Assembly: GCA_028281165.1 (NCBI GenBank)
Contig: JANQKI010000266.1
Coordinates: 1-64,000 of the forward strand
Origin: Opitutaceae bacterium
GTDB lineage: Bacteria; Verrucomicrobiota; Verrucomicrobiia; Opitutales; Opitutaceae
Direction: 5' to 3'
Length of the DNA: 64,000 nt
Both the position numbers and the translations under genes were made by a program. How positions within the stretch are numbered: the stretch's first letter is position 1; the number at the start of each line of letters is the position of its first letter. The notes below the pieces were generated by a model. That model ran no database searches. It was not told the origin of the DNA and was given only the letters and a program-made list of their open reading frames with translations. Below, in pieces: positions 1-64,000 of this stretch.

Positions 1-365
1 GTTTCGGGGCCGTCGGAGGCGTGGACTACGTTTTTCATCATGTCGGTTCCGAAATCGCCACGGATGGTGCCAGGAGCAGCTTTGGTGGAGTCGGTTGGGC
101 CGAGGAGATCGCGTACGCGCTGAATGACATTCTCGCCGCTCAATGCCGCCATAATGACAGGTCGCGAACTCATGAATTCCTCGATCTCGGGAAAGAACGG
201 TTTGTCAGCCACGTGAGCATAGTGCTCTTTAAGAATGGGCGATTCGAGCTGAGCCATTTTCACAGCCACAATGCTGAAACCCTCGCCCTCGAAGCGCTTG
301 AGCACTTCGCCAGCGAGGCCCTTCTCCATGCAGTCCGGTTTTAGAATGATAAAAGTGGTTTCCAT
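1..365 (-). CDS. ndk: Nucleoside diphosphate kinase, 3' end cut off by the window edge
   Basis: The gene enters from position 365 (ATG read on the minus strand) and runs off the left edge, leaving about 121 codons of a family usually near 140-150. The translation begins METTFIILKPDCMEKGLAGE, the standard Ndk N-terminus. Further on it has the arginine-rich GPTDSTKAAPGTIRGDFG block that contacts nucleotide, and near the cut VVHASD, which holds the phosphorylated active-site histidine (usual form NxxHGSD). The enzyme transfers the gamma phosphate from ATP to other nucleoside diphosphates to balance NTP pools. It is separated from fabF by a 229-base gap containing an inverted repeat and is probably an independent unit. 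The C-terminus cannot be judged. Confidence 0.93.
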   Translation of the reverse strand, partial: METTFIILKPDCMEKGLAGEVLKRFEGEGFSIVAVKMAQLESPILKEHYAHVADKPFFPEIEEFMSSRPVIMAALSGENVIQRVRDLLGPTDSTKAAPGTIRGDFGTDMMKNVVHASDGPE

Positions 366-457
366 TTTAATTGATAACGAAATTCTTGTTAAGGTTTAGC
401 AACCACAGATAGACACAGAATAACTCAGATATATTCAGGAACTAGTGATAATTTTTG

Positions 458-591
458 ACCACAGAATTCACAAAAGTCACAAGATTGATCTTGATTGAAT
501 TATACGTGCTATTTTTTGAGAATGGCTATCCAAGTACGTGAAAGTGCTTTCCTGTATTACTCCGTTTGTGTTTTTTTGTGAATTTTGTGGT
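458..591. repeat. Imperfect inverted repeat between fabF and ndk
   Basis: The arms at 458-483 (ACCACAGAATTCACAAAAGT...) and 565-591 (reverse complement ACCACAAAATTCACAAAAAA...) pair imperfectly around an 81-base centre. A further arm-like stretch (AACCACAGATAGACACAG) starts near 400. The whole 366-594 gap has no gene. Similar arms recur at 52086-52217 and, with a shifted motif, at 58276-58336. This points to a dispersed palindromic intergenic element or a large transcript hairpin downstream of fabF. Whether it is mobile or a terminator cannot be told from one window. Confidence 0.55.
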
Positions 592-594
592 TAA

Positions 595-1845
595 TTAAAA
601 AGTCTTGAAGATCAATGAAGCGTTTTGGCCACCAAAGCCCAAGCTATTGCTCATAGCTATTTTTATATCCGCATCACGCCCTTCGTTGGGAACGTAATCC
701 AGATCGCAATCGGGATCAGGTGTCGTGTAGTTGATTGTTGGGGCCACTTTACTCTCCTGCAACATTCTGATGCAGGCCACCGACTCGACTCCACCAGCAG
801 CCCCAAGCAGATGGCCAGTCATGGATTTTGTGGAGCTGATCATGAGTTCTTTAGCATGATCGCCAAACAGTTCCTTAACCGCCATGGTCTCGAATTTGTC
901 GTTTAGCGGAGTCGAAGTACCATGGGCGTTAATATAATCTACTTCATCAGAGTTTAGGGCGCCCGAATTCAATGCTCGTTTCATCGCGCCCAGGAGACCT
1001 TTGCCTTCGGGATGGGGGGCCGTAATGTGATTGGCATCACAGGAAGCTCCGTAGCCAACCAGTTCGCACTTGATATCCGCTCTCCGCTTTTTCGCATGCT
1101 CAAGCGTTTCCAAAACCAGGATACCGGCACCCTCGCCCATCACAAAGCCATTGCGATCCGCATCAAAAGGACGACTGGCTTGCTCAGGCTCATCATTTCG
1201 TGTGGACATAGCCTTCATGGAGCAAAAGCCACCGTAGCTCAAAGGAGTAATGGCCGCTTCACTACCGCCGGCGATCATGACATCCGCCTCTCCGAGACGT
1301 AGCGTTTTCAACGATTCGCCAATGGCATGAGCGCCCGTAGCGCACGCGCTGACAATAGAAAAATTCGGGCCCATGGCTCCAAGCTCGATTCCCAACACCC
1401 CAGAAGCCATGTTGGAAATAAGAGCTGGTATCATAAAAGCCGAGACGCGACGCGGACCTTTCTCCAGCAGATTCTGACAGTTCTTTTCTATCGTAGCCAT
1501 CCCTCCAATACCAGATCCCACAAAAATGCCAACTCGATCAGGATCCTCTTGCGACATATCCAAACCGGAGTCAGCCATTGCCTGCATGCCAGCTCCGTAA
1601 GCGAAATGCACGAACCGGTCATTACGCAGAACCTGCTTGGGATCCATAACCGTTTTGGCATCGAAATCCTTGATTTCGCCACCGATCTGGCAGGCAAACT
1701 TCTCGGTATCGAAAGACTCGACCCTACTAATACCATTCCTACCTTCGATGAGGCCTTGAAAAAACGATGCAACATCTAGACCGAGAGGAGTTATAGCTCC
1801 TAGTCCAGTAACGACTACTCGTTGGCTGTCGGCTAGTTCAGTCAT
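595..1845 (-). CDS. fabF: 3-oxoacyl-ACP synthase II (KAS II)
   Basis: 416 residues, normal FabF length. This condensing enzyme of type II fatty-acid synthesis extends acyl-ACP with malonyl-ACP by decarboxylative Claisen condensation in the cytoplasm. The thiolase-fold Cys-His-His triad is visible: C168 in VSACATGAHA, H308 in INAHGTSTPLND and H345 in KSMTGHLLGAAGG. The N-terminal VVTGLGAITPLG motif is also typical. The gene is last of a minus-strand set fabG-acpP-fabF, 77 bases after acpP, so carrier, reductase and synthase are probably cotranscribed. Nothing is unusual about the protein. Confidence 0.97.
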   Translation of the reverse strand: MTELADSQRVVVTGLGAITPLGLDVASFFQGLIEGRNGISRVESFDTEKFACQIGGEIKDFDAKTVMDPKQVLRNDRFVHFAYGAGMQAMADSGLDMSQEDPDRVGIFVGSGIGGMATIEKNCQNLLEKGPRRVSAFMIPALISNMASGVLGIELGAMGPNFSIVSACATGAHAIGESLKTLRLGEADVMIAGGSEAAITPLSYGGFCSMKAMSTRNDEPEQASRPFDADRNGFVMGEGAGILVLETLEHAKKRRADIKCELVGYGASCDANHITAPHPEGKGLLGAMKRALNSGALNSDEVDYINAHGTSTPLNDKFETMAVKELFGDHAKELMISSTKSMTGHLLGAAGGVESVACIRMLQESKVAPTINYTTPDPDCDLDYVPNEGRDADIKIAMSNSLGFGGQNASLIFKTF

Positions 1846-1922
1846 GGGATCTACCTAATGAAACGCCGTCTAGCGGAAGCCAAACGGCGAGTGGGAAAAA
1901 GACTTTGAAAGGACTTAAGAGC

Positions 1923-2183
1923 CTAGGCTCCCGCCTTCTCCTTGATGTAGCCAATGACGTCGCCAACCGTTTGAAGCTTCTCAGCATCCGCCTCAGGGAT
2001 CTCGCCGTTGATCTCGTCTTTAAACTCCTCTTCGAAGGCCATTATAAGTTCGACAGTGTCGAGAGAATCGGCCCCAAGATCGTCGAGAAAAGACGCCTCC
2101 GGCGTAATCTGCTCTTCGTTGACGTTGAGCTGGTTAACGATGATCTCTGAGACTCGTTGTTCGATGGTTTTTTCGTCAGCCAT
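1923..2183 (-). CDS. acpP: Acyl carrier protein
   Basis: 86 residues, small and strongly acidic. The phosphopantetheine attachment site is S40 in [20 protein letters not shown], the classical DSL motif at the start of helix II. The protein carries growing acyl chains as thioesters through the Fab enzymes. It lies between fabG (41 bases upstream) and fabF (77 bases downstream), the common bacterial arrangement. The family, length and site are unambiguous. Confidence 0.97.
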
Positions 2184-2224
2184 TGTTTAAGGTCTAAGTT
2201 ACAACAGATTGAATTGAGGAGGGA

Positions 2225-2971
2225 TCACATCGCCATGCCGCCGTCAACGGTAAAAACTTGGCCTGTGATATAATTCGCTTCTTCGGAAGCTAGATAGGTT
2301 ACCATGCCGGAAATATCCTCCACTTTGCCCATGCGTTTAAGAGGGATGTGAGGGAGAATTTTATCCATAGCGGCCGCCGCAAGATCGGCGGTCATATCCG
2401 TCTCAACGAAGCCAGGAGCCACAACGTTCGCCGTTACATTTCGGGAGCCTAATTCCTTGGCCAAGCTTTTGGTAAAACCGATCATTCCGGCCTTTGCGGC
2501 GGCGTAATTGGTCTGACCGGCATTTCCCATTATGCCGCTTATTGAGGAGATGTTTATGATCCGTCCCCAACGTTTGCGCGTCATAGGTCGGGCAAGCCCT
2601 TTCACCCAATGGAAACAGCTATTGAGATTCGTGTTGATTACAGAGGACCAGTCTTCTTCAGACATGCGAAGGATCAGGTTATCCTTAGTTATGCCAGCAT
2701 TGTTCACCAGGATATCGATGTTGCTGTACTCTTCCAAAAGCTCCTCGCAACAGGCCGCTACCGCGGCTCCATCGGAAACGTCCACCGCCCTGGCAACAGC
2801 CCTCCCTCCAGCAGCATTGATCGCATCGGCTGCTCCGCCACAAGAGGATTCCGAACGCGAAACGCAGATTACCGTAACATCTTCTTTAGCAAGGGATTCC
2901 GCAATCGCCCGACCAATACCGCGACCTGCGCCCGTTACCAGCGCAACTTTATCTTCGAACGTGAGACTCAT
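2225..2971 (-). CDS. fabG: 3-oxoacyl-ACP reductase
   Basis: 248 residues, a classical short-chain dehydrogenase. The Rossmann cofactor motif is VTGAGRGIG near residue 12 and NNAG sits at 90-93. The catalytic set is S143, Y156 and K160 within the ISSISG...NYAAAKAG region. It reduces 3-oxoacyl-ACP with NADPH in each elongation round. Synteny with acpP and fabF supports FabG rather than another SDR. It is the promoter-proximal gene of the set; the 194-base gap to the divergent pseudouridine synthase gene probably contains both promoters. Confidence 0.95.
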   Translation of the reverse strand: MSLTFEDKVALVTGAGRGIGRAIAESLAKEDVTVICVSRSESSCGGAADAINAAGGRAVARAVDVSDGAAVAACCEELLEEYSNIDILVNNAGITKDNLILRMSEEDWSSVINTNLNSCFHWVKGLARPMTRKRWGRIINISSISGIMGNAGQTNYAAAKAGMIGFTKSLAKELGSRNVTANVVAPGFVETDMTADLAAAAMDKILPHIPLKRMGKVEDISGMVTYLASEEANYITGQVFTVDGGMAM

Positions 2972-3165
2972 ATAAAATGTGGATCAGGATGATGAGCAGG
3001 AACTTAGATCAAAACCCGATGAAAATCAGGAGGCAAAAGATCTATAGTGCAAGGAAGGTTTGGCAATGATTGTTTTTCCAACCATCAATAATAGCATTGG
3101 AATTAAAGTAGCTTCTGTCTAGGGACTCGCCAATCAAGCTAAACACCAACCGAGGGGAATCCTAC

Positions 3166-3957
3166 ATGGTATTAGATAAGCTAGAAGACCAGAAACACTC
3201 GCGGATGTCAGATATTGATCAATCGATTCGAGTCCAAAAATACTTGGCCAACCAGGGAGTCTGCTCGCGTAGAGCAGCGGAAAAAGCCATCGAAGCCGGC
3301 ATCGTGTCTATCAACGGAGAAACGGCCAAGCTAGGCGACCGCGTTGTGCCAGGAAAGGACCGCGTCGTCTATGAGGGTAGAGCCATTCGCTTCAAGAAAC
3401 CGGAACTAGTAACGATCGCTCTCAACAAACCAAGAGGATTCGTTTGCAGCAATGATGATCCGCGCAACGAGCGAACTGTTTTCGATCTAGTCCCTGCGGA
3501 ATACTCGAAAAATCGTCTGTTCTGCGCAGGTCGGCTTGATGTAGATAGCGAAGGATTGCTCATCCTGACCAACGACGGCGATTTGGCAAATCAACTCATG
3601 CATCCGTCCAGTCTAGTGGTGAAGCGGTACCAAGTCTGGCTCAAACAACCCTACCCTAAAAACAAGCTCCAGCGACTGGTCCGCGGCATCACTTTCGAGG
3701 GCGAACGCCTGAAAGTGGAGGAAGCGACGTTTATCGGAAGCAAGACAAAGGAAACCTCCACCGAGATCGACGTATCCATGCATCATGGCAAGAAACGAGA
3801 GATCAGAAGACTCTTCACCGCCCTTGGATACGACGTGAAAAGGTTAAAAAGGTATCAAATTGGCAGATACAGTATCAAAGGCATACCTAAGGGAGCCGGA
3901 ATTTCCTTGCAGAAAAGCGATATAAGGAAACTTTTTCAACAAGAGGAAAAGCTATGA
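3166..3957 (+). CDS. RsuA/RluB-family rRNA pseudouridine synthase
   Basis: 263 residues. An N-terminal S4 RNA-binding domain (about 20-65, IRVQKYLANQGVCSRR) precedes a pseudouridine synthase domain. The catalytic aspartate is D125 in CAGRLDVDSEGLLILTNDG, and MHHGKKREIRRLF is the conserved C-terminal motif. These enzymes isomerise a single uridine in 23S (RluB) or 16S (RsuA) rRNA. Sequence alone does not separate the subtypes, so no symbol is given. The ATG at 3166 has a GAGGGG Shine-Dalgarno 8 bases upstream; the internal ATG at 3205 lacks one. The stop overlaps the next start as ATGA, so the downstream exported protein is translationally coupled. Confidence 0.9.
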   Translation: MVLDKLEDQKHSRMSDIDQSIRVQKYLANQGVCSRRAAEKAIEAGIVSINGETAKLGDRVVPGKDRVVYEGRAIRFKKPELVTIALNKPRGFVCSNDDPRNERTVFDLVPAEYSKNRLFCAGRLDVDSEGLLILTNDGDLANQLMHPSSLVVKRYQVWLKQPYPKNKLQRLVRGITFEGERLKVEEATFIGSKTKETSTEIDVSMHHGKKREIRRLFTALGYDVKRLKRYQIGRYSIKGIPKGAGISLQKSDIRKLFQQEEKL

Positions 3958-4706
3958 AGCACAGACAAACTCTCGCGATTATCGCCGCAGCTTTGATTGC
4001 TGCGTTCAGTAGCCTTCAGGCCCAGGAATCCATCCCCGTTTATCTATCTCCCGACGTCGAATCGAAAATCGTTGGCAACCTTGAGTCGCTCTCACTGGCC
4101 GTGACCGCCGAGTGGCCAGAGGGGACCGAACCTTTTTCCGGGTGGAGGCCGATTTACTACCAAGGATCTTTTGAAGTGTATGTAAGCAGTCATGACATAT
4201 CAAAAGACCTCACGCCCAAACCAGGCTGCGCTTATCTGATGGCCCCCGAACCTGACGCTCAAATCCTAGCTATAGCCACGGCTGAGGACAGTTCTGAGCT
4301 GATTGCGGTAGATCCCCGTTACTGTAAAGTGCAGGTGGAGACCATTATTCTGGCCTACATTCAAGACATACCGGCAGCGGTAGAAGAGGAAGATCAAGCC
4401 GTCGAGGTCGAAAAACCTGAATCGCCAAAAATCGCGATCACGGCGGAAGAAACCGAACCTGCGAAAATTTTGGAAGGAAGGCTCATTACAACGAGCCTAA
4501 TCGAAAGCAAGAAAACTGGATACGCCTACAAGCTCGTGAACGATCAGAGGAAAACGATTGCTTTTCTGGATACAAGCAAGCTGCCCGAGTTTGTAATGCT
4601 TCGGGATTATGTGGATACAATATCTCAAGCCTCAGGCAAGTTGATCCCGCAAGAAAAGATCGCCTCGCTCGTCCTGGAAGTAAGCGCTCTGAAGAAGGTC
4701 GAATAA
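3954..4706 (+). CDS. Exported protein of unknown function
   Basis: 250 residues with a clear signal peptide (MKHRQTLAIIAAALIAAFSS, cleavage probably after LQAQ). I do not recognise the family. Residues about 27-120 read like a beta-rich, SH3-like or ligand-gating domain (VYLSPDVESKIVGNL, then a WRPIYYQGSFEVYV stretch). An acidic Glu/Val/Pro linker (about 140-170) follows, then a second beta-rich segment ending in lysines. The start overlaps the stop of the pseudouridine synthase gene by four bases (ATGA). The operon link need not mean a shared function; the protein probably acts in the periplasm. Confidence 0.75.
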   Translation: MKHRQTLAIIAAALIAAFSSLQAQESIPVYLSPDVESKIVGNLESLSLAVTAEWPEGTEPFSGWRPIYYQGSFEVYVSSHDISKDLTPKPGCAYLMAPEPDAQILAIATAEDSSELIAVDPRYCKVQVETIILAYIQDIPAAVEEEDQAVEVEKPESPKIAITAEETEPAKILEGRLITTSLIESKKTGYAYKLVNDQRKTIAFLDTSKLPEFVMLRDYVDTISQASGKLIPQEKIASLVLEVSALKKVE

Positions 4707-4812
4707 AGCTAGACCGCTCGCCCATAATCTCAAATTTTCCTAACCCAGCTTTCGCATTGCAGAATCGACATTAATGAATTGGTTTACTGGCACCTTCTCC
4801 AATTTTCATTAA

Positions 4813-5946
4813 ATGAGCGATTTTTCTAGCAAAGAGCGAACCGTTCTCGTCGTCGATGACGAACCTATCAACATTCAGCTGCTTCAAAGGAAGCTAGAAT
4901 GGGATGGTATCCGAGTTCTCACTGCGGACAACGGACAAGACTGTCTAATTCAGGCAAAAGCGGACCAGCCGGATCTCATACTCCTTGATGTAATGATGCC
5001 CGGCATGGACGGCTTTGAGGTTTGCCAAAAGTTACGTGAAGACGAAACAACCAAGGCCATTCCCGTAATCTTCGTTACGGCGCATAATTCCAAGCAAGGA
5101 AAACTAGAGGGCTTGGAAGCAGGGGCCGTTGACTACATTACAAAGCCCATCGACTTGGACGAAACGATAGCTCGCGTTCGCACTCAGCTAAACTTTCTTT
5201 CCATCAATCAGGCCAACATCGATCTTACACGTCGCTTAGGGGAGTCGAGAAGATCAGCCGCCATTGGAGCCTTGACACAAGGAATAGCCCATAACCTTAA
5301 CAACCTTCTGGGCGTCGTTATGGGCTATCTCGAGCTGGCCAAAGCGAATCATAAGGATCCTGAAAAAGTATTGCAGAACATAGCTCGAGTGGAGACAGCG
5401 GGAAACAGAATTGTAGGTATCATTAAACAGCTCAGTTCAGTGGCCTTCACCACGAGATTGCCCTTGAACGAAATTCCGCTGGAAGAACTATTAGCTGGAA
5501 GTCTTGGTAGGGCAAAAGAGGATACGAATCGCGAGTACGACGTCGAATTAAAGGGCGATTTCAAAAACATATCTATAAAAACGAATATCGAGGCTTTCGA
5601 GGATACGCTTTCCAAGCTTATCATCAACGCATGGGAGAGTTACGATAGTTTGAATACAGAAGAACGCCCAATTACGCTTGATGTATCGGTCTCCGAAGAT
5701 GGCTCTAACTTAGATTTCAAACTCATCGATCATGGCTGCGGAATCGATCCGGAAATCGAGGAGAACATGTACGAGCCGTTTATCAGCAGCAAAAATACGG
5801 TAGGCGTAGGAATGGGCCTCACCGTAGCGCGTCACGCCATAAGAACCCTGGGAGGCGAAATCTCCATTACTTCCGACAAGGATAAAGGCGAAACAGTAGT
5901 AGCCTTTAATCATCCCTACCACCAAAGCGGCTCTAGCAAAGCATGA
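4813..5946 (+). CDS. Receiver-histidine kinase fusion (receiver domain first)
   Basis: 377 residues. The N-terminal receiver domain has acidic DD (15-16), phospho-acceptor D59 in LILLDVMMPGMDG and the conserved KP pair at about 117. A short linker leads to a dimerisation/phospho-acceptor helix with H160 in TQGIAHNLNNLLGV. The C-terminal HATPase domain shows the N box (LIINAWESY), G1 (DHGCGID) and G2 (GVGMGLTVARHAI) motifs. There are no membrane segments, so it is a cytoplasmic kinase presumably driven by phosphorylation of its own receiver. The reading frame overlaps proC by four bases (ATGA). The signal is unknown. Confidence 0.9.
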   Translation: MSDFSSKERTVLVVDDEPINIQLLQRKLEWDGIRVLTADNGQDCLIQAKADQPDLILLDVMMPGMDGFEVCQKLREDETTKAIPVIFVTAHNSKQGKLEGLEAGAVDYITKPIDLDETIARVRTQLNFLSINQANIDLTRRLGESRRSAAIGALTQGIAHNLNNLLGVVMGYLELAKANHKDPEKVLQNIARVETAGNRIVGIIKQLSSVAFTTRLPLNEIPLEELLAGSLGRAKEDTNREYDVELKGDFKNISIKTNIEAFEDTLSKLIINAWESYDSLNTEERPITLDVSVSEDGSNLDFKLIDHGCGIDPEIEENMYEPFISSKNTVGVGMGLTVARHAIRTLGGEISITSDKDKGETVVAFNHPYHQSGSSKA

Positions 5947-6743
5947 AAATCGGCTTCCTCGGAGCAGGCAATCTAGCCCGAGCTATGGTCCAGGCTTTGC
6001 TTCAAAGCAAGCTCTGTCAGCCTGACGATATCAGCTGTCTTTCAGGGTCGGGACAGACGGCCAAAGCATTATCAGAAGATACAGGAATCGTATTGGCAAG
6101 TTCACGACAAGCCCTCTTCCAAAACGCGAGCATCATCGTCCTGGCTTTTAAACCTCAACACCTGGAAACCGTCACCGAAGATGAGGGTACTTTCGCTACA
6201 GATAAACTTATTGTTTCCGTGCTCGCAGGGAGAACGATCCAATCCCTATCCGACGTTTTTCCGAGCGCCACTAACATTGCGCGTGTGATGCCGAATACTC
6301 CCTCGAAAATCGGCAAGGGCGTATCCGCCTATTGCTACGCGAAACCACCTTCTCCGGAAGAAAGCGAAAAGGTAGAAAAACTTCTCAGCTCTTTTGGGAG
6401 TTCTTATGAAATTGAAGAATCCGAAATGCATATCGCGACGGCGTTAAGCGGATGTGGGCCTGCGGTTTTCTTTCAATTCATTGATTCGCTTGCTAAAGCC
6501 GCGGAAAAAAGAGGACTGCCTAAGAAGCTAAGCTTAGAAGTGGCTATTAAAACCGGCTTGGGCTCCCTCGAGCTTATCAAGCAGTCGGGTCAAGACCCGC
6601 AAGAGCTGATCGATGAGGTGGTTTCGCCGAACGGCGTTACTCACGCGTTACTGGAAAGTTTAAAAGCAAACAGTTGGCATGGAATTTTGGATACGGCCAT
6701 TGAAGACGCGATTGGAAGATCCCAAGAATTAGCGGAGGAATAA
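5943..6743 (+). CDS. proC: Pyrroline-5-carboxylate reductase
   Basis: 266 residues. It reduces 1-pyrroline-5-carboxylate to proline with NAD(P)H, the last step of proline synthesis. The N-terminal KIGFLGAGNLARAM is the dinucleotide-binding motif, VMPNTP (near 117) is the family signature, and the C-terminal dimerisation domain has ALSGCGPAVFFQFID and VVSPNGVTHALLES (usually SPGGTT). It overlaps the upstream kinase gene by four bases, so the two are cotranscribed. SPNGVT instead of SPGGTT is a mild deviation. Confidence 0.95.
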   Translation: MKIGFLGAGNLARAMVQALLQSKLCQPDDISCLSGSGQTAKALSEDTGIVLASSRQALFQNASIIVLAFKPQHLETVTEDEGTFATDKLIVSVLAGRTIQSLSDVFPSATNIARVMPNTPSKIGKGVSAYCYAKPPSPEESEKVEKLLSSFGSSYEIEESEMHIATALSGCGPAVFFQFIDSLAKAAEKRGLPKKLSLEVAIKTGLGSLELIKQSGQDPQELIDEVVSPNGVTHALLESLKANSWHGILDTAIEDAIGRSQELAEE

Positions 6744-6881
6744 GCAATCTTCTTCATTTTCCATTCTCCTCTTCATCTCCTTCCTTTCTCAAAACAGCAG
6801 TATTGAGAGAAAGAAGAAGAACCATGAAGTAAAGCGCAGTTCAGCATTGCCAAAAAACACTTACTCATTTGTCATTAATTA

Positions 6882-8147
6882 ATGTTTTCGAACTCTCAGC
6901 CCGTCGCGTCAAGGCCATTCCATGTGATGGCCAAAGCGATTGGGCCGAAGTGCAATCTGGATTGCGAGTACTGCTTCTATTTGGAGAAGGATCGCCTCTT
7001 TTCAAAGAACGAGCGCTTTCGCATGAGAGACGAAACACTCGAACGTTTCGTCAAGAATTACATTGAAGCTCAACCCAGCGAACAAGTCAGCTTCGCCTGG
7101 CAGGGCGGCGAACCTACCCTGCTAGGAGTGAATTTCTTCAAGAAGGTGGTAGCGTTGCAGAAAAAATACGCTCAAGGGAAACAGATCGAAAATGCTTTTC
7201 AAACCAACGGAACGCTATTGAACGACGAGTGGGCAGCGTTTCTTTCTGAGAATGGGTTTCTAGTAGGAATAAGCATCGATGGTCCTGAAACTTTGCATAA
7301 CACGTATCGCGTTAAACGAAACCAAAGCGGCTCTTTCAGAGACGTCCTCCACGGAGTAAAATTTCTGCAGAAACATGGTGTAGAGTGGAATTCGCTTACT
7401 TGTATCCATAAATCGAATTCAGAAAAACCGCTGGAAGTGTACAAATTTCTAAAGGGCATCGGTTCGCATTTCATGCAATTCATTCCTATCGTGGAAAGAA
7501 AGCCAAATCCTAAAGCTAACGAACTGGGCTTAGAGCTTTCAACGCCGCCTACTCTAGAAGGACTCGAAATGCAGCAGGAAATGACGCCTTGGTCAGTATC
7601 TCCGAGAGCCTACGGAAAATTTCTTACGGCAATATTCGATAGATGGGTGCGCAATGATGTAGGTAAAATTTTCGTACAGATCTTCGATGTCAGTTTATCG
7701 AAGTGGCTAGGTCATCCAAGTGGACTTTGCATTTTTTCGGAAACCTGCGGGACGGCAGTAGCGCTGGAACACGATGGTTCAATCTATTCTTGCGACCACT
7801 ACGTATATCCGGACTACAGAATTGGAAACATCAATGAGAACTCCCTTGCCAGCATGCTCGACTCGGTTTTTCAGAATCGATTTGGTCAGAATAAATCGGA
7901 TACGCTTCCCCAGTATTGCCGGGATTGCGTATTTCGACCGGCTTGCAACGGAGGCTGCCCAAAGCACCGTTTTCTCGCTACGGAGGATGGCGAGCCCGGT
8001 CTGAATTATCTGTGCCAAAGTTACTTTTCTTTCTTCAAGCACGCAGATCCCTACCTCCGCGTCATGGCCAATCTGTATCGATCGGGCAGAGCCCCCGCCT
8101 TGATTATGGAGCTCTTGAAAAAGAAGCGAATCCCAGGTTTGAATTAG
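6882..8147 (+). CDS. Anaerobic sulfatase-maturating enzyme-type radical SAM/SPASM protein
   Basis: 421 residues. The radical SAM cluster motif is CX3CX2C at C24, C28 and C31 (GPKCNLDCEYCFYLEK). Motifs typical of anSME follow, including AWQGGEPTLLGVNFF and FQTNGTLLNDEW. A C-terminal SPASM region supplies cysteines for auxiliary 4Fe-4S clusters (CGTAVALEHDGSIYSCDH and CRDCVFRPACNGGC). Such enzymes oxidise an active-site Cys or Ser of type I sulfatases to formylglycine. No sulfatase lies nearby, so it presumably serves sulfatases encoded elsewhere. The start matches the usual short N-terminal lead-in. Confidence 0.9.
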   Translation: MFSNSQPVASRPFHVMAKAIGPKCNLDCEYCFYLEKDRLFSKNERFRMRDETLERFVKNYIEAQPSEQVSFAWQGGEPTLLGVNFFKKVVALQKKYAQGKQIENAFQTNGTLLNDEWAAFLSENGFLVGISIDGPETLHNTYRVKRNQSGSFRDVLHGVKFLQKHGVEWNSLTCIHKSNSEKPLEVYKFLKGIGSHFMQFIPIVERKPNPKANELGLELSTPPTLEGLEMQQEMTPWSVSPRAYGKFLTAIFDRWVRNDVGKIFVQIFDVSLSKWLGHPSGLCIFSETCGTAVALEHDGSIYSCDHYVYPDYRIGNINENSLASMLDSVFQNRFGQNKSDTLPQYCRDCVFRPACNGGCPKHRFLATEDGEPGLNYLCQSYFSFFKHADPYLRVMANLYRSGRAPALIMELLKKKRIPGLN

Positions 8148-8175
8148 AGGTTTCGTTTCTAGTTGGCATTCGTAC

Positions 8176-8751
8176 ATGAATCTCCTCGCCCATGCTCTCT
8201 TAGCGAGATCTGAAAATGACGACGTCTTAACGGTCAACGTGCTTTGGGACTTTCTTGGTAGAGATTTACGAGACGATCCTCGCGTTTTCGTAAAAAGAGG
8301 CAGTAGCGTTCATCGATTGATTGATCGCGAGACGGATACATCGCCTGAATTCGCCAAGGGCCTCAACCTTGTATCGGAGAGACGTCAAAACACGGCCGGA
8401 ATCATAGTGGATATCGCGCTCGACTTCGCCTTGTCGCAGGACTGGTCGAATTACAGCAATGAAGGCCGTCTTGATTTTATCGATACCATCTACGAACGCA
8501 TGACCGCTGCCGCTCCATCAATCAGCGAAGAAGCGGAACGCCTCGTCTCTAACATGAAAGCCCTCAACTGGTTCAAATCATACGGAGAGATAGAAGGACT
8601 GAAAATCGTATTTCAGAGAATGGCCCAGAGAAATCGCCTTCTCGATTCATTAGTCGGAGCAGAAGTGGAAATTCTATCGGAAATAGAATCCTATGCTAAA
8701 ATAATGCGTTCCTTGTATCCAAAGATTGAGGAAAAGATTAGCAGCCTATAG
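8176..8751 (+). CDS. AcpH-like ACP phosphodiesterase (DUF479 family)
   Basis: 191 residues. The N-terminus MNLLAHALLA, the NVLWDFLGRD block and HRLIDRETDTSPEF match the family signature MNxLAH...GNLxxDF...HRxIDxxTDxHP. Those His/Asp residues form the metal-dependent phosphohydrolase site. E. coli AcpH releases 4'-phosphopantetheine from holo-ACP. The gene starts 28 bases after the radical SAM gene on the same strand, so cotranscription is likely. The family call is good; the exact substrate is inferred. Confidence 0.78.
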   Translation: MNLLAHALLARSENDDVLTVNVLWDFLGRDLRDDPRVFVKRGSSVHRLIDRETDTSPEFAKGLNLVSERRQNTAGIIVDIALDFALSQDWSNYSNEGRLDFIDTIYERMTAAAPSISEEAERLVSNMKALNWFKSYGEIEGLKIVFQRMAQRNRLLDSLVGAEVEILSEIESYAKIMRSLYPKIEEKISSL

Positions 8752-8786
8752 CTATAGCAATGGTGGCGAGATCACCGCCACATCTA

Positions 8787-9659
8787 TTATACTTTCCGAA
8801 CCAGACACCACATGTTGTCGCTAGTGGGCATTCGGTCAAGAAGCCCCATTTTGGCGATATGGAAACCGCAAGCCTCGATCATGGTCTTAAGCGACTTTGG
8901 AGTAAAATAGTTAACATGATCGGGGTAACGAAAACCGCACCACTTGTCCTGCCGTATCTTGCGGTTCAGGCTGCCGAAATTCGGAACCTTGATGGTTGCT
9001 AGCCCTCCTGATCTCAGCTTGCGATAACACATTCTCAAAAGAGGCATGGGATTGATCTCATGCTCGAGGAAAGCGCACATGATCGCGTAATCGAAAAGGG
9101 AATCCTCATAGCTTTCCAACCCTCCAATGGCATCGCTTTGAACCACTTCTCCCGAAAATGGCTTCAATTTACCAGAGGCTTGATTGGCAAGGCTCTTGGA
9201 GATTTCAATCCCGTACGGTAAAACTTGGATACCGTATTGCTTTAATAGAATCTCGGTAGTTTCGGCTAGGATACTTCCATGCGAGCAACCTATGTCCACA
9301 AATCTCAGAGGCTCGCCTGCATCGCTACGTTTTGCATGAAGATTTCGCAGAATCTTGACCGCCCTAACGACCATCCTGTGTTTTCTCTGGCGAAGGAGTT
9401 TTCGCAGCCCTTTACCGGCAGAACTTAAAACAGAAACGATGGGCTCTGCCTCTCGTCGGCGTTGTCTTTCATCCTCAATCGTTTTTTCCCAGGCAAAATC
9501 CTCCTCGAAAGCCTCGTACACCGGTGGATTTTCCAGATAAACAAATCCAGTTTCAGAGCACTGCTTTATCAGCCAACCATCCTTGGAGTAGCGACTAAGT
9601 GTATGCGTTTCCGTTCTGCTTTCCGCCAGTGGGCAATCGCGAGTCAGTGATTCAGTCAT
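8787..9659 (-). CDS. Class I SAM-dependent methyltransferase
   Basis: 290 residues. Motif I of the Rossmann-type SAM-binding domain is FVDIGCSHGSILAETTEI (near 118-135), followed by an acidic YGIEISKS loop and a QSDAIGGL segment. The C-terminal half has the Methyltransf_23-like KVPNFGSLNRKI...PDHVNYFTP block. That block is common in methyltransferases acting on sugar or polysaccharide precursors, but the substrate is not identifiable. The N-terminal 40 residues contain cysteines (C9, C34) that might be a zinc-binding lead. It is convergent with the AcpH-like gene and stands alone. Confidence 0.8.
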   Translation of the reverse strand: MTESLTRDCPLAESRTETHTLSRYSKDGWLIKQCSETGFVYLENPPVYEAFEEDFAWEKTIEDERQRRREAEPIVSVLSSAGKGLRKLLRQRKHRMVVRAVKILRNLHAKRSDAGEPLRFVDIGCSHGSILAETTEILLKQYGIQVLPYGIEISKSLANQASGKLKPFSGEVVQSDAIGGLESYEDSLFDYAIMCAFLEHEINPMPLLRMCYRKLRSGGLATIKVPNFGSLNRKIRQDKWCGFRYPDHVNYFTPKSLKTMIEACGFHIAKMGLLDRMPTSDNMWCLVRKV

Positions 9660-9758
9660 TTTCGGGAAACGTAGCGATCATGTGACAAATCCATCAAGCG
9701 AAAAGCCTTCTGACCGTTCCGCTAGGGAATTGGGACAGCGAAGCGACGAAGGTAGATC

Positions 9759-10424
9759 CTACTCGAAGTAGCTCTGTAATTCTTCAGCCGTCCAAGGACC
9801 TCTGGAACCGATTTCTTCCTTAACGGATGCAACTTGATCTGCCGTCACTTCACTAGCCTCGTTACCCCAAGACTGACGGATGTATGTGACGATATTGGCA
9901 ACATCCCGGTCCTCCAGATCGCCCACTACCGACGCCATATTGCTGTTGTATTGCTGGCCCATAACAGTGATCGGCCCAGCAATCCCAGCTAGAACAATTT
10001 TAATCGGCAAGGCCGCATCTTCATGCAGCACCCACTCCGATCCAGCCAAAGGAGGAAAATTACCGGCCATACCTTCGCCATTAACTTGGTGGCAAGATGA
10101 GCAGCGCATCATATACAACTCCTGTCCGATCTCAAATGGAGTCTTCTCAACACCGGCTCCAGCGGGGACATAATTTAGAAAAGCGTGTATATCGCCACGT
10201 TCACTCAGGTACATTTGCGGATCATATCCGGCCGTGTGTCGACGCAGTTGAAACCAGCCGAAAGTGAGGACAATGATAAACGCCGTGGAGGAGAAGAAAG
10301 CCACTGCGGATCCCGCAACCCGTTGCCTTCGGATTCGAGAATGGACTTTGACGATACTTTCGTCCGAGGCCTTACTCTCATCGATTCCAGGCAGATTTAG
10401 AACGTCTGGATTGTCTTCGCTCAT
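9759..10424 (-). CDS. Membrane-anchored monohaem cytochrome c (CcoP-like), last gene of the ACIII operon
   Basis: 221 residues: cytoplasmic N-terminus (1-37), one TM helix (about 38-60) and a periplasmic class I cytochrome c domain. The haem c site is C108-S-S-C111-H112 (MMRCSSCHQVNGEGM). FPPLAGSEWV and the possible axial Met region near YNSNMASVV are typical of CcoP-like domains. CcoP normally has two haems; this has one. It overlaps the CcoO-like gene by one base and ends the minus-strand respiratory operon. It probably passes electrons from alternative complex III onward, but its terminal oxidase is not evident here. Confidence 0.85.
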   Translation of the reverse strand: MSEDNPDVLNLPGIDESKASDESIVKVHSRIRRQRVAGSAVAFFSSTAFIIVLTFGWFQLRRHTAGYDPQMYLSERGDIHAFLNYVPAGAGVEKTPFEIGQELYMMRCSSCHQVNGEGMAGNFPPLAGSEWVLHEDAALPIKIVLAGIAGPITVMGQQYNSNMASVVGDLEDRDVANIVTYIRQSWGNEASEVTADQVASVKEEIGSRGPWTAEELQSYFE

Positions 10425-11047
10425 CAGAGACCAATTTTCTCCGGACTAGGAGCTTCGGGCAGATCATAGTCCACTTTAAGGCTTAACATATAAGCAACCA
10501 GAGCTTCCGCTCGACGTGTCGGCACCACCTCGTAGCCAGGATCGACTTCATACCCCTCTGGAAGATCCAAAGCTCGATCCGAAGGCTGGCCAATAACGGG
10601 TCTAACGTCGTAAAGAAATGAATACGATGGCATATTGGATCCAGCGGACGTGATCTGCGAATTGTAGAAATGCAAATGATGCCATTCGCTATCAAGCTCC
10701 TTTGCGCCAACGTTCGAGAGATCAGGACCAATCCGACGGTCCCCAATAAGAGCTGGATATTGACCAACATAGTCTCTCGCCACGGATTGACGGATGCCCC
10801 AGGCTCGATCGATATCGGAACCAACCGTCAAACGCGTTTGCTGTGTGTGGCAAGAAACGCATCCCATTTGCTGATACACAAGCTTCCCTTGATCTGCAGC
10901 TCCAGGGGCAATACGCGGCTTGCGCTCGCTATCATCATAGATAGCGGAAAGCTGACCGCTTTGCTGGATTGGACGATTAACTAAATTGGCCCAAGAAAAG
11001 GCCAGCACGATGAACAATCCAACGAATATAAAAGGACCTCTGTTCAC
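10424..11047 (-). CDS. CcoO-like membrane-anchored cytochrome c
   Basis: 207 residues with an N-terminal membrane anchor (about 5-22) and one haem c site, C63-V-S-C66-H67, within YQQMGCVSCHTQQTRL. The downstream pattern (RRIGPDLSNVGAK, EWHHLHFYNS, SAGSNMPSYSFLYD) follows CcoO of cbb3 oxidases, including the methionine expected as axial ligand in SNMP. It sits directly after a CcoN-like gene (four-base overlap) and before a CcoP-like gene. The N-O-P order of a cbb3 operon is thus preserved, although the N subunit cannot be catalytic. Confidence 0.88.
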   Translation of the reverse strand: MNRGPFIFVGLFIVLAFSWANLVNRPIQQSGQLSAIYDDSERKPRIAPGAADQGKLVYQQMGCVSCHTQQTRLTVGSDIDRAWGIRQSVARDYVGQYPALIGDRRIGPDLSNVGAKELDSEWHHLHFYNSQITSAGSNMPSYSFLYDVRPVIGQPSDRALDLPEGYEVDPGYEVVPTRRAEALVAYMLSLKVDYDLPEAPSPEKIGL

Positions 11048-12567
11048 GATACGCTAGCCTCCAATTCGGGAGATTCACCAATAAGAGTTCCCGTCTCCTC
11101 TTTTTCACTACGTGTAGAGAACATGAAAAGAGTAAAAGAAACCAGGAAAGCGATTGCCCCTAAAAGCATGAGGAACATGCCCAGTGAAGCCATCACATAG
11201 TAGCTTTTCAGATTCACGACGATAGACAACACGCTGACCGTACTGCCATTCATCAACTCGCCTTCTTGCAGACCACCAGTAATCAGACTAGACACCAGAA
11301 GGAGAACGCCGCTGAGCTGCATCCAGAAATGGATCTCCGCAAGGGCTGCCGAAGGGAGCTCCTTATTCAAAAGTCGAGAAAGTATGAAATACAGAAACCC
11401 TGAAAAGATCATACTAGCAAAACCAAGCAAGCCGAGAAGTTGAACTCCATTGCTGAAGGAAGAGAATTGAGCGACTTCCTGGGTTGAGCGAAGCGAGCCG
11501 TAAATGTAATAAGCTCCGAAGACAATAAAGCCGATGCAGCCGAAAAGGACGAATCTAAGCGAGAGCGTATCCCAAATACGCGTGAAGTTCGCGAACAGGG
11601 TAGACAAAAATTGAATACCGAAAACGGTAAGGGGATAAAGGATACCAAAAGCCGCTATTATTCCAACGGCAGTTACCCAAGCCGGAATCGGACCGTTAAT
11701 CAACTCCGCGGAACCCGCGCAGCTGGCGAAAATAAACCAAGACCAGAAAGCCCTGCCGGAGTGATTGTAGCCAACGATCGGCGTTCCCAGAGCCTTTGGC
11801 AGCAGATAGTAAACGCAGGCCAGAGCCAGGGGCACAATCACTATCATCAACAAATTGTTGGCGTACCAAGATCCTACCAGATACTGTAGAGACCCCTGCG
11901 AAGGCTCGCGTATCAGCATGATTTGAGCAGCTGTGTAGATCCAAGCGAAAGCAAACAACGCGGCCAAAACATACCATTGAGACGCATAAGAAGCGCGATG
12001 AACGCGCTCGCGAAAAGTCAACAGCCCCCACAGCCCCATACCAATAAAAGAAGCTAGCAGAATCGGAGCAATGAAGGGAGGCATCTCAAGCCATTCGTAA
12101 GGAAGCTGACCGCTGACGGTTAGGCTCTCTCTCCAATTGAGAGGCAATGTGCCCCCCATCAGAATGCCAATCAATCCGACTACGAGGGCCACATTCCAAA
12201 TGGAAAGCGACACCGTAAGCAGAAATCCATTACCGATAGGAGCTCCGCCTAAACGAGCCAGGAGCCAAAAAGCGCAAGCTAGACCTGCATTGAAGAGCCA
12301 TCCATAAATCAGACTGTTCCAAAATACAGGCTCGACTTTTCCGTATGTAAGCCATTCGCAGCTGCCAAGGAATCCGGGGGAGTGTAGCTTGATCGATGCG
12401 ATAAGTCCAAAAATCAAGGAGACAACGAACCAAAAAGCAGCAGGTTTGATCATTCCCAACAATGGGTAGCGAATTGAGCTATCGATGCTCCATTGCGTCT
12501 CGCGGCCCTTTAGCTCGCCGGAGAGTTCCGGCCAAAGCGAAGAGCATATGTTGGAGATGAATTTCAT
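11044..12567 (-). CDS. CcoN-like membrane protein lacking all haem and copper ligands
   Basis: 507 residues with about 12 hydrophobic segments. The pattern follows CcoN, subunit I of cbb3 oxidases, but only four histidines exist and none falls on a ligand position. By eye, the low-spin haem His in RPLHTNAV is Phe (EPVFWNSL). The CuB His in YGHNAV is Asn (YANNLL). The GPHH pair is Ala-Glu (GSAELI), with the cross-linked Tyr replaced by Ala. The GHVHSGALG pair is Ser and Gly (FSNGVQLLG). It should therefore bind no haem b, haem b3 or CuB. The frame is intact and overlaps the CcoO-like gene by four bases. A structural or docking role with alternative complex III is inference. Confidence 0.85.
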   Translation of the reverse strand: MKFISNICSSLWPELSGELKGRETQWSIDSSIRYPLLGMIKPAAFWFVVSLIFGLIASIKLHSPGFLGSCEWLTYGKVEPVFWNSLIYGWLFNAGLACAFWLLARLGGAPIGNGFLLTVSLSIWNVALVVGLIGILMGGTLPLNWRESLTVSGQLPYEWLEMPPFIAPILLASFIGMGLWGLLTFRERVHRASYASQWYVLAALFAFAWIYTAAQIMLIREPSQGSLQYLVGSWYANNLLMIVIVPLALACVYYLLPKALGTPIVGYNHSGRAFWSWFIFASCAGSAELINGPIPAWVTAVGIIAAFGILYPLTVFGIQFLSTLFANFTRIWDTLSLRFVLFGCIGFIVFGAYYIYGSLRSTQEVAQFSSFSNGVQLLGLLGFASMIFSGFLYFILSRLLNKELPSAALAEIHFWMQLSGVLLLVSSLITGGLQEGELMNGSTVSVLSIVVNLKSYYVMASLGMFLMLLGAIAFLVSFTLFMFSTRSEKEETGTLIGESPELEASVS

Positions 12568-12605
12568 TTACCGTATCAAAATACCTTGGACGCTCAGGAC
12601 TCCCC

Positions 12606-12887
12606 CTATTCGCTGTACTCAGCGATTACCAGCTCCTTGGCTCGTTCGATAGGCAGACGCACTTTTCCGCTAGTCGGGTCAATAACCGCGTAGGAAGAAA
12701 GGGCTTCCACTTCCTTAGCCTGATGCTCGGATAGCGAAGGGCGCTCAACGCTCATTTCGCTTTCCTCAGCATTATCATCGTTATCCAAATACGTGACATC
12801 CAATAGAAAATAGAAGACGAGGAAAACGCCCAGGATGGCAACGATGGCCGGGAAGGAGCTTCTTGAAGGTGTTTGTACGGAACTCAT
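12606..12887 (-). CDS. Small single-TM protein of the ACIII operon
   Basis: 93 residues from the ATG at 12887. A longer upstream extension would run inside actF, so this start, 14 bases after the actF stop, is preferred. One TM helix (about 12-32, FPAIVAILGVFLVFYFLL), an acidic stretch and a periplasmic C-terminal tail with AVIDPTSGKVRLPIERAKEL are visible. A short VRxPIxRAxEL segment like this occurs in small proteins near ACIII or oxidase genes; that is recollection, not a search. It may be an accessory subunit linking actF to the CcoN-like protein. Confidence 0.72.
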   Translation of the reverse strand: MSSVQTPSRSSFPAIVAILGVFLVFYFLLDVTYLDNDDNAEESEMSVERPSLSEHQAKEVEALSSYAVIDPTSGKVRLPIERAKELVIAEYSE

Positions 12888-12900
12888 TTCAAGATGCAGA

Positions 12901-14142
12901 TTAGAAATTGTGGTTAAGCGACTCCACGATACGCGGATCGCGTATGGGAATAATCCTGTTTTTGCGATAGCTAGTCCAATAGGCCCAGAGCAATACTCCA
13001 CCCGCTCCAACGATGCCCGCCGCATACCAGATCAAATTAACAGGACTGGAAAACAACTGAACGGGTTCTCCATGGCTATCTTTGAGGGACGGCAATACGT
13101 TAAAGAAGATATCAACTAACTGCATAGTCAGAATCCAAATCGCGATAAAGATCATGGACTTGTGATTCACCTTTAGCGGAAACTGCAGCAAGTAGAGGAA
13201 TGGGAAGAGGAAATGCCCGAAAATAAGAAGCATGGATACTTCCCACCATAGGCCTTGTTCACGCAGATTGTACCAGAACGTCTCTTCGGGAATGTTCGCA
13301 TTCCAAATCAGGAAGTACTGCGAGAAACTAATATAGCCCCAGAAAACTGTGAAGGCGAAGCTGAGTGTCGCCAAATCATGGAGATGCTTGTTATTGAAAA
13401 TGCCTTTGAGCGGACCTTTCGAGACGAGAAAAATCGAAGCAAGGATGAGCACAGCCAAGGCGGCTCTCATGGCATTGGTGAAGAACCAAACGCCAAACAT
13501 GGTGGAGAACCAGTGATACTCCAAACTCATAATCCAGTCGAAACCCGCCATGGTCCAAGTCAAGGCTACGGCAAAAAGCCCTCCAGCAGCCAGCTTACGT
13601 GAAGCGAACGTGTGGCTTGGACTTCCATCAGCATCCTGAGCGATCGAGTGCTTGCGGAAAGCTCGGGCGAAAAGTATCCAAGTTCCAAAAGCAATCAACG
13701 CCCGTATCCAGAAAAAGGATTCGGTCAACCACCATTGCTTTTTTACCCACAGGATGTCTTCTCCAACCGTACCGTGACCATGAAGCGGTTCAGTGGGATC
13801 CATCCAAATCCAAAGCACGCCCTGATTCCCACTAAGATACGTAAGCAGGAAAACCGGAATAAACAAGATGCCCAGATAAGGCATAGCCGAAAGAAAGTTT
13901 TCCGCCTGACGACGAACGACAACCGACCAGGATGCGTCCATGATGTGGTGGATCAATACCAGAAACAGCATGCCAACGGATATCGATGTAATAAATAGCA
14001 AGCCGATAAGGTAGGAGAAGGCGGCCATTCGTGTATCCACGAAAAAGCCGACCATAGAAATTAAAAGCCCCGTAGCTCCAATAAGTAGCCACTTCTTGGG
14101 ATTCGGGATCGAGGCGTCGTGTTGCATCGCTTCAGCGCTCAT
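12901..14142 (-). CDS. actF: Alternative complex III membrane subunit ActF
   Basis: 413 residues with about ten hydrophobic segments, in the size range of ActF, the smaller NrfD-like (PsrC-type) quinol-interacting subunit. Recognisable stretches are HHIMDASWSVVVRRQAENFL near 65-85, VKKQWWLTESFFWIRA, and TMAGFDWIMSLEYHWFSTMF. It is one of two homologous membrane subunits with ActC that carry quinol oxidation by alternative complex III. The start overlaps the actE stop (14139-14142, ATGA), so the genes are coupled. Nothing in it is unusual. Confidence 0.92.
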   Translation of the reverse strand: MSAEAMQHDASIPNPKKWLLIGATGLLISMVGFFVDTRMAAFSYLIGLLFITSISVGMLFLVLIHHIMDASWSVVVRRQAENFLSAMPYLGILFIPVFLLTYLSGNQGVLWIWMDPTEPLHGHGTVGEDILWVKKQWWLTESFFWIRALIAFGTWILFARAFRKHSIAQDADGSPSHTFASRKLAAGGLFAVALTWTMAGFDWIMSLEYHWFSTMFGVWFFTNAMRAALAVLILASIFLVSKGPLKGIFNNKHLHDLATLSFAFTVFWGYISFSQYFLIWNANIPEETFWYNLREQGLWWEVSMLLIFGHFLFPFLYLLQFPLKVNHKSMIFIAIWILTMQLVDIFFNVLPSLKDSHGEPVQLFSSPVNLIWYAAGIVGAGGVLLWAYWTSYRKNRIIPIRDPRIVESLNHNF

Positions 14143-14756
14143 AGTCCAAGCTCCTCTCTCTTGGCAGGAGTTAAATCATTCGCGGTGCCATTGGCCGCTC
14201 GCTGCAGAGCTCGCATATAGAGAACCACTGCCCAACGGTCCTCAACAGACAACTTGTCGGCATAGGAAAACATAAGACCCTTCCCATTAGTAATAACATC
14301 ATAGAGCTGTCCATCGGGATAATTAAGGAAAAAAGGCTGGGTCAGATCTGCAACCGGCATTGTAACGGCATACTTCTTGATTATGCTATCAGCATTGCCC
14401 GCTTGGCCATGGCAGACGGCGCAGTAGATATTGTAGCGATCCTCGCCTCGGTCCATCAGAGCGTTGCTGATTTCAAGCCCGTCGGGCATACCCTTGCCAA
14501 ACTCCGTCCCGATCTTGCCGGTCTCCATGTATTCGTCCTCGTAGTACGCACCGCGAGCGACTGTGTTTTCCACCGGCAAACGATCCGTACGACCGTCGGC
14601 AAAAAAGGCGCTTTCGCTTTGCGGCATGTATTTTGGCATGCGATCCATGTCGTCAAATACCTCCAGAGGAGGAGACAGCTTCTTAGCTCCACGGAAGCCG
14701 AGTATTGAAATTGTCGATATGACTAGAAAAATGAAAATCAAGTATACGTAACGCAT
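14139..14756 (-). CDS. actE: Alternative complex III monohaem cytochrome c ActE
   Basis: 205 residues with an N-terminal signal anchor (about 3-20) and a haem c site at C112-A-V-C115-H116 (YNIYCAVCHGQAG). The C-terminal cytochrome fold includes DRWAVVLYMRALQRA. ActE is the monohaem electron exit of alternative complex III. The gene follows actD by three bases and overlaps actF by four, in canonical order. A periplasmic location is expected. Confidence 0.93.
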   Translation of the reverse strand: MRYVYLIFIFLVISTISILGFRGAKKLSPPLEVFDDMDRMPKYMPQSESAFFADGRTDRLPVENTVARGAYYEDEYMETGKIGTEFGKGMPDGLEISNALMDRGEDRYNIYCAVCHGQAGNADSIIKKYAVTMPVADLTQPFFLNYPDGQLYDVITNGKGLMFSYADKLSVEDRWAVVLYMRALQRAANGTANDLTPAKREELGL

Positions 14757-14758
14757 TT

Positions 14759-15316
14759 CTAGTCCTCTAGTTCGGAAATATCCGTTGGCTTAAGGCCTTG
14801 AATAAAGGCTCGCGTCTTCTCTAGATCGAATTGCGGATCGTCCTTTTCGATGCAGAGGAAGAATTTATCGTCAGTACCCTGAGCGATATCATCGTACTTG
14901 AGTACGGGATGGTAATGCATGGGCAGCTTATTGAGAATGAACATCCCGATGATCGAGGCGAAGGCCGAGAAGAGGATGGTCAACTCGTAGGCAACGGGAA
15001 AAGCGAAGTGCGGGCTAAAGAACGGCTTGCCGCCTACAATCAGTTTATAACCCTCGCTTAGGATACCGAGATCCAGATCCGAGGCGCCCGTGAAAGCGAT
15101 CATAAGCATGCCTGTAGTGATACCTGTGATACCGCCTATAATTGTAAATCGAGGAACCAGCGAACGCTTCAATCCCATAGCCGGATCGAGCCCGTGCACT
15201 GGGAAAGGCGTAACCACGTCCCACTGCTTGAAACCCGCTTCTCTCACCTTTCTGGCCGCATTCATGATGTCGGCTGGCGAGTCGAACTTAGCGATCAATC
15301 CACATTTTTTGGCCAT
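14759..15316 (-). CDS. actD: Alternative complex III subunit ActD (DUF3341)
   Basis: 185 residues. The N-terminal soluble half (IAKFDSPADIMNAARKVREA, FPVHGLDPAMGLKRS) is typical of DUF3341. Two TM helices follow (about 58-78, starting FTIIGGITGITTGM, and about 105-130, YELTILFSAFASIIGMF), then a cytoplasmic tail. ActD is a non-redox scaffold subunit with a two-helix hairpin. It lies between actC and actE as expected. The N-terminal domain resembles a metal-binding ferredoxin-like fold without obvious ligands. Confidence 0.93.
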   Translation of the reverse strand: MAKKCGLIAKFDSPADIMNAARKVREAGFKQWDVVTPFPVHGLDPAMGLKRSLVPRFTIIGGITGITTGMLMIAFTGASDLDLGILSEGYKLIVGGKPFFSPHFAFPVAYELTILFSAFASIIGMFILNKLPMHYHPVLKYDDIAQGTDDKFFLCIEKDDPQFDLEKTRAFIQGLKPTDISELED

Positions 15317-15344
15317 TGTTTTGAGTATTCGCTGGGTTACGGGT

Positions 15345-16766
15345 TTAGTGGTGATGCGGGTCAGCCTGAGGCGTCACAGCTTTGATTTCAGCCATGGCCA
15401 TTAGAGGCAGGAACCGAAGGAAAAGGAGGAAGAGAACAGAGAAGACGCCGAACGTACCAACGTAGGTAAAAATATCGACGACTGTCGGTGAGTAGTAGCC
15501 CCAGCTCGAGGGAACGAAATCGCGAGCCAATGAAGTAACGGCGATGACGAAGCGCTCGAACCACATGCCAATATTTACGAAGATCGAAATGATCCAGACT
15601 AAAGCCGGATTTTGCCTCACCCATTTAAACCAGAACAGTTGCGGCGAAATCACATTACAGGAAATCATAATCCAGTAGGACCAAGCGTAGGGACCAAACG
15701 CGCGGTTTACGAAAGCGAATATTTCGAAGTCGTTAGCGCCATACGCCGCAATGAAGAACTCCATGGCATAGGCGTATCCCACCATTGATCCCGTGGCCAA
15801 AATGATCTTGGTCATACAATCGATGTGATACTGCGTAATGAGATCTTCGAGACGATAAATCGCCCGCAGCGGTAGCATGAGGGTCAGCACCATGCCGAAT
15901 CCAGAGAAGATAGCTCCAGCCACGAAGTAAGGCGGGAAAATGGTGGTATGCCATCCAGGGAGCAGGGAAATAGCAAAGTCGAAGGATACGATGGTATGAA
16001 CCGAAAGAACGAGCGGGGTAGAAAGACCGGCCAAGAGCAAGTAGCACATTTCGTAGTTGCTCCAATGGCGATTGGATCCTCTCCAGCCCATGGCGAAGAT
16101 CCCATAGCAAATTTGCTTGATCTTGCTCTTGGCTCGATCCCGCACGGTAGCCAAGTCAGGAATCAAACCAATGTACCAGAAAAGCACAGACACGGTTCCG
16201 TACGTCGAAACCGCGAAAACGTCCCACAGGAGCGCAGACCGGAAGTTTGGCCAAATCGCATTGGCATTCGGGAAAGGGAACAGGTATCCTGGATACAAGG
16301 CGAACCAGACGCGACCAACGTGGAAAACCGGAAAGAGAGCCGCGCAAACCACCGCGAAGATGGTCATGGCCTCAGCAGCCCGATTGATGGAGGTACGCCA
16401 TTTTTGGCGGAGCAGACAGAGAATAGCAGAAATCAACGTACCAGCGTGGCCAATACCGATCCAAAAGACGAAGTTAACGATGGCCCAGCCCCAATTCATT
16501 GGATTAGCCAATCCCCAAACGCCAGTGCCAACTGCGACCAAGTAAACCAGACCGAAAACGGTGAAGCTAGCCGTTAGGCAGGCCACGATAAAGCACGCCC
16601 ACCACCAGGTCGGCGTCTTCTCTTCAATGATTCCGCAGATCTTTTCCGTAATCCAATTAAAACTACGATTGTTCTCGACCAGAACGGGACGAGGCACATC
16701 CGCTGGATTAACTTCGCTGAGAATGGCTGGCCGAGCTTCAGAGAGAGGAGAGTGAGCGCTAGCCAT
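15345..16766 (-). CDS. actC: Alternative complex III membrane subunit ActC (NrfD-like)
   Basis: 473 residues with about ten TM helices, the larger NrfD/PsrC-type quinol-binding subunit. Typical stretches are [40 protein letters not shown] and [20 protein letters not shown]. It binds menaquinol or ubiquinol at the outer face and passes electrons to the ActB iron-sulfur chain. It begins at the last base of actB and is followed by actD after 28 bases. The C-terminus ends in DPHHH. Confidence 0.94.
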
Positions 16767-19700
16767 TAGTGGGATCCTCCTGTGTCATGGTCAGAGTCGT
16801 GAGTGTCGTGAGAATCTCCACTCCCGTGATGATCGCCATCGTGGGAACCGTGAGGAGTCTTTTGATCGTATTCAACTTTTGCGAGAGGTTGATCTGAGTA
16901 GTCAGGCATTTCCGGATTCGGATTACGCAGCCTGGCAAGATAAGTAGTGCGAGGTCGGACGTTTAGGTATCCAAGAACTGAATAGTTGCGTTCGTTTTCG
17001 CGGAGTTTAGCGACGCGGCTTTCCGGATCCAGAAGATCGCCGAAAACGATAGCCTCCGTCGGACAAACTTGTTCGCAAGCCGTCTTGATGGTTCCGTCCG
17101 GAACCTTCACGTTTGGACTGTCCTTGGCTTTAACCTTCTGATCGATCTTGGCCTGCTGGATACGCTGCGTGCAATAGGTGCACTTTTCCATGACACCACG
17201 CATGCGGATGGAAACGTCTGGATTTTGGGCCATCTGGGTAAGCTCGGGCATTCCTTTCGGAGCCAAGGGACCCTCGTAAAGCCGATCAAGAGGGCGTTGC
17301 TGGTAATCGAAGAAATTGAAACGACGTACCTTGTAGGGACAGTTATTGGCACAGTAGCGTGTTCCGATACAGCGATTGTAGGCCATCGTGTTAAGGCCTT
17401 CGGAATCGTGCACCGTAGCATTCACCGGACAAACCTGCTCGCAGGGTGCAGTTTCGCAATGCATACAACCAACGGGCTGCAGCGAAACCTGAGGATCTTC
17501 AGGAATTTCGGTTTTCTCCAAACCGGAAGAGAAGTAGCGATCCAAGCGAATCCAGTGCATTTCGCGACCGCGGCGCACTTGATCGCGACCTACGATTGGA
17601 ATGTTATTCTCGCTCTGACAAGCAACCACGCAGGCGTTGCAACCCGTGCAGACGTTCAGATCGATATTCATCCCCCATTGATGATTGCCGGTGTAATCGG
17701 GATGCTCGTAAATCGATTCGCCACGCGGAGTCGTCGTGATCTTCCCCTGGGTAGACATGTATTTGTCTTTCCCGTAAATCGGAGGAGAGTGAGACTCCGC
17801 GCCCATATGGCTAACCCAGTCTGGGCTGTGATGATAATCGTCAAGGTTCGCCTCTCGAACAATGGCCCTACCCTCCATTGACCAGTGTTCCTGAGTATTA
17901 GTGAGCTGGAATTCTTCGCCAGTAGCTTCGATTGTCGCGCCTGGCGCGAAGGCCATGGTGCTAGAAGTACGAACCGAATAAGCATTGTATCCAGAATTTT
18001 GGCCAATGCGACCCGTCTTGGTTCTTCCGTAGCCAAGAGGAAGAACGAGGGTGTAATTGTCCAAGCCTGGCAAAATATGAACCGCACCCGTAACTTCCAG
18101 ATCGCCAACTTTGACCTTATAGACGGGAGCGAAAGTTCGACTGTCGCGTACGCGATTCGGGTTTTTGCGAGCCACTTGGATCATCGAATCCGAGGCTACG
18201 ATACCCTGCTCCTTAGCGAGACGAGGACTAATGATAATGGCATTGTCCCAAGTCAGTTTGTTCATCGGATCAGGACACTCTTGAAGCCATCCATTGTTAT
18301 TATAGCGGCCGTCGTCGACTTTGGCGTCGTTGACGAAAACGACTTCCAGACTATCAGAACTGGGAGCTGCGGGTTGAGAAAAGTTTTCCAGAACTCCGAC
18401 GAGCTTCGAACCTGAAACTAAAGAATGGGTTTTCTTGTAGCCTTCGCCCCTCGCGAACCCGTCGTGGAGGAATTTATCGAAAGCGCGCTTTTCTTTAGTT
18501 TCGGAAGAACTTTGGAAGGTTTCGTAGACCAGGCTATGTCCATCTGGATTAGCCTCGCCCAGCAATCGAGCCAGTACTTCGATCTCGGAAAGACCGTCGA
18601 ACAAAGGCAGGATCATAGGCTGCTGGGGAACGATGTGACCATCATAGGTGCGGCCGTCTCCCCAGGTTTCCAGATAGTGCGCTTGAAGAATATGGTATTC
18701 GGATTTCGCTGACGTCTCGTCCTCGTAGTATCCAAGTCGAGCCACCATGCCAACTTTATCCAAGAGAGCCTCGAAGCCAAGATCAGCAGGGGCGTTGTAA
18801 ACGGGATTGCCACCCATGACCAACAAAGCAGTCACGTTTCCATCGGAAATGGCTGCGGCTAAATCTTGGATGGAGCTCGACTCGGTATCGACATCCTCAA
18901 CGAACGTTAGCGTCTCGCCGAGGTTCCCAAGCTTTTCATTAATGAGAAGGCCAATAGCATGAGCTTCAGGCGAAAGCTGAGCTCCAACGTAGACCAAGCT
19001 CTTGCCTTTGTGATGCGACAAGTCTTCGGCGCACTTGGCGATCCAAGTCTTCGTATCCTCATCGAAACTACCGGTTAGATTTTCGAAAATCGGTTGCAGA
19101 GCCTCGCCTTCGACGCCCAACTCGATATTCAGAGCGATACCCGCCAGGAATCCGATCATTTGGCTGGAAGCCAGCCGCTTGCGATGGTCCGCCATGGCGC
19201 CGGTGATCGTGAAATTGCCTTCGGCTACATAAAGGCGATTCATCTCGTCTTTGCTGCTGCGGACACGACGTCCATCAGCAAACTGCTTGGAGAACGTCAA
19301 CGCGCCAGGATCCTGTCCGAGAAAATCGCCATCGACGCTGAGAATGCGTTCAGCGCGCGAAAAATCGTAGAGAGGCTTAAGGTTAGGTCCAGCCACAGAC
19401 TTAGCCGCTTTAGCCCCACTGTCTGTATCCACAGGCTCATACTCTGCCCAGATGGCTTGAGGGTAGGCCTTCATGAAAGCTTTCTTCAAACGAAGCCGCG
19501 TGGGTGAAGAAGACTTTTCGGCCAGAATAGCAAAACGATCGCCCTTATTTTCACTCAGCTTGTCTTTGAATGCGCTAAGCGCATCAAAGACCTCGCTCTG
19601 CGAGAGGGCCGATCCCTTGCGCGTGTGTCTAGCGGCGCGATCCGGATCGTAGAGCTCTAAAACGGAGGCTTGGGCCTTTAGAGAAGTGCTTCCATTGTAT

Positions 19701-20092
19701 CCCGGCAAATCGCCGTTGCCCTCGATTTTGGTGGGCCGACCGGTGTGCGTTTCGACCAAAAGAGGAGCACTTTCTCCACGAACTGAATACGAACTTGCGT
19801 AGTAAAGCGGTTCGCCAGGAATAAGGTGCTCCGGCGCCTTCGAATGAGGGAGGATGTGAGACTCGGGACGACGGCAACCGGAAAAGCCGATTCCTCCCAA
19901 GGCAAAGGAGGCAGCCATGATCTTGAAAAAATGACGACGATCAACCTCGCTCAATTCAGAGGCTTCGGGACCGAATTCCCGCTCCACTTGCTCGAGGAAT
20001 TGGGGAGTTTGTGCCAAGTCGTCGAGACTGCGCCAGTAGCGCGGTCCGGTCAGTTCCGCTTTGCTAGTGGGATTCGAATTTAGAGGTTTCAT
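16766..20092 (-). CDS. actB: Alternative complex III iron-sulfur subunit ActB
   Basis: 1,108 residues from the ATG at 20092, which overlaps the actA stop (ATGA); a start 18 bases upstream is less likely. An N-terminal twin-arginine-like segment ([19 protein letters not shown] at 52-53) precedes a possible lipobox, GFSGC with Cys73. A molybdopterin-oxidoreductase-like domain fills about 80-740 but shows no cofactor cysteine ligand, as expected for ActB. The C-terminal ferredoxin domain carries [39 protein letters not shown] and CEQVCP motifs for the cluster chain. It ends in a His/Asp/Gly-rich tail that might bind metal. Confidence 0.95.
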
Positions 20093-20745
20093 CGGTGGCA
20101 GCCTGAGCAACTTTGGGGAGGATTAACGTTCCATTCATTGACGAGCTCTTTGCCCATCTCGATTTGAGCTAGCTCGCCACCAGGGTGAACCCAGTCTAAA
20201 TCGAATACATGCTCGACAGGGCGAATTTTCTTCTCCGGATGCCGATGGCAGTCCAAACACCAGCTCATGCTCTGTGGCTCAGCGTGCGAGACCACTTCCA
20301 TTTTGTTAACCTGCCCGTGACACTCCACGCAAGAGATACCGCGATTAACGTGAACCGAGTGATCAAAGTAAACATAGTCAGGCACCTCATGGATACGCAC
20401 CCAGGGGACGGGTTCGCCTGACTGATAACTGGCTCGAACAGGCTCAAGAAGCTCGCTATCCGGTTTGATCATGCTGTGGCAATTCATACAAGTTGAGCTT
20501 GCCGGAACGTTCGCATGACTAGATTGATCGACCTTGCTGTGGCAATAGCGGCAATCCATACCTAATTCTCCAACGTGAAAGCTGTGATCATAGGGCACAG
20601 GCTGTATTGGCTCATAGCCTACACGCGTGTACTTGGGCGTGATGTAATAGGTGATTCCGGCTAGGCCAGTGGTTACGAAAACACCAAGAAATATGACGAT
20701 CTTCAGCGGTAGAGCATTAGCCGCTTTAGGAAAAACTTTAGACAT
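20089..20745 (-). CDS. actA: Alternative complex III pentahaem cytochrome c ActA
   Basis: 218 residues with an N-terminal TM anchor (about 13-35) and five CXXCH sites at 65-69, 86-90, 139-143, 163-167 and 213-217. Five haems is the ActA hallmark. It carries electrons from ActB toward ActE or an external acceptor on the periplasmic side. The last CXXCH is almost at the C-terminus (CSGCHR). It overlaps actB by four bases and is the first large gene of the operon; a small exported-looking ORF lies 19 bases upstream. Confidence 0.96.
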   Translation of the reverse strand: MSKVFPKAANALPLKIVIFLGVFVTTGLAGITYYITPKYTRVGYEPIQPVPYDHSFHVGELGMDCRYCHSKVDQSSHANVPASSTCMNCHSMIKPDSELLEPVRASYQSGEPVPWVRIHEVPDYVYFDHSVHVNRGISCVECHGQVNKMEVVSHAEPQSMSWCLDCHRHPEKKIRPVEHVFDLDWVHPGGELAQIEMGKELVNEWNVNPPQSCSGCHR

Positions 20746-20764
20746 GGCGCAAACGGTGTTCCAG

Positions 20765-20947
20765 CTAGACTAGACTCGAATCAGTCCTAGCGATAGCATT
20801 AGGATCCTGCCTAACCTTGAAGGCTTTAGAAACCTTGCGCGAGTCATTGGCTTTACTGTTTCGCGTTCGTTTTGGTAGAGCGATGAATCCTGCGATAAGA
20901 GAACAGGTGCCGAGAAGAAACGTCTTGCGGGAATTTTCGGAACTCAC
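20765..20947 (-). CDS. Small exported-looking protein at the head of the act operon
   Basis: 60 residues if translation starts at the GTG at 20947; an ATG at 21007 would add 20 residues with no visible homology. A short basic N-terminus and a hydrophobic stretch (KTFLLGTCSLIAGFIALPKR) resemble a minimal signal or anchor. The basic tail ends AFKVRQDPNAIARTDSS. Small proteins with an RxxPxAxAR-like tail occur next to molybdopterin-type oxidoreductase genes; that comparison is recollection. It is 19 bases upstream of actA, so probably cotranscribed. No strong ribosome-binding site was found. Confidence 0.45.
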   Translation of the reverse strand: MSSENSRKTFLLGTCSLIAGFIALPKRTRNSKANDSRKVSKAFKVRQDPNAIARTDSSLV

Positions 20948-21044
20948 GTGGCGGTTTATGGTCGTTGTTAAATTTCGGGAGTGAAGGAACGTTGTTCCAA
21001 ATAGCAAATAAAAATTAGCAAATGCTATAATGAGAGCGCATCAT

Positions 21045-21116
21045 TATAAGATTTGAGAAATGGGAGGAATCGAAAATCTTATAGCCCGAATCCGCCGCAT
21101 TGCAAACAGGGCGGCG
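21045..21116. promoter_or_regulatory. Two inverted repeats between lolD and the act operon
   Basis: A GC-rich hairpin (arms CGCCGC 21093-21098 and GCGGCG 21111-21116) follows the lolD stop at once, with no T-tract; it may end the lol transcript. Next, TATAAGATTT (21045-21054) and AAATCTTATA (21074-21083) form a perfect 10-bp inverted repeat with a 19-base spacer. It lies about 100 bases upstream of the act operon head. On the minus strand a TATAAT-like hexamer overlaps the proximal arm, so the repeat could be an operator. No -35 box was convincing. Confidence 0.4.
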
Positions 21117-21117
21117 A

Positions 21118-21813
21118 TTATTCTTTGAATAGGCCGTCTTCCATTCGCAAAGTGCGATCGCATTTCCGAGCTATGTCGGGATTATGCGTCACGATCAATA
21201 CGGCCTGTCCCTTTTCCTTTGCAAGGCGTGTTAAAGAATCGAATACCATTAGCGAATTTTTAACATCCAAGTTGCCGGTCGGCTCATCTGCTAGAAGAAT
21301 ACTCGGCTGATTCGCAAGGGCTCGCGCGATGGCGACCCTTTGCTGCTCGCCTCCTGAAAGCTGTGATGGCAAACGATGCAACTTATCGCCCAAACGAATA
21401 TCTTCCAAAAGAGACTGGGCTCGCGCTTGCATTTCTTGCAAAGAAAGCCGTCCCAACTTCCGCATTGGCAGCATGACATTTTCCATGGCCGAAAATTCCG
21501 GAAGCAGGAAGTGAAACTGAAAAACGAACCCGATATATTCGCAACGCAGCTCGGTGTGGACGCCATCTCGATTTAGAGGCACCTCTTGCTCGTTGATAAA
21601 GATCGAGCCCTGCTCTTGGCGATCAAGGAGTCCAAGCAGGTACAGCAAAGTAGATTTGCCGCAACCGGAAGGTCCGACGATAGCGCTAACCTCGCCTCGA
21701 TAGAGTTTGAGGTTTACCCCTTTCAGAACATGGACACGAGAAGCGCCCTCCCCCAGGTGCTTGTGAATGCCACGACATTCTAAAGCAATCGTTCTATCGG
21801 CAACTTCACTCAT
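21118..21813 (-). CDS. lolD: LolD-type lipoprotein-export ABC ATPase
   Basis: 231 residues. Walker A is GPSGCGKSTLL, the Q-loop lies near QFHFLLPEFSA, the signature is LSGGEQQRVAIARAL, Walker B is ILLADEPTGNLD, and the switch His is in VLIVTHN. The VFQFHFLLPEF region is typical of LolD and relatives in the MacB/FtsE class. With the neighbouring FtsX-type permease (four-base overlap) it should extract lipoproteins from the inner membrane for LolA. Another MacB-like export role cannot be fully excluded. Confidence 0.88.
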   Translation of the reverse strand: MSEVADRTIALECRGIHKHLGEGASRVHVLKGVNLKLYRGEVSAIVGPSGCGKSTLLYLLGLLDRQEQGSIFINEQEVPLNRDGVHTELRCEYIGFVFQFHFLLPEFSAMENVMLPMRKLGRLSLQEMQARAQSLLEDIRLGDKLHRLPSQLSGGEQQRVAIARALANQPSILLADEPTGNLDVKNSLMVFDSLTRLAKEKGQAVLIVTHNPDIARKCDRTLRMEDGLFKE

Positions 21814-23063
21814 GAGGCAGTCCCTCTGATAACATCACCAGGCACAAGACGAGCAGCACGCCGAGCTGGGGCAAGACTGGCGAAAAGGACAACTACAGTC
21901 GCTACCAGGGCAGCATATATATAGTGTAGCAAGGACCAGTTAACCACGAATCGCTCGGCCGTGAAAATTCCCCTCACGCCAATCGGAATGTTGGAGATCC
22001 CATAAGTCATAGCCGCTCCAAAGCTGAAGCCAATCATCGAGCCCAAAATGAGCACGATCATTCCCTGCCAGATGAAGATGTTGGAAATGTCTCTACGCGT
22101 GTAACCCATCGAACGAAGAATGGCTATCTCACGTGTCTTCTCCATGACGATCATAGCCAGCGTATTGAACATTCCAAGACCAGACGTGAGCAATATGGCT
22201 GAAACCGTTATGGCTGCCGAGAGTCCAATCACGTAAAAAAACTGCAGCCAGGATTTCTCCCTTTCCTGCCAAGAAGCGGCGAAGTGTCTTGTGAGGTTTT
22301 CGATAGCTTGCGCGTCGGAAGGCGCTTTCGATCTATCGAAAAGACTGACCTGAATAAAGCTTGCTCCATGCGGCCTCTTCAAAAGCGAGCGAGCCTGACC
22401 AATGTGCAGAAAAACCCGAACCTTATCAATCTCGGAAACACCCGTTTCGTAGATGCCTGTAACATGAAATCGACTACGTTGATCGACAGCCTGCACCAAC
22501 AGAGAATCGCCAACCCTCGCTTGCAGCCGAGCCGCCAGCTTGCTCCCGATCAAGATGCCCATTGGCGTAGATCGAAAATCGTCCACTGTCCCCTCGATGA
22601 TCTGATCCTCTAAAGCGGACACTGCCAAGTGGTCCTCCAGACTGATTCCGTAAACGAAACCTGAGCCATTGCGAAGAGGGCCGCGAATATAGACGTTGCC
22701 CGTCACGACTGGCGAAGCAGCATAAACATTGGGGAGTTCACGAATGGACTCGATGATTTTATTGGGAAACTCGACCCCCTCAATAAAACGATAGTTCTCC
22801 CGGTTTCCTACCATAAAGCTCGATTTGCCTCCTTCCGTAGTGGAAGCCTCGAGACTGGTCATGATAGGCTGCATTTTATCGCTAATGCGAATCGCCCCGT
22901 CGGTAGCCAGAACCGTATCGATGAAATATTCCTTGAAGCCGCTGACCTGAGCTTGAGTGACTATAAAGAAAGCCACCCCAAACGAGATCCCAGTCAGGCT
23001 CATCAGCATCGACCGCTTCTTGGCGAGCAGAAAACGAACGGCAATTGCAATGCTAGGCGTCAT
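21810..23063 (-). CDS. LolC/LolE-type lipoprotein-releasing permease
   Basis: 417 residues. There is one TM helix near the N-terminus (about 17-40), a large periplasmic MacB-PCD-like domain (about 45-270) and three TM helices of the FtsX domain at the C-terminus (about 285-410). The segment MVMEKTREIAILRSMGYTRR (MV at 305-306 region) is the conserved coupling helix that meets the ATPase. Only one permease gene is present, so it may work as a homodimer. It lies directly upstream of lolD with a four-base overlap. Confidence 0.87.
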   Translation of the reverse strand: MTPSIAIAVRFLLAKKRSMLMSLTGISFGVAFFIVTQAQVSGFKEYFIDTVLATDGAIRISDKMQPIMTSLEASTTEGGKSSFMVGNRENYRFIEGVEFPNKIIESIRELPNVYAASPVVTGNVYIRGPLRNGSGFVYGISLEDHLAVSALEDQIIEGTVDDFRSTPMGILIGSKLAARLQARVGDSLLVQAVDQRSRFHVTGIYETGVSEIDKVRVFLHIGQARSLLKRPHGASFIQVSLFDRSKAPSDAQAIENLTRHFAASWQEREKSWLQFFYVIGLSAAITVSAILLTSGLGMFNTLAMIVMEKTREIAILRSMGYTRRDISNIFIWQGMIVLILGSMIGFSFGAAMTYGISNIPIGVRGIFTAERFVVNWSLLHYIYAALVATVVVLFASLAPARRAARLVPGDVIRGTAS

Positions 23064-23135
23064 GGAGAAAAATATCAGTAATCAAGAATTGGTTACAATT
23101 TTGTACATGTAAAGCCATACAAATTAAGATTTGTA

Positions 23136-23558
23136 TCAATCAAATGGATTCACAATTTTCGTATTTCGAATTTCTCGACCATCTTGCAGATCTTCACTGA
23201 ACAAGATTGCGCATTTTCCTTTAATAGCGGCTGCTACGATCAAGGCGTCATAAAAACCGTATCCCGTTTCTAATTGCGCGGATAGAGCAAGTTGAAAGAT
23301 TTCATTATCGGAATGTATAGTACAGAGAGGTTGCAAGACGGCACGAAAATATGAAACAGCATCTTCAAGTCCCATGGGATTTTCAAATTTATGCCGAGCC
23401 ACGTTGAGGAATTCCTGGACAACCTGCCAACTGATTATTCCTCTGCGCCCTTCAATCGCATCCGAAATAAGAGTTTGAGCCCGCTCCATTTTCTCGGGAA
23501 CGCTCTTGTCGAATGAATAGACAAGGATATTCGTATCGAGAAAATAGTCAGCGCTCAT
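23136..23558 (-). CDS. PIN-domain ribonuclease toxin (VapC-like)
   Basis: 140 residues. The PIN fold is recognised from LDTNILVYSFDK (first acidic residue D8), QVVQEFLNVA (central Glu), and GYGFYDALIVAAA with SEDL (C-terminal acidic residues). Such proteins are Mg-dependent RNases that cleave tRNA or rRNA. The gene overlaps the C-terminus of the upstream antitoxin-like gene by 11 bases, the usual VapBC arrangement. The family is clear; the RNA target is not. Confidence 0.85.
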   Translation of the reverse strand: MSADYFLDTNILVYSFDKSVPEKMERAQTLISDAIEGRRGIISWQVVQEFLNVARHKFENPMGLEDAVSYFRAVLQPLCTIHSDNEIFQLALSAQLETGYGFYDALIVAAAIKGKCAILFSEDLQDGREIRNTKIVNPFD

Positions 23559-23769
23559 TCATTTCATCCCGAGTGAATCTTCTCCCAGAAGACACATTCT
23601 CTAGTCGTTTCATTACAGCGAAATAACTCTGTTTAGAGGTATCGTTCTGCACATAAGCAGAAATCCATTGCCTGAAGAGTCCATTCAAAGTCTTCCCCTC
23701 AGCAGCCGCTTTTTTCCTAGCAGCCTGAAGAAGACCTCCTTCAGTTGTAAAAGTGACGTTCTTTTTCAC
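23548..23769 (-). CDS. VapB-like antitoxin
   Basis: About 73 residues if it starts at the GTG at 23769 (VKKNVTFTTEGGLLQAARKK). An extended reading upstream would enter the gspF remnant and the promoter, so it is rejected. The N-terminal segment fits a short beta-strand plus helix DNA-binding motif (ribbon-helix-helix-like), and the C-terminal part would clamp the toxin. It overlaps vapC by 11 bases. A perfect-arm inverted repeat in its promoter fits autorepression. The start is uncertain: the nearest purine-rich sequence (AAAAGG) is only two bases from the GTG. Confidence 0.65.
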   Translation of the reverse strand: MKKNVTFTTEGGLLQAARKKAAAEGKTLNGLFRQWISAYVQNDTSKQSYFAVMKRLENVSSGRRFTRDEMNER

Positions 23770-23773
23770 ACCT

Positions 23774-23804
23774 TTTATCGTGTACACGAAATTCGTGTTG
23801 TCAA
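23774..23804 (-). promoter_or_regulatory. Putative vapBC promoter with an operator palindrome
   Basis: Reading the minus strand, TTGACA (23804-23799) is a consensus -35 box. It is followed after 19 bases by GATAAA (23779-23774), a weak -10. Between them, ACACGAA (23784-23790) and TTCGTGT (23792-23798) form a 7-bp palindrome around one central base. That is where an antitoxin would repress. Transcription would start near 23767, almost at the proposed GTG start, suggesting a leaderless or nearly leaderless mRNA. Confidence 0.5.
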
Positions 23805-23839
23805 CGAAGATTAAAAGGGAAGGAGAAGAGGTTCCCCCC

Positions 23840-23995
23840 TCAACCACCCGACAGCGAACTACTGAGCTGGAAGACAGCCGAGATGATGCCAAAGGCAATC
23901 AGACCCACAAACATGAAAACGAAGAGAAGGACCCCAGTAGATATGATGCCCATGAAAGCTTTGACGATTTTGTCGATAGATTCTGAATACTGCAC
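23840..23995 (-). pseudogene. gspF: 3' remnant of gspF (displaced copy)
   Basis: Read on the minus strand this encodes QYSESIDKIVKAFMGIISTG and onward to LSSSLSGG, then TGA (23842-23840). Those are exactly the last 50 residues of the intact gspF at 34796-36055. The nucleotides differ at 10 of 150 positions, all synonymous, and the stop differs (TGA here, TAG there). The match ends at 23992; a stop in the same frame lies at 24002-24004, so no upstream part remains. It lies just upstream of the vapBC promoter. It marks the left boundary of the AT-rich block, paired with the repeat at 34799-34948. Confidence 0.9.
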
Positions 23996-24231
23996 TACGA
24001 ATTATTTGATCTGCCATGTAAGGGATTCAATCTCACAATAATCGAGAGGGCTCTTTACTACAGAGAATGACTCATCTCCAAGTCTTCTCAATGGAAAACA
24101 GTCAAGAATCATTCTTGCAGTAAATATTCCAGCCTCTCTGGGCATCAAATTCTTTGGTGGGTAATAATGCTTCAAGTTAGGAAGTTACGAATTTGTGTTT
24201 TCAGCCAATCATTGACCAGATATACATAAAC

Positions 24232-24792
24232 TTACTTTGCGTCGAGTAGCATTTCCAGAACTTTTTCAACTTCTCGGTTAGAACAGTCCGCCACGACTAA
24301 TTTCCCACTCCTGTCGAAAATGTAATAGTCAGGATACCCATTTACCTTATAGGCTTTGATCGTCAACCCTCCTTCATCAACGGCTATTGGATAATCAATG
24401 GACCTAGTCTGTGCGATCTCCTCCATCCGCTCAGCACCCCGAGGATGGCAGACTCCAATCAATACGACATAATCCCTAAATTTTTCGAGGATATCCTTGT
24501 GACGCGGAATACTCGCTATGCAAGGGCCGCACCAAGTGGCCCAAAAATCAAGTACAACAATCTTTCCTTCAAGATCCTCAAGAGAAAGCGGTTCAGTATT
24601 TTGCCAATTTGAAAGCTCCAGCTCTGGGGGATCTTCGCTGTCCTGAATTGAGGTAAGTCTTGCACGAGATTGTTCATCTCCTTCAAAGGCAAAGGAAAAA
24701 TCTTCTGTACCCAAGGGTTGAGAGAAGAAAAAGTACAATAGCAAGGTGAGTGCAAAGCAGCATAGCAATATTGGCAACGTTGGATTCTTCAT
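24232..24792 (-). CDS. TlpA-like membrane-anchored thioredoxin
   Basis: 186 residues. An N-terminal signal anchor (PILLCCFALTLLLYFFF) is followed by a periplasmic thioredoxin domain with the redox motif WATWCGPC near residue 88 and a cis-proline segment (NGYPDYYIFD). TlpA/MauD-type proteins exchange disulfides or reduce them in the periplasm. It is the first gene inside the AT-rich block and reads away from the 8-cysteine protein and MauE-like gene located 2-3 kb to the right. A folding link to those genes is inference. Confidence 0.87.
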   Translation of the reverse strand: MKNPTLPILLCCFALTLLLYFFFSQPLGTEDFSFAFEGDEQSRARLTSIQDSEDPPELELSNWQNTEPLSLEDLEGKIVVLDFWATWCGPCIASIPRHKDILEKFRDYVVLIGVCHPRGAERMEEIAQTRSIDYPIAVDEGGLTIKAYKVNGYPDYYIFDRSGKLVVADCSNREVEKVLEMLLDAK

Positions 24793-25658
24793 TTAATTTT
24801 AGTGCATAAAATAAATGCATCCATCAATTAAAACATCCATAACTATTCTAAATTTTGGGGTTTTAATAAAAATAACGAGCATTAATTTAGATGAAATAAA
24901 GGAAGGCACATTCAATCCGGCAGTATCTTATTCCTGCTCTTGAAGAAACAAAATAGTCCATATTGTCGTATTGGTGGGCAGTTGCCCTTGATAATTCTAC
25001 GTTATGGATCGCCCTGCTTGTTTAGATGATGTGTCTGGTTCCTTCTAGAAAGATCATACCGCTCCCTATTAATCCTTACCAAAACGGAAGAAGCAAGCAG
25101 CACCTAGCTTCAACGAAATACTTCTTAGTAAGTAAATCTGAAATCTTAGCCTCAGATTCATTTGAAGCGCAAAGGACGGTCTAGCATAAACCAGTCTGTT
25201 GCAATGTAGGCTAATATCCTAAAGTCGATGAATATATTCAATTAGACACGCAATAACGCATGAAAGGAGCTCTCAAAACACTTATAAGTTCCGTCCTATG
25301 AAAATTTCCAAGAATGGGGTGACTCAAACTTATAAGTCTTAAATTGATATGATATAGGAAGTAACAAACCCACACATTTCTTTTAGGCATCTACACTTCA
25401 AGAAAAATTGCGAACAGATGATTTTAGTCTTTCCTATCTTAAAAAATAGAGTAAACAATAGGCTAATCTGCTGATAGTTAATCCACTCATTATAACCTAA
25501 ATCGCCATACCCATTTTTGAGGTTTTGGTTTTCTCTTACTCTTACAAATGAATCTTGCCTGCCGTGTGTCAAAATGTCGTGTGGTGCATACCTGGAAATG
25601 GCTGAATTGGAAGAATCCCTCGCGTAAGGCAAAGCTCCTTGAAAAAGAGAACGTCTTT
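24793..25658. other. AT-rich intergenic stretch without a supported gene
   Basis: About 870 bases between the divergent TlpA-like gene and the secreted protein gene. Reading all frames gave no protein I could support; a 97-codon minus-strand frame (25339-25632) has no recognisable features. The 10-bp palindrome ACTTATAAGT occurs at 25280-25289 and 25328-25337, both preceded by CTCAAA. The same 10-mer is the centre of the large palindrome at 34469-34516. Both divergent promoters must lie here, but none is clear. Confidence 0.5.
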
Positions 25659-26732
25659 ATGAGGAGCTACAGGTTTAAGGCTGCACTTCATTTTGTCGCC
25701 TTATTTGCCACACTTGAAATTACTGCTACGGCTCAAGTCGTAGAGTGGAGCGGGAATTACAGTGAACAAAGATTCTATGACAACGAACTGAAAAATAAAT
25801 CAAAGACGGGAACCTTCTCATTGAGCGCGTCAAATCTGAAATATGGTATTCGGCTATTTGAAAATGGTGACCGCCAGGATCGAGGTTTCATTGTAGTGTC
25901 AGATCCAGAGTCGATATACTCTTCCGTGACTTATGAAACCCATGAGACGGGGCAAAAGTTCGCGCTCGGCTCAATTCGGCCCGGCAGATTTATCAACATA
26001 AGGGGTTGGCACAAGGTGCAGCTAATCTCCCTGGCTTATTTACTGGTTACAGATTTGTCCTCTGTAACAAAGGCTGGCGAACTGCAAAGCACATACATAC
26101 CTGAGCTATTTACATGGCGGGCGGACTTCGAGAAATGGCAACTTCGATCTGAGCTTTTAAAAACACCAGATGGCGCTTTCGATAAGCTGAATCTCTGGGG
26201 TATCAGACCAGAGAAAACCGTAACGAAATTAGAAAATAGCAAGGATTGCTTCTTGTTAGGAACTCTTACCGTTGAACTTTCGAGACGTGGAATGCCCGAG
26301 CAAATTACGGCAAAAGTATATACCAAAAGGCCTGAAGTTTCAGGTAAGATGAGGTCTCAATTGAACCGGTTATACGTCTTTAACGGAGAGATAAGAGACG
26401 CGGATTCAACGGAGGCTTTTAAAGCAATAGCCTATGACAGAAATCTGAGAGTTAGAGTCAAGAACTTCATGCCAAAGGGAGAAGCTCCGGATCATTCCTT
26501 AGGTTTTACATTAGAGCCAACGGATCCAATACCCTTTCTTACAGAGCATCCTGAAAAAATAGCGGAAACTATAAAACTTCACGAGGAGCGAAGGGCTCTG
26601 GCGAATTCGATTTCCAAGAGGAAGCGAATGGTAATGCTATCAATTCTTGTACTTCCCATCGCATTTGCTGCCACTATATGGTATCGAAACAAGCATAATA
26701 CAAATAACGTGAATAGTACTAATGAAAACTAA
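25659..26732 (+). CDS. Secreted single-TM protein of unknown function
   Basis: 357 residues from the ATG at 25659, where a signal peptide begins (YRFKAALHFVALFATLEITA, cleavage near TAQV). An upstream start would add 37 residues without hydrophobic character. The body is beta-rich and has no family I recognise. A C-terminal TM helix (about 325-345, MLSILVLPIAFAATIWY) leaves a short Asn-rich tail inside. It therefore sits mostly in the periplasm, anchored at the C-terminus. The stop overlaps the next start by 11 bases, so it is coupled to the 8-cysteine protein. Confidence 0.75.
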   Translation: MRSYRFKAALHFVALFATLEITATAQVVEWSGNYSEQRFYDNELKNKSKTGTFSLSASNLKYGIRLFENGDRQDRGFIVVSDPESIYSSVTYETHETGQKFALGSIRPGRFINIRGWHKVQLISLAYLLVTDLSSVTKAGELQSTYIPELFTWRADFEKWQLRSELLKTPDGAFDKLNLWGIRPEKTVTKLENSKDCFLLGTLTVELSRRGMPEQITAKVYTKRPEVSGKMRSQLNRLYVFNGEIRDADSTEAFKAIAYDRNLRVRVKNFMPKGEAPDHSLGFTLEPTDPIPFLTEHPEKIAETIKLHEERRALANSISKRKRMVMLSILVLPIAFAATIWYRNKHNTNNVNSTNEN

Positions 26733-27048
26733 AAAGAAGAATATAAAGCTGATTGCCTCGGCAATCATCATTTCCTTCTTGCCAGTCAGTGTCACATACG
26801 CCTGGGAAGCTTGGGGAGTGATAGACTACTGGGTAGGAGATCCTTGGGTCTCATACGCCTATTGCGGAGGGTATGGAGAGTGCGACGGATGGTGCGTCTT
26901 GAATGTAGAAGTCACGGAAGTCTGCGATTGGACTTGGGATTGGGATTGTGAGGGCCTAGGGACCTACATAGAAAGTGATACTAGTGATTGCGAAAGGGTA
27001 AGCGAAACCAGGTGTGAATGCAATAACGAAATAACATTGCCATTTTGA
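26722..27048 (+). CDS. Small exported protein with eight cysteines
   Basis: 108 residues. A signal peptide (KLIASAIIISFLPVSVTYA) is followed by about 80 residues rich in Trp, Tyr, Asp and Cys. All eight cysteines lie in the mature part: AYCGG, GECDG, WCVLN, EVCDW, DCEGL, SDCER, RCEC and CNN. An even number of Cys in a small secreted domain suggests four disulfides. No family is recognised. It overlaps the upstream membrane-anchored gene and is followed by a hairpin and then the MauE-like gene. A role as substrate of a MauE/TlpA oxidation route is inference. Confidence 0.78.
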   Translation: MKTKKKNIKLIASAIIISFLPVSVTYAWEAWGVIDYWVGDPWVSYAYCGGYGECDGWCVLNVEVTEVCDWTWDWDCEGLGTYIESDTSDCERVSETRCECNNEITLPF

Positions 27049-27097
27049 CAATATCTGGATGTATTTTACGGTATCCTTGGGCAAGTAGCCCATTAAT

Positions 27098-27127
27098 AAT
27101 GGAGCACTAATCCCTTAGTGCTCCATT
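27098..27127 (+). terminator. Hairpin between the 8-cysteine gene and the MauE-like gene
   Basis: A perfect 13-bp stem (AATGGAGCACTAA / TTAGTGCTCCATT) with a four-base TCCC loop lies 50 bases after the stop of the 8-cysteine gene. There is no U-tract after it, so it could be a partial terminator or an mRNA-stabilising hairpin that uncouples the small protein from the downstream genes. Confidence 0.6.
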
Positions 27128-27274
27128 GCCATGCCGATTAGCATCCACAAGCAGAAAACGACGTCCATCTCTGTTGGACGATTTATAAGACTTATCCACC
27201 AGGTAGATATTCAATGCTATGGATTCCCATTCAAAAATGGGATATATATTTGGAAAGTTCGCTATTCCTAAATT

Positions 27275-27754
27275 ATGAGTTTACAGAGAATTTTTATATT
27301 GTCTGCCAGTCTTGTACTGATGTTAACTGCTTTGGCAAAATTAATCACGGCTTGGAGTGGAGACGAGAAATTAATGACCTCGGTCGATCCCGTGTTTGGA
27401 ATGTCGTTCAAGTTCATCTTCCTAGCGGTTGGAGGTATCGAAATAGCCGTAGCGGTGTTTTGCGTATTCGGAAAAAAGATGCTATTCGAACAAGCAACAG
27501 TGCTTTGTTGGCTAGCTCTGAGCATGGTGCTTTATCGTGTTGGGCTGTACGTAACTGGATACAATAAGCCGTGTGGTTGTATCGGAGACGTAACAGAAGC
27601 ATTAGGCATCAGTGAGGCGATCGCTGATAAGGGCCTGAAATTTATTCTCGCGTATCTAGTAATCGGGAGCAGCTATTTGCTAATTGCCAACTGGAATAGG
27701 AAGAATCAGTCAAATCGCAATATCGATAGTAGAATTCAAGAATCCATCGGCTAG
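27275..27754 (+). CDS. MauE/DoxX-like membrane protein with a CGC motif
   Basis: 159 residues with four hydrophobic segments (about 6-27, 46-67, 73-93 and 125-147). The loop after the third helix carries YNKPCGCIGDVTEALGISEA, a vicinal CxC pair typical of MauE-like proteins in this kind of bacterium. MauE supports disulfide formation in methylamine dehydrogenase maturation, partnered with the thioredoxin-like MauD. No mau substrate genes are here; the nearest exported Cys-rich protein lies immediately upstream. The start has only weak ribosome-binding features. Confidence 0.75.
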   Translation: MSLQRIFILSASLVLMLTALAKLITAWSGDEKLMTSVDPVFGMSFKFIFLAVGGIEIAVAVFCVFGKKMLFEQATVLCWLALSMVLYRVGLYVTGYNKPCGCIGDVTEALGISEAIADKGLKFILAYLVIGSSYLLIANWNRKNQSNRNIDSRIQESIG

Positions 27755-27814
27755 TGCACACAAATTGCTGCATTTATTCATCGACTAATCAGGAAAGAAA
27801 TTATAGATCAGTCT

Positions 27815-29224
27815 TTGTATATTTTTAAAGATAAGCGAGAATGGCTTACGAAAATTGCTAAGCTTTCGATACCTAATATTTTACTAGCGGTTTGTTTTTT
27901 CGGCACGACTAGACCTGTACTGCACTCTGAGTCGTTTATAGGTTCTGCATTATTCGAGTCTTCGCTTTTCATAAGGTCCTCCCAGGATCTCTTATTTTTG
28001 TTCGCATTCCTGTGTTATCTGTCCTGCCTTTTCATTCAAATCACTCTTTTCCACTTAACTAAGTTTGGCTGGTACAGAGAACTGGGACTTTTTATTTTCA
28101 TTTGTAGCGGAGCTATATCGTACCTGACAGATTATAAGCAAGCATCGACTTCGCTATACGCATTATCAGTAATAGCAGCGATTGTAATCGCCAAGTGTAT
28201 TGGACTATGGATCGCAAATAGCATAAGTTCACTAAGGTCCTTATTATATGGAATCCTAATTATGCTTGCTTTATCTTCTCTTTGGAGCGGCGAAGCATCT
28301 GCCATTTTCAAATATCGCGAAACGGCTCGTTTTAATGGACTTTGGCCTACACCTAATATTTTTGGCATGATGATGTCAGGTGGATTAACCATTGGTGTAG
28401 GCCTACTGTTAACCGGAATTAAAGAGTTTCCTCTTATCAATAAGAAGGCGAAACTTACAGATAGATGTTGTCTAAAGCATTTTAGATTTTACTTTTTAAT
28501 TATCGCACTAACACTATTGAGCAGAGGTCTGTTGATAAGCTACAGTAGAGGAGCATGGATTACATCCGCATTAGCTATTGGTCTACTTTTATCGAAGGTG
28601 GATTGGGAAAATTTCGATTGGGCTCAAAAAGTTTATAGTTTGGCGATTAGGCATATTACAGTAATCTGGATTTCACTATTTTCAATATTTACGATTTCGT
28701 ATTGGCTTTTTAGATATACTGATAAAGGTCTGGTTCGAAGAGTTTTTTCTATCTTTAATAGTCGAGACCAATCATGGACAAACCGGATTGACGCCTGGGA
28801 AGGAGCGACCCGAATGTTATTAGATCGACCTGTTTGGGGATATGGCTGGAACAATGTACGCGAAGCATACAGTTCTTATTATCGTCCTACCTGGCTCATA
28901 GACGGCGGAGCAATTGTCACCAACGATCTTGCTTACTTTGGCGCAACATTAGGCGGACCTGCTATACTAGGCTATATTATTTACATTTTTTATTCTACTC
29001 GAACTAGTCAGACTTTATTATGCAGATTTTCTTCTGAAACGTACCTCAATACTGAAAAAACAAATTGCTCAAATAGAGAAAGCTGGCTGCGAACGGTATC
29101 GAAGATTGGTGGGGCAAGTTTGTTCTTCGGATCAATCTTCAATGGAGTAATATCAACATTCAACTTGGGCTTGTTTCTCTTCTTGCTTTTGGAATTAGGA
29201 ATGACTCAGAAAAAGAAACTTTGA
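27815..29224 (+). CDS. O-antigen ligase/polymerase-like membrane protein
   Basis: 469 residues with about 11 hydrophobic segments. A periplasmic loop has the O-antigen ligase (Wzy_C) signature: TNRIDAWEGATRMLLDRPVW followed by GYGWNNVREAY. LISYSRGAWITSALAIGLLL is another family block. Such proteins join or polymerise lipid-linked glycans outside the cell. The only in-frame start near a purine-rich region is a TTG at 27815, so the exact start is uncertain. It overlaps the next gene as TTGA. It could instead be a protein glycosylase of the PglL type; sequence does not decide. Confidence 0.78.
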   Translation: MYIFKDKREWLTKIAKLSIPNILLAVCFFGTTRPVLHSESFIGSALFESSLFIRSSQDLLFLFAFLCYLSCLFIQITLFHLTKFGWYRELGLFIFICSGAISYLTDYKQASTSLYALSVIAAIVIAKCIGLWIANSISSLRSLLYGILIMLALSSLWSGEASAIFKYRETARFNGLWPTPNIFGMMMSGGLTIGVGLLLTGIKEFPLINKKAKLTDRCCLKHFRFYFLIIALTLLSRGLLISYSRGAWITSALAIGLLLSKVDWENFDWAQKVYSLAIRHITVIWISLFSIFTISYWLFRYTDKGLVRRVFSIFNSRDQSWTNRIDAWEGATRMLLDRPVWGYGWNNVREAYSSYYRPTWLIDGGAIVTNDLAYFGATLGGPAILGYIIYIFYSTRTSQTLLCRFSSETYLNTEKTNCSNRESWLRTVSKIGGASLFFGSIFNGVISTFNLGLFLFLLLELGMTQKKKL

Positions 29225-30711
29225 GCGAACTAGAAACGCAGGCGAACAGTACAAGGCATTTTGTAAATTTGTCTTTGCTTGGAATTTTAATTACGACATG
29301 GAGTTTGTGGTCATATTCTCGCAGCGAAGTAAAAATAATGCCTCTTAATCTGAATGGATTACGAGATCTAGAAGTGTCGCTCGTGGCCAGGAAGCATCTG
29401 GATTTTTCTCCTCCCGTAATCCTCTTTGTAGATTCCAATGGAATTCCCTCTCGAGCATCAAACCCGATGCGCAGTTTTTCTGAATTCGGCTTTGCGACAG
29501 TAAATATGCATGTTCGTTTTGAACAAAAGGAACGCATTGAGGAATGGCTCAACGAATTACATATTGCACTCAGCGAATATGCTTGGATCGATCTTAAAAA
29601 ATCAGTGTGGATAATTCCGCCAACACTTCTCGATAATGTTTTTAAAGCTTTAAAGAAGAGCGCTATTCAAGACCCAAAATTGCTGATAGTAATGAAATCT
29701 AGCAAATCATCTATTTCTCCTGATAATTTTACACTGGGCGCGAACAGATTTTATGGTTCAACTGAGCTACTATTTGTAGGCAACGAGAAAGAAGCGTCTG
29801 AAGCTGCAACAGTTCTTGGCGAGGTCTTTGATGAGGTGAATCTATTGAATGTGGAGGGGTTTTCAAACAGCGTATTAGAACAAAGTACATTATTTAGAGG
29901 TATCGCAGAGTATGCCGCCAATAAGTTAGAAACAACCGGATTTTACTCCTTAAATATGATTTCATCAAATTGGCATTTTTGGCTGCCTTTCTCTGCTCTG
30001 GCAGGAATATTGATTTTTCTTCGATCTAGCATTTTTATAAAAAGAAATGAATCGAGCAATATTCGAACGATTAGCTTTATAGCTATTTTCTTAGTTCTAG
30101 CTTTGGGAAATATTTGGTTATTTTGCGCCCCTAGTTCTAAATGGACGAGATCACTAGCTGCCCGCTATTTTATAAATCCATCCCAAGTTGACGCATTTAC
30201 ACTGTTGGCGACAGAAGCCCAACAAAATCAGGCTTCAGTTAAAGAGATCGTAGAGACACTTGAGCTTGCCTATGGGAACCGTACTAGGTTTTATACTTCA
30301 CTGAATGAAGATGATTTCAAAAACTATATGCTATCATCGAAAATTGGAGATAAGGTTTATCCGAACTGGTGGTATTCTACATTATGGAAAAGGTGCCACT
30401 CTTATATCCAAAGAGAAAATAATTCCCTTATCGCTGCTAAAATACTGGTTAATTTTTTGAGAGAAAGACTAACGATAACGCAATACGCAGACGAACTGGG
30501 AGATAGAATGTCGGTGTGGTATTCCGGTAAAATTCGTAAAAGCGATTTTAATATTCTGTATATTGCGACTCTCCGATCGATTGGTATTGCTGCTCGAATC
30601 AGAGAATCAGGATATCCCGAACTCCTACATAAAGGGGATTGGATTAAAGCGCCTGATCCTCTCTTTCCCGAAATTGAAGACAGAATAATACCGCTAGTAT
30701 CTAGGATTTAG
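29221..30711 (+). CDS. Membrane protein with a degenerate transglutaminase-like tail
   Basis: 496 residues. There is an N-terminal TM (about 13-30), a periplasmic domain (about 60-235) with a weak hydrolase-like look, and two TM helices (about 250-270 and 283-305). A C-terminal domain ends KSDFNILYIATLRSIGIAAR, resembling the transglutaminase core (CxxFxxLxxALLRxxGIPAR) with Ser where Cys is expected. The start is TTG at 29221, overlapping the previous stop (TTGA). It probably works with the O-antigen-ligase-like protein at the cell surface. The family call is tentative and the substrate unknown. Confidence 0.65.
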   Translation: MSELETQANSTRHFVNLSLLGILITTWSLWSYSRSEVKIMPLNLNGLRDLEVSLVARKHLDFSPPVILFVDSNGIPSRASNPMRSFSEFGFATVNMHVRFEQKERIEEWLNELHIALSEYAWIDLKKSVWIIPPTLLDNVFKALKKSAIQDPKLLIVMKSSKSSISPDNFTLGANRFYGSTELLFVGNEKEASEAATVLGEVFDEVNLLNVEGFSNSVLEQSTLFRGIAEYAANKLETTGFYSLNMISSNWHFWLPFSALAGILIFLRSSIFIKRNESSNIRTISFIAIFLVLALGNIWLFCAPSSKWTRSLAARYFINPSQVDAFTLLATEAQQNQASVKEIVETLELAYGNRTRFYTSLNEDDFKNYMLSSKIGDKVYPNWWYSTLWKRCHSYIQRENNSLIAAKILVNFLRERLTITQYADELGDRMSVWYSGKIRKSDFNILYIATLRSIGIAARIRESGYPELLHKGDWIKAPDPLFPEIEDRIIPLVSRI

Positions 30712-30954
30712 ACTTATCGATTTGAGGTCTGAATCTAATAAATATGCCATAATTAAAGCCGATAGAATTTCTCATTGTTTATATTTCAAAAACCGCACTC
30801 GTACAACATTCTTTTCTAATTCTCATTTTCCGAGCGGGAACTTAGCGATATATTTAATTAGAATCGAATATTCTTCAATGTCCAATATCGCAGTACCCAT
30901 CGATTATTTCCCGTAACTAAAATGAATATTTTGAGATCAAAAAAACTTGCTCTG

Positions 30955-33900
30955 TCAGCGTTTAGTCAACGTCTCCAAATCAAGCTCCCAAGATCTGTTA
31001 AACAAACCACGGATGGAAGTTATTTCTCGACCGTTCCTTGCCTTGGATACCACATAATCAAATTTATCAAATCTCATGGGTGTAAACAAATAAGAATTCG
31101 GCGAGTTTCCCAACTCAAGAAAGATATAGCCGTCATCATAAAGCGGCGACGGGTACAGCACTTGCAGTAAAGCATCTCCTGATCCATCAAGCTCCTCCCG
31201 AAATACGCTAAGGCCTGCCAAATTATCAATCAATGAGACAATCTTATCCATAGACTTTGACAATTTCGGTTTGCCCACAAACCATAGACTACTATTTTCA
31301 ACATCAACAGGCTCAAGTTCTGAATCCGCTTTAACAATAAACCTTGCCCCATTAATTTGGCCGACTTCAAGACCGGACAAAGCTTCCTTTATCATAAAGG
31401 CACGGTTCTTATAGATGGGAATAAGCAATGGATCAAGCGTTCCGTATACGATCACGAAATTTCCATTCGCAAAGTCGTCCATTGGACCTGGACGATTCCT
31501 CGTCTTAACGAGCCGATTTTCAATTTCCGAATTGGATTTAATCCATCTGTCTGTCGAGCCTCGTTCAAATGACATCCATCCATTATTATCAGAGTCAGAA
31601 TCAGATTCTTGCAAAATCGTTCCATCGATCAGGACGTTCCGGATGTTTTCCATCTTTTCACCCAAAATAGACAATCCTCTTAGGTTTTCGGTTACGACGG
31701 TCAATTGGCTATTGTCTTGACTAACTGAAATCCCCATTGCCTTTAACTGGTCAATCGGGTCATCGAGCCTAAATCCATACGCTTCGTTATATCTAAGGTC
31801 ACCACTTCGATATGTAAAACTGCTATCCTTAGAACTATCAATGCTTCCGCCAGACCAAGGAAATGCCGGCAGTCCCATGTGACCGCCACCCGGTACTATA
31901 ATCATCTCAACTTGCTGGCCAATCGAAACCAATTCTTTCTCAATCTGCTTCATAAAGGCCAATGGACCAGGATCGGCTCCTCCGACTACCAACATCAAAG
32001 GGTGCTTTCTGGTATTCCAAATCAGGGCTTTATAATCATCCCTAGCATCGCGCAAGGCTTCCTCCCAAGGTGACAAACCACCATAAATACGCCAACCGGA
32101 AGTGAAATCGTTGAACATACTTCTTAAATAAAGCCTTGATGAAAGATCCGGATGCCTCATCGCAGACAACCAAGCCTGGCTAGCACCCGTTGAACCTCCA
32201 TAGAAAGTCGTATTTAAAAAATCGATGTCGAGATTTTCCGCGAGCCAATAGAGCGTTTTTCTCAATTCCTCTTCACCACGCTTTTTAAAGCTATTACCTC
32301 TACCAAAGAGCTTAATGGCGAGGTCATTTTTGAATGAATTTCGTTCCCATACCACAAATTCCCTCAGTTTTAAATATTCATTCAATGCTTTATCCAAAGA
32401 ATGCTTTTTCTGCTGCAAACCATGATAGAACAATGTCAAGGGATATCGGCGATCACGTTTAAAATTATCAGGAAAGATGATTCTCATTTGCCGCCACGAA
32501 CCATCTATATCGCTTTTCCAAGCTTGGAGTGGATGATTCTCAAAGCCATCCAACGCAATACCACTCGAAAAGAGTTCTTCTATGTATGTAATAGTATTAG
32601 AAATCAAGTTCTCCGTTAATTGGTTGTTGTTGTAGTGATGAAGCTGGTAAAAATGTTTGAATTTTTCGCTTTCTCTACGCACCTCAAATTCACAACTCTC
32701 GATACAAGCTTGCTCAACCATCGCTAAAAAGGACAAGAAATTCTTGTCATTTGATTTTCCATAGAAAGGGGCGAACGTTTGCCGTATTTCCTGCTTCGCC
32801 TTAGCGATCTCCAACTCTAAAGTTTTTGTTCGCTTCCAGGATTTTTCAATTTTATCATACAATGTCACGCTAACAGAAAGGGGCTGGTCACAATCGTAGC
32901 CATTTGGCACTCTAATATGATCGTAGTAGTAGTAGTATTTTCCTCCGACACTTTCTACTAATTCGCAACGCCTGTCTACAATATCTAAGCCGTCTATATT
33001 TATCACTATGTACGGATTATCCACTTCCAAAAAATTGACGGCATATCGAATCGAGATCCATGAGGAATCGGACAAAGAATCTTCGTAAATCTCCAAATCG
33101 CCTGGAAAATAAGCGAGGCGATCCGTCAAAACGCATAGCGGAAGCCTCCCCTGATTATATGAGAGCCAATCTACAGACGTTCCACTACCGTGCCTGACAA
33201 GCCCTAGAGAGCGCCCTTGAACATTATCGCGTAGTTTATACCCGAATCTAATAGTATCCCTGTAAGAAAAGCTTTTCATCTCGAATGCTTCTGGTGGAAT
33301 CATTCCCTCTACGACCCATCCGCCAACCTTCTCGATTGCTGCTAATTGGATACTACGAGGTTTGCTCTCATTTTTACTCATTCCATACACGCTTATAGAA
33401 TCAGTTCTTCCCTCGACCAAGCCAGCTACATTTACTCGTGCATGAAAGATGCCTTGAAGCATATCCTTTGATGTTCGAATCAACAATTCGTGCTTTCCAG
33501 GATCAAGATCGTTAGTTTCAAAAAAAATTGCGCCTTTTTTATCGAAAGGACTATAACAGTCGATTGTTCTCACAACGCTTCCATCCAAAACAACATCAAT
33601 AATCCCCGACAACCTTTGAAACTCACCAACCACCCTGACATTGTCTCCTTCAAACTCGTATCGTATCATAGGCTCATTTGGTGTACCGACAAATCTTGCT
33701 CCCTTACATACGGATAAATTTCGCTCAGTAACCCAGCCCTTTCCGACAAATTCGATTCGCGAGTCCGAATTATCTACTCTTACGATTCGACTATCAGGAA
33801 AACTGTGTTCAATAAAATCGATGTTGAGAATTTTCTCCGACTCGGGCGCTTTGGATACCATCGCAGTTCCATAAATTTCGATAGAATCGCCAGACAAACA

Positions 33901-34224
33901 TTCCCTGCTACTGGAAGAATGCGGATTTACCAGTGAACGGTCAAAAATATCGAAACAAAAATAGAGCCCCTCAGGTCTCCATCCAATCTTGTAGATTCCA
34001 CTATAATATTCCTCATAAAAGGAATTAGATCCTAATGCTTTGTAGTTTCGCTCTCTCCATTCCCCCAAATCTCCATCAATCTTGGGTTTAAACTCTAATC
34101 TCTCAATCAAATCTGGGCTAGAACACAATTGAATAGAGTTTTCGGCACTACTTGAAGCGCCAGAACTCAGAAAAAACGCAATCAATAAAAATCCAACTTC
34201 AGCGATATATGATTTTTTCCTCAT
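30955..34224 (-). CDS. Large secreted protein with a CBM9-like domain and an esterase-like domain
   Basis: 1,089 residues from the ATG at 34224, where a signal peptide starts (MRKKSYIAEVGFLLIAFFLS). An upstream start would be 12 residues longer with no signal logic. The N-terminal 180 residues (KIDGDLGEWRERNYKALG, GWRPEGLYFCFDIFD) match CBM9-like/DOMON sugar-binding domains. The centre (about 600-800) is an alpha/beta hydrolase: PLTLFYHGLQQ oxyanion region, nucleophile S in YGGSTGASQAW (near 680), acid in VVGGADPG, and His in VPGGGHMGLPAF. This suggests an extracellular esterase acting on a polysaccharide. It is the only minus-strand gene in the right half of the block. Confidence 0.82.
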   Translation of the reverse strand: MRKKSYIAEVGFLLIAFFLSSGASSSAENSIQLCSSPDLIERLEFKPKIDGDLGEWRERNYKALGSNSFYEEYYSGIYKIGWRPEGLYFCFDIFDRSLVNPHSSSSRECLSGDSIEIYGTAMVSKAPESEKILNIDFIEHSFPDSRIVRVDNSDSRIEFVGKGWVTERNLSVCKGARFVGTPNEPMIRYEFEGDNVRVVGEFQRLSGIIDVVLDGSVVRTIDCYSPFDKKGAIFFETNDLDPGKHELLIRTSKDMLQGIFHARVNVAGLVEGRTDSISVYGMSKNESKPRSIQLAAIEKVGGWVVEGMIPPEAFEMKSFSYRDTIRFGYKLRDNVQGRSLGLVRHGSGTSVDWLSYNQGRLPLCVLTDRLAYFPGDLEIYEDSLSDSSWISIRYAVNFLEVDNPYIVINIDGLDIVDRRCELVESVGGKYYYYYDHIRVPNGYDCDQPLSVSVTLYDKIEKSWKRTKTLELEIAKAKQEIRQTFAPFYGKSNDKNFLSFLAMVEQACIESCEFEVRRESEKFKHFYQLHHYNNNQLTENLISNTITYIEELFSSGIALDGFENHPLQAWKSDIDGSWRQMRIIFPDNFKRDRRYPLTLFYHGLQQKKHSLDKALNEYLKLREFVVWERNSFKNDLAIKLFGRGNSFKKRGEEELRKTLYWLAENLDIDFLNTTFYGGSTGASQAWLSAMRHPDLSSRLYLRSMFNDFTSGWRIYGGLSPWEEALRDARDDYKALIWNTRKHPLMLVVGGADPGPLAFMKQIEKELVSIGQQVEMIIVPGGGHMGLPAFPWSGGSIDSSKDSSFTYRSGDLRYNEAYGFRLDDPIDQLKAMGISVSQDNSQLTVVTENLRGLSILGEKMENIRNVLIDGTILQESDSDSDNNGWMSFERGSTDRWIKSNSEIENRLVKTRNRPGPMDDFANGNFVIVYGTLDPLLIPIYKNRAFMIKEALSGLEVGQINGARFIVKADSELEPVDVENSSLWFVGKPKLSKSMDKIVSLIDNLAGLSVFREELDGSGDALLQVLYPSPLYDDGYIFLELGNSPNSYLFTPMRFDKFDYVVSKARNGREITSIRGLFNRSWELDLETLTKR

Positions 34225-34795
34225 AATTTTATATAAAACACCCCAATAGTTGGAGATCAACGTTGACTAGACAGCTTCACACTTATTCGTACCCAATGAA
34301 CCCAAACCACCTTTTACATACTTTAATTTACACTAGTATTTTCAAGAGAAACAGTAATTGGTACAAGAGTATTCGACTCCAAAATACCAAGTTAAATAGA
34401 TTCAAAATGAGGATAAAGAGCAATTTTAACCTTCAGCCCTTGCCTCAAATCTAATTACTATTGTCCTTTGCTATTTCTATTTTTCGGACTTATAAGTCCG
34501 AAAAATAGAAATAGCAGCTCACCTTCCTAGGAATGATCTTTTTGCCAATTAGCGTTGAATCAAACATGCCATAAAGACCTACGCAGCTTCGATAGCGATT
34601 CTCTAGAAAAGGACCGTAAATTGATATATCACCTTGATATCCACACGACAAACGAAACACCACTAAGCCATGCCCTAAAGGTTTACACCAGTTTGGTAAA
34701 AAGACTCAAAATATTCTTATCGGATAAGCTATATGCCGGTACCTTGAAAAATTCCATGGAGACTTGTTGTCTAAATATAGTACAAAATAAAATCT
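34225..34795. other. Gene-free stretch at the right end of the accessory block
   Basis: About 570 AT-rich bases between the secreted esterase gene and gspF. Small plus-strand frames (34263-34454 and 34555-34821) have no start context or recognisable protein features, and the latter runs into gspF. The notable content is the perfect palindrome at 34469-34516. Promoters for the minus-strand esterase gene must lie near 34225-34300, but none is obvious. Confidence 0.5.
34469..34516. repeat. Perfect 48-bp palindrome
   Basis: The left half, TGCTATTTCTATTTTTCGG then ACTTA (34469-34492), is the exact reverse complement of 34493-34516, with no spacer. The centre is ACTTATAAGT, which also occurs at 25280 and 25328. 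A perfect palindrome this long would form a cruciform or a very stable RNA hairpin. It lies about 280 bases from the right boundary repeat of the AT-rich block. A strong bidirectional terminator is possible, but the neighbouring genes are both minus-strand and a terminal or resolution site of an element is equally possible. Confidence 0.9.
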
Positions 34796-36055
34796 CTACC
34801 CACCCGACAGCGAGCTACTGAGTTGGAAGACGGCGGAGATGATGCCGAAGGCGATCAGGCCCACAAACATGAAAACGAAGAGAAGGACTCCAGTAGATAT
34901 GATGCCCATGAAAGCTTTAACGATTTTGTCGATAGATTCTGAATACTGACGAGCCATTTGTTGAAGCCCCGGCACCACGTTTCCCGTGTTCTCCCCTACC
35001 GTGAAGATATCCAAAGACATTTCGTCGAAGTAGCCAGTCGACTTAAAGGCTGCTGAAAGTGTCGCTCCTTCAACTACCTTGCTTCGAGCTTCAGTGAAGC
35101 GTTCTCGCATGTAATAGTTAGTCAATGCTCGCTCGGTCATGGCAAGCGACTGAACCATGGTAATCCCGTTTTCCAAAAGCAGTCCCAAAATCTGAGTGAG
35201 CCTCATTACCTGAAGGTCTCGCAGGAATTTCCCGATAAAGGGCACTTTCAAAATGAGGGCATCGAATTTCAGGCGGCCATTAACGGAGTTCCTCCATGAA
35301 ATGGTTCCAAAGACAGCCAAAGCTCCTCCTATGGCTACAATCCAACCGTAATTCAAAAGAACATCCGCCATGAAAATGAGCAGCTTGGTCGAAGCCGGCA
35401 ACTTTCCCCCAAGCGAACTAAGCAAACCTTGGATACGCGGGAGCAGCAAAAAAAGGAACAGCAATACCAGACCAATCGTAATCAAGATAAGAAAAACGGG
35501 ATACGCCAAAGCGGAGAAAAGATTCGACTGGATGCGCTTCCGTTCTTCCATGCTTGAAACGATGCTGGTTAGAACGGTATTCAAACTTCCAGTAGCCTCT
35601 CCCGCTTCAACCAAGCTAACAACGCTCTCGTCAAACACTTTTGGCTGCTTGCGAAACGTTTCGGATAAAGATCGGCCCTGTCTTAATTCATCCCAGAGCT
35701 GAGTTGACAAAAACTTTAGTCTAGGATCGCTGAGTCTCCCGCTCATCAAGCGCAGCGCATCACCAGCTTGGATGCCGCAATTAAGCAACTCTTTGAGATT
35801 TTGCAAGAAAGGAAGCGCCAAGCTGCGACGCATGGAGGAGGACGACACTTCGGAAGATCTCTTGCTAAAAAGACCGGAGAAAGGAATATTACTCTTCGAT
35901 GCCGTAGAGGCGTCCTTCCCCGATTCGGAGATACTCAATGGTCTCAACTTCTGCGCAGCCAGCTGCTGCAAAGCGGTCTTCCGCGTTGCCGCTTCCAAGG
36001 ATCCATGGACCTTTCCGCCTTGGATATTCTTAGCGCTGTAGGTGAAAGTAGGCAC
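34796..36055 (-). CDS. gspF: Type II secretion inner-membrane platform protein GspF
   Basis: 419 residues. It starts MPTFTYSAKNIQGGKVHGSL, the usual GspF/PilC N-terminus, and has two GspF domains (about 85-210 and 290-410), each with paired hydrophobic segments. SLVEAGEATGSLNTVL and FTVGENTGNVVPGLQQMA are the duplicated EAGExxG-like motifs. It is the inner-membrane platform that couples the GspE ATPase to pseudopilus growth. It is last in the gsp operon. The final 50 codons are duplicated at 23843-23992, see the repeat entries. Confidence 0.95.
   Translation of the reverse strand: MPTFTYSAKNIQGGKVHGSLEAATRKTALQQLAAQKLRPLSISESGKDASTASKSNIPFSGLFSKRSSEVSSSSMRRSLALPFLQNLKELLNCGIQAGDALRLMSGRLSDPRLKFLSTQLWDELRQGRSLSETFRKQPKVFDESVVSLVEAGEATGSLNTVLTSIVSSMEERKRIQSNLFSALAYPVFLILITIGLVLLFLFLLLPRIQGLLSSLGGKLPASTKLLIFMADVLLNYGWIVAIGGALAVFGTISWRNSVNGRLKFDALILKVPFIGKFLRDLQVMRLTQILGLLLENGITMVQSLAMTERALTNYYMRERFTEARSKVVEGATLSAAFKSTGYFDEMSLDIFTVGENTGNVVPGLQQMARQYSESIDKIVKAFMGIISTGVLLFVFMFVGLIAFGIISAVFQLSSSLSGG
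34799..34948 (-). repeat. Right copy of the gspF 3'-end direct repeat
   Basis: The last 50 sense codons of gspF are repeated in the same orientation at 23843-23992, 10.96 kb away. There are 10 mismatches in 150 bases; none changes an amino acid. The longest perfect runs are 29 bases (for example 34920-34948 with 23964-23992). The two copies bound an AT-rich block of about 10.8 kb. This is what remains when an incoming segment brings its own homologous gene end and displaces the resident one. Confidence 0.9.
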
Positions 36056-36068
36056 TACGAGGGGAAAA

Positions 36069-36160
36069 TTAGGAATTAGGAATTACGAATGATGAAAGGA
36101 AAAAGGCGAAAACCTTAGAGGCTAAAATCAGTTCACAATTCATCCTTCTTGATTCCAAAT
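36069..36160. repeat. Loose inverted repeat between gspE and gspF
   Basis: The 111-base gap contains AATTAGGAATTAGGAATTACG then GAATGATGAAAGG, and further on AATTCATCCTTCTTGATTCC then AAATTCGATT. The second reads on the opposite strand as a similar GGAAT...GATGAA pattern. The arms match poorly. It resembles short intergenic palindromic repeats rather than a gene or a T-rich terminator; gspF may be partly uncoupled from gspE here. Confidence 0.3.
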
Positions 36161-36166
36161 TCGATT

Positions 36167-37855
36167 CTACTCTCCTTCTTTTACGGAGATGGTACGAACG
36201 ACTTCATCGAGTGTCGTCAGATTCCGCTTCATCAAGTTCCAGCCCGATTCGCCCAAGGTCACCATTCCTCCTTTTCGCCCTAGTTCTCTGAATACAGGAG
36301 CTGCAGCTCGATTCACGATAGGGTCATGCAGATTTTCGCTCACACGAAGGATTTCATAGATGCCAATTCGTCCTCGATATCCAAGCCCGCGACACATGTC
36401 ACAGCCTTGTGGCATAGGCAACTCGGATACTTCATCGATTCTGGATACATCCATATCCAGAACCTTCATGGCATCGGTAAGCTTGGTCCGGTCAGCTGGA
36501 ACTTTTGTCCAGCAATTCTGGCACATGCGGCGTAGGAGGCGCTGGGCCATGACGATTTCCACACTCGATGCGATTAGGAAGGGTTCAATTCCCATATCCG
36601 TTAGACGAGTGATAGCGCCCGGAGCATCGTTGGTGTGAAGCGTACTGAAGACCAGGTGCCCCGTCAGGGATGCTTGGATTGCAATTTCAGCTGTTTCGCG
36701 ATCGCGGATTTCCCCAACCATAATAACGTTGGGATCTTGACGCAAAACATGCCTTAACGCTTCAGGGAAACTGAATCCAATATCTGGATTCACTTGGATC
36801 TGATTCACTCCGGGAACTTCGTATTCTATCGGATCCTCAACAGTAATAATACGACGATCTTCGGAATTAATATTTCGGATGAAAGCGTTAAGCGAAGTTG
36901 ATTTACCGGAACCGGTGGGACCTGTAACCAGAATAATGCCGTGGGGCAGATTCAAAGCGCGAATTATCTTGCTCTGATCGTCTTGCGACATGCCAAGCTG
37001 CTCCATGCTAAGCGGCGTACTCTTTTTGTTAAGCAGGCGAAGGCTGATGCTCTCGCCGTACATGACAGGCATAGTGGAAAGACGGATATCTAAAGTCGTG
37101 TCGCCGATGCGATGATTGATGCGACCGTCCTGAGGCAGTCGGCGCTCGGAAATATTGAGCTTAGCCATTATCTTCAGACGCGAAACGATGGCGTCTTGAA
37201 ACTTGCGAAGATTCTCAGGAACGGGAACCGACACCAGCAAGCCATCAATACGATAGCGGATACGAAGCTCCTCCTCCAGTGGCTCGAAATGGATGTCCGT
37301 CGCGCCATCCTCGATCGCTTGATTGAAGACATCGTTCACAAAACGGATGATCGCCGCATCCTCGTCCTCCTCGTCCTCGATATCGACATTTTCCAGATCG
37401 GCATCGATGTCGAAAGACTCATCGAGACTTTCCGCTCCCACTCCTAGATTTTGCGTAATGAAACTTGAAATACGATCAGGAGCGGAAAAGCGCCATTGAG
37501 GTCTTTTGCCACAGGCGGCAAACACCCAATCGTCCATCAGATCGTCAATCGGCCAGCTCGTAGCTAGGACAAGATCCTCCGACTCTTCGTCTTCCTGTTT
37601 GACAGGCACGCAATGAAATTCATGCAGGATGCGAAGGGGGATTGATCCCAAGCGATCCAAGTCGAATGCCTCGTGAGGCACACGATTTGTTGAACAGATT
37701 CCGCTCAACGTATCCAGAATCTCAACAACAGGCTTTCCCGTTATACTCGAAAGCGTTTCTAATCGCTCCGCTCGCCGCGATTCATCGATCTGGATTCGCT
37801 GCTCCTCGCTTAAATCGTATGAACTGAGAAATTCGTCTGATTCTACAATGGTCAT
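36167..37855 (-). CDS. gspE: Type II secretion ATPase GspE
   Basis: 562 residues. The N-terminal MshEN-like half (about 1-150) recruits the ATPase to GspL. The catalytic half has Walker A GPTGSGKST (near 315), the Asp box region ITVEDPIEYEVPGVNQIQVN, Walker B VIMVGEIRDRETAEIA and the His box TGHLVFSTLHTNDA. A four-cysteine zinc motif is present (MCQNCW, CDMCRGLGYRGR). It powers pseudopilus assembly and protein release across the outer membrane. It follows the unknown 193-residue protein by three bases. Confidence 0.95.
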   Translation of the reverse strand: MTIVESDEFLSSYDLSEEQRIQIDESRRAERLETLSSITGKPVVEILDTLSGICSTNRVPHEAFDLDRLGSIPLRILHEFHCVPVKQEDEESEDLVLATSWPIDDLMDDWVFAACGKRPQWRFSAPDRISSFITQNLGVGAESLDESFDIDADLENVDIEDEEDEDAAIIRFVNDVFNQAIEDGATDIHFEPLEEELRIRYRIDGLLVSVPVPENLRKFQDAIVSRLKIMAKLNISERRLPQDGRINHRIGDTTLDIRLSTMPVMYGESISLRLLNKKSTPLSMEQLGMSQDDQSKIIRALNLPHGIILVTGPTGSGKSTSLNAFIRNINSEDRRIITVEDPIEYEVPGVNQIQVNPDIGFSFPEALRHVLRQDPNVIMVGEIRDRETAEIAIQASLTGHLVFSTLHTNDAPGAITRLTDMGIEPFLIASSVEIVMAQRLLRRMCQNCWTKVPADRTKLTDAMKVLDMDVSRIDEVSELPMPQGCDMCRGLGYRGRIGIYEILRVSENLHDPIVNRAAAPVFRELGRKGGMVTLGESGWNLMKRNLTTLDEVVRTISVKEGE

Positions 37856-37858
37856 GAG

Positions 37859-38440
37859 CTATCGATTCGAGCTACCGCTCGACCCCTCGTCGATGACGGA
37901 GCGCCGCAAGGCTCGTCGCCTTCTAATTTCCTCAGCTACTTTCTGCATGCGCTTGCGAACATCCTCATCGCTCGCATCTTGTATGTTATTATCAGTCGGT
38001 CTCGTAACCGGCGTAGCCGTTGTGGCAGGACGCGTAGCTTGAACTTGAGGGGGACGAGGGGCGGCTGGTTTTATCGTAACAATATTAGGATCAGGCAACT
38101 CGAGACGTTTAGTGAAGCCGCCATAACTGGCCACGATGCTGTTGTCCTCTTCATTAAATTCCATAACCATGACGCCATCCTCGCCAGGCTTGTTTAAAGT
38201 AAGCCAGTAGCTCTTGTTGTTTTCCTTATCGTAAACACTAGCTTGGACGACACCTCCAAACTTGAAGAGACCGTTGAACTCGAAATTATCGAGCGGGTTG
38301 GCAGTAGGCGTAGTTACAGGAGCCACGGGAGTATTGGCTGCAGGGGGTTGGAAAGGAGAAGCAATACGTTCCTCGGAATCCTCCTGACCAAAAGCAAGGG
38401 CAGTGATAAAAGATGCCAAAACTAGATTCGATATCCTCAT
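37859..38440 (-). CDS. Periplasmic protein in the GspC/GspN-like position of the secretion operon
   Basis: 193 residues with a signal peptide (ISNLVLASFITALAFGQ). There is a Pro/Ala/Thr-rich linker (about 28-48), a compact beta domain (about 50-115, NGLFKFGGVVQASVYDKEN and onward to KRLEL), another Pro-rich linker and a basic helix (KRMQKVAEEIRRRRALRR). The beta domain resembles the homology region of GspC or PilP, which docks on the secretin, but this is fold-level guesswork. It lies between gspD (four-base overlap) and gspE, so it is a component or clamp of the system. There is no other gspC candidate in the operon. Confidence 0.7.
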   Translation of the reverse strand: MRISNLVLASFITALAFGQEDSEERIASPFQPPAANTPVAPVTTPTANPLDNFEFNGLFKFGGVVQASVYDKENNKSYWLTLNKPGEDGVMVMEFNEEDNSIVASYGGFTKRLELPDPNIVTIKPAAPRPPQVQATRPATTATPVTRPTDNNIQDASDEDVRKRMQKVAEEIRRRRALRRSVIDEGSSGSSNR

Positions 38441-40629
38441 CTTTGTATTCTTTTTTTAACTACAGATTCCGATTTCTTGGAAGGCCTATCCTTGTCACTG
38501 GAAAACGTTCCGTCTTCCAAGAAGTCATGGATCTTTTCGGGATCAGATAGATTATTAATATTTTCGATAGCATCATCATCAGCCTCTTCCGTAGTCCGGA
38601 TGACTTTGGGTCTGATGAAAACGAGAAGCTCGGATCTTTCTACATCCTTCGACTGGCTACCAAAGAGTTTTCCGATTAATGGAATATCGCCAATCAAAGC
38701 AGGGCGACTATTGGAACGACTGTTCCGAAACTGCTGCAAACCTCCTAGGATAATCAGTTTTCCGTCTTGGACGCTAACATAAGAAGTGGCTTGCCTAGTA
38801 CCAATAATCGGCTGCTCGTTTCCATCGATTAAGACGTCGCCAATAACATCCTCGATCACCTGATCGATTTCCATTTGAATCACATCGTTGGGACCGATAA
38901 GCGGTGTCACTGTAAGTTCGATAGCAATATTCTCGTATTGAACTTGGGATCTTGTCGCCCCTGTTCCCCCGGCAAGGTCCGTCTGCACTCCGGTAATCAA
39001 CGGCCGCTCCTCACCCACATTAATCACGGCTTCACGATTATGAGTCGTCATCAGGTTAGGTGTAGAAACCAAATTAATATTTTCATTGGTCCTTGCTCGA
39101 TTCAGAACCGCATCGAGAGTCAAATTCGAAATCACGCCATTATCGTACGTAAACGAAGCGTTACTGATACCAAGACCGAGTATATTGACACTAGCATTGG
39201 TAATATTGGGCGAACCAGCCTCTTCATTTTGAGTATAAGTAAATCCAAATGCATCGATACCTCTAGTATCTCCTTTATCAAGGCTTACATCGACAATCAC
39301 AACTTCAATGCGTACTTGAGGCAGCAATACATCGATCTTTTTGACGATTTCGCGAGTGAGCTCCAAATCGTTTCGGGTTCCAGATATAATGATGGAGTTG
39401 CTCCGCTCATCAGCCACAATGGTCATGAAAGAGCTGAATTGGCTATCGCGTTCTTCAAGCGTATTTTCCACGACATTCGCTCTGTTTTGATTTCGAGCGT
39501 TGTTCTGGTTGTTGGGCTGATTGGGATTGCCTCGAGTATTCTGCTGAAGATTCTCGGAAAGATCCACATCACTACCTTCTGTCTGGGACGCGCCGGAAAT
39601 GAAGTTGCTAATCAGGCTGACCACATCAACCGCAAGAGCATGATCCATCTGAATTACTTCGATCAGCTCGTTTGGATCTGCTTGAATATCCAGTTTGGAA
39701 ATGATCTCGTCGAAGAAAACGAGATTCGAAGGCTCAGTCATAATGATGAGCTGATTGGTTCGATCATCAGCCGTAATGGCGGTAGTACTACCAAAAAGAA
39801 TTTGTTCCGGAATAGAGCTGCCCCCACTAGGCAGAGTAACAGGAGCTACCGTAGCGGTCTGCGGTTGGCGTTGATTTCCTCCAGCTCGGTTTCCCGTATT
39901 ACCTGCACGGTTGTCCTGAACCCCAAAACGACTACGAGCGTCATCGATGAGAGCCTGCATCTGCTCAGCTACGGCGCTCGCCTGAGCGAACTCCAAAGTG
40001 TAGAAACGCGTTTCGATATTCAACCGACTGGGTTGATCGACTTCCTGAACAACATACTCGACACGCTGCAGATTGCTGACCGTGTCGGTCACAATCACCG
40101 AATTGGAATTCTGAAAGGGAACGACGGAATTGATGTTGGGCGTCAAGAACTGGGCAATCTGCTGCTGGAAAGTCTGTGTATCCAAATATTTAAGACGGAA
40201 AAGCTTGCTAACGATTTTACCGCTAGGAGGACGATCTTGTAGAGAATCGATAACCAGTTCTGGCGATTCCGTTTTGATGGAGCCGATACTAACAACTTCA
40301 AGAAAGCGATCGCCCATTGGGGATACGCCAATGCCATTTATACTCAACAAGCTCTCAATGGCGATAATAGCTTCCTCCTTGGAGATTTCTCGCTGGCTGT
40401 CGAAAGTGATGTTGGGCGTCGGCATCTGCTCAGGGCGGATGACAGACCGTCCTGTAAGCTGTTCCAGCAACGAAAGAACGTTGGTCAGAGGCGTTCCACG
40501 AAGGATGAGCCTTTCAAGCACCTCCTCCTCAGCGAGAGGATCCTGAGCCAACGCCCCCGGAAAAACGATCGCGAGAATAGAACTAGCGAAAATAGATAAC
40601 GCGATCTTTTTTTGTATCCAAATTTTCAT
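38437..40629 (-). CDS. gspD: Type II secretion secretin GspD
   Basis: 730 residues with a signal peptide (MKIWIQKKIALSIFASS). The N0 domain (about 35-110, LTGRSVIRPEQMPTPNITFD), N1-N3 ring domains and a Gln/Asn-rich N3 insertion (about 365-395) precede the beta-barrel secretin domain. The latter shows VSTPNLMTTHNREAVINVGE, ENIAIELTVTPLIGPNDVIQ and LVFIRPKVI. It forms the outer-membrane gate of the type II system. The start overlaps the GspM-like gene by four bases. It ends in a basic tail (SKKSESVVKKRIQR). Confidence 0.94.
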   Translation of the reverse strand: MKIWIQKKIALSIFASSILAIVFPGALAQDPLAEEEVLERLILRGTPLTNVLSLLEQLTGRSVIRPEQMPTPNITFDSQREISKEEAIIAIESLLSINGIGVSPMGDRFLEVVSIGSIKTESPELVIDSLQDRPPSGKIVSKLFRLKYLDTQTFQQQIAQFLTPNINSVVPFQNSNSVIVTDTVSNLQRVEYVVQEVDQPSRLNIETRFYTLEFAQASAVAEQMQALIDDARSRFGVQDNRAGNTGNRAGGNQRQPQTATVAPVTLPSGGSSIPEQILFGSTTAITADDRTNQLIIMTEPSNLVFFDEIISKLDIQADPNELIEVIQMDHALAVDVVSLISNFISGASQTEGSDVDLSENLQQNTRGNPNQPNNQNNARNQNRANVVENTLEERDSQFSSFMTIVADERSNSIIISGTRNDLELTREIVKKIDVLLPQVRIEVVIVDVSLDKGDTRGIDAFGFTYTQNEEAGSPNITNASVNILGLGISNASFTYDNGVISNLTLDAVLNRARTNENINLVSTPNLMTTHNREAVINVGEERPLITGVQTDLAGGTGATRSQVQYENIAIELTVTPLIGPNDVIQMEIDQVIEDVIGDVLIDGNEQPIIGTRQATSYVSVQDGKLIILGGLQQFRNSRSNSRPALIGDIPLIGKLFGSQSKDVERSELLVFIRPKVIRTTEEADDDAIENINNLSDPEKIHDFLEDGTFSSDKDRPSKKSESVVKKRIQR

Positions 40630-41201
40630 GGCGTATACTCAATGGATTTCAGATTGATTTTGGCGTCGAGCAGGTGCGGAGTCCTACGAGGGGCTTGAAT
40701 GGTTATTTCTCTAAGGCCAACATAGGAAAGCGTCTCCTTGATCTCGTCGGTGAAATCGAAGACCTGCTCGAAACTAGCCTTTTTGAGATCTAGGGTAAAG
40801 GAGTGAAAGCTTAACGGGATGCCTACATCTGTTCTAGGAGGGGAAATACCAAATTCGGTGAAACCGTATTTTCTGACCATGCTATCGATGGTAGCATTCA
40901 CTTCGTCGCGCTTGGGTAGTGTCTCGAGGTTAATATCGGAAATCAGAGCTTCGAATTGCGCCTTCGTATCTTCGCTATTGTCGAGCCAAATACGCTGGTT
41001 GCGAGCAGTATTGTGAGCGGTGGTAATAGAACTCCAAACGGTGGAGTGACGCTCCATTTGAAAAGTGAACCAAATCCCGGCAATACCAATTATGAATAGC
41101 AAGGCCAGCGTCTTTTCTCGCATAGAGAGGCGCGAGAAACGGAGCTTTAAAAAGCCATTCCAGTATTCAAGTTTTGGGGGCATTTTTAATCTTTTAATCA
41201 T
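40626..41201 (-). CDS. GspM-like secretion assembly protein
   Basis: About 191 residues from the ATG at 41201, which has a GAGGTGG ribosome-binding site and overlaps the gspL stop by eight bases; an ATG at 41222 is the alternative. A single TM helix (near 30-47, TLALLFIIGIAGIWFTF) leads to a periplasmic coiled-coil/ferredoxin-like domain. This fits GspM: short cytoplasmic end, one TM, periplasmic ferredoxin-like fold. Sequence identity to any family is weak by eye; the position between gspL and gspD makes the call. Confidence 0.72.
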   Translation of the reverse strand: MIKRLKMPPKLEYWNGFLKLRFSRLSMREKTLALLFIIGIAGIWFTFQMERHSTVWSSITTAHNTARNQRIWLDNSEDTKAQFEALISDINLETLPKRDEVNATIDSMVRKYGFTEFGISPPRTDVGIPLSFHSFTLDLKKASFEQVFDFTDEIKETLSYVGLREITIQAPRRTPHLLDAKINLKSIEYTP

Positions 41202-42381
41202 TGCTTGCCACCTCTGCATCAACCTTCAGCTCATCCTCGATTGTCTCGAAAGCGCCTCTATGGAACGTAAGGATGGCCGTAAACGTAGCCCCGCCCGGAA
41301 GAGGCCTCATATTCTCAAGCAAGACAGTATCGATTTTCGAAAAGCGTTCTAAGCGTGTCTTAAACTGATTCGCATCGGAAACGCTACTAGCATTGGCCGT
41401 GATTTCCAATCGCGTGGGACCATTTGTAACGATTTTTGAATACTGAACGCTTGCAGGCTTGTAGGGATTAATGGCAGCCAACATTTCGTAGGGAGCCAGA
41501 TCGGATTCCTCGAACTCCAATAGTTGATTCACAGTGCTATGTTGCGATTCAACATGAGCAACAATGGGAGCCTGCTCATCATTCCAATATTTGCGTAAAG
41601 AAAGGTAGCCATAGGTGACGCCGAAAAGAATCTCGCCCAGCAACAACAAGGCAAAAACGGCAGCTACCCCTAATACGGTGTTCCAGAGAATGTAGTTTCT
41701 TCGTTCTTCGCTTTTGGCGTTTTCAATGATTTCCGGATCGCGGAGATCGAGTTGCCAAATACGCGATCGGTCAACAATCGAAGAGACCGAAGATTGAGTG
41801 GCCACATCCATAGCAGTCATGCGGATCTTGCCGCCATCTTCCGAGGCGGATCCATCGCATTCCAAAACACGGCATGCTTCCCAATTTACACCCTTTCCGA
41901 CTTGTTGCTTTAGACGCTCAATATCATCGGAATAATTCTCATCGTTCTCTCGAGCTATAGCCTGGAAGTAGGCCGGCAGATTAGAGGCCTTATCGAAACG
42001 GAAAAAAGAGACTGAATGCTTGGATACAATGATCAATGACTCTCCAGCTTTGCTTTCGCCAACCAAAGCATAAGCGAAATCTGGTAGTACAAATTCGCTC
42101 TCGGTCCACGTGGAAATCTCAGCAGACTCGAAGCGACGCTTATAAGCAGCAAAGACAAACGCGTTCTTTGCCTCGCTATCAATCACGTATCCAAAATTCA
42201 AATGCTCAAGCGGGAAAGGTGAAATGCTTTCCAGGCCAAGCAACACTGCGCCTTCAATTTCAGACTCTTCCAGATCGTCAGGCAAAACGATGCGCCGGCA
42301 GAAGAAATAATGCCCAGGAGCCAAGCTCGTCTTAAGCTCGAGACGAGCGCTTTCGGTTTGGACTGTAGAATTTTCGGCCAC
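41194..42381 (-). CDS. GspL-like secretion assembly protein
   Basis: 395 residues. The N-terminal half (about 1-225) is an actin-like cytoplasmic domain (GHYFFCRRIVLPDDLEESEI, VLLGLESISPFPLEHLNFGY), as in GspL/PilM. One TM helix (near 232-255) is followed by a periplasmic coiled coil and a ferredoxin-like domain (about 290-370). GspL recruits the GspE ATPase to the membrane and binds GspM. The C-terminus overlaps the GspM-like gene. Residue-level similarity to enterobacterial GspL is low, but domain order and place fit. Confidence 0.75.
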   Translation of the reverse strand: MAENSTVQTESARLELKTSLAPGHYFFCRRIVLPDDLEESEIEGAVLLGLESISPFPLEHLNFGYVIDSEAKNAFVFAAYKRRFESAEISTWTESEFVLPDFAYALVGESKAGESLIIVSKHSVSFFRFDKASNLPAYFQAIARENDENYSDDIERLKQQVGKGVNWEACRVLECDGSASEDGGKIRMTAMDVATQSSVSSIVDRSRIWQLDLRDPEIIENAKSEERRNYILWNTVLGVAAVFALLLLGEILFGVTYGYLSLRKYWNDEQAPIVAHVESQHSTVNQLLEFEESDLAPYEMLAAINPYKPASVQYSKIVTNGPTRLEITANASSVSDANQFKTRLERFSKIDTVLLENMRPLPGGATFTAILTFHRGAFETIEDELKVDAEVASND

Positions 42382-42405
42382 GTAGGGTTTGAGTTTTTAC
42401 AAGGG

Positions 42406-43443
42406 TCAGGATGGCTGGGCGTTATTCATACCGGGCTCTTCCTTGACCTCAAGGAAAACGAACGGATATTGCAGGTTATCACCATTAGACGAACCTGAAG
42501 CCTGAGTTTGTGTGTTAATTGTTCCTATCAAGGTAAAAGCATTACTTCTTTCCTGAACGGTGACTTTGATCGTGAGGACAGAGATCTGGGAATTCAAGGG
42601 GATGCCTCTTGGCAGATCACCCACTACGTCTTGCAATTCCTGATTATCGGCAATGTAGTTGTCATCTTCGGTCCCCATCTCCTCATCAAGCCCTTTCAAA
42701 TGCTCCTCGATGATGTAGGCCTGATCCTCGCCCAGCCCCGCCAGAGCCATGAGGGCTAATGTATTAGCGGAATTCGCATTCAGACGGGTGACTTGGTGGC
42801 AAGTGACTACATCGGAAAGCTGCTGGAACAGATCATTGGGCAAGCCATCATCGTCGAAGAAAAGTTCTCTAAATCCAATAACCGAATACAATTCTTCGAG
42901 CGATTCGATCGGCTGATTCGAGGGATGCATATCCAATCCGCCAATACTGTACTCGAAAGATTCAGCCCCATCAATTCTCGCCTGGTCATCACTATCGATC
43001 CAATCGAGGAAGGTGTTAGTCAGCGTTTGGCTGATATCCAAATCGAATCCCATCTGATCGAAAAGAAGAAGTAGCGACCCTTCATCAAGACTGTTGATAT
43101 TCAACTTAGCCGATTCATCGATAAATTCGAAACTAACCGTCAAACCCTCAGGTACTTCAACTTTAGTGTAGTCCAGAATGTCACCCCAGCCTTGAGCAGG
43201 CGAATGTAGCGAACCATTGATAGCCTTGACGTCGGCCAGAGCAGCAACCGCCACTTCCATCATCGACCAGGCATGTAACCGGAGGCGAGCTCGTTCGACG
43301 TAATAACCTTCGCCTTGAATTTCAGCATGAGTCCGTTCGACAAATCGAGTTAGCATGAAACTGACAACGAGGATCAGCACCAGAACCATGAGTAGAATGG
43401 ATCCCTTCTTGTCGTTGAAGCTTCTGCGATTGCTTGTCACCAT
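42406..43443 (-). CDS. gspK: Minor pseudopilin GspK
   Basis: 345 residues, long for a pseudopilin as expected for GspK. The N-terminal segment KKGSILLMVLVLILVVSFML is a type IV pilin-like helix, with Gly-Ser at the cleavage point. The large globular domain contains DESAKLNINSL, the typical calcium/alpha-domain lead of GspK, and helix-hairpin-helix-like LNANSANTLALMALAGLGED. It caps the pseudopilus together with GspI and GspJ. It follows gspJ directly (two-base gap). Confidence 0.9.
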   Translation of the reverse strand: MVTSNRRSFNDKKGSILLMVLVLILVVSFMLTRFVERTHAEIQGEGYYVERARLRLHAWSMMEVAVAALADVKAINGSLHSPAQGWGDILDYTKVEVPEGLTVSFEFIDESAKLNINSLDEGSLLLLFDQMGFDLDISQTLTNTFLDWIDSDDQARIDGAESFEYSIGGLDMHPSNQPIESLEELYSVIGFRELFFDDDGLPNDLFQQLSDVVTCHQVTRLNANSANTLALMALAGLGEDQAYIIEEHLKGLDEEMGTEDDNYIADNQELQDVVGDLPRGIPLNSQISVLTIKVTVQERSNAFTLIGTINTQTQASGSSNGDNLQYPFVFLEVKEEPGMNNAQPS

Positions 43444-43445
43444 AG

Positions 43446-44117
43446 CTAGAATACAGGGACTCCTTGAAAAGCCGTTGGAAGCACTAGAAAGCGTCGAATC
43501 TCTTCCCCTTCATGGAAGAAAACGAGTTCCAGTCGCTGAGGATTAACATAGTCGCCATTAGCCTCTTTTCGCGGTTCCTCCTCAACTTCCCATTCGGCTT
43601 CCTCGTCCTCAGGATCTAAATACCAATAGCGAAAATCTTTCACAAAAGGCGATATCCGCGTCTTGCGAGGGTCTTTTTCTTCAAACTCTGCCTCAAGCCG
43701 GGAACGCCAGAGTAAGGACAAACCATCCTCTCTATCATAATGCAAAGAGCAAACGACATGAGGCAACGGTTCTTCTTCCCAAACCAGCACCCCGGGGCTT
43801 CTCGCCAAATCGAAAGTCAGGAATTGCTCGGTTCCGTAAGTCTGTCCACCGCGCTGCAGCCAGTAGACAGGCGTCTCTGTTTGATCGGAAGAGACACGCA
43901 TCCCAGCACTATCTATGGATTGTTGCAAAAATCTGGATACGCCGCGGACGTGTTTTTGAAAAAGCCAAACTTCGGCTCCTTGCCCCCAAACCATTCCCAT
44001 GGAGAAGACGAAGGAGGTTCCCATCACTAGAATCCAGGCTCCAAAAAAAACGGCGAACATGACTTCAATCAGGGTGAAGCCTCTTCTATTCGCCTTAAAG
44101 TGACTCCATTTGCTCAT
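43446..44117 (-). CDS. gspJ: Minor pseudopilin GspJ-like
   Basis: 223 residues. The prepilin leader is SKWSHFKANRRG then FTLIEVMFAVFFGAWILVMG, so cleavage is after Gly14. The globular part is beta-rich and acidic (DPEDEEAEWEVEEEPRKEAN). Position between gspI and gspK, and length, fit GspJ. The start overlaps the gspI stop by four bases (ATGA). Confidence 0.82.
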   Translation of the reverse strand: MSKWSHFKANRRGFTLIEVMFAVFFGAWILVMGTSFVFSMGMVWGQGAEVWLFQKHVRGVSRFLQQSIDSAGMRVSSDQTETPVYWLQRGGQTYGTEQFLTFDLARSPGVLVWEEEPLPHVVCSLHYDREDGLSLLWRSRLEAEFEEKDPRKTRISPFVKDFRYWYLDPEDEEAEWEVEEEPRKEANGDYVNPQRLELVFFHEGEEIRRFLVLPTAFQGVPVF

Positions 44118-44614
44118 TCCAGTCCCGCTTGTTGAGCGAGTAGTCGATCTCGTGTTTCGGCTCGCAGGGCGTCTCGTTCGCTAGGCTCCGACCAAGTAGG
44201 GCGCGTCAGGTAATAAGTTTCTTCGACTTCGCGCGGTTCTTCTTCGCCCTCTTCGTTAGTTGGATTCAGCACCACCAGAAGCTTAACTTTGAACAGATCA
44301 GCAACCAAGGTCGGCTCGTATTCGACTTTCCAAGACGCAAGACCGTGGCTTCCTGTTGGAACTTCTCCTCCTTCTTCAAGCTCTTGCGAGTCCTGAATCA
44401 TCAAAGCCGCCTGGCGAATCATGGTCATATCCTGTTCGTAAGCCTGGTCGACCTGCACCGTTTCAAATGAGGTTATCACGTTGACATAGGACGAGGCGAA
44501 TACAGCTGCGGCTACAACGAAGAGCGAGAGCGAGAGGATAACCTCGACAATCGTAAAGCCAGAATGAGAGGCCTCCTTACCAAAATAACCAGACTGATTC
44601 CTAACTTCTCTCAT
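44114..44614 (-). CDS. gspI: Minor pseudopilin GspI-like
   Basis: About 166 residues from the ATG at 44614; a further upstream ATG (44656) lies inside gspH and gives an overlong leader. The processing site is EASHSG then FTIVEVILSLSLFVVAAAVF. The globular domain is short and acidic, ending TRDRLLAQQAGLE. Position after gspH and before gspJ, with four-base overlap to gspJ, supports GspI. Length is longer than enterobacterial GspI (about 125). Confidence 0.8.
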   Translation of the reverse strand: MREVRNQSGYFGKEASHSGFTIVEVILSLSLFVVAAAVFASSYVNVITSFETVQVDQAYEQDMTMIRQAALMIQDSQELEEGGEVPTGSHGLASWKVEYEPTLVADLFKVKLLVVLNPTNEEGEEEPREVEETYYLTRPTWSEPSERDALRAETRDRLLAQQAGLE

Positions 44615-45146
44615 TTTCGTCTGTTGGAACCAACTCCGCTCCCGTCCAGGGATCAATTTTCAGGTTATTGGTGTAACCAGAGACTGTAAGGTCTATCATG
44701 AAAGGCGTACAGGTCCCGTCTGGAAAAAACCTGACGCGCTCGATTTCCCGCGAAGTTATGAGCTGCCCTCGCACCAGATAGGCTCCGTTTTGAGGCAGCT
44801 CTTCTTGAAACGCTACCTCGATTTCAGGATCACCATCCATCTCATTGGTATTTATAGAGAAGGTTTCCCGTTCCTCGCCAGAGGAGATCACAAAAGCTAA
44901 AGCTTCGTCGTCATACGAGAGAATATAGGGCTTCTGCAAAAACACCGAATTCTGCTTTGCATTTTCAACGGCTTTCCAAAAGGCGTCCTCCAGGATCTCA
45001 GCTTCTGTTTGCTTTAACAAAGTATCGATTCTCAAGACGAAAATCGAAGTGAACATAGCGATCATCGCTATGACCAAAAGCATTTCGATCAAGGTGAAGC
45101 CAGAGCGAGAAATCTCTAATTTCTGTTTCGTATCTCTATAAAACAT
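44601..45146 (-). CDS. gspH: Minor pseudopilin GspH-like
   Basis: About 181 residues from the ATG at 45146, which is preceded by GGAGAGGAG and gives a 16-residue leader; an ATG at 45182 overlapping the gspG stop also has a GGGAG site and cannot be excluded. The processing site is LEISRSG then FTLIEMLLVIAMIAMFTSIF. The globular domain includes VRFFPDGTCTPFMIDLTVSG, matching the GspH pattern FxPxGxxxP. It is the second gene of the operon. Confidence 0.82.
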   Translation of the reverse strand: MFYRDTKQKLEISRSGFTLIEMLLVIAMIAMFTSIFVLRIDTLLKQTEAEILEDAFWKAVENAKQNSVFLQKPYILSYDDEALAFVISSGEERETFSINTNEMDGDPEIEVAFQEELPQNGAYLVRGQLITSREIERVRFFPDGTCTPFMIDLTVSGYTNNLKIDPWTGAELVPTDENERS

Positions 45147-45174
45147 CTCCTCTCCACCAGAAAGCGCGCACCCA

Positions 45175-45624
45175 TTATTCAATCTCCCAATTCCCTATAT
45201 CATCGGCCGACTCCACTTTGTCAGGGCCAAGGGAATACAAATCATAGCCACGCTGATTTCTTGTACCAGGATAGCGATACTTCAGCTCGCTTTGCCAAGG
45301 ATCCAATAAGTCATCCTTTTTCGTTATGTAAGGGCCCTTCCATCTGCCACGATCGCTTTCGGGAGCTTGCAACAACGCTATCAGGCCCTCCTCCGTAGAG
45401 GGATAAGTGCCCATGTGCATCTTATAGGTGGTCAGAGGAGTAGAGAAGGATACGTTAACCTTGTGACGAGCGATTTCCTCTTGGTTGCCTCCGAAGATGG
45501 AATCCACATTGAAGATAACAAGGCTCGCCAGCATGACGATGAGGCCGATAACCAAAATCATCTCGACCAGTGTGAAGCCTTCTTTTCCTGACAAAGCGCG
45601 ACGCTCGGTATTCATTTTCTTCAT
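45175..45624 (-). CDS. gspG: Major pseudopilin GspG
   Basis: 149 residues. The leader MKKMNTERRALSGKEG is cleaved before FTLVEMILVIGLIVMLASLV. The globular domain has the hallmark TYPSTEEGLIALLQAP, GPYI, DPWQSELKYRYPG and SLGPDK segments with the calcium-site region. GspG is the main subunit of the pseudopilus piston. It is the first gene of the eleven-gene minus-strand operon, so the promoter must lie in 45625-45967. Confidence 0.95.
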   Translation of the reverse strand: MKKMNTERRALSGKEGFTLVEMILVIGLIVMLASLVIFNVDSIFGGNQEEIARHKVNVSFSTPLTTYKMHMGTYPSTEEGLIALLQAPESDRGRWKGPYITKKDDLLDPWQSELKYRYPGTRNQRGYDLYSLGPDKVESADDIGNWEIE

Positions 45625-45967
45625 ATTGATTGTTGCTCTATAGAGTAGCCCATTTGATGGAAAAACAAGGTAGGTTAACGCTCTCTCAACGAGTTAGGCA
45701 ATGCTGCGGTTTCAATAAATTAGCCCATACCCCTATTGTCAGGTTTAAGACGTCGAAGGTTCGATTGAACGTCTATTTTTCTTTATAATAATCCTTTGCC
45801 AGGCCAAACCACCCATCCAGTAGGCAATTCGCGCTCCGATCTAGGCAAGATTGCCCTGAAAATCAAGTTAGAGCAGATGGGCAAATTTTGCTTAAACTCA
45901 TTAACTATTATTAATCAATAGCTTATGTAGTTGGCATGCGAAAAGCTATGCAAGATGCGAATTAATC
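45625..45967. other. Divergent promoter region between gspG and the actin-like operon
   Basis: 343 bases with no supported gene. It must hold the promoter for the minus-strand secretion operon and for the plus-strand genes starting at 45968. TATAAT occurs at 45784-45789 on the plus strand, but no good -35 lies 17 bases before it. On the minus strand a CTCTATAGAG palindrome sits about 15 bases upstream of gspG. No regulator site is claimed. Confidence 0.4.
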
Positions 45968-46552
45968 ATGATCGCATCGAACAAAGTTACGGAAAGAGCT
46001 CAGAAGCGCTGGAATCTCATAGTAGACCGCTTTCGAGCAGCATGCGTTCTCAACCGGGAGAAACGCTACGAAGAATCGAAGCGGATCATAAGAAAGGAAC
46101 TACCACTTCTCATTAAGGCTTGGATGCAATTGCTTCCAGCGTCGATGAAGCAAGATGCCAAGGCGGATCTGCGCGACATGTTCGATCGCGAACAAGCGCT
46201 GGTCGATCAAGGCATGAGACTCAAGAGGGTGTTCAAAGATACGCTAGTCAACAGCATCATTCCCAAAGTCGAAGCCCGCATCGCCGCCAAGTACCGCTCG
46301 CTCTATATCAGCGGATACGATCGCCGCAAAGAGGAACGCGAAAGCGAGGACAACCAGACCTCATGGGTAAGCCCCTCCTACAGTCAACCGAGGGAGCGGC
46401 GCGTGAAGCTGGATGACGTCAGCGAGATGATTGACGAACTGCAAAGGGACGAGGTCGAGGAGAAGGAGAATTTGGCTGATAAGCTAGTCAACCTCGAGGA
46501 CATCGTTGGCCGCATGAAGGAGAACAACATCAAGCCAATACTCGCAAGCTAA
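45968..46552 (+). CDS. Charged helical protein encoded before the MamK-like actin
   Basis: 194 residues, almost entirely helix-forming and highly charged, with basic N-terminal and central parts and an acidic C-terminal coiled-coil-like segment (SEMIDELQRDEVEEKENLAD). There is no signal peptide, membrane segment or known motif. I do not recognise it. It ends 51 bases before the MamK-like gene on the same strand, so the pair is probably one operon. It may bind, nucleate or anchor the filament; this is inferred from position only. Confidence 0.7.
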   Translation: MIASNKVTERAQKRWNLIVDRFRAACVLNREKRYEESKRIIRKELPLLIKAWMQLLPASMKQDAKADLRDMFDREQALVDQGMRLKRVFKDTLVNSIIPKVEARIAAKYRSLYISGYDRRKEERESEDNQTSWVSPSYSQPRERRVKLDDVSEMIDELQRDEVEEKENLADKLVNLEDIVGRMKENNIKPILAS

Positions 46553-46603
46553 GCTTCTGCCCAATCGGATTTACGGAACCATATCTAAAGGAACTCACCA
46601 CAA

Positions 46604-47719
46604 ATGAAAACAAAAACAAGATCAGCTACTAAAGCGAAGAAATCCTCGGGGATCTCAACTGATCTCCTCCTAGTCGGTCTCGATCTAGGCACCAACACCA
46701 CCTGCATCCAATCCGCAAAAACGGGAAGCAGCAAAACGGAAACCCTGGAGCTAATCCCCTCGATCGTTGGCTACACAACGGAGGGCATCCTTCCAGGCAT
46801 CATACCCGGCGACGCCAACACATTGTTCGGCGACATGGCCCTCAAGTACAAACTCCACTTGAATCTCGTTCAGCCATTGAAAGATGGCGTCATTGAGGAC
46901 ATGGACGCGGCTCGCGACTTCCTCAAGCACCTCAAAGAAGTTTTAAACGTTTCTCCAGACGCTGAAATCAGAGCTGTCATTGGCATGCCTGCCAACGCAA
47001 CCGCTGAATCGCATGAAAACATCCGCCTCGCGGTCACTGGCGTATTCGACAAGGTTATCCTTATTCCAGAGCCATTCTTGGCAGCTTTAGGAAGCCGCGA
47101 AGAAAGAAACCTTCTCAAAGCGGATTACGTCGATCCGGTTTGCAATTCTCTCTTTGTCGATATCGGCGCGGGCTCCACTGACGTTTGCTTGGTACAAGGG
47201 TACTACCCTTCAGCGGAGGATCAAATCAGCTTCAATTTCGCAGGTGATTCTGTCGACTTGCAGATTCAAGAGGCGGTTCTCGCACGTTATCCAGATAGTC
47301 AAATTTCCATCAGCAAGTGCCGCGAAATTAAGGAAAAGCATTCCTACGTGAAGGGAGCGCAAAACACTATCCTCGCTCCTGTTATGATAGGCGGCAAAAT
47401 CAAGAAGCTCGAAGTGGCCGACGCGGTTGGCCAAGCCTGCGATACTCTTCTCGAGAAGGTCTACGAAGCGGTACGCGCTCTGATCGTAAAAGCCGATCCA
47501 GACAGTATTCCAGACTTGTTGCAGAATATTATCATCACGGGCGGCGGCAGCATGATCAAGGGACTCGATAAAGCCCTGCAAGATATGCTGACCGAGGAAG
47601 GCTTCGAAGGCTGCAAGGTGCGCTCGGTAGGTAAGACCTACAAGACTCGCGTCTCTGACGGAGCCATGAAAGCGGCCTTCCAAGCGAAGGAACGCCAATG
47701 GCAAACACTTTTAAGGTAG
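46604..47719 (+). CDS. MamK-like bacterial actin
   Basis: 371 residues. The actin/Hsp70 ATPase motifs are all there: phosphate-1 GLDLGTNTT (25-33), phosphate-2 VDIGAGSTDV (185-194) and adenosine ITGGGSMIKG (311-320). The stretches LVQPLKDGVIEDMDAARDFL, AVIGMPANA, IPEPFLAALG and SAEDQISFNFAGDSVDLQIQ follow magnetosome MamK closely in order and spacing, more so than MreB, FtsA or ParM as I remember them. A basic Lys/Thr-rich N-terminal tail (about 1-16) is extra. No magnetosome genes are nearby, so a non-magnetosome filament role is likely. A terminator follows at 47775. Confidence 0.85.
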   Translation: MKTKTRSATKAKKSSGISTDLLLVGLDLGTNTTCIQSAKTGSSKTETLELIPSIVGYTTEGILPGIIPGDANTLFGDMALKYKLHLNLVQPLKDGVIEDMDAARDFLKHLKEVLNVSPDAEIRAVIGMPANATAESHENIRLAVTGVFDKVILIPEPFLAALGSREERNLLKADYVDPVCNSLFVDIGAGSTDVCLVQGYYPSAEDQISFNFAGDSVDLQIQEAVLARYPDSQISISKCREIKEKHSYVKGAQNTILAPVMIGGKIKKLEVADAVGQACDTLLEKVYEAVRALIVKADPDSIPDLLQNIIITGGGSMIKGLDKALQDMLTEEGFEGCKVRSVGKTYKTRVSDGAMKAAFQAKERQWQTLLR

Positions 47720-48062
47720 TAAGTTAGGGTTAAGTTCAGGTTGTCCACAGATTTTTGTGGTGCAGGAATAGGATGGCGGGCTCTGGAAACGGAGCCCGTC
47801 TTTTCCTTGGATTTTTGGCCTTCATAAGCCAGATAAGCTATAAAGAGATGACCCCAAGCGAGTTATCTCATTCATTATTAAATAGGTACGAAATAGAGGA
47901 AACACTGGTGGCAAGGGAACGGAGTTTCTGGCTTCTGTTGCTCAGATACGGGATGGAGCCGAGAGATTAAAAAGGCTCGATTGACTAAGGTTTAAGACGG
48001 AATCGCGCTTAAGAAATAATCTCCGTGACCGTAGAAGAACAAAGCAACAAGAAGTTCACAGA
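47720..48062 (+). other. Gene-free gap after the actin-like gene
   Basis: 343 bases between the actin-like gene and the response regulator. It holds the terminator at 47775-47806. A 71-codon plus-strand frame (47755-47970) crosses that hairpin and shows no protein features, so I do not call it. The promoter for the two-component genes should lie between about 47830 and 48060, but no clear boxes were found. Confidence 0.5.
47775..47806 (+). terminator. Rho-independent terminator after the MamK-like gene
   Basis: The stem CGGGCTC (47777-47783) pairs with GAGCCCG (47792-47798), extended by G-U and G-C pairs, around a loop of eight bases. A short T run (TCTTTTCC) follows. It lies 56 bases after the actin-like stop and on the same strand, ending the two-gene operon. 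Confidence 0.75.
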
Positions 48063-48701
48063 ATGAAAAGCGTCGTAATTATAGAAGATCAAACCGCAGT
48101 TAGAGAAATGGTTTCCGAGTTCATCTCAATGATGGCCGGATACGAGATTGTGGGTTCTTTCGGTAATGGCGAAGATGGTTTGCAGGGATGCATAAAGCTA
48201 AAGCCTGAAATCGTGATCCTCGATGTTGGTCTACCCGAGCTAAGCGGAACGGAAGTATTGCGCGGTCTCACCCTCCATGTACCAGGAGTCAAAGTTCTCG
48301 TCTTCTCCGGAAGAGCGAGTTCTTCGAATATTCGCGAACTGCTTTCAGCCGGAGCTCAAGGCTACGTCGATAAGATGGACGGATTCGAAGAGTTCAAGAA
48401 GGCCCTGGATATCATTTCCGGCGGTGGCACTTTCATTGGACCGAAGATGGCCAGCGTTATGCGCTCACTCATCTTGAATCCTGACGCAGGTTCTAGCGAA
48501 ATCCCGCTTTCAGATCGTGAAAAGCAAATCCTCCAGCTTGTAGCCGAGAGCTATTCCACAAAAGAGATCGCAGCTCGTCTCAACATCAGCGTGCGCACGG
48601 TAGATAACCACCGCACCAATATCATGAGAAAGCTCAATCTCCACGATGTGGCTGCCCTAACGCGTTATGCGATCAAGAACGATCTCATCTCGCTTAATTA
48701 G
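48063..48701 (+). CDS. NarL/FixJ-type response regulator
   Basis: 212 residues. The receiver domain has phospho-acceptor D54 in IVILDVGLPELSGTEV and a conserved Lys in GYVDKMDGF. The C-terminal LuxR-type helix-turn-helix (about 148-205) reads LSDREKQILQLVAESYSTKE then IAARLNISVRTVDNHRTNIM. It should be a DNA-binding transcription factor. The hybrid kinase gene 73 bases downstream on the same strand is the natural partner. Confidence 0.92.
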   Translation: MKSVVIIEDQTAVREMVSEFISMMAGYEIVGSFGNGEDGLQGCIKLKPEIVILDVGLPELSGTEVLRGLTLHVPGVKVLVFSGRASSSNIRELLSAGAQGYVDKMDGFEEFKKALDIISGGGTFIGPKMASVMRSLILNPDAGSSEIPLSDREKQILQLVAESYSTKEIAARLNISVRTVDNHRTNIMRKLNLHDVAALTRYAIKNDLISLN

Positions 48702-48773
48702 GCAGTCGTCCAAAATCCTATTCCCCTTTCAACCACTCAAAAATTTCATATCTCGCTTATTAAGCCTAGGTAG

Positions 48774-51140
48774 ATGTTTCTCTTAAGGCCGCGCCGCGAG
48801 GAAAGCTCGTCGCGCGGTTCTTTGCTAAAGGGACTTAGCCTGATTCTCATGACCACGGATGGTATGATATCTAAGCTTAAGTCGAAAGCTCGCGACCGTA
48901 TCGCGAAAATTTCGATACACACCCGTAATTTGACCTTGGAAGGATCAGAGTCGGTAAAAATCGTATCCAAATACTCATTGATCCTGACTCCTATCGTAGC
49001 TCTAGTTGCAGGTTTTCATGAGAATGTTGATATCCTAGACGGAGCGCTGATCTGCTCAATGGGTTCATTTCTGTTCGGCAATTCGACCCGACAGAAGAAG
49101 TCGAAAAGCTCCGAATCCATTGCAGAAGAACAGGGCAGGGGGATTGAAAAGAGCGATTCAGTCGATCAATCTTCAACTTTCAGTCCCGGAATAAACTGGA
49201 GGCTATTCGCAGACATGAGTCTGCCGGGAGAGAACGCCTCCTATTCCTTGCACGATGGAAACGGAAAGTTTCTTGATGCCGCAGCCAACTGCGAAAGTGT
49301 CTGGGGGCAAAATCTTCGCAGCTTGTTGGATCAATCCATTTCGGAGTTAGCCGGAGACGATAAATCGATCAACGAATGGCTAATCAGTCTAGATGGCGAA
49401 CAGAAGACCGAAGTTTACTCAATCAAGACAAGCGATAAAAGGTCATTGGATTTAAAGAAAATACCGCTCTTCATCTCAAACGATCAGAATAAAACGCAGA
49501 TTGTCGTAAAAGCTGCTCCGCAAAGTGGATACAAAAAACAAGAAGCCCTTCAGAAAACCCTGGGATTCGAGTCAACCCTTACAGATGTCGACCTGCTTGA
49601 AGTAAGTATCGAACTGATACACGAGAGTGTCGTCATCCTTAAAAAAACAGACCAAGCCTATCAAATCTGCTTTGTTAATCAGGCATTCCAGGAAATGACA
49701 GGGTTGGGATCTACGCAAGTCGCTGGCAAAAGCCTTTCCTGCCTTAAAGGTCCAGACACCAGTGCGGAGAGTTTCAAGCATCTCGAGTCAGCGATAGATC
49801 TAGAAGAAGAAGCCGAAACTGAATTGATCTTGTATCGAGAAGATGGAGCCAAATTTTGGAGTAAAACGCGTGTATGTCCACTAAGGGATACAACAGGCAA
49901 AGCAGACTATTTTGTAGCTATTCTAGAAGATTCCACAGAACTGAAGAGCTATGCCGAAGAGCTGGCGTCTAAAAATTCGGAGTTGGAGGAGGCCCTCGAA
50001 AATCTGAAGCAAACGCAAAGAGCCGTTATCCAGCAGGAAAATCTCCGGGCAATTGGACAGATGGCCAGCGGCATCGCCCACGATTTCAATAATCTCTTAG
50101 CTCCGATTCTCGGTTTCTCCGAACTTTTGCTAAATGTCGCTCCCGAGGACAGAGACGAAGAAAAACTCAAATCGTACTTGGAGAAGATCCAAGTCGCCGC
50201 TCAAGATGGCGCAGCCGTTGTCAGTCGTCTACGGGAACTCTACCGTTCGCAAAACAACACGGAAGAGTATGTTAAAATCAAGCCGGAAGAACTCGTCTGG
50301 CAGGTCAAAGAGCTGACAAAACACCGCTGGAAGAATCAAGCCGAAGCGGCCGGCATCACTATAGAATTCGAAACTAACGTTAACTCGCATCGCTGTATCA
50401 AAGCTAATGAGTCTGAAATACGGCAGGTGCTCACTAATTTGGTCATAAATGCCGTGGATGCGATAAGCGAAGACGGCAAGATCAGTATTAACGTTGAAGA
50501 TCATGGGGAGAATCTTCGTATTTCCGTTTGTGATACAGGAAGCGGGATGCCGAAAGATGCTCAGAAAAATTGCCTCGAACCCTTTTATACAACCAAAGGC
50601 AAGCTTGGAACAGGCTTAGGGTTGTCAATCGTCGTTGGCGTTGTAAAGCGCCATAACGGCGAATTCAAAATAGAATCGGAAGAAGGCAAAGGAACCAACA
50701 TCACCATCGACTTTCCCGCTCTCGAGCCAGACCGCGAAGACGAGGCGAACGAGAATGAGGCAAGCTTTTCCAATTCGCTGAAAATCATGCTAGTCGACGA
50801 TGAAGAGGTGCTCCTCGAAGTAATTTCCGAACTGCTCGGAAACGGCGGCCATGACGTGGAAAAGTTTTCTAATCCCAAAGCAGCTTTGGAAGCATTCGGC
50901 AAAAACAGCTATGATCTTGTCATCACCGATCGAGCCATGCCAGGCATGAGCGGCGATCAGCTTGCAGCGGAAATAAAGGCCTTTAACTCAAATACGCCAG
51001 TCTATATGGTAACTGGTTTTGGAGACGTCATCAAGGAATCAGGGGAAAAGCTCTCGAATATCGACGAGGTATTAGGAAAACCAGTACCACTTGATGTTCT
51101 GAATAAGAAAATTTCTGAGCTTGTATCTGGAAGAAACTAG
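48774..51140 (+). CDS. PAS-containing hybrid histidine kinase
   Basis: 788 residues; ATGs at 48774 and 48849 are both possible starts. Two hydrophobic segments (about 65-80 and 88-102) form a membrane hairpin. A degenerate PAS-like region (about 140-245) and a clear PAS domain (about 282-385, NQAFQEMTGLGSTQVAGKSL) follow. The phospho-acceptor helix has H436 in GQMASGIAHDFNNLLAP. The HATPase domain shows NLVINAVDAI, DTGSGMP and GTGLGLSIVVGVV. A C-terminal receiver has D719 in LVITDRAMPGMSG. This architecture is a hybrid kinase; the receiver may act as a brake or relay to the neighbouring NarL-type regulator. Confidence 0.9.
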   Translation: MFLLRPRREESSSRGSLLKGLSLILMTTDGMISKLKSKARDRIAKISIHTRNLTLEGSESVKIVSKYSLILTPIVALVAGFHENVDILDGALICSMGSFLFGNSTRQKKSKSSESIAEEQGRGIEKSDSVDQSSTFSPGINWRLFADMSLPGENASYSLHDGNGKFLDAAANCESVWGQNLRSLLDQSISELAGDDKSINEWLISLDGEQKTEVYSIKTSDKRSLDLKKIPLFISNDQNKTQIVVKAAPQSGYKKQEALQKTLGFESTLTDVDLLEVSIELIHESVVILKKTDQAYQICFVNQAFQEMTGLGSTQVAGKSLSCLKGPDTSAESFKHLESAIDLEEEAETELILYREDGAKFWSKTRVCPLRDTTGKADYFVAILEDSTELKSYAEELASKNSELEEALENLKQTQRAVIQQENLRAIGQMASGIAHDFNNLLAPILGFSELLLNVAPEDRDEEKLKSYLEKIQVAAQDGAAVVSRLRELYRSQNNTEEYVKIKPEELVWQVKELTKHRWKNQAEAAGITIEFETNVNSHRCIKANESEIRQVLTNLVINAVDAISEDGKISINVEDHGENLRISVCDTGSGMPKDAQKNCLEPFYTTKGKLGTGLGLSIVVGVVKRHNGEFKIESEEGKGTNITIDFPALEPDREDEANENEASFSNSLKIMLVDDEEVLLEVISELLGNGGHDVEKFSNPKAALEAFGKNSYDLVITDRAMPGMSGDQLAAEIKAFNSNTPVYMVTGFGDVIKESGEKLSNIDEVLGKPVPLDVLNKKISELVSGRN

Positions 51141-51146
51141 CCCGCT

Positions 51147-52067
51147 CTATAAAAAGAAGTTCCGCTGACGATCGCTAATAGGAATTTCCGCTCTCTCCAT
51201 AACTTTCAGAAAGTCTTCCCAAGCAGCTCGTTTGTCGCGATTGGTGTTGTTGCGGAGCAAATACGAGGGATGGTAAGTTGGCAAAACCGGAGTTCCCGCG
51301 AAATCCTGCCATTGACCCTTGACCTCGCGCAGACTTCGAAAGGCATTCGACCCGAGCAGCCCCTTTGCAGCGGTGGCTCCTAAGGCAACGATCAACTTCG
51401 GCTGGACAACCTCGACTTGGGCCTTCAGGTACGGCAGGCAAAAAGCCATCTCCTCTGAAGTCGGTGGACGATTGCCGATGCGCGAGGGGAGCTCAGGACG
51501 CCAATTCATTATGTTGCCGATATAAACCTGTTCCCGTTGCAGACCCATAGCTTGAATCATCTTGTTCAAAAGCTGACCTGCCTTGCCTACGAAGGGTTCG
51601 CCCTGCTCTTCTTCATCAGCTCCCGGAGCTTCGCCGCAAAAGAGAATGTCCGCATCGATATTGCCGACTCCAAAGACGATTTTGTATCCAGATCTCACAT
51701 GTTCGTTACAAGTAGGGCAACCAAGCACTATTTCTCGCAAAGCTTCCCAACGTTCCCGTTTAGAGCCTTCAGGCAAGACAAACTGAGGCGGTGACGGCAA
51801 ACCGGAATCTTTGCTTTCAGCTTGGCTGAAAGGCGCTGCTTTGGATTGATCCTTGAGCAGACTATCAAACTCCACCCCTTTAGCCGACCTGATTTTCTCG
51901 GGGATGGAAGCGATTGCCGTTTCCGCCTCTTTTTTGGCCGCATCCGAGGGAGAATCCACAAAACTCCTCAATGCCTGTATCGTGCCTTCCGATACGTAAA
52001 CGCTCTCGACACCCGTTTTTTTTAGACGCCTTAACTCGTCGACAATGGAAAGTACCGCTGTTCTCAT
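51147..52067 (-). CDS. Uracil-DNA glycosylase, family 4-like
   Basis: 306 residues. A variable N-terminal region (about 1-105) precedes the UDG fold: motif A GEAPGADEEEQGEPFVGKAG and motif B HPSYLLRN. Family 4 enzymes hold a 4Fe-4S cluster on four cysteines. Here C-P-T-C (near 117-120) and a Cys in MAFCLPYL are kept, but the third, normally NVVKCRPP, reads NIMNWRPE. Similar Trp variants exist in some other bacteria as I recall, so the enzyme may still be active. It removes uracil arising by cytosine deamination. The gene is convergent with the hybrid kinase gene. Confidence 0.88.
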   Translation of the reverse strand: MRTAVLSIVDELRRLKKTGVESVYVSEGTIQALRSFVDSPSDAAKKEAETAIASIPEKIRSAKGVEFDSLLKDQSKAAPFSQAESKDSGLPSPPQFVLPEGSKRERWEALREIVLGCPTCNEHVRSGYKIVFGVGNIDADILFCGEAPGADEEEQGEPFVGKAGQLLNKMIQAMGLQREQVYIGNIMNWRPELPSRIGNRPPTSEEMAFCLPYLKAQVEVVQPKLIVALGATAAKGLLGSNAFRSLREVKGQWQDFAGTPVLPTYHPSYLLRNNTNRDKRAAWEDFLKVMERAEIPISDRQRNFFL

Positions 52068-52085
52068 TTCTTTGAATATCTAAAC

Positions 52086-52217
52086 GCAACCGCAAAATTC
52101 ACAAGACTCGCAAAACAATAACTTCCATACACACTCGCAAGTAAGCTTTACGATTTATACATGGATTCGATACTTGCTTAATGGGATTTTTTTGCGCCTT
52201 CTGCGAATCTTGTGGTT
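52086..52217. repeat. Imperfect inverted repeat between ribE and the uracil-DNA glycosylase gene
   Basis: The arm GCAACCGCAAAATTCACAAG (52086-52105) and onward pairs with the reverse complement of 52187-52217 (AACCACAAGATTCGCAGAAG). The centre of about 75 bases has no gene. Arm composition matches the element at 458-591 (AACCACARAATTCACAA). It fills the gap between the ribE stop and the glycosylase start. It may be a dispersed palindromic repeat. Confidence 0.5.
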
Positions 52218-52241
52218 AAACATAATTCGAGAATCATCTCA

Positions 52242-52859
52242 TTAAACAGCGATCGATGACTGCCCACTCTCCTTCCCTGCCAGGATGCGTTCGGTGTATT
52301 TTGCCAGTAGGTCGAACTCGAGATTGAGTCTATCGCCTGGCTTACGTTGGTTGAGATTGGTTACTTCCATCGTATGTGGGATGAGCCAGATCGTGAACTC
52401 GTTTCCCGCTACGCGAGCAACCGTCAATGAAATGCCATCCACTCCGATGCAGCCTTTGTAGACTAGATACTGCTCGAATTGCTTGGGAGCCTCTATACGC
52501 ATTACGACATCCTTGCCATCAGGCTCGATAGCAAGCAAGTGGCCCTGACCGTCGACGTGTCCCGTCAAAAAGTGTCCGCCTACCCTACCATCGAATCTTA
52601 GGCTCCGCTCTAGATTCACAAGACTTTCCGGAAAGGCATCTCTAAGGTTAGTTTGGCGACGGGTTTCCTCCAGCAAATCGAAAGTCAGGGAGGTCTCGCC
52701 AATTTCAATGGCGGTTAAGCAACATCCATTAACCGCAACACTGTCTCCAATTTTTATATCATCTCGTATCCGGCCAACCGATACCTTAAGCTTCCAGGAG
52801 CCCTCAGCCTCAAGACAAGAGACCACCTCTCCCTTTTCTTCTACAATTCCAGTAAACAT
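52242..52859 (-). CDS. ribE: Riboflavin synthase alpha chain
   Basis: 205 residues, two tandem lumazine-binding domains. Each half starts similarly: MFTGIVEEKGEVVSCLE and, in the second, HFLTGHVDGQGHLLAIEPDG. Substrate residues follow in VNGCCLTAIEI and GVDGISLTVARV. It disproportionates two 6,7-dimethyl-8-ribityllumazine molecules to riboflavin. It follows the dead HtrA gene by only five bases, so no FMN riboswitch can precede it; its expression depends on the upstream htrA operon. Confidence 0.95.
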   Translation of the reverse strand: MFTGIVEEKGEVVSCLEAEGSWKLKVSVGRIRDDIKIGDSVAVNGCCLTAIEIGETSLTFDLLEETRRQTNLRDAFPESLVNLERSLRFDGRVGGHFLTGHVDGQGHLLAIEPDGKDVVMRIEAPKQFEQYLVYKGCIGVDGISLTVARVAGNEFTIWLIPHTMEVTNLNQRKPGDRLNLEFDLLAKYTERILAGKESGQSSIAV

Positions 52860-52864
52860 TTCGT

Positions 52865-54256
52865 CTATTCAAGTGAAATTCTTAATACCGAGGTTTCCGA
52901 ACGCCGTCCAACTAAAATCACAAAATCCTTTCGGTCAGTCATCTCCAAAATCTCCTCCAATTTCGAGACGACCTGTGAAAAGCTGGATACAGCTTCGCCC
53001 TCAATTTCCTTGATAAGATCTCCTGACTTTACACCCGCCGTATAGGCATTGCTGTTGGTCTTTACGAAATTCACTATCACTCCCGGCTCATCGTCCTCAT
53101 TACTCGGCATGCCTAGGGAAATTCGATCTGTGACGACGAATTCTCGAATCGTCAGTCCAATCGACTCGAAATAGCGGCGGTCCGCTTGGCGGGCTAGCTT
53201 TGGATGCGATTCGATAGTAACTTCGACATCGAGAGGCTCTCCATTTCGCAGAACGCCAATATTCAAGACATCTCCGATGTTTCTCTTAGCTATCTCTTGT
53301 TCAAAGTAGCTGACGACAACGCGACGAGGCACATAGCGATTGAATGATTCTCCATCGAGAGAGGTGATAATGTCTCGTTCTTGCAAACCCGCCTTTTTAG
53401 CCGGGCTATCATTGAGTATCTCGCTTACTGCGATAGCCGATTGATCAGCAAGGCCCATGTGCTCCGCCACCTCGTCATTCAATGCATTCAGGCCAACCGT
53501 ACCAATAAAAGACGCGTCATAGGAATCTGGCGACTCAGGCGGATCGGAGACGGTTTCCATCCATTCGGAAGCGATATAAAACGTGGAGGTCTGATCGGGA
53601 ATTTTCATGTATGCCTTGTAGCGTTTACCCTCGATGGTCAGAATTCGCTCCATATTTAAGGGGGTGCTAGCCCAGCCCACCATTGAACCGCCATCCGAAA
53701 AAACAAGAGCTCCCGGGCTAGCAACTTCATAGGTTGCAAAGCCTATCAATTCAGGAAGAGGTTGAATCGTGGAGACTTCAGCCCTCATGAAGAAAGGCAT
53801 AAAATCCAGATCCTTGGCCGCGATGCCAATTCCCCAGATCGCTTGTCCAAGAAGCGGTTCGCCGACCTTGTATTCACTAATAGGAACGAGACGTGGTATC
53901 AGAGATTCCTCTACACGCACGAAATGGCGACCATAGGAACGATCGCTGCCTAAATATTCCGCTGTGAAGACTTCCGGGTCGCCCGGAATATAGGCTTTAA
54001 ATTCTTTTAGCTTATTAACAGGCACCCAATTCGGAACGGAATTCTCCGGCAAGAGAATCAGCCCTTCGTCGTCCAAAACCACTCCATTCACGATCAATGG
54101 TCTTCGATCGATCTCTCTTTCCACGAAGAACTCGATTACGACAACGGAACGGATCCGCTGCTCGAATAATTCTTCGATAGGAGAAGCTGCATCTGAAGCC
54201 TGAAACCCTGCGAAGAGGCTTAAACAAATAAAAAATCCGAACAAAGGTTTTGTCAT
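52865..54256 (-). CDS. Catalytically dead HtrA-like protein with two PDZ domains
   Basis: 463 residues from the ATG at 54256, ten bases after the active htrA gene, where a signal peptide starts (KPLFGFFICLSLFAGFQA). The trypsin-like domain aligns with the neighbour but the triad is lost: TNAHVV is LPENSV, the WTDLAAVQ region is YGRHFVRV, and GNSGGPLV is GALVFSDG. Two PDZ domains follow (about 250-345 and 375-460), with SPAKKAGLQERDIITSLDGE and NAYTAGVKSGDLIKEIEGEA. It may regulate or scaffold the active protease. Paired genes of this kind suggest a heteromer. Confidence 0.83.
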   Translation of the reverse strand: MTKPLFGFFICLSLFAGFQASDAASPIEELFEQRIRSVVVIEFFVEREIDRRPLIVNGVVLDDEGLILLPENSVPNWVPVNKLKEFKAYIPGDPEVFTAEYLGSDRSYGRHFVRVEESLIPRLVPISEYKVGEPLLGQAIWGIGIAAKDLDFMPFFMRAEVSTIQPLPELIGFATYEVASPGALVFSDGGSMVGWASTPLNMERILTIEGKRYKAYMKIPDQTSTFYIASEWMETVSDPPESPDSYDASFIGTVGLNALNDEVAEHMGLADQSAIAVSEILNDSPAKKAGLQERDIITSLDGESFNRYVPRRVVVSYFEQEIAKRNIGDVLNIGVLRNGEPLDVEVTIESHPKLARQADRRYFESIGLTIREFVVTDRISLGMPSNEDDEPGVIVNFVKTNSNAYTAGVKSGDLIKEIEGEAVSSFSQVVSKLEEILEMTDRKDFVILVGRRSETSVLRISLE

Positions 54257-54266
54257 TACTTGCCAA

Positions 54267-55622
54267 CTACGGTTTGAGTATCTTAAAGGAAACTCGCCGA
54301 TTCCTAACCGTTTCCATAAGAATGGAATCCGGTTCTTCCTCGTATTCCCCATAAAGCTCTTTGAGTTCATCCAGACCTTTGAGTTCCTTATTATTCACTT
54401 TTGAAATGATGTCACGCGGACTCAGGCCAGCCTTATCGGCAGGAAATGCTGACTGAGTCCCTATCACCAAAACACCGTTATCCGATTCCAGTCGATTCTC
54501 GCGAGCGTAAGCGCGAGAAATCTCCCGTACGCTCAGGCCCCATTGTTCGAAAGCCCACTCTTCACCCACTCGACTGAGAAGCCGTTCCGTCTCAACCACT
54601 ATAGGGAGAGTCGATCCATTTCGCCTGACTTGGAGTTCCAGCTCAGAACCTATAGGCGCGTGAGCAATGAAATTTTTAATAGGCGGGATCTGTTCTGGAA
54701 AGCGACCGTCGATTTCCTGGTCATCGATCGAAAGGACAATATCGCTCGGGCGAAGACCGACTTGGTCGGCAGGCGACCCTGGATCGACGCTGTTGACCAA
54801 TAGACCCTGGTTAGCTTCAAGAGCATAATAGCCTTCGAGATCCTGAAGCACGCCAGGAACAATCCCAATGTAGCTTCGTTCGACTTCTCCCTTGGAGATC
54901 AAGTCTTGAAGAACTACTTCGGCAGTTCTCGAAGGTATGGCGAAGCCCAGATTTTCCGCGCCCAAATAAGTACGTGTATTGATTCCTACAACACGCCCTT
55001 TTTCATCGACCAGAGGCCCACCGCTGTTTCCCGGATTGATCGCGGCATCGGTTTGCAACCAAGTATTAAAGTAGCCCGTCTCGTATCCATTTATTCCACT
55101 TTGATCAGAGAAATAGCGGTTGGTGTTCGAGATGATTCCTTTGGTGACCGTCCGAGACAAGCCATGTGGCGTACCCACTGCGAAAACGGTTTGACCAGGA
55201 ATCAAGTCATCCGAATCGCCAAACGCAGCATAGGAAAAACGCAAACCCCGCGTATCCGCATCAGCCATATCCAACTGGACCGCCGCTAAATCCGTCCAGT
55301 GATCCCAGCCAAGAAGGGTTGCCGGAACACGTTCGAGATTGGCCAGCGTGACCCAAATATCTACCGCGCGAGGGCTAACCACGTGGGCATTGGTCAGAAT
55401 AATGCCATCCTCGGAAAGGATCACACCCGAACCTACGCCAGCTACGATACGCGTCGTGCCCCCACTAAACGACGTTTCTCGGACATCAATCCGCACAACA
55501 GAATCGAGTAGCCGCTCGAATCCATTTCGAACACTAGTCGAGGTCCCCGGACCTGTCGTTTGGCAACCGGCCAATAATAAAAGGAACGCCCCGCAAAGCG
55601 GAATTTGCCTTAAAAGAGCCAT
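54267..55622 (-). CDS. HtrA/DegP-type serine protease lipoprotein
   Basis: 451 residues from the ATG at 55622, which has AAGGAG five bases upstream; upstream starts run into leuS. The signal peptide ends in a lipobox, CGAFLLLLAGC. The protease domain has its triad in ILTNAHVVSP (His), HWTDLAAVQLD (Asp) and INPGNSGGPLVDEKG (Ser). Two PDZ domains follow (GSPADQVGLRPSDIVLSIDD and FPADKAGLSPRDIISKVNNK). It is a periplasmic, membrane-anchored quality-control protease. It is divergent from leuS with 69 bases between starts. Confidence 0.9.
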   Translation of the reverse strand: MALLRQIPLCGAFLLLLAGCQTTGPGTSTSVRNGFERLLDSVVRIDVRETSFSGGTTRIVAGVGSGVILSEDGIILTNAHVVSPRAVDIWVTLANLERVPATLLGWDHWTDLAAVQLDMADADTRGLRFSYAAFGDSDDLIPGQTVFAVGTPHGLSRTVTKGIISNTNRYFSDQSGINGYETGYFNTWLQTDAAINPGNSGGPLVDEKGRVVGINTRTYLGAENLGFAIPSRTAEVVLQDLISKGEVERSYIGIVPGVLQDLEGYYALEANQGLLVNSVDPGSPADQVGLRPSDIVLSIDDQEIDGRFPEQIPPIKNFIAHAPIGSELELQVRRNGSTLPIVVETERLLSRVGEEWAFEQWGLSVREISRAYARENRLESDNGVLVIGTQSAFPADKAGLSPRDIISKVNNKELKGLDELKELYGEYEEEPDSILMETVRNRRVSFKILKP

Positions 55623-55691
55623 AGATCTCCTTAACGGAACAGCAGTTGACGGGGTTGCCAATTTAATCAACATAGCAGCCTTTTCATCAAG

Positions 55692-58262
55692 ATGGCCACC
55701 AACTGTCCAGACTACAACTTCAGCGAAATCGAATCGGCCTGGCAAAAATACTGGGACGACAACAAGACCTTCGCGACGAGCAATGATACTGCCAAGGAGA
55801 AGTTCTATGCCCTTGGGATGTTCCCGTATCCATCGGGTGTGGGTCTTCATATTGGCCATCCGGTCGGCTACACTGCTACAGACATCCTGGCTCGATACGA
55901 AAGAGCAAAAGGGAAGAACGTCTTGCTTCCTATTGGGTGGGACGCCTTTGGACTGGCCACTGAGCAGTATGCCATAAAGACCGGCAAGCATCCTCGCCCG
56001 ACATCAGTCGAACGCATTGATCACTTTCGCAATCAGCTAAAATCGGTTGGCTTTTCCTACGACTACGATCGCGAAGTAGATACGTCAGACCCAAACTACT
56101 ACCGGTGGACACAGTGGATCTTTCTTCAACTCTTCAAGAAAGGTCTCGCCTATGTAGACAAGCGACCAGTCTGGTGGTGCGAAGAGCTCAAAACCGTTCT
56201 AGCTGCTGAAGAAGTCATCGACGGCAGATCGGAGCGTGGGAATCACCCTGTAGTCAGACGCAATCTACGACAATGGGTCCTGAGAATCACGGCTTACGCG
56301 GATCGTCTGATTGAAGACCTGAAGGACATAGATTGGCCGGAATCCACTAAAAAGATGCAAATCGAGTGGATCGGCAAATCGACGGGAGCCACTGCTCGCT
56401 TCTCTCTCGAGGGTCTCGACGAGTGTCTTGAAATTTACACTACACGACCTGATACGCTTATGGGAGCGACCTACATGGTCGTGTCTCCTGAGCATCCGCT
56501 CGTCGATAAACTCACAATTCCGGAGAAAAAGGACGAGGTTGCGAAATACATCAGTGCGGCAGCGGCTAAAAGCGACCTTGAGCGTACAGATCTCGCCAAG
56601 GAAAAAACGGGCGTTTTCACAGGATCTTCTGCGATACATCCAATCACAGGAGATAAGATTCCTGTCTGGATAGCAGACTACGTTCTCATCAGTTATGGGA
56701 CCGGAGCTATCATGGCGGTCCCCGCTCACGACACGCGCGACTTCGAATTCGCAAACCAATTCGATCTCCCCATCGTACAAGTCATCAAAGGCGAAGAAAA
56801 TGACGCGCTTCCATACATAGGCGATGGCAAGCTCATCAATTCAGGAGAGTTCGATGGACTCCATTGGGAAGAAGGCAAAAAACGTATAACCACTAAGCTT
56901 AACGAAGCGGGTACCGGAGAAAAGAGCACACAGTACAAGCTCCGCGACTGGCTGTTTTCTCGTCAACGCTACTGGGGAGAGCCATTCCCCGTCGCATGGG
57001 TGACCAAAGAAGATTACGATAAAGCTGCTGATTCCGGAGACATATCCGAATGGCTTCCTGAAGAACCAGTCGCCTATAATGACGAAAACGGCACTCTCTA
57101 TGCCTTGCCAGTGCCTCCCTCTTCTCTACCTCTCGAGCTTCCTCACGTGGAATCCTACGAACCAGTAGGAACCGGCGAAAGTCCTCTGAGAAAAGCGGAA
57201 GACTGGATGGAAATCTGGTACAACTATGCAACGGGCGATTTCGTAGCTTCAAAAGAACAAAAACCTGAAGGCGAAAAATGGGTACGAGCTTCGCGTGAAA
57301 CCAACACTATGCCGCAATGGGCTGGTTCCTGCTGGTATTATCTACGCTACATGGATCCTCATAACGAAGAGGTCTTCGCTTCGCAAGAGTCTCTTGAGTA
57401 TTGGAAAACTCCCGACATCTACATAGGCGGGGCGGAACATGCCGTACTCCATTTATTGTATTCCCGATTTTGGCACAAAGTTCTGTATGATGCAGGAGCC
57501 GTTCCTTGCAAGGAGCCGTTTGGGAAACTCTTTCACAACGGAATGCTTCTTGGCGAAGACGGTAAGAAGATCTCGAAAAGCGCCGGCAACGGCCCCGACC
57601 CAGTTGAAGTGATAAAGGAATTCGGAGCCGACACGCTCCGCTTGTTCCTGATGTTCCTAGGGCCACTCGAGTCACGCAAACCGTGGAATTCCAAGGGCAT
57701 TGGCGGCATAAATCGCTTTCTCAATAAAGCATGGCGAGAAATCGTCGGCAAAGATGGCAATCTGAATCCAAAAATTAGTGACAACTTTGAAGACAGCAAG
57801 GAAACGCAGACCTTGTTGCATCAAAGCATTCAAAAAGTTGGCCAAGATTTGGAGAGTTTCAGTTTCAACACCGTAGTCTCTCAGCTGATGATTCTCATCA
57901 ACCATCTTCAGACTTGTGAAACTGTTAGCGCAGGAACGGCAAAAGCCTTCGTTCAATTGCTAGCCCCCATGGCGCCACATATAGCAGAAGAGCTTTGGCG
58001 GCGCCTTGGAGAAACAGAATCGGTGGGATATGGACCATGGCCGACAGTAGACGAATCAAAACTGGAAAGCGATGAAGTGAATATCGTTTTTCAAGTGATG
58101 GGCAAATTTCGAGGTCAGGCCATGGTATCCACAACGGCAACACAAGAAGAGGTTCTGGAAATCGCCAAACAGGAACCAAAGGTCCGAGCTCAAATAGAAG
58201 GCAAAACTATTCGCAAAGTGATCTTCGTCCCCGGTAAAATCCTGAATATCGTGGCCAACTGA
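55692..58262 (+). CDS. leuS: Leucyl-tRNA synthetase
   Basis: 856 residues, full length. The HIGH motif is at 53-56 (GVGLHIGHPVGYTATD), the KMSKS loop reads KKISKSAGN (about 625-633), and the editing domain has YTTRPDTLMGATYMVVSPEH. The C-terminal anticodon and tail domains are complete (ending KILNIVAN). It charges tRNA-Leu. No T-box or attenuator is visible in the short leader. An inverted repeat follows the stop. Confidence 0.97.
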   Translation: MATNCPDYNFSEIESAWQKYWDDNKTFATSNDTAKEKFYALGMFPYPSGVGLHIGHPVGYTATDILARYERAKGKNVLLPIGWDAFGLATEQYAIKTGKHPRPTSVERIDHFRNQLKSVGFSYDYDREVDTSDPNYYRWTQWIFLQLFKKGLAYVDKRPVWWCEELKTVLAAEEVIDGRSERGNHPVVRRNLRQWVLRITAYADRLIEDLKDIDWPESTKKMQIEWIGKSTGATARFSLEGLDECLEIYTTRPDTLMGATYMVVSPEHPLVDKLTIPEKKDEVAKYISAAAAKSDLERTDLAKEKTGVFTGSSAIHPITGDKIPVWIADYVLISYGTGAIMAVPAHDTRDFEFANQFDLPIVQVIKGEENDALPYIGDGKLINSGEFDGLHWEEGKKRITTKLNEAGTGEKSTQYKLRDWLFSRQRYWGEPFPVAWVTKEDYDKAADSGDISEWLPEEPVAYNDENGTLYALPVPPSSLPLELPHVESYEPVGTGESPLRKAEDWMEIWYNYATGDFVASKEQKPEGEKWVRASRETNTMPQWAGSCWYYLRYMDPHNEEVFASQESLEYWKTPDIYIGGAEHAVLHLLYSRFWHKVLYDAGAVPCKEPFGKLFHNGMLLGEDGKKISKSAGNGPDPVEVIKEFGADTLRLFLMFLGPLESRKPWNSKGIGGINRFLNKAWREIVGKDGNLNPKISDNFEDSKETQTLLHQSIQKVGQDLESFSFNTVVSQLMILINHLQTCETVSAGTAKAFVQLLAPMAPHIAEELWRRLGETESVGYGPWPTVDESKLESDEVNIVFQVMGKFRGQAMVSTTATQEEVLEIAKQEPKVRAQIEGKTIRKVIFVPGKILNIVAN

Positions 58263-58275
58263 TTTAGAAAACTTT

Positions 58276-58336
58276 CCCACGAAGGACACCAAGAACTATA
58301 TTAAAGAAGCTTGGTGGTCTTAGTGCCCTTTGTGGG
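58276..58336. repeat. Hairpin-forming inverted repeat between leuS and lpxI
   Basis: CCCACGAAGGACACCAAGAA (58276-58295) pairs with GCTTGGTGGTCTTAGTGCCC then TTTGTGGG (58309-58336), with a 12-base spacer. It begins 14 bases after the leuS stop and ends 11 bases before the lpxI start. The CACGAAGGACACCAAG motif is of the type found in palindromic intergenic repeats. It could attenuate read-through into lpxI or be a small repeat element. Confidence 0.6.
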
Positions 58337-58346
58337 CAAAATTTAT

Positions 58347-59186
58347 ATGCTCTCCCGTTTTCTCCCAGCTGATTTCGATATCTCCAAACCCGTGGCTTTA
58401 ATCGCGGGTCGAGGGATCTATCCGAAGCTGCTGGCGGACGAGGCTCGTTCTCAGGGTATTGCCATGAGACTGATCGCATTTGAAGGAGAAACAACCGAAG
58501 AGCTTTTCGAGAGCTTTTCCCAATCGGAAAGAGGCCGATTCAACGTTGGTAAAATGGGCGCATGGCTAAAGGCCATCCGAAATTTCGGTTGTGGGTATGC
58601 GGTCGCTGCCGGACAGATTAAACCCGGAAAGCTCTTTCGCGGATTAAAGCCGGACCTCAAGGCAGCCTCCCTTCTTTTCAAACTCAAGCGTCGCAACGCC
58701 GATACTATTTTCGGTTCGATTGGCGAAGAGATAGAGGCTCAAGGAGTCGTGCAGCTCGACGCCCGAGCCTTCCTCGATGGTCACATGGCCACGGAAGGCT
58801 TGATGACCAAACGTTTCGAAAAAATCGAAAACACCTATATGAGCCATGGTATCGAAATCGCCACGGAAATGGCTCGTCTCGACGTGGGTCAAGGCGTGGT
58901 AGTCCGAAAAGGAACCGTACTTGCAGTGGAAGCATTCGAAGGAACAGATCCCATGCTCCGCCGAGCAGGCAGCTTTAAGACCGACCAGATGGTATTCGTG
59001 AAAACGGTGAAGGGAAAGCAGGACTACAGGTTCGACGTTCCCGTTTTTGGCCAAAAGACCCTCGAAGTTATGAGTGAGTCTGGCATTTCCACCGCTTTGC
59101 TAAAAACCGATAGCGTGATCATTCTCGACAAAGCCAACACCTTGGCTGAGGCCAATCGACGAAAGATACAACTTATTGGCTTTTAG
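58347..59186 (+). CDS. lpxI: UDP-2,3-diacylglucosamine pyrophosphatase LpxI
   Basis: 279 residues from the ATG at 58347; an earlier TTG lies in the inverted repeat and is rejected. The LpxI (DUF1009) pattern is clear: PVALIAGRGIYPKLLADEAR, GYAVAAGQIKPGKLFRGLKP, FLDGHMATEGLMTKR (related to the LPPxG-type region) and VVVRKGTVLAVEAFEGTDPM. It cleaves UDP-2,3-diacylglucosamine to lipid X in lipid A synthesis, replacing LpxH. Its presence supports a Gram-negative outer membrane with lipid A. Confidence 0.9.
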   Translation: MLSRFLPADFDISKPVALIAGRGIYPKLLADEARSQGIAMRLIAFEGETTEELFESFSQSERGRFNVGKMGAWLKAIRNFGCGYAVAAGQIKPGKLFRGLKPDLKAASLLFKLKRRNADTIFGSIGEEIEAQGVVQLDARAFLDGHMATEGLMTKRFEKIENTYMSHGIEIATEMARLDVGQGVVVRKGTVLAVEAFEGTDPMLRRAGSFKTDQMVFVKTVKGKQDYRFDVPVFGQKTLEVMSESGISTALLKTDSVIILDKANTLAEANRRKIQLIGF

Positions 59187-59348
59187 AGAATTGGGTGTCA
59201 GTTAATGAATTTGAGGGGATAAACTGAATTTGCCGATTCACTTTTTTGAATCTTTCGCTTAATTGTGGGTTCTATAAAGACGATGCCAGGTAAGGATCTT
59301 GTCGCAGGCTTTGGATAAGGACCTCAGGCATCACCAGACCAGATTTTT

Positions 59349-59804
59349 ATGAGTACAAGCGTCGTCCCAGTTTCTGTAAAAGGTGTTATGCCTACCGTAA
59401 ACGGTTGCGCTATCTTCCTGGGCAACGATGAGAAAACGTTCGTTATTACGGTCGATCATAGCGTAGGAAATGCCATCTCAATGGCCTTGAACGGGGTTAA
59501 AAAAGAGCGCCCGCTTACCCACGACCTCATTTCGAGCATGCTCATGGGTCTGGAAGCGAAGGCCACCCGAGTGGTAATCAACGATGAAAGAGAATCCACT
59601 TTCTACGCTCGGATCTTCCTCGAAATGAAAAACGAGATCGCCACCAAAATTATCGAATTGGACGCGCGCCCGAGCGACTCGATAGCCCTTTCATTGCAAA
59701 ATAGTTGTCCTATTTTCGTCGCGAGAAAAGTGTTCGATAAGGTCGATGATATGACCCAAATCCTCGAACGCGTTCTGAAGGAGCAAAACGAGGATAGCGA
59801 GTAG
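59349..59804 (+). CDS. Bifunctional nuclease family protein (DUF151)
   Basis: 151 residues. The family block is seen in IFLGNDEKTFVITVDHSVGN, LTHDLISSMLMGLEAKATRV, STFYARIFLEM and IIELDARPSDSIALSLQNSC. DUF151 proteins have been reported with DNase and RNase activity in plants; the bacterial role is unclear. It is separated from lpxI by 162 bases and from dus by 126, so probably a single gene. Confidence 0.85.
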   Translation: MSTSVVPVSVKGVMPTVNGCAIFLGNDEKTFVITVDHSVGNAISMALNGVKKERPLTHDLISSMLMGLEAKATRVVINDERESTFYARIFLEMKNEIATKIIELDARPSDSIALSLQNSCPIFVARKVFDKVDDMTQILERVLKEQNEDSE

Positions 59805-59930
59805 CCAATTCTCGCTAGAGCGAAAGAATAGGTTGGAAAGCTCAATCTACCCCGCTGGAACTTCTGGCAAAGGAGGTTGAGAGCATTGACCCGCTTCGAC
59901 TAATAGCTATTCGAATCTTTGCGCGAAGGC

Positions 59931-60989
59931 ATGGAAGCGACGATCACAGATAATTCAAGAGCCTTGCCGGAAGGGCACATTCAAGGTCAGCCGCTAACCG
60001 CTCTGGCGCCGATGCAAGATGTTACGGATCAGCCTTTCATGACCGTCATTTCGGAATGCGGCAGTCCAGACTACTTTTTCACTGAGTACTTTCGCGTGCA
60101 TACTCAGTCGAATCTGGAAAAGCACATACTCAGATCGATTACGGAAAACGAAACCAGGCGTCCCGTATTCGCTCAAATGATTGGCGAGGATGCATTCCAT
60201 TTGAAGCGAACCGTTAAGCAACTACAGCAATATCCCATCGCTGGAATAGATCTAAATATGGGATGTCCCGCTCCACGTGTCTATAAGAAGAACGTAGGAG
60301 GCGGCTTGCTGAGAGATCCTAAAAAAGTAGATACGTTGCTCGGCGAATTGAGAGATTCCTGCCCAGGGCTCTTCACCGTGAAGATGCGTATAGGGTTTGA
60401 AGATACACGCCACTTTGATCAGTTGCTTGAGCTGATCAACAAGCACTCCATCGATCTGCTCAGCTTGCACGGTCGTACCGTTAAGGAAATGTATCGCAGC
60501 CTTGTCCACTATGACTGCATAAAGCATGCCGTCGAGGTGGCGAACTGCCCCACCCTGGCTAACGGCGACGTGACCTCCGCCAAGCGAGCCCAAGAAATTC
60601 TAGCCTATACGGGAGCGGCAGGCGTGATGGTTGGACGACACGCCATCCGCAATCCATGGATATTCCAACAAATTCGCGATTTGGAATCCGGCCACACCAC
60701 TAATCGGATAACGCTTGCCGAAGTGAACACGTATGTGAAACGCCTATACGAAATGGTAAGCAAGCCTTGGGCTAGCGAAAAAGCTCGGGTCAGCAAAATG
60801 AAAAAGTATCTCAATTTCGTTGGCCAAGGCGTAGACTCCGATGGAGCATTTCTGCATCAAGCAAGAAGAGCCCAGACCAAGGTGGAGCTTTTTTCCATTT
60901 GCGACGAATACATGCTGTCATCGGAAAACCAGTACTTCGCCGATGAACCCTACGAAGGCCTGGTAGCCAGGCCGAATTGTGAAAAGTGA
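59931..60989 (+). CDS. dus: tRNA-dihydrouridine synthase
   Basis: 352 residues from the ATG at 59931. A TIM-barrel FMN-binding domain (TALAPMQDVTDQPFM, VFAQMIGED) leads to the catalytic Cys in DLNMGCPAPRVYKKNVGGGL, then LSLHGRTVKEMYRS and ANGDVTSAKRAQEIL with GVMVGRHAIRNPW. A helical C-terminal domain follows. It reduces uridine in the D-loop of tRNA. The subclass (DusB or DusC-like) is not decided. Confidence 0.92.
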   Translation: MEATITDNSRALPEGHIQGQPLTALAPMQDVTDQPFMTVISECGSPDYFFTEYFRVHTQSNLEKHILRSITENETRRPVFAQMIGEDAFHLKRTVKQLQQYPIAGIDLNMGCPAPRVYKKNVGGGLLRDPKKVDTLLGELRDSCPGLFTVKMRIGFEDTRHFDQLLELINKHSIDLLSLHGRTVKEMYRSLVHYDCIKHAVEVANCPTLANGDVTSAKRAQEILAYTGAAGVMVGRHAIRNPWIFQQIRDLESGHTTNRITLAEVNTYVKRLYEMVSKPWASEKARVSKMKKYLNFVGQGVDSDGAFLHQARRAQTKVELFSICDEYMLSSENQYFADEPYEGLVARPNCEK

Positions 60990-61039
60990 AGGGTGAGGCA
61001 TGAAGAATGGAATGAATCAATATTCACTCTTCAGCCTTC

Positions 61040-61573
61040 CTAGATTCCCAAAATCTTGCGGCCGTCTTCGGAGATCATCTGCGGGTTCCAAACGGGATCC
61101 CAGACGATCTGCACGTCGGCCTCTTCGACATCGTCGAGAAGCTCTATACGCGTTTTGGCATCTTGAGCAATAACCGGTCCCATGCCGCAACCTTGAGCGG
61201 TAAGCGTCATCTTGACGTTAACGTTTCGTTTTCCGTTGCCCGCATTTTCAATGCGCATGTCGTAGATGAGACCAAGATCCACAATATTGATGGGGATCTC
61301 CGGATCGTAGCACTGCTTTAGAACGTCCCAGACAAGCTCCTCGGAAAATTCTTCTGCGGAACCAGACGACCCTTGAGCTACTTCTTCTTGGTCGAAATTT
61401 TCCAAAGCATCGACATCCACATTCGCGATTCGATACAACCCACCGTCAGTTCTCACCGTTACATTCCCGCCCAGAGTCTGGGTAATGAGCACCGACTCTC
61501 CTTCCTTCAGCGTGACGGCGGTCCCAGCAGGAATTTGGGTAGCGCTACAATCGCGAGTGAGGGTAGTTTCCAT
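61040..61573 (-). CDS. sufT: SufT-like Fe-S assembly protein (DUF59/MIP18)
   Basis: 177 residues. An N-terminal beta domain (TAVTLKEGESVLITQTLGGN) precedes the DUF59 domain: DPEIPINIVDLGLIYDMRIE, the KMTLTAQGCGMGP Cys loop and VQIVWDPVWNPQMISEDGRK. SufT assists iron-sulfur cluster maturation. The window holds several Fe-S proteins (ActB, the radical SAM enzyme). It follows sppA by 14 bases and is probably cotranscribed with it. Confidence 0.9.
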   Translation of the reverse strand: METTLTRDCSATQIPAGTAVTLKEGESVLITQTLGGNVTVRTDGGLYRIANVDVDALENFDQEEVAQGSSGSAEEFSEELVWDVLKQCYDPEIPINIVDLGLIYDMRIENAGNGKRNVNVKMTLTAQGCGMGPVIAQDAKTRIELLDDVEEADVQIVWDPVWNPQMISEDGRKILGI

Positions 61574-61587
61574 AAATCAAACAAAAG

Positions 61588-63384
61588 TTATTGGATATCC
61601 AAGCGGTAGGGAAGAATTGCATACACACCCTTAGGATCATTGAAAGTAGTCGCCAGACTCTCGACTTCCTCAAAGACTGATTGAACCGTATCGACCAGAA
61701 CGTTGCTTTGACCAATCATGGTGTTTTGCGAGAGATTTTTGATAAGCTCATCAAAAAAGTCTTTCGGTTTTGGAAAATCTCTAACGGCGGGATCAGAACC
61801 CAAATCAGCCAATTCTCCGGCATGGGCAATAGCGGCTTCAAGCCCGCCAATCTCGTCCACCAAACCGACTTCCAGAGCATCTTCTCCCGACCAAACTCGA
61901 CCTCCGGCGATCTCAGCGACTTCCTCGATAGGCAAGTTTCGACCTTCGGCTACTTTGGCGAGGAAATCCTCATAAATGTGATCAATCTCATCCTGGATGA
62001 TTTCCATTTCCTCCTCAGTCTTCGGGCGAGCTACGCTCATGAAATCGGCGAATTTAGCCGTTTTCACCGTGTCAAACGTGAAACCATGGTTGTTGGCGAT
62101 CTCCTGAAAATTCATAAACAAACCGATCACTCCAATTGACCCTGTAATCGTATTCGGTTCAGCGAAAATCTTGTCGGCGTAAGTTGAAATCCAATATCCG
62201 CCAGAGGCCGCAACAGTTCCCATTGAAACGACAACCGGAACATCTTCCTTCGCTAGACGAAGCTCATGCTGAATAACCTCGCTAGCAAAAGCGCTTCCTC
62301 CCGGACTATTCACACGCAGCACGATCGCCTTCACTTTGTTGTTCTCGCGCAATTGCCGGATTTCACGAGCAATCCGGTCGCCACCAACCTGGCCTTGTTC
62401 GCCCTCGCCAACAACGATCGCCCCTTCCGCATAAACTACAGCTACGTAGCCATTCTTAGCGCTCTTGTTTGTATTGTTAGATTGGATATATTTCGCCAGA
62501 CTTGTCGCCTTGAATTTCGACTTTTCCGACTCTTCACCTGTAATTTCCTTGAGCTCTTCGATAATTTCTTCCGCGAAAGCCAATTTATCAACGATGCCAA
62601 TCTCCAACGCATCGTCGGCAGATAGTAATCCTCGAGTGTCGAGGATTTCTTGGAATTCTTCAGAGGTAATTTCAGCCTTGCCCGCAACCGCGGCAACATA
62701 CTCGTCCCACAAATCGAAGATCAAAGCCTCCGTTTGCTCGCGGGCAGGTTCGCTCATTTTTTTCAATACAAAGGATTCAGCAGCCGACTTGTATTCACCA
62801 GCCTTGGTCACTTGAACGCCAATTCCATACTTTTCGAAAAAGCCGGCTAGAAACATGGGTTGGGAAGCGAATCCCGAGCTGAGCAACATGCCCTCCGGGT
62901 TCATGTAAATCCTATCCGCTGCCGAAGCCACATAGAGACTGAGTGAAGAAGGATAGGTTACATGAGCGAGAGTGGGCTTACCTGATTCCTTAAAGTCTAG
63001 AATCGCCTCGCGCACTTCCTTGAGAGCAGCGAAACCGCTTCCATAACCACTTGGCTGAAATTGTCCCTTAATGTAGAGGCCTTTTATGTCCTCATCCTCA
63101 GCTGCCAAACGAATCGAGCTGAGAACATCCCGCAAAGCATACCGCTGAGGCGAATCCTGACCCAAAACCTGATTTATGACTTCCTGCTCCGACTGCGAAA
63201 CGGGCGAGTCCTGAATATTGCCGCTCATATTGAACACCAGAACGCTGTCTTCAACAACGACTGGCTTTGGCTTACTCATGGATGAAAGCGCTCCCACACC
63301 TACCACCAGTACCACAGCTCCGCCGACCACGACCACTGCCATAGCTAGCAGTGTCGCGAAAAACATCTTAAAGAATTCCTTCAT
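61588..63384 (-). CDS. sppA: Signal peptide peptidase SppA, long form
   Basis: 598 residues, the tandem 67-kDa type. One N-terminal TM helix (about 8-33) and two S49 domains are visible. The catalytic Lys is K199 in VTKAGEYKSAAESF, and the Ser is S394 in MGTVAASGGYWIS, equivalent to the E. coli pair. NSPGGSAFASEVI is the second-domain turn. It degrades cleaved signal peptides in the inner membrane. The downstream sufT is 14 bases away. Confidence 0.94.
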   Translation of the reverse strand: MKEFFKMFFATLLAMAVVVVGGAVVLVVGVGALSSMSKPKPVVVEDSVLVFNMSGNIQDSPVSQSEQEVINQVLGQDSPQRYALRDVLSSIRLAAEDEDIKGLYIKGQFQPSGYGSGFAALKEVREAILDFKESGKPTLAHVTYPSSLSLYVASAADRIYMNPEGMLLSSGFASQPMFLAGFFEKYGIGVQVTKAGEYKSAAESFVLKKMSEPAREQTEALIFDLWDEYVAAVAGKAEITSEEFQEILDTRGLLSADDALEIGIVDKLAFAEEIIEELKEITGEESEKSKFKATSLAKYIQSNNTNKSAKNGYVAVVYAEGAIVVGEGEQGQVGGDRIAREIRQLRENNKVKAIVLRVNSPGGSAFASEVIQHELRLAKEDVPVVVSMGTVAASGGYWISTYADKIFAEPNTITGSIGVIGLFMNFQEIANNHGFTFDTVKTAKFADFMSVARPKTEEEMEIIQDEIDHIYEDFLAKVAEGRNLPIEEVAEIAGGRVWSGEDALEVGLVDEIGGLEAAIAHAGELADLGSDPAVRDFPKPKDFFDELIKNLSQNTMIGQSNVLVDTVQSVFEEVESLATTFNDPKGVYAILPYRLDIQ

Positions 63385-63508
63385 ATCGAATGGTAACGTC
63401 CCATTATAGACACACTTAACTTAGGCGAGTCGCAACGAAAATAACGTCATACCAGCTTGCCCGAACGGGATGATTCTCAATTGGGTAGAAGATCGCTCGG
63501 GGCAGAGG

Positions 63509-64000
63509 TTAGCAAGATCTTCCGCCATCCGAACCAGCCGAAGCCGCCAACGGCTCGAAAGCCTCTTCGATGACACCCTTTGCTTTCGGCCAGGCAAGGA
63601 AAGCTTCAACCACCATCCATATCTCCAATGCAAGCGTAGCCACCGCTATGAAAATAAGCGGCCAATTCTTGTCATCAGCGGAAAACCAGCCCGTTTCCAT
63701 ACCTACAGCCTGAATGAACATCTGATAAAACATAGCCCAAGCCGGCATAATCAGCATGAAGATGGTGGGTAAAACAATAAACCAGACAGGAACTCGTCGC
63801 CGCCACATCCAAAAAGCGATGACGAGAAAAGCCAAGCCAGCAAGTAGCTGGTTTATCGCTCCAAACATTGGCCACAAGATCAGTCCGCCATTGCCTACAT
63901 TATCCCATGCCCAAGCCTGACCGGAGGGAGGAACAGCTGCCATGAGAAAGGCGCCCACAACAGCGAAAATAGTCGCCCCGTGCTTGTTGACCAACAAGTT
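63509..64000 (-). CDS. cstA: CstA-like carbon starvation/peptide transporter, C-terminal part
   Basis: The gene runs in from the right edge; about 163 C-terminal residues are seen. GNGGLILWPMFGAINQLLAG is the conserved CstA stretch, and there are three or four hydrophobic segments (LAFLVIAFWMWRR, IVLPTIFMLIMPAWAMFY, WPLIFIAVATLALEIWMV). CstA proteins take up pyruvate or peptides. The N-terminal two-thirds lie outside the window, so the call rests on this end alone. Confidence 0.8.
   Translation of the reverse strand, partial: NLLVNKHGATIFAVVGAFLMAAVPPSGQAWAWDNVGNGGLILWPMFGAINQLLAGLAFLVIAFWMWRRRVPVWFIVLPTIFMLIMPAWAMFYQMFIQAVGMETGWFSADDKNWPLIFIAVATLALEIWMVVEAFLAWPKAKGVIEEAFEPLAASAGSDGGRSC

Follow-up and report, generated by a model that had tools for sequence, protein, structure and literature searches.

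Haem-copper oxidase subunit I genes are common markers of high-affinity aerobic respiration. In the cbb3-type (C-family) enzymes subunit I is CcoN, a COX1-fold protein whose gene has those for CcoO and the dihaem cytochrome CcoP as neighbours. Physical association of alternative complex III (ACIII) with (c)aa3 oxidases is known in Rhodothermus and Flavobacterium, where an oxidase module lies downstream of the ACIII operon and direct electron transfer has been proposed, according to the part of PMC5928083 available to us. In the same part, ACIII itself offers the example of a membrane subunit that stays in a complex after losing its active site, since ActF, compared with ActC, lacks the quinol site. 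The available text of PMC10715153 reports a deranged COX1-like protein of Acetobacter which is without all metal ligands yet retained, and proposes a structural role for it. For verrucomicrobial methanotrophs, the accessible portions of PMC8498564 and PMC6688271 list cbb3, aa3 and ba3 oxidases and place the cbb3 genes immediately next to ACIII; both papers cite the ACIII work of Refojo and colleagues. In the open-access literature searched, those ACIII papers aside, we found no account of a ligand-less CcoN in an ACIII operon.

The locus described here lies in a window of 64,000 nucleotides, the whole stretch of DNA that was analysed, which is contig C224 of a draft genome with 5.12 Mb and 93.7% completeness; the nearest named relative is an Opitutaceae MAG (L003). 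On the minus strand actA, actB, actC, actD, actE and actF are followed by a small gene for a one-helix protein, by the genes for a CcoN-like, a CcoO-like and a CcoP-like protein (N, O and P below), which overlap or abut, and then by an unrelated methyltransferase-like gene (Table 1). The ActD, NrfD and cytochrome matches, together with the same gene order in relatives, identify the first six genes as an ACIII operon. The five CxxCH motifs of ActA were found in 87 of 88 relatives.

Table 1 Features of the ACIII-N-O-P operon and sites of the lost ligands in N
Feature	Position	Strand	Basis
P, CcoP-like monohaem cytochrome c, CSSCH kept	9759..10424	-	Pfam Cytochrom_C 56 bits; motif
O, CcoO/FixO-like monohaem cytochrome c, CVSCH kept	10424..11047	-	Pfam FixO 68 bits; PDB CcoO match; motif
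N, ligand-less CcoN-like (COX1-fold) membrane protein, 507 aa	11044..12567	-	Pfam, TIGR00780, PDB matches, alignments
L377, site of second low-spin haem b His	11437..11439	-	alignments
V375, site of haem b3 His	11443..11445	-	alignments
A287-E288, sites of second and third CuB His	11704..11709	-	alignments
A281, site of active-site Tyr (TM VII)	11725..11727	-	alignments
N237, site of first CuB His	11857..11859	-	alignments
F82, site of TM-II His of low-spin haem b	12322..12324	-	alignments
Small one-helix protein between actF and N, 93 aa from likely ATG	12606..12887	-	occurs in related operons
ActF	12901..14142	-	position and conservation; zero Pfam match
ActE, monohaem cytochrome c	14139..14756	-	
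ActD	14759..15316	-	Pfam ActD 196 bits
ActC (NrfD family)	15345..16766	-	Pfam NrfD 73 bits
ActB (Fe-S/molybdoenzyme-like), start codon uncertain	16766..20110	-	presumably ActB
ActA, pentahaem cytochrome c	20089..20745	-	

Like CcoN, N has the COX1 fold. PF00115 matches residues 43-466 with 112 bits against a cut-off of 34.8 and spans model positions 10-436 of 436, i.e. the whole core, and N can be aligned with CcoN over residues 38-485. Among solved structures the cbb3 CcoN chains are its closest matches (E 3e-15 to 1e-11). It also has both a CcoO-like and a CcoP-like partner, each monohaem, which for P is a difference from the cbb3 enzymes. Further differences from CcoN are the linkage to ACIII, the absence of all six ligand histidines and of the active-site Tyr, and a score well short of the CcoN equivalog cut-off (89.6 bits where TIGR00780 asks for 583), which a ligand-complete relative likewise misses (250 bits). 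The ligand positions were read against a ligand-complete fused CcoN-CcoO protein encoded in the same genome (contig C192); HMMER alignments to the solved CcoN chains gave the same register, and the seven letters were unchanged in larger alignments, as they were for earlier rows in the N2 and N3 alignments. In these alignments the low-spin haem b pair is replaced by F82 and L377, the haem b3 histidine by V375, the three CuB histidines by N237, A287 and E288, and the Tyr by A281. An AlphaFold model of N (P0001 and L003) reached only pLDDT 37.8 and pTM 0.28, too low for use in a fold search.

The initial annotation, made by eye, had given the replacing residues as Phe, Asn, Ala/Glu, Ser/Gly and Ala. 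All of these agree with the alignments except Ser/Gly, the last histidine pair being Val375/Leu377. Its statement that only four histidines occur in the 507 residues, none at a ligand site, is correct, as His 62, 190, 269 and 413 all lie elsewhere, and the comparison it suggested with CcoN structures and related homologues upheld the absence of ligands. The gene is also intact and overlapping as described, with a frame running from ATG to stop without internal stops and sharing 4 bases with the O gene (GTG start at 11047). A same-genus orthologue, 77% identical, has identical letters at the seven sites. As both the operon and the ligand loss recur in all 13 loci of the window clade, the loss is not an assembly accident. 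Judged by its ligand residues, N is outside the functional CcoN family, though descended from CcoN.

The absence of ligands stands, but it is no peculiarity of this genome: N belongs to an ACIII-linked family of CcoN-like proteins in which many members are ligand-less. With the window protein as query, a homologue at E 1e-30 or better was found in 256 of 372 genomes of the order, and in the phylum sample 122 of 387 genomes matched a ligand-complete relative as query at 1e-40 or better, canonical CcoN included. We read 136 N-like loci, including a canonical control, and ACIII genes stood beside N in 128 of them. These 128 were hand-picked from the search matches, mostly one or two per genus with extra loci in families f11, f19 and f29 (L003 and L034 are one contig and were counted once), and the counts are not population frequencies. 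The operon was found across the class, and in the ACIII-linked loci read the order ActA-F-N-O-P held wherever the contig permitted. All six histidines and the Tyr were present in 32 of the 128 loci, while 41 had no ligand histidine and 55 had one to three. The state is nearly all-or-nothing, because a possible CuB/haem b3 site was found in none of the 96 ligand-less loci, both low-spin haem b histidines in only two and the Tyr in one. The residues that replace the ligands differ between clades. The two loci with the haem b pair (L114 and L115, genomes G399 and G525, family f31) show the pattern HNSQRYH, in which exactly these two histidines are kept and the CuB and haem b3 sites are lost; this N may be a b-only electron carrier and a decay intermediate. 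Intact, ligand-bearing homologues in relatives, which the initial annotation had counted as evidence against its proposal, do exist, even in the window's own family (f1), yet they do not refute it, because the closest relatives are ligand-less in 13 of 13 cases, and the loss can be read from the ligand-complete ones.

The ligand-complete members are probably real cbb3-like O2 reductases wired to ACIII, since their residues follow the cbb3 pattern, with the Tyr placed six residues ahead of the HH pair, they match solved CcoN with E 5e-55, and N is the sole COX1 gene found, with no cytochrome bd match, in three of the 27 ligand-complete genomes surveyed (G046 and G113, 98-99% complete, and G041, 80%). 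Another strong COX1 gene was present in all 52 ligand-less genomes surveyed. In the window genome contig C29 carries CoxA with CoxB, and C192 the fused CcoNO; neither is linked to the operon. In other orders (families f29, f30, f33, f36 and f37) 22 of 29 ACIII-linked loci, 21 of the 22 being ligand-less, have an A-type CoxA gene behind N-O-P, in the same orientation and 1.4-2.4 kb downstream of N; CoxA was found downstream of N-O-P in none of the 99 Opitutales loci. CoxC and CoxD follow CoxA in the example that was annotated. Replacement of CoxB by N-O-P in the aa3-linked operons, where CoxA is followed by CoxC, was considered and rejected, as CoxB lies a few kb further on with its CuA motif, which was kept in 20 of 20 CoxB genes examined. 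Unlike in the Rhodothermus and Flavobacterium supercomplexes, the oxidase-like subunit next to ACIII is here incapable of oxidase function, and in other orders c-type cytochromes separate ACIII from the aa3 gene.

With moderate confidence we propose that N is the dismantled oxidase half of an ACIII-cbb3-like assembly, kept as a structural scaffold for a c-haem relay to another oxidase. In the old assembly the COX1-fold half would have lost haem b, haem b3 and CuB and stayed as a structural membrane subunit, which would hold the O and P cytochromes next to ACIII. Electrons would then pass from quinol through ACIII and the c haems of O and P to CuA of another terminal oxidase. In several other orders the receiving enzyme would be the aa3-type oxidase encoded just downstream, and in the window organism an aa3-type or the fused CcoNO oxidase encoded elsewhere. 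We infer the physical assembly, the electron route and the absence of bound metal in N. The loss of a function from a membrane subunit that stays in its complex would parallel ActF, which has an NrfD fold in place of the COX1 fold of N.

Selection on the gene bears on whether N has any role. Using our own Nei-Gojobori script (several pairs with saturated or near-saturated dS printed as inf and were left out), dN/dS of N in the window clade was 0.099 (dS 0.33, unsaturated), 0.065 (dS 1.4) and 0.059 (dS 2.4), in agreement with the selection that the initial annotation had supposed, and other ligand-less pairs gave 0.07-0.30, similar to O and P. For columns invariant in ligand-complete members, retention in the ligand-less ones is 0.95-0.98 for ActA-F, 0.90 for P and 0.89 for O, compared with 0.62 for N. 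Of the 104 such columns of N, 44 fall below 60%, including every one of the seven ligand columns. Such relaxed cofactor-site columns, and the fast evolution (long stems) of some ligand-less clades, would fit a neutral relic, a dead gene carried inside an essential operon. Against this stand dN/dS values well below 1 (0.06-0.30) in every ligand-less pair with measurable dS, stop-free full-length frames across the order-wide list, one ligand-complete contig excepted, and 37 columns at 85% or more in the 96 ligand-less rows. A relic is hence very improbable, and is rejected by dN/dS; neither frame disruption nor a ratio near 1 was found in N. The placement of N between the ACIII module and the two cytochromes was likewise borne out, and the CxxCH motif is kept in 96 of 96 CcoO-like and 93 of 96 CcoP-like proteins of the ligand-less loci (two had no match and one no motif). 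O has also changed, as about half of the ligand-less members have lost W124 and H128, which do not vary in ligand-complete ones; 57 of 74 ligand-less members retain the methionine of O that aligns as distal ligand. The low dN/dS, the 37 conserved columns and the retained c-haem motifs of O and P indicate that N is a working protein without its cofactors, kept under purifying selection. Continued redox work by N, with a cofactor bound through other residues, is as improbable as a dead gene: the four histidines of the window protein are conserved in the congener and the f31 members keep the haem b pair, but none of the four is at a ligand position, H269 is Leu in ligand-complete members, and the letters at the old sites vary between clades (F/A/Q/S, N/E/G/S/Q). 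The fold could instead have kept or gained a proton path that couples electron flow in ACIII to pumping, and nearly invariant membrane residues such as Y253, Y254, P257 and K258, as well as the conformational coupling thought to occur in ACIII itself, are in line with this; the charged and polar residues at the old active site vary between clades, however, and we consider ion translocation unlikely. Only slightly better are the prospects of N as an assembly or stabilising factor, acting either in cytochrome maturation or on the other oxidase; such a role has been proposed for the metal-less protein of Acetobacter, which is kept with CtaB (in the available text of PMC10715153). The position of N before O and P would suit such a factor, but N is fixed between ACIII and structural cytochromes and not beside assembly genes. 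The Acetobacter protein, compared here by its description in that text only, belongs to another lineage and accompanies ctaB rather than ACIII and c-type subunits. Given the absent ligands, the intact frame, the purifying selection and the operon placement, the non-catalytic structural role suggested in the initial annotation is the best reading; N would most likely work as a supercomplex scaffold.

How often the ligands were lost depends on the tree. On a tree of concatenated ActA, ActB, ActC and ActF with 92 rows (10 of 102 were dropped for missing ACIII coverage) the state changes 17 times. For the 89 rows having all of ACIII, O and P, the ACIII tree needs 17 changes, or 19 losses if ligands were never regained, the O+P tree 10 or 14 changes and the N-gene tree 3; plain counts on N trees gave 2-3 changes. 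The few changes on the N tree, and the grouping of the ligand-less rows together, are what would be expected if N genes had been swapped between operons, with two old paralogues, one of them ligand-less, in place of many separate losses. Because the N alignment strongly rejects the ACIII topology and vice versa (LG+F+G4; p-AU near 0 for N against the ACIII topology), such replacement has to be taken seriously, although we think it somewhat unlikely. The 10-14 changes of the O+P tree speak against it. Furthermore, the ligand-less N rows are long-branched and attract each other, in one tree joining across families, and the N-tree count alone was therefore rejected. When lost clades were placed one at a time among 31 ligand-complete rows, with a subset of some clades (10 of the 13 loci listed for the window clade), 13 of 25 landed in their ACIII-tree neighbourhood, sisters being judged by eye from the printed trees. 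The window clade adjoins G311 of its own family in both its N placement and the ACIII tree. In AU tests a position outside the ligand-complete Opitutales was rejected for f11 g93 (p 0.003) and f9 (p 0.0066) but not for the window clade (p 0.47), and an ancient single loss is thus rejected for at least the former two. On these trees no fewer than two losses are clearly nested, and probably there were many others. The window clade likely lost its ligands separately from f11 g93 and f9, since neither neighbours it in the ACIII tree.

More tentatively, we suggest that an ancestral ACIII-cbb3-like assembly was dismantled many times in parallel in Verrucomicrobiota (as often as about 17-19 times by the ACIII tree), the haem-copper centre being deleted each time while the fold and the c-haem chain were kept. 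The outcome would be a new respiratory module in which ACIII has a built-in relay of c-type cytochromes on an oxidase core without metals. In several orders this relay would feed the aa3 oxidase of the same operon, and it would also be the 'cbb3 oxidase' of the methanotrophs. Five f30 genomes carry 2-4 pMMO subunit A genes, and we infer that they are verrucomicrobial methanotrophs. Their COX1 family consists of two A-type genes, one or two ba3, one cNOR and the ACIII-linked ligand-less N (that of G453 scored too low for the COX1 listing and was identified from the operon reading); canonical CcoN was absent from the COX1 matches of the five genomes. The ACIII-linked 'cbb3-type' oxidase described for verrucomicrobial methanotrophs and Opitutaceae in the accessible portions of PMC6688271 and PMC8498564 very likely belongs to the same gene family. 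In contrast to an oxidase, N in four of the pMMO-bearing genomes (loci L155-L158 in G453, G515, G436 and G614) keeps one of the six ligand histidines and no Tyr, and an aa3 oxidase gene is found in the same operon. As the ACIII-adjacent protein is the ligand-less N, with no canonical CcoN among the COX1 matches, the published methanotroph 'cbb3 oxidase' is very likely this protein and, from its residues, incapable of oxidase function. A widespread group of subunit I genes unable to reduce O2 would mean that wherever a cbb3 oxidase next to ACIII has been claimed from genome data, as for methanotrophs, the claim needs correction. The family also forms a natural series, from ligand-complete through haem-b-pair-only to ligand-less members in one conserved operon, which makes a non-catalytic role of an oxidase subunit in a supercomplex directly testable.

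The small protein encoded between actF and N could be a further subunit. The longer open reading frame had no Pfam match, and most relatives checked share a C-terminal (V/A)xLPIxxA-like motif. In family f29 (loci L120, L121, L123, L127 and others) the small gene has gained a CxxCH cytochrome c domain, as seen in L120, and with it an extra haem beside the ligand-less N. ACIII frames are split in the draft genomes of L065 (actB, actE), L098 (actB, actC, actD, actF) and L141 (actB), probably by assembly errors, and N is intact in all three. Terminator-like patterns in window positions 8700-14200 numbered 15, compared with 6.9 (sd 2.9) in shuffles, and were mostly intragenic and on the coding strand. 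Locus L055 (G013:C1, at about 3.33 Mb) has a second, ligand-complete N within a 999-aa open frame, without ACIII genes; an A-type CoxA gene lies about 9 kb away. Other classes of the phylum also have ligand-complete N-like genes that lack a clear ACIII operon (L166-L168 in f49 and L133 in f81), and it is possible that these are the outgroup of the ACIII-linked N family.

Follow-up and report, generated by a model that had tools for sequence, protein, structure and literature searches.

A horizontally inserted block separates an intact gspF gene from a displaced second copy of its 3′ end in the window, by which we mean the whole 64,000-nucleotide stretch of an Opitutaceae genome analyzed here. 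The insertion is real, as is the replacement of the gene end that came with it; outcomes of this type are known in other bacteria, and the missing recombinase is unusual. We consider it probable that the block is a cargo cluster acquired horizontally and joined on arrival to the 3′ part of gspF from a related donor, with recombination anchored in gspF on one side only. The window would then be the readable scar of a gene cluster that entered a conserved operon and left the gene unbroken, with no integration enzyme, and the synonymous divergence between the two ends would tell how distant the donor was.

Two copies of the gspF 3′ end and the junction in relatives

The intact gspF (34796–36055, minus strand) is an open reading frame of 419 aa with a TAG stop, sits in a gspD-E-F operon, and shares 91% amino acid identity with gspF of a genome of the same genus, G001. 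Its functional 3′ end with the stop codon is repeat copy B (34796–34948, minus strand), which holds the last 150 coding bases. Copy A (23840–23992, minus strand) is a stranded 50-codon gspF 3′ end with its own stop that lacks the gene body and lies in an open frame of 53 aa only. Direct comparison of the coding stretches, 23843–23992 and 34799–34948, confirmed the repeat described in the initial annotation: 140 of 150 bases are shared, the 50 residues encoded on the minus strand are the same in both copies (QYSESIDK...SSSLSGG), all 10 differences are synonymous, and the stops are TGA in copy A (23840–23842) and TAG in copy B (34796–34798). In blastn the copies match over 149 nt with 94% identity (E 7e-60). 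The longest run without a difference is 29 nt, and the opening 29 bp of the repeat match throughout. This is the sole direct repeat of at least 40 nt in the whole window, and no similarity was found past the repeat edges on either side. On the reading favored here, a foreign end joined at codon 370 of gspF would have restored the protein end of the intact gene identically.

The pattern of divergence between the ends indicates how they arose. With 10 synonymous and no replacement differences, dN between copies is 0 and dS is 0.34, whereas for this stretch the functional copy and G001 have a dS of 1.07. When changes were polarized with G001, five fell to the remnant as derived changes and three to the functional copy, all of them synonymous. 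If the remnant had been functionless since the split, five synonymous changes out of five would be expected with a probability of about 0.001, which argues that the remnant was still the end of a working gene while it diverged and was stranded only afterwards. Judged from these substitutions, both ends gained most of their differences within working genes of separate lineages, as the initial annotation had proposed in invoking selection in separate genomes, and the remnant has not drifted for long since its stranding. The suggestion that comparison with relatives would identify the matching copy gave no clear answer: over 153 bases the same-genus gspF has 26 differences from one copy and 24 from the other, so neither is closer and relatives cannot tell which end is resident.

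Behind the remnant lie, on the minus strand, a vapB-like antitoxin gene with a GTG start (23548–23769), a VapC-type PIN toxin gene (23136–23558; Pfam PIN 4e-9), and a lolE-like ABC permease gene (21810–23063; 91% identity and synteny in G001). The antitoxin, read from the sequence as a 73-aa open reading frame directly behind the remnant, has no Pfam match; it lies upstream of the toxin gene and overlaps it, which is the arrangement of a VapBC pair, a PIN toxin behind a short overlapping antitoxin gene. In G001 the flanks are collinear with those of the window (gspF, 64 bp, lolE, lolD), with one gspF end and neither the block nor vapBC at the junction. We compared synteny in the closest relatives, G001, G009 and G019, and in genomes with the best-matching GspF ends, among which 19 (G001 and 18 of the closest other genomes) have gspF followed by lolE and a single gspF end; vapBC next to gspF is absent from every relative examined. 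Because this adjacency is kept in relatives that have neither block nor vapBC, lolE is the ancestral neighbor of gspF, and the lineage of the window has gained both block and vapBC. The empty site predicted by the initial annotation therefore exists as a gspF-lolE junction with one gspF end and no block, although without vapBC, and its view of vapBC as an old neighbor of gspF fails, the pair being itself a recent addition. Its core proposal that a segment of roughly 10.8 kb entered the gspF 3′ end holds; the block may have come before or after vapBC.

The gap between gspF and lolE is mostly about 83–170 bp among the relatives. It holds a histidine-kinase gene in G019 and G561, with a gap of similar size in G563, and a methyltransferase-like gene in G268 and G567, with gaps of similar size in G354 and G572; in G566 it measures 395 bp. 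In one related genus the gene in the gap is a large histidine-kinase hybrid (L036 11206–15105 and L100 1539–5507), which indicates that the gap takes up genes repeatedly. To judge from these sequences, it is permissive for insertions.

Cargo of the block

The inserted block (23993–34795; 10,803 bp) begins directly after the gspF stop and is absent from relatives. Its G+C content of 40.2%, against 49.6% and 48.6% in the two flanks, bears out the earlier impression that it is AT-richer; vapBC has 41.4%. The block DNA is present once in the genome, a 5.1-Mb draft of 325 contigs, and a repeated element was ruled out on that ground.

Next to the remnant the block encodes a TlpA/ResA-like thioredoxin, secreted or anchored (24232–24792, minus strand; Pfam AhpC-TSA 1e-18, ResA 1e-17). 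Five genes on the plus strand follow. The first (25548–26732, with its true start probably near 25659) encodes an exported protein with a C-terminal membrane segment that matched no Pfam family and represents an undescribed family, which we call p394. It is followed by genes for a 108-aa exported protein with 8 cysteines (26722–27048, an open reading frame), a MauE-like membrane protein (27275–27754; Pfam MauE 7e-7), a membrane protein of the O-antigen ligase (Wzy_C) family (27815–29224; Pfam Wzy_C 1e-10), and a 496-aa membrane protein, p496, whose end is weakly transglutaminase-like (29221–30711; Pfam 0.001, below the cut-off). A predicted structure of p496 was discarded (pLDDT 37). On the minus strand, towards gspF, lies the gene for a 1101-aa exported protein (30955–34260).

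The five plus-strand genes occur in identical order in G494, which belongs to another Opitutaceae genus (L116 1566–8292, G494 C46), with two extra genes between those for MauE and Wzy_C. Identity is 24–38% for the proteins with BLAST matches (38% for MauE; E 1e-21 for p496), and the Cys-rich protein was equated with its counterpart by position and character only. This conserved order argues that the cargo of the block is a coherent unit. The p394 family was found in three genomes only, and in two of them it is near gspF: in G214, of another genus, gspF is followed after about 22 bp, on the same strand, by the p394 homologue (L117 2992–5310, G214 C1), so such cargo can occupy that site.

In methylamine-dehydrogenase maturation, MauE and the thioredoxin-like MauD serve a disulfide-rich subunit. 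By analogy, the cluster may make and process a disulfide-rich exported protein. Comparison of the loci has in any case brought out a little-known Opitutaceae cluster that combines MauE, a Cys-rich exported protein and an O-antigen-ligase family protein, with a thioredoxin also present in the window copy.

A G001 protein encoded on a different contig is homologous to the 1101-aa protein (26% identity, E 1.8e-86); it carries a CBM9-like domain (CBM9_1) and adjoins a Wzy_C protein, away from gspF. The cassette there (L051 6408–14429, G001 C43) encodes a Wzy_C-alpha/beta fusion and CBM9-like proteins of 303 and 1120 aa, behind which come a PIN toxin gene and a protein that resembles, by eye, REP-associated tyrosine transposases. 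As a further case of end duplication this related cassette was ruled out, since it has no flanking direct repeats.

Between the gene for the 1101-aa protein and gspF, 280 bp behind the gspF stop, lies a perfect 48-bp palindrome (34469–34516) that is centered on ACTTATAAGT and occurs once in the genome; it is not a typical terminator, as no T run stands behind it. The central motif itself is found three times in the non-coding DNA of the block, towards its edges (25280, 25328 and 34488), and 9 times in the 5.1-Mb genome. In a shuffle control for a role as att site, 4 of 300 shuffles gave some palindromic 10-mer three times. From its sequence and placement, the motif is possibly a binding site for a regulator or a recombinase.

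A second gspF-end duplication

When the 50-aa GspF end was searched against 252 Opitutaceae genomes, a short-frame remnant appeared, among the matches listed, in the window genome only. We then read the gspF 3′ flanks at 138 other loci, 108 of them at least 5 kb long, and a second gspF end was present only in the sister genomes G579 and G580, which represent one event (L134 452–1261 in G579 C21; L135 387–1196 in G580 C10). Here a second copy of the final 60 bp of gspF, stop included, stands 750 bp downstream and is 97% identical. The repeat starts 19 codons from the gspF end, compared with 50 in the window, that is, 31 codons later. Between the two ends lie an antitoxin-like open reading frame and a PIN toxin gene (Pfam PIN 1.7e-13) that is intact in G580 but has a broken reading frame in G579. 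A third sister genome, G576, is without the insert.

The two events are alike in the gene affected and in the outcome, in the lack of a recombinase, in an insert that stands directly behind the gspF stop, and in a PIN toxin at the site. They differ in scale, G579 and G580 having a 60-bp repeat and a 690-bp insert, and in the place of the toxin cassette, which in G579 and G580, unlike the window, is enclosed by the two ends and points the opposite way. In addition, the remnant in G579 and G580 has one replacement change, whereas that of the window has none.

Among the 139 gspF flanks examined by motif and similarity search, no PIN toxin was found beyond those of the window and of G579/G580. That end duplication and a PIN cassette coincide in both events is suggestive, and with two events no firm claim can be made. 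Since no PIN toxin was found in the 139 flanks except at the two known independent gspF-end duplications, one could imagine that the gspF 3′ end in Opitutaceae is a docking site for recombinase-free cassettes that carry a copy of the gspF end, integrate by homology and are often linked to PIN toxin-antitoxin genes, a generalization that we hold to be rather improbable. If the link were true, copies of gene ends would serve as the address label of a class of cassettes, one that would escape standard island finders, since these search for integrases and tRNA genes.

Routes of integration

Neither the open reading frames of the block nor its intergenic frames encode a recombinase, in agreement with the initial annotation, which had noticed no integrase, and the block contains no relaxase or phage gene. 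No transposase was found among its open reading frames and no terminal inverted repeats at its edges; a transposon or insertion sequence is thereby ruled out, a 150-bp coding repeat being no target duplication. A tRNA or structured RNA as target was ruled out as well, none having been found. Relatives of three block proteins were absent from viral contigs, and those of two tested block proteins from plasmids and phages, so that a virus, plasmid or phage origin finds no support from the proteins tested. The genome has three tyrosine recombinases, all on other contigs, two of them XerC/XerD-like and one non-Xer-like; serine resolvases gave no match in the genome.

Under recombination anchored in gspF, the donor would have carried the cluster directly behind its gspF stop codon, and it would have been a relative whose divergence in the gspF-end stretch is roughly a third of that seen with the same-genus genome. 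The incoming DNA would have paired with the resident gspF through homology. At the other edge an illegitimate joint could then have formed 150 bp ahead of the resident stop, as in homology-facilitated illegitimate recombination; alternatively, a circle carrying the gspF end could have integrated by a single crossover. Either way the resident gspF would gain the donor end and stay intact, and its old end would become a pseudogene fragment beside vapBC. The edges show gspF sequence in common on one side and nothing similar beyond the repeat on the other, and the donor genome was not found.

Both variants have parallels. In the T6SS arrays of Vibrio, 3′ ends of effector genes that have been shifted back are attributed to homology-facilitated illegitimate recombination (PMC5361080). 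The immunity-gene arrays of Vibrio cholerae resemble the window in having a homology anchor on one side, an old 3′ end and downstream gene pushed behind the module, and no integrase; there, however, the target is a polymorphic effector and the cargo an effector-immunity module, as opposed to a housekeeping secretion gene with an identical protein end and about 10.8 kb of cargo. In E. coli conjugation, single crossovers of circles duplicate gene ends (PMC3240628); these integrants and one-sided recombinants likewise have a gene end duplicated around an insert by a single crossover, although they involve a laboratory plasmid and a circle whose origin is known. Illegitimate joints usually show 3–10 bp of shared sequence together with a deletion (PMC3240628). 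At the joint in the window the resident end and the downstream genes are kept, and because this is a duplication instead of a deletion we do not file the case as a certain member of homology-facilitated illegitimate recombination. Two observations count against one-sided recombination or are not explained by it. The block abuts the gspF stop exactly, as gene ends borne by elements also do, and the differences between the copies are clustered, with 2 in the first 29 codons and 8 of 10 in the last 21 (P 0.018).

The exact abutment recalls site-specific integration, in which an element with a tyrosine recombinase would have entered the gspF 3′ end and brought a replacement end in the manner of e14 and phage 21 at icd, its integrase having since been lost or having acted in trans. 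The two alleles at icd::e14 differ by 12 SNPs, 10 of them synonymous, and site-specific recombination takes place at 11-bp direct repeats (PMC4759930). The window has the same geometry: a conserved gene with foreign DNA at its 3′ end, a new end supplied, the displaced resident end at the far edge, and mostly synonymous divergence. A core could lie in the identical first 29 bp of the repeat, the non-Xer-like tyrosine recombinase elsewhere in the genome could act in trans, and the three ACTTATAAGT copies towards the block edges could be binding sites. However, icd::e14 is a prophage that is excised at its short repeats, whereas the window has a 150-bp repeat, non-phage cargo, and no recombinase, relaxase or phage gene in the block, and neither the viral contigs nor the plasmids and phages held relatives of the block proteins compared with them. 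Moreover, a remnant at codon 370 was found in only 1 of the 252 Opitutaceae genomes, among the matches listed, and the G579/G580 duplication, starting 31 codons later, shares no core with it. Since the two repeats start at different points and no other remnant was found at codon 370, the site-specific route is less likely than one anchored by homology, and we regard it as unlikely.

Reversing the order of events would yield the same final structure. A resident gspF-block-lolE arrangement would have received, between block and lolE, a segment consisting of a foreign gspF end and vapBC and anchored in lolE. That vapBC is as A+T-rich as the block fits this order, as does the PIN cassette of the G579/G580 duplication, which raises the possibility that such cassettes travel with a gspF end. 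Yet the block would need a separate event to reach the gspF-lolE gap, and in G579 and G580 the cassette lies between the two ends and not behind the second, so we consider this order decidedly improbable.

That the gspF end was simply duplicated within this genome and then drifted, or that the draft assembly with its 325 contigs is chimeric here, is extremely improbable, since a stranded copy should gather replacement changes and the remnant, which has derived changes of its own, shows none among 10 differences, the longest common run is 29 nt with nothing shared beyond the repeat, and the G579/G580 case is present in two separate assemblies.
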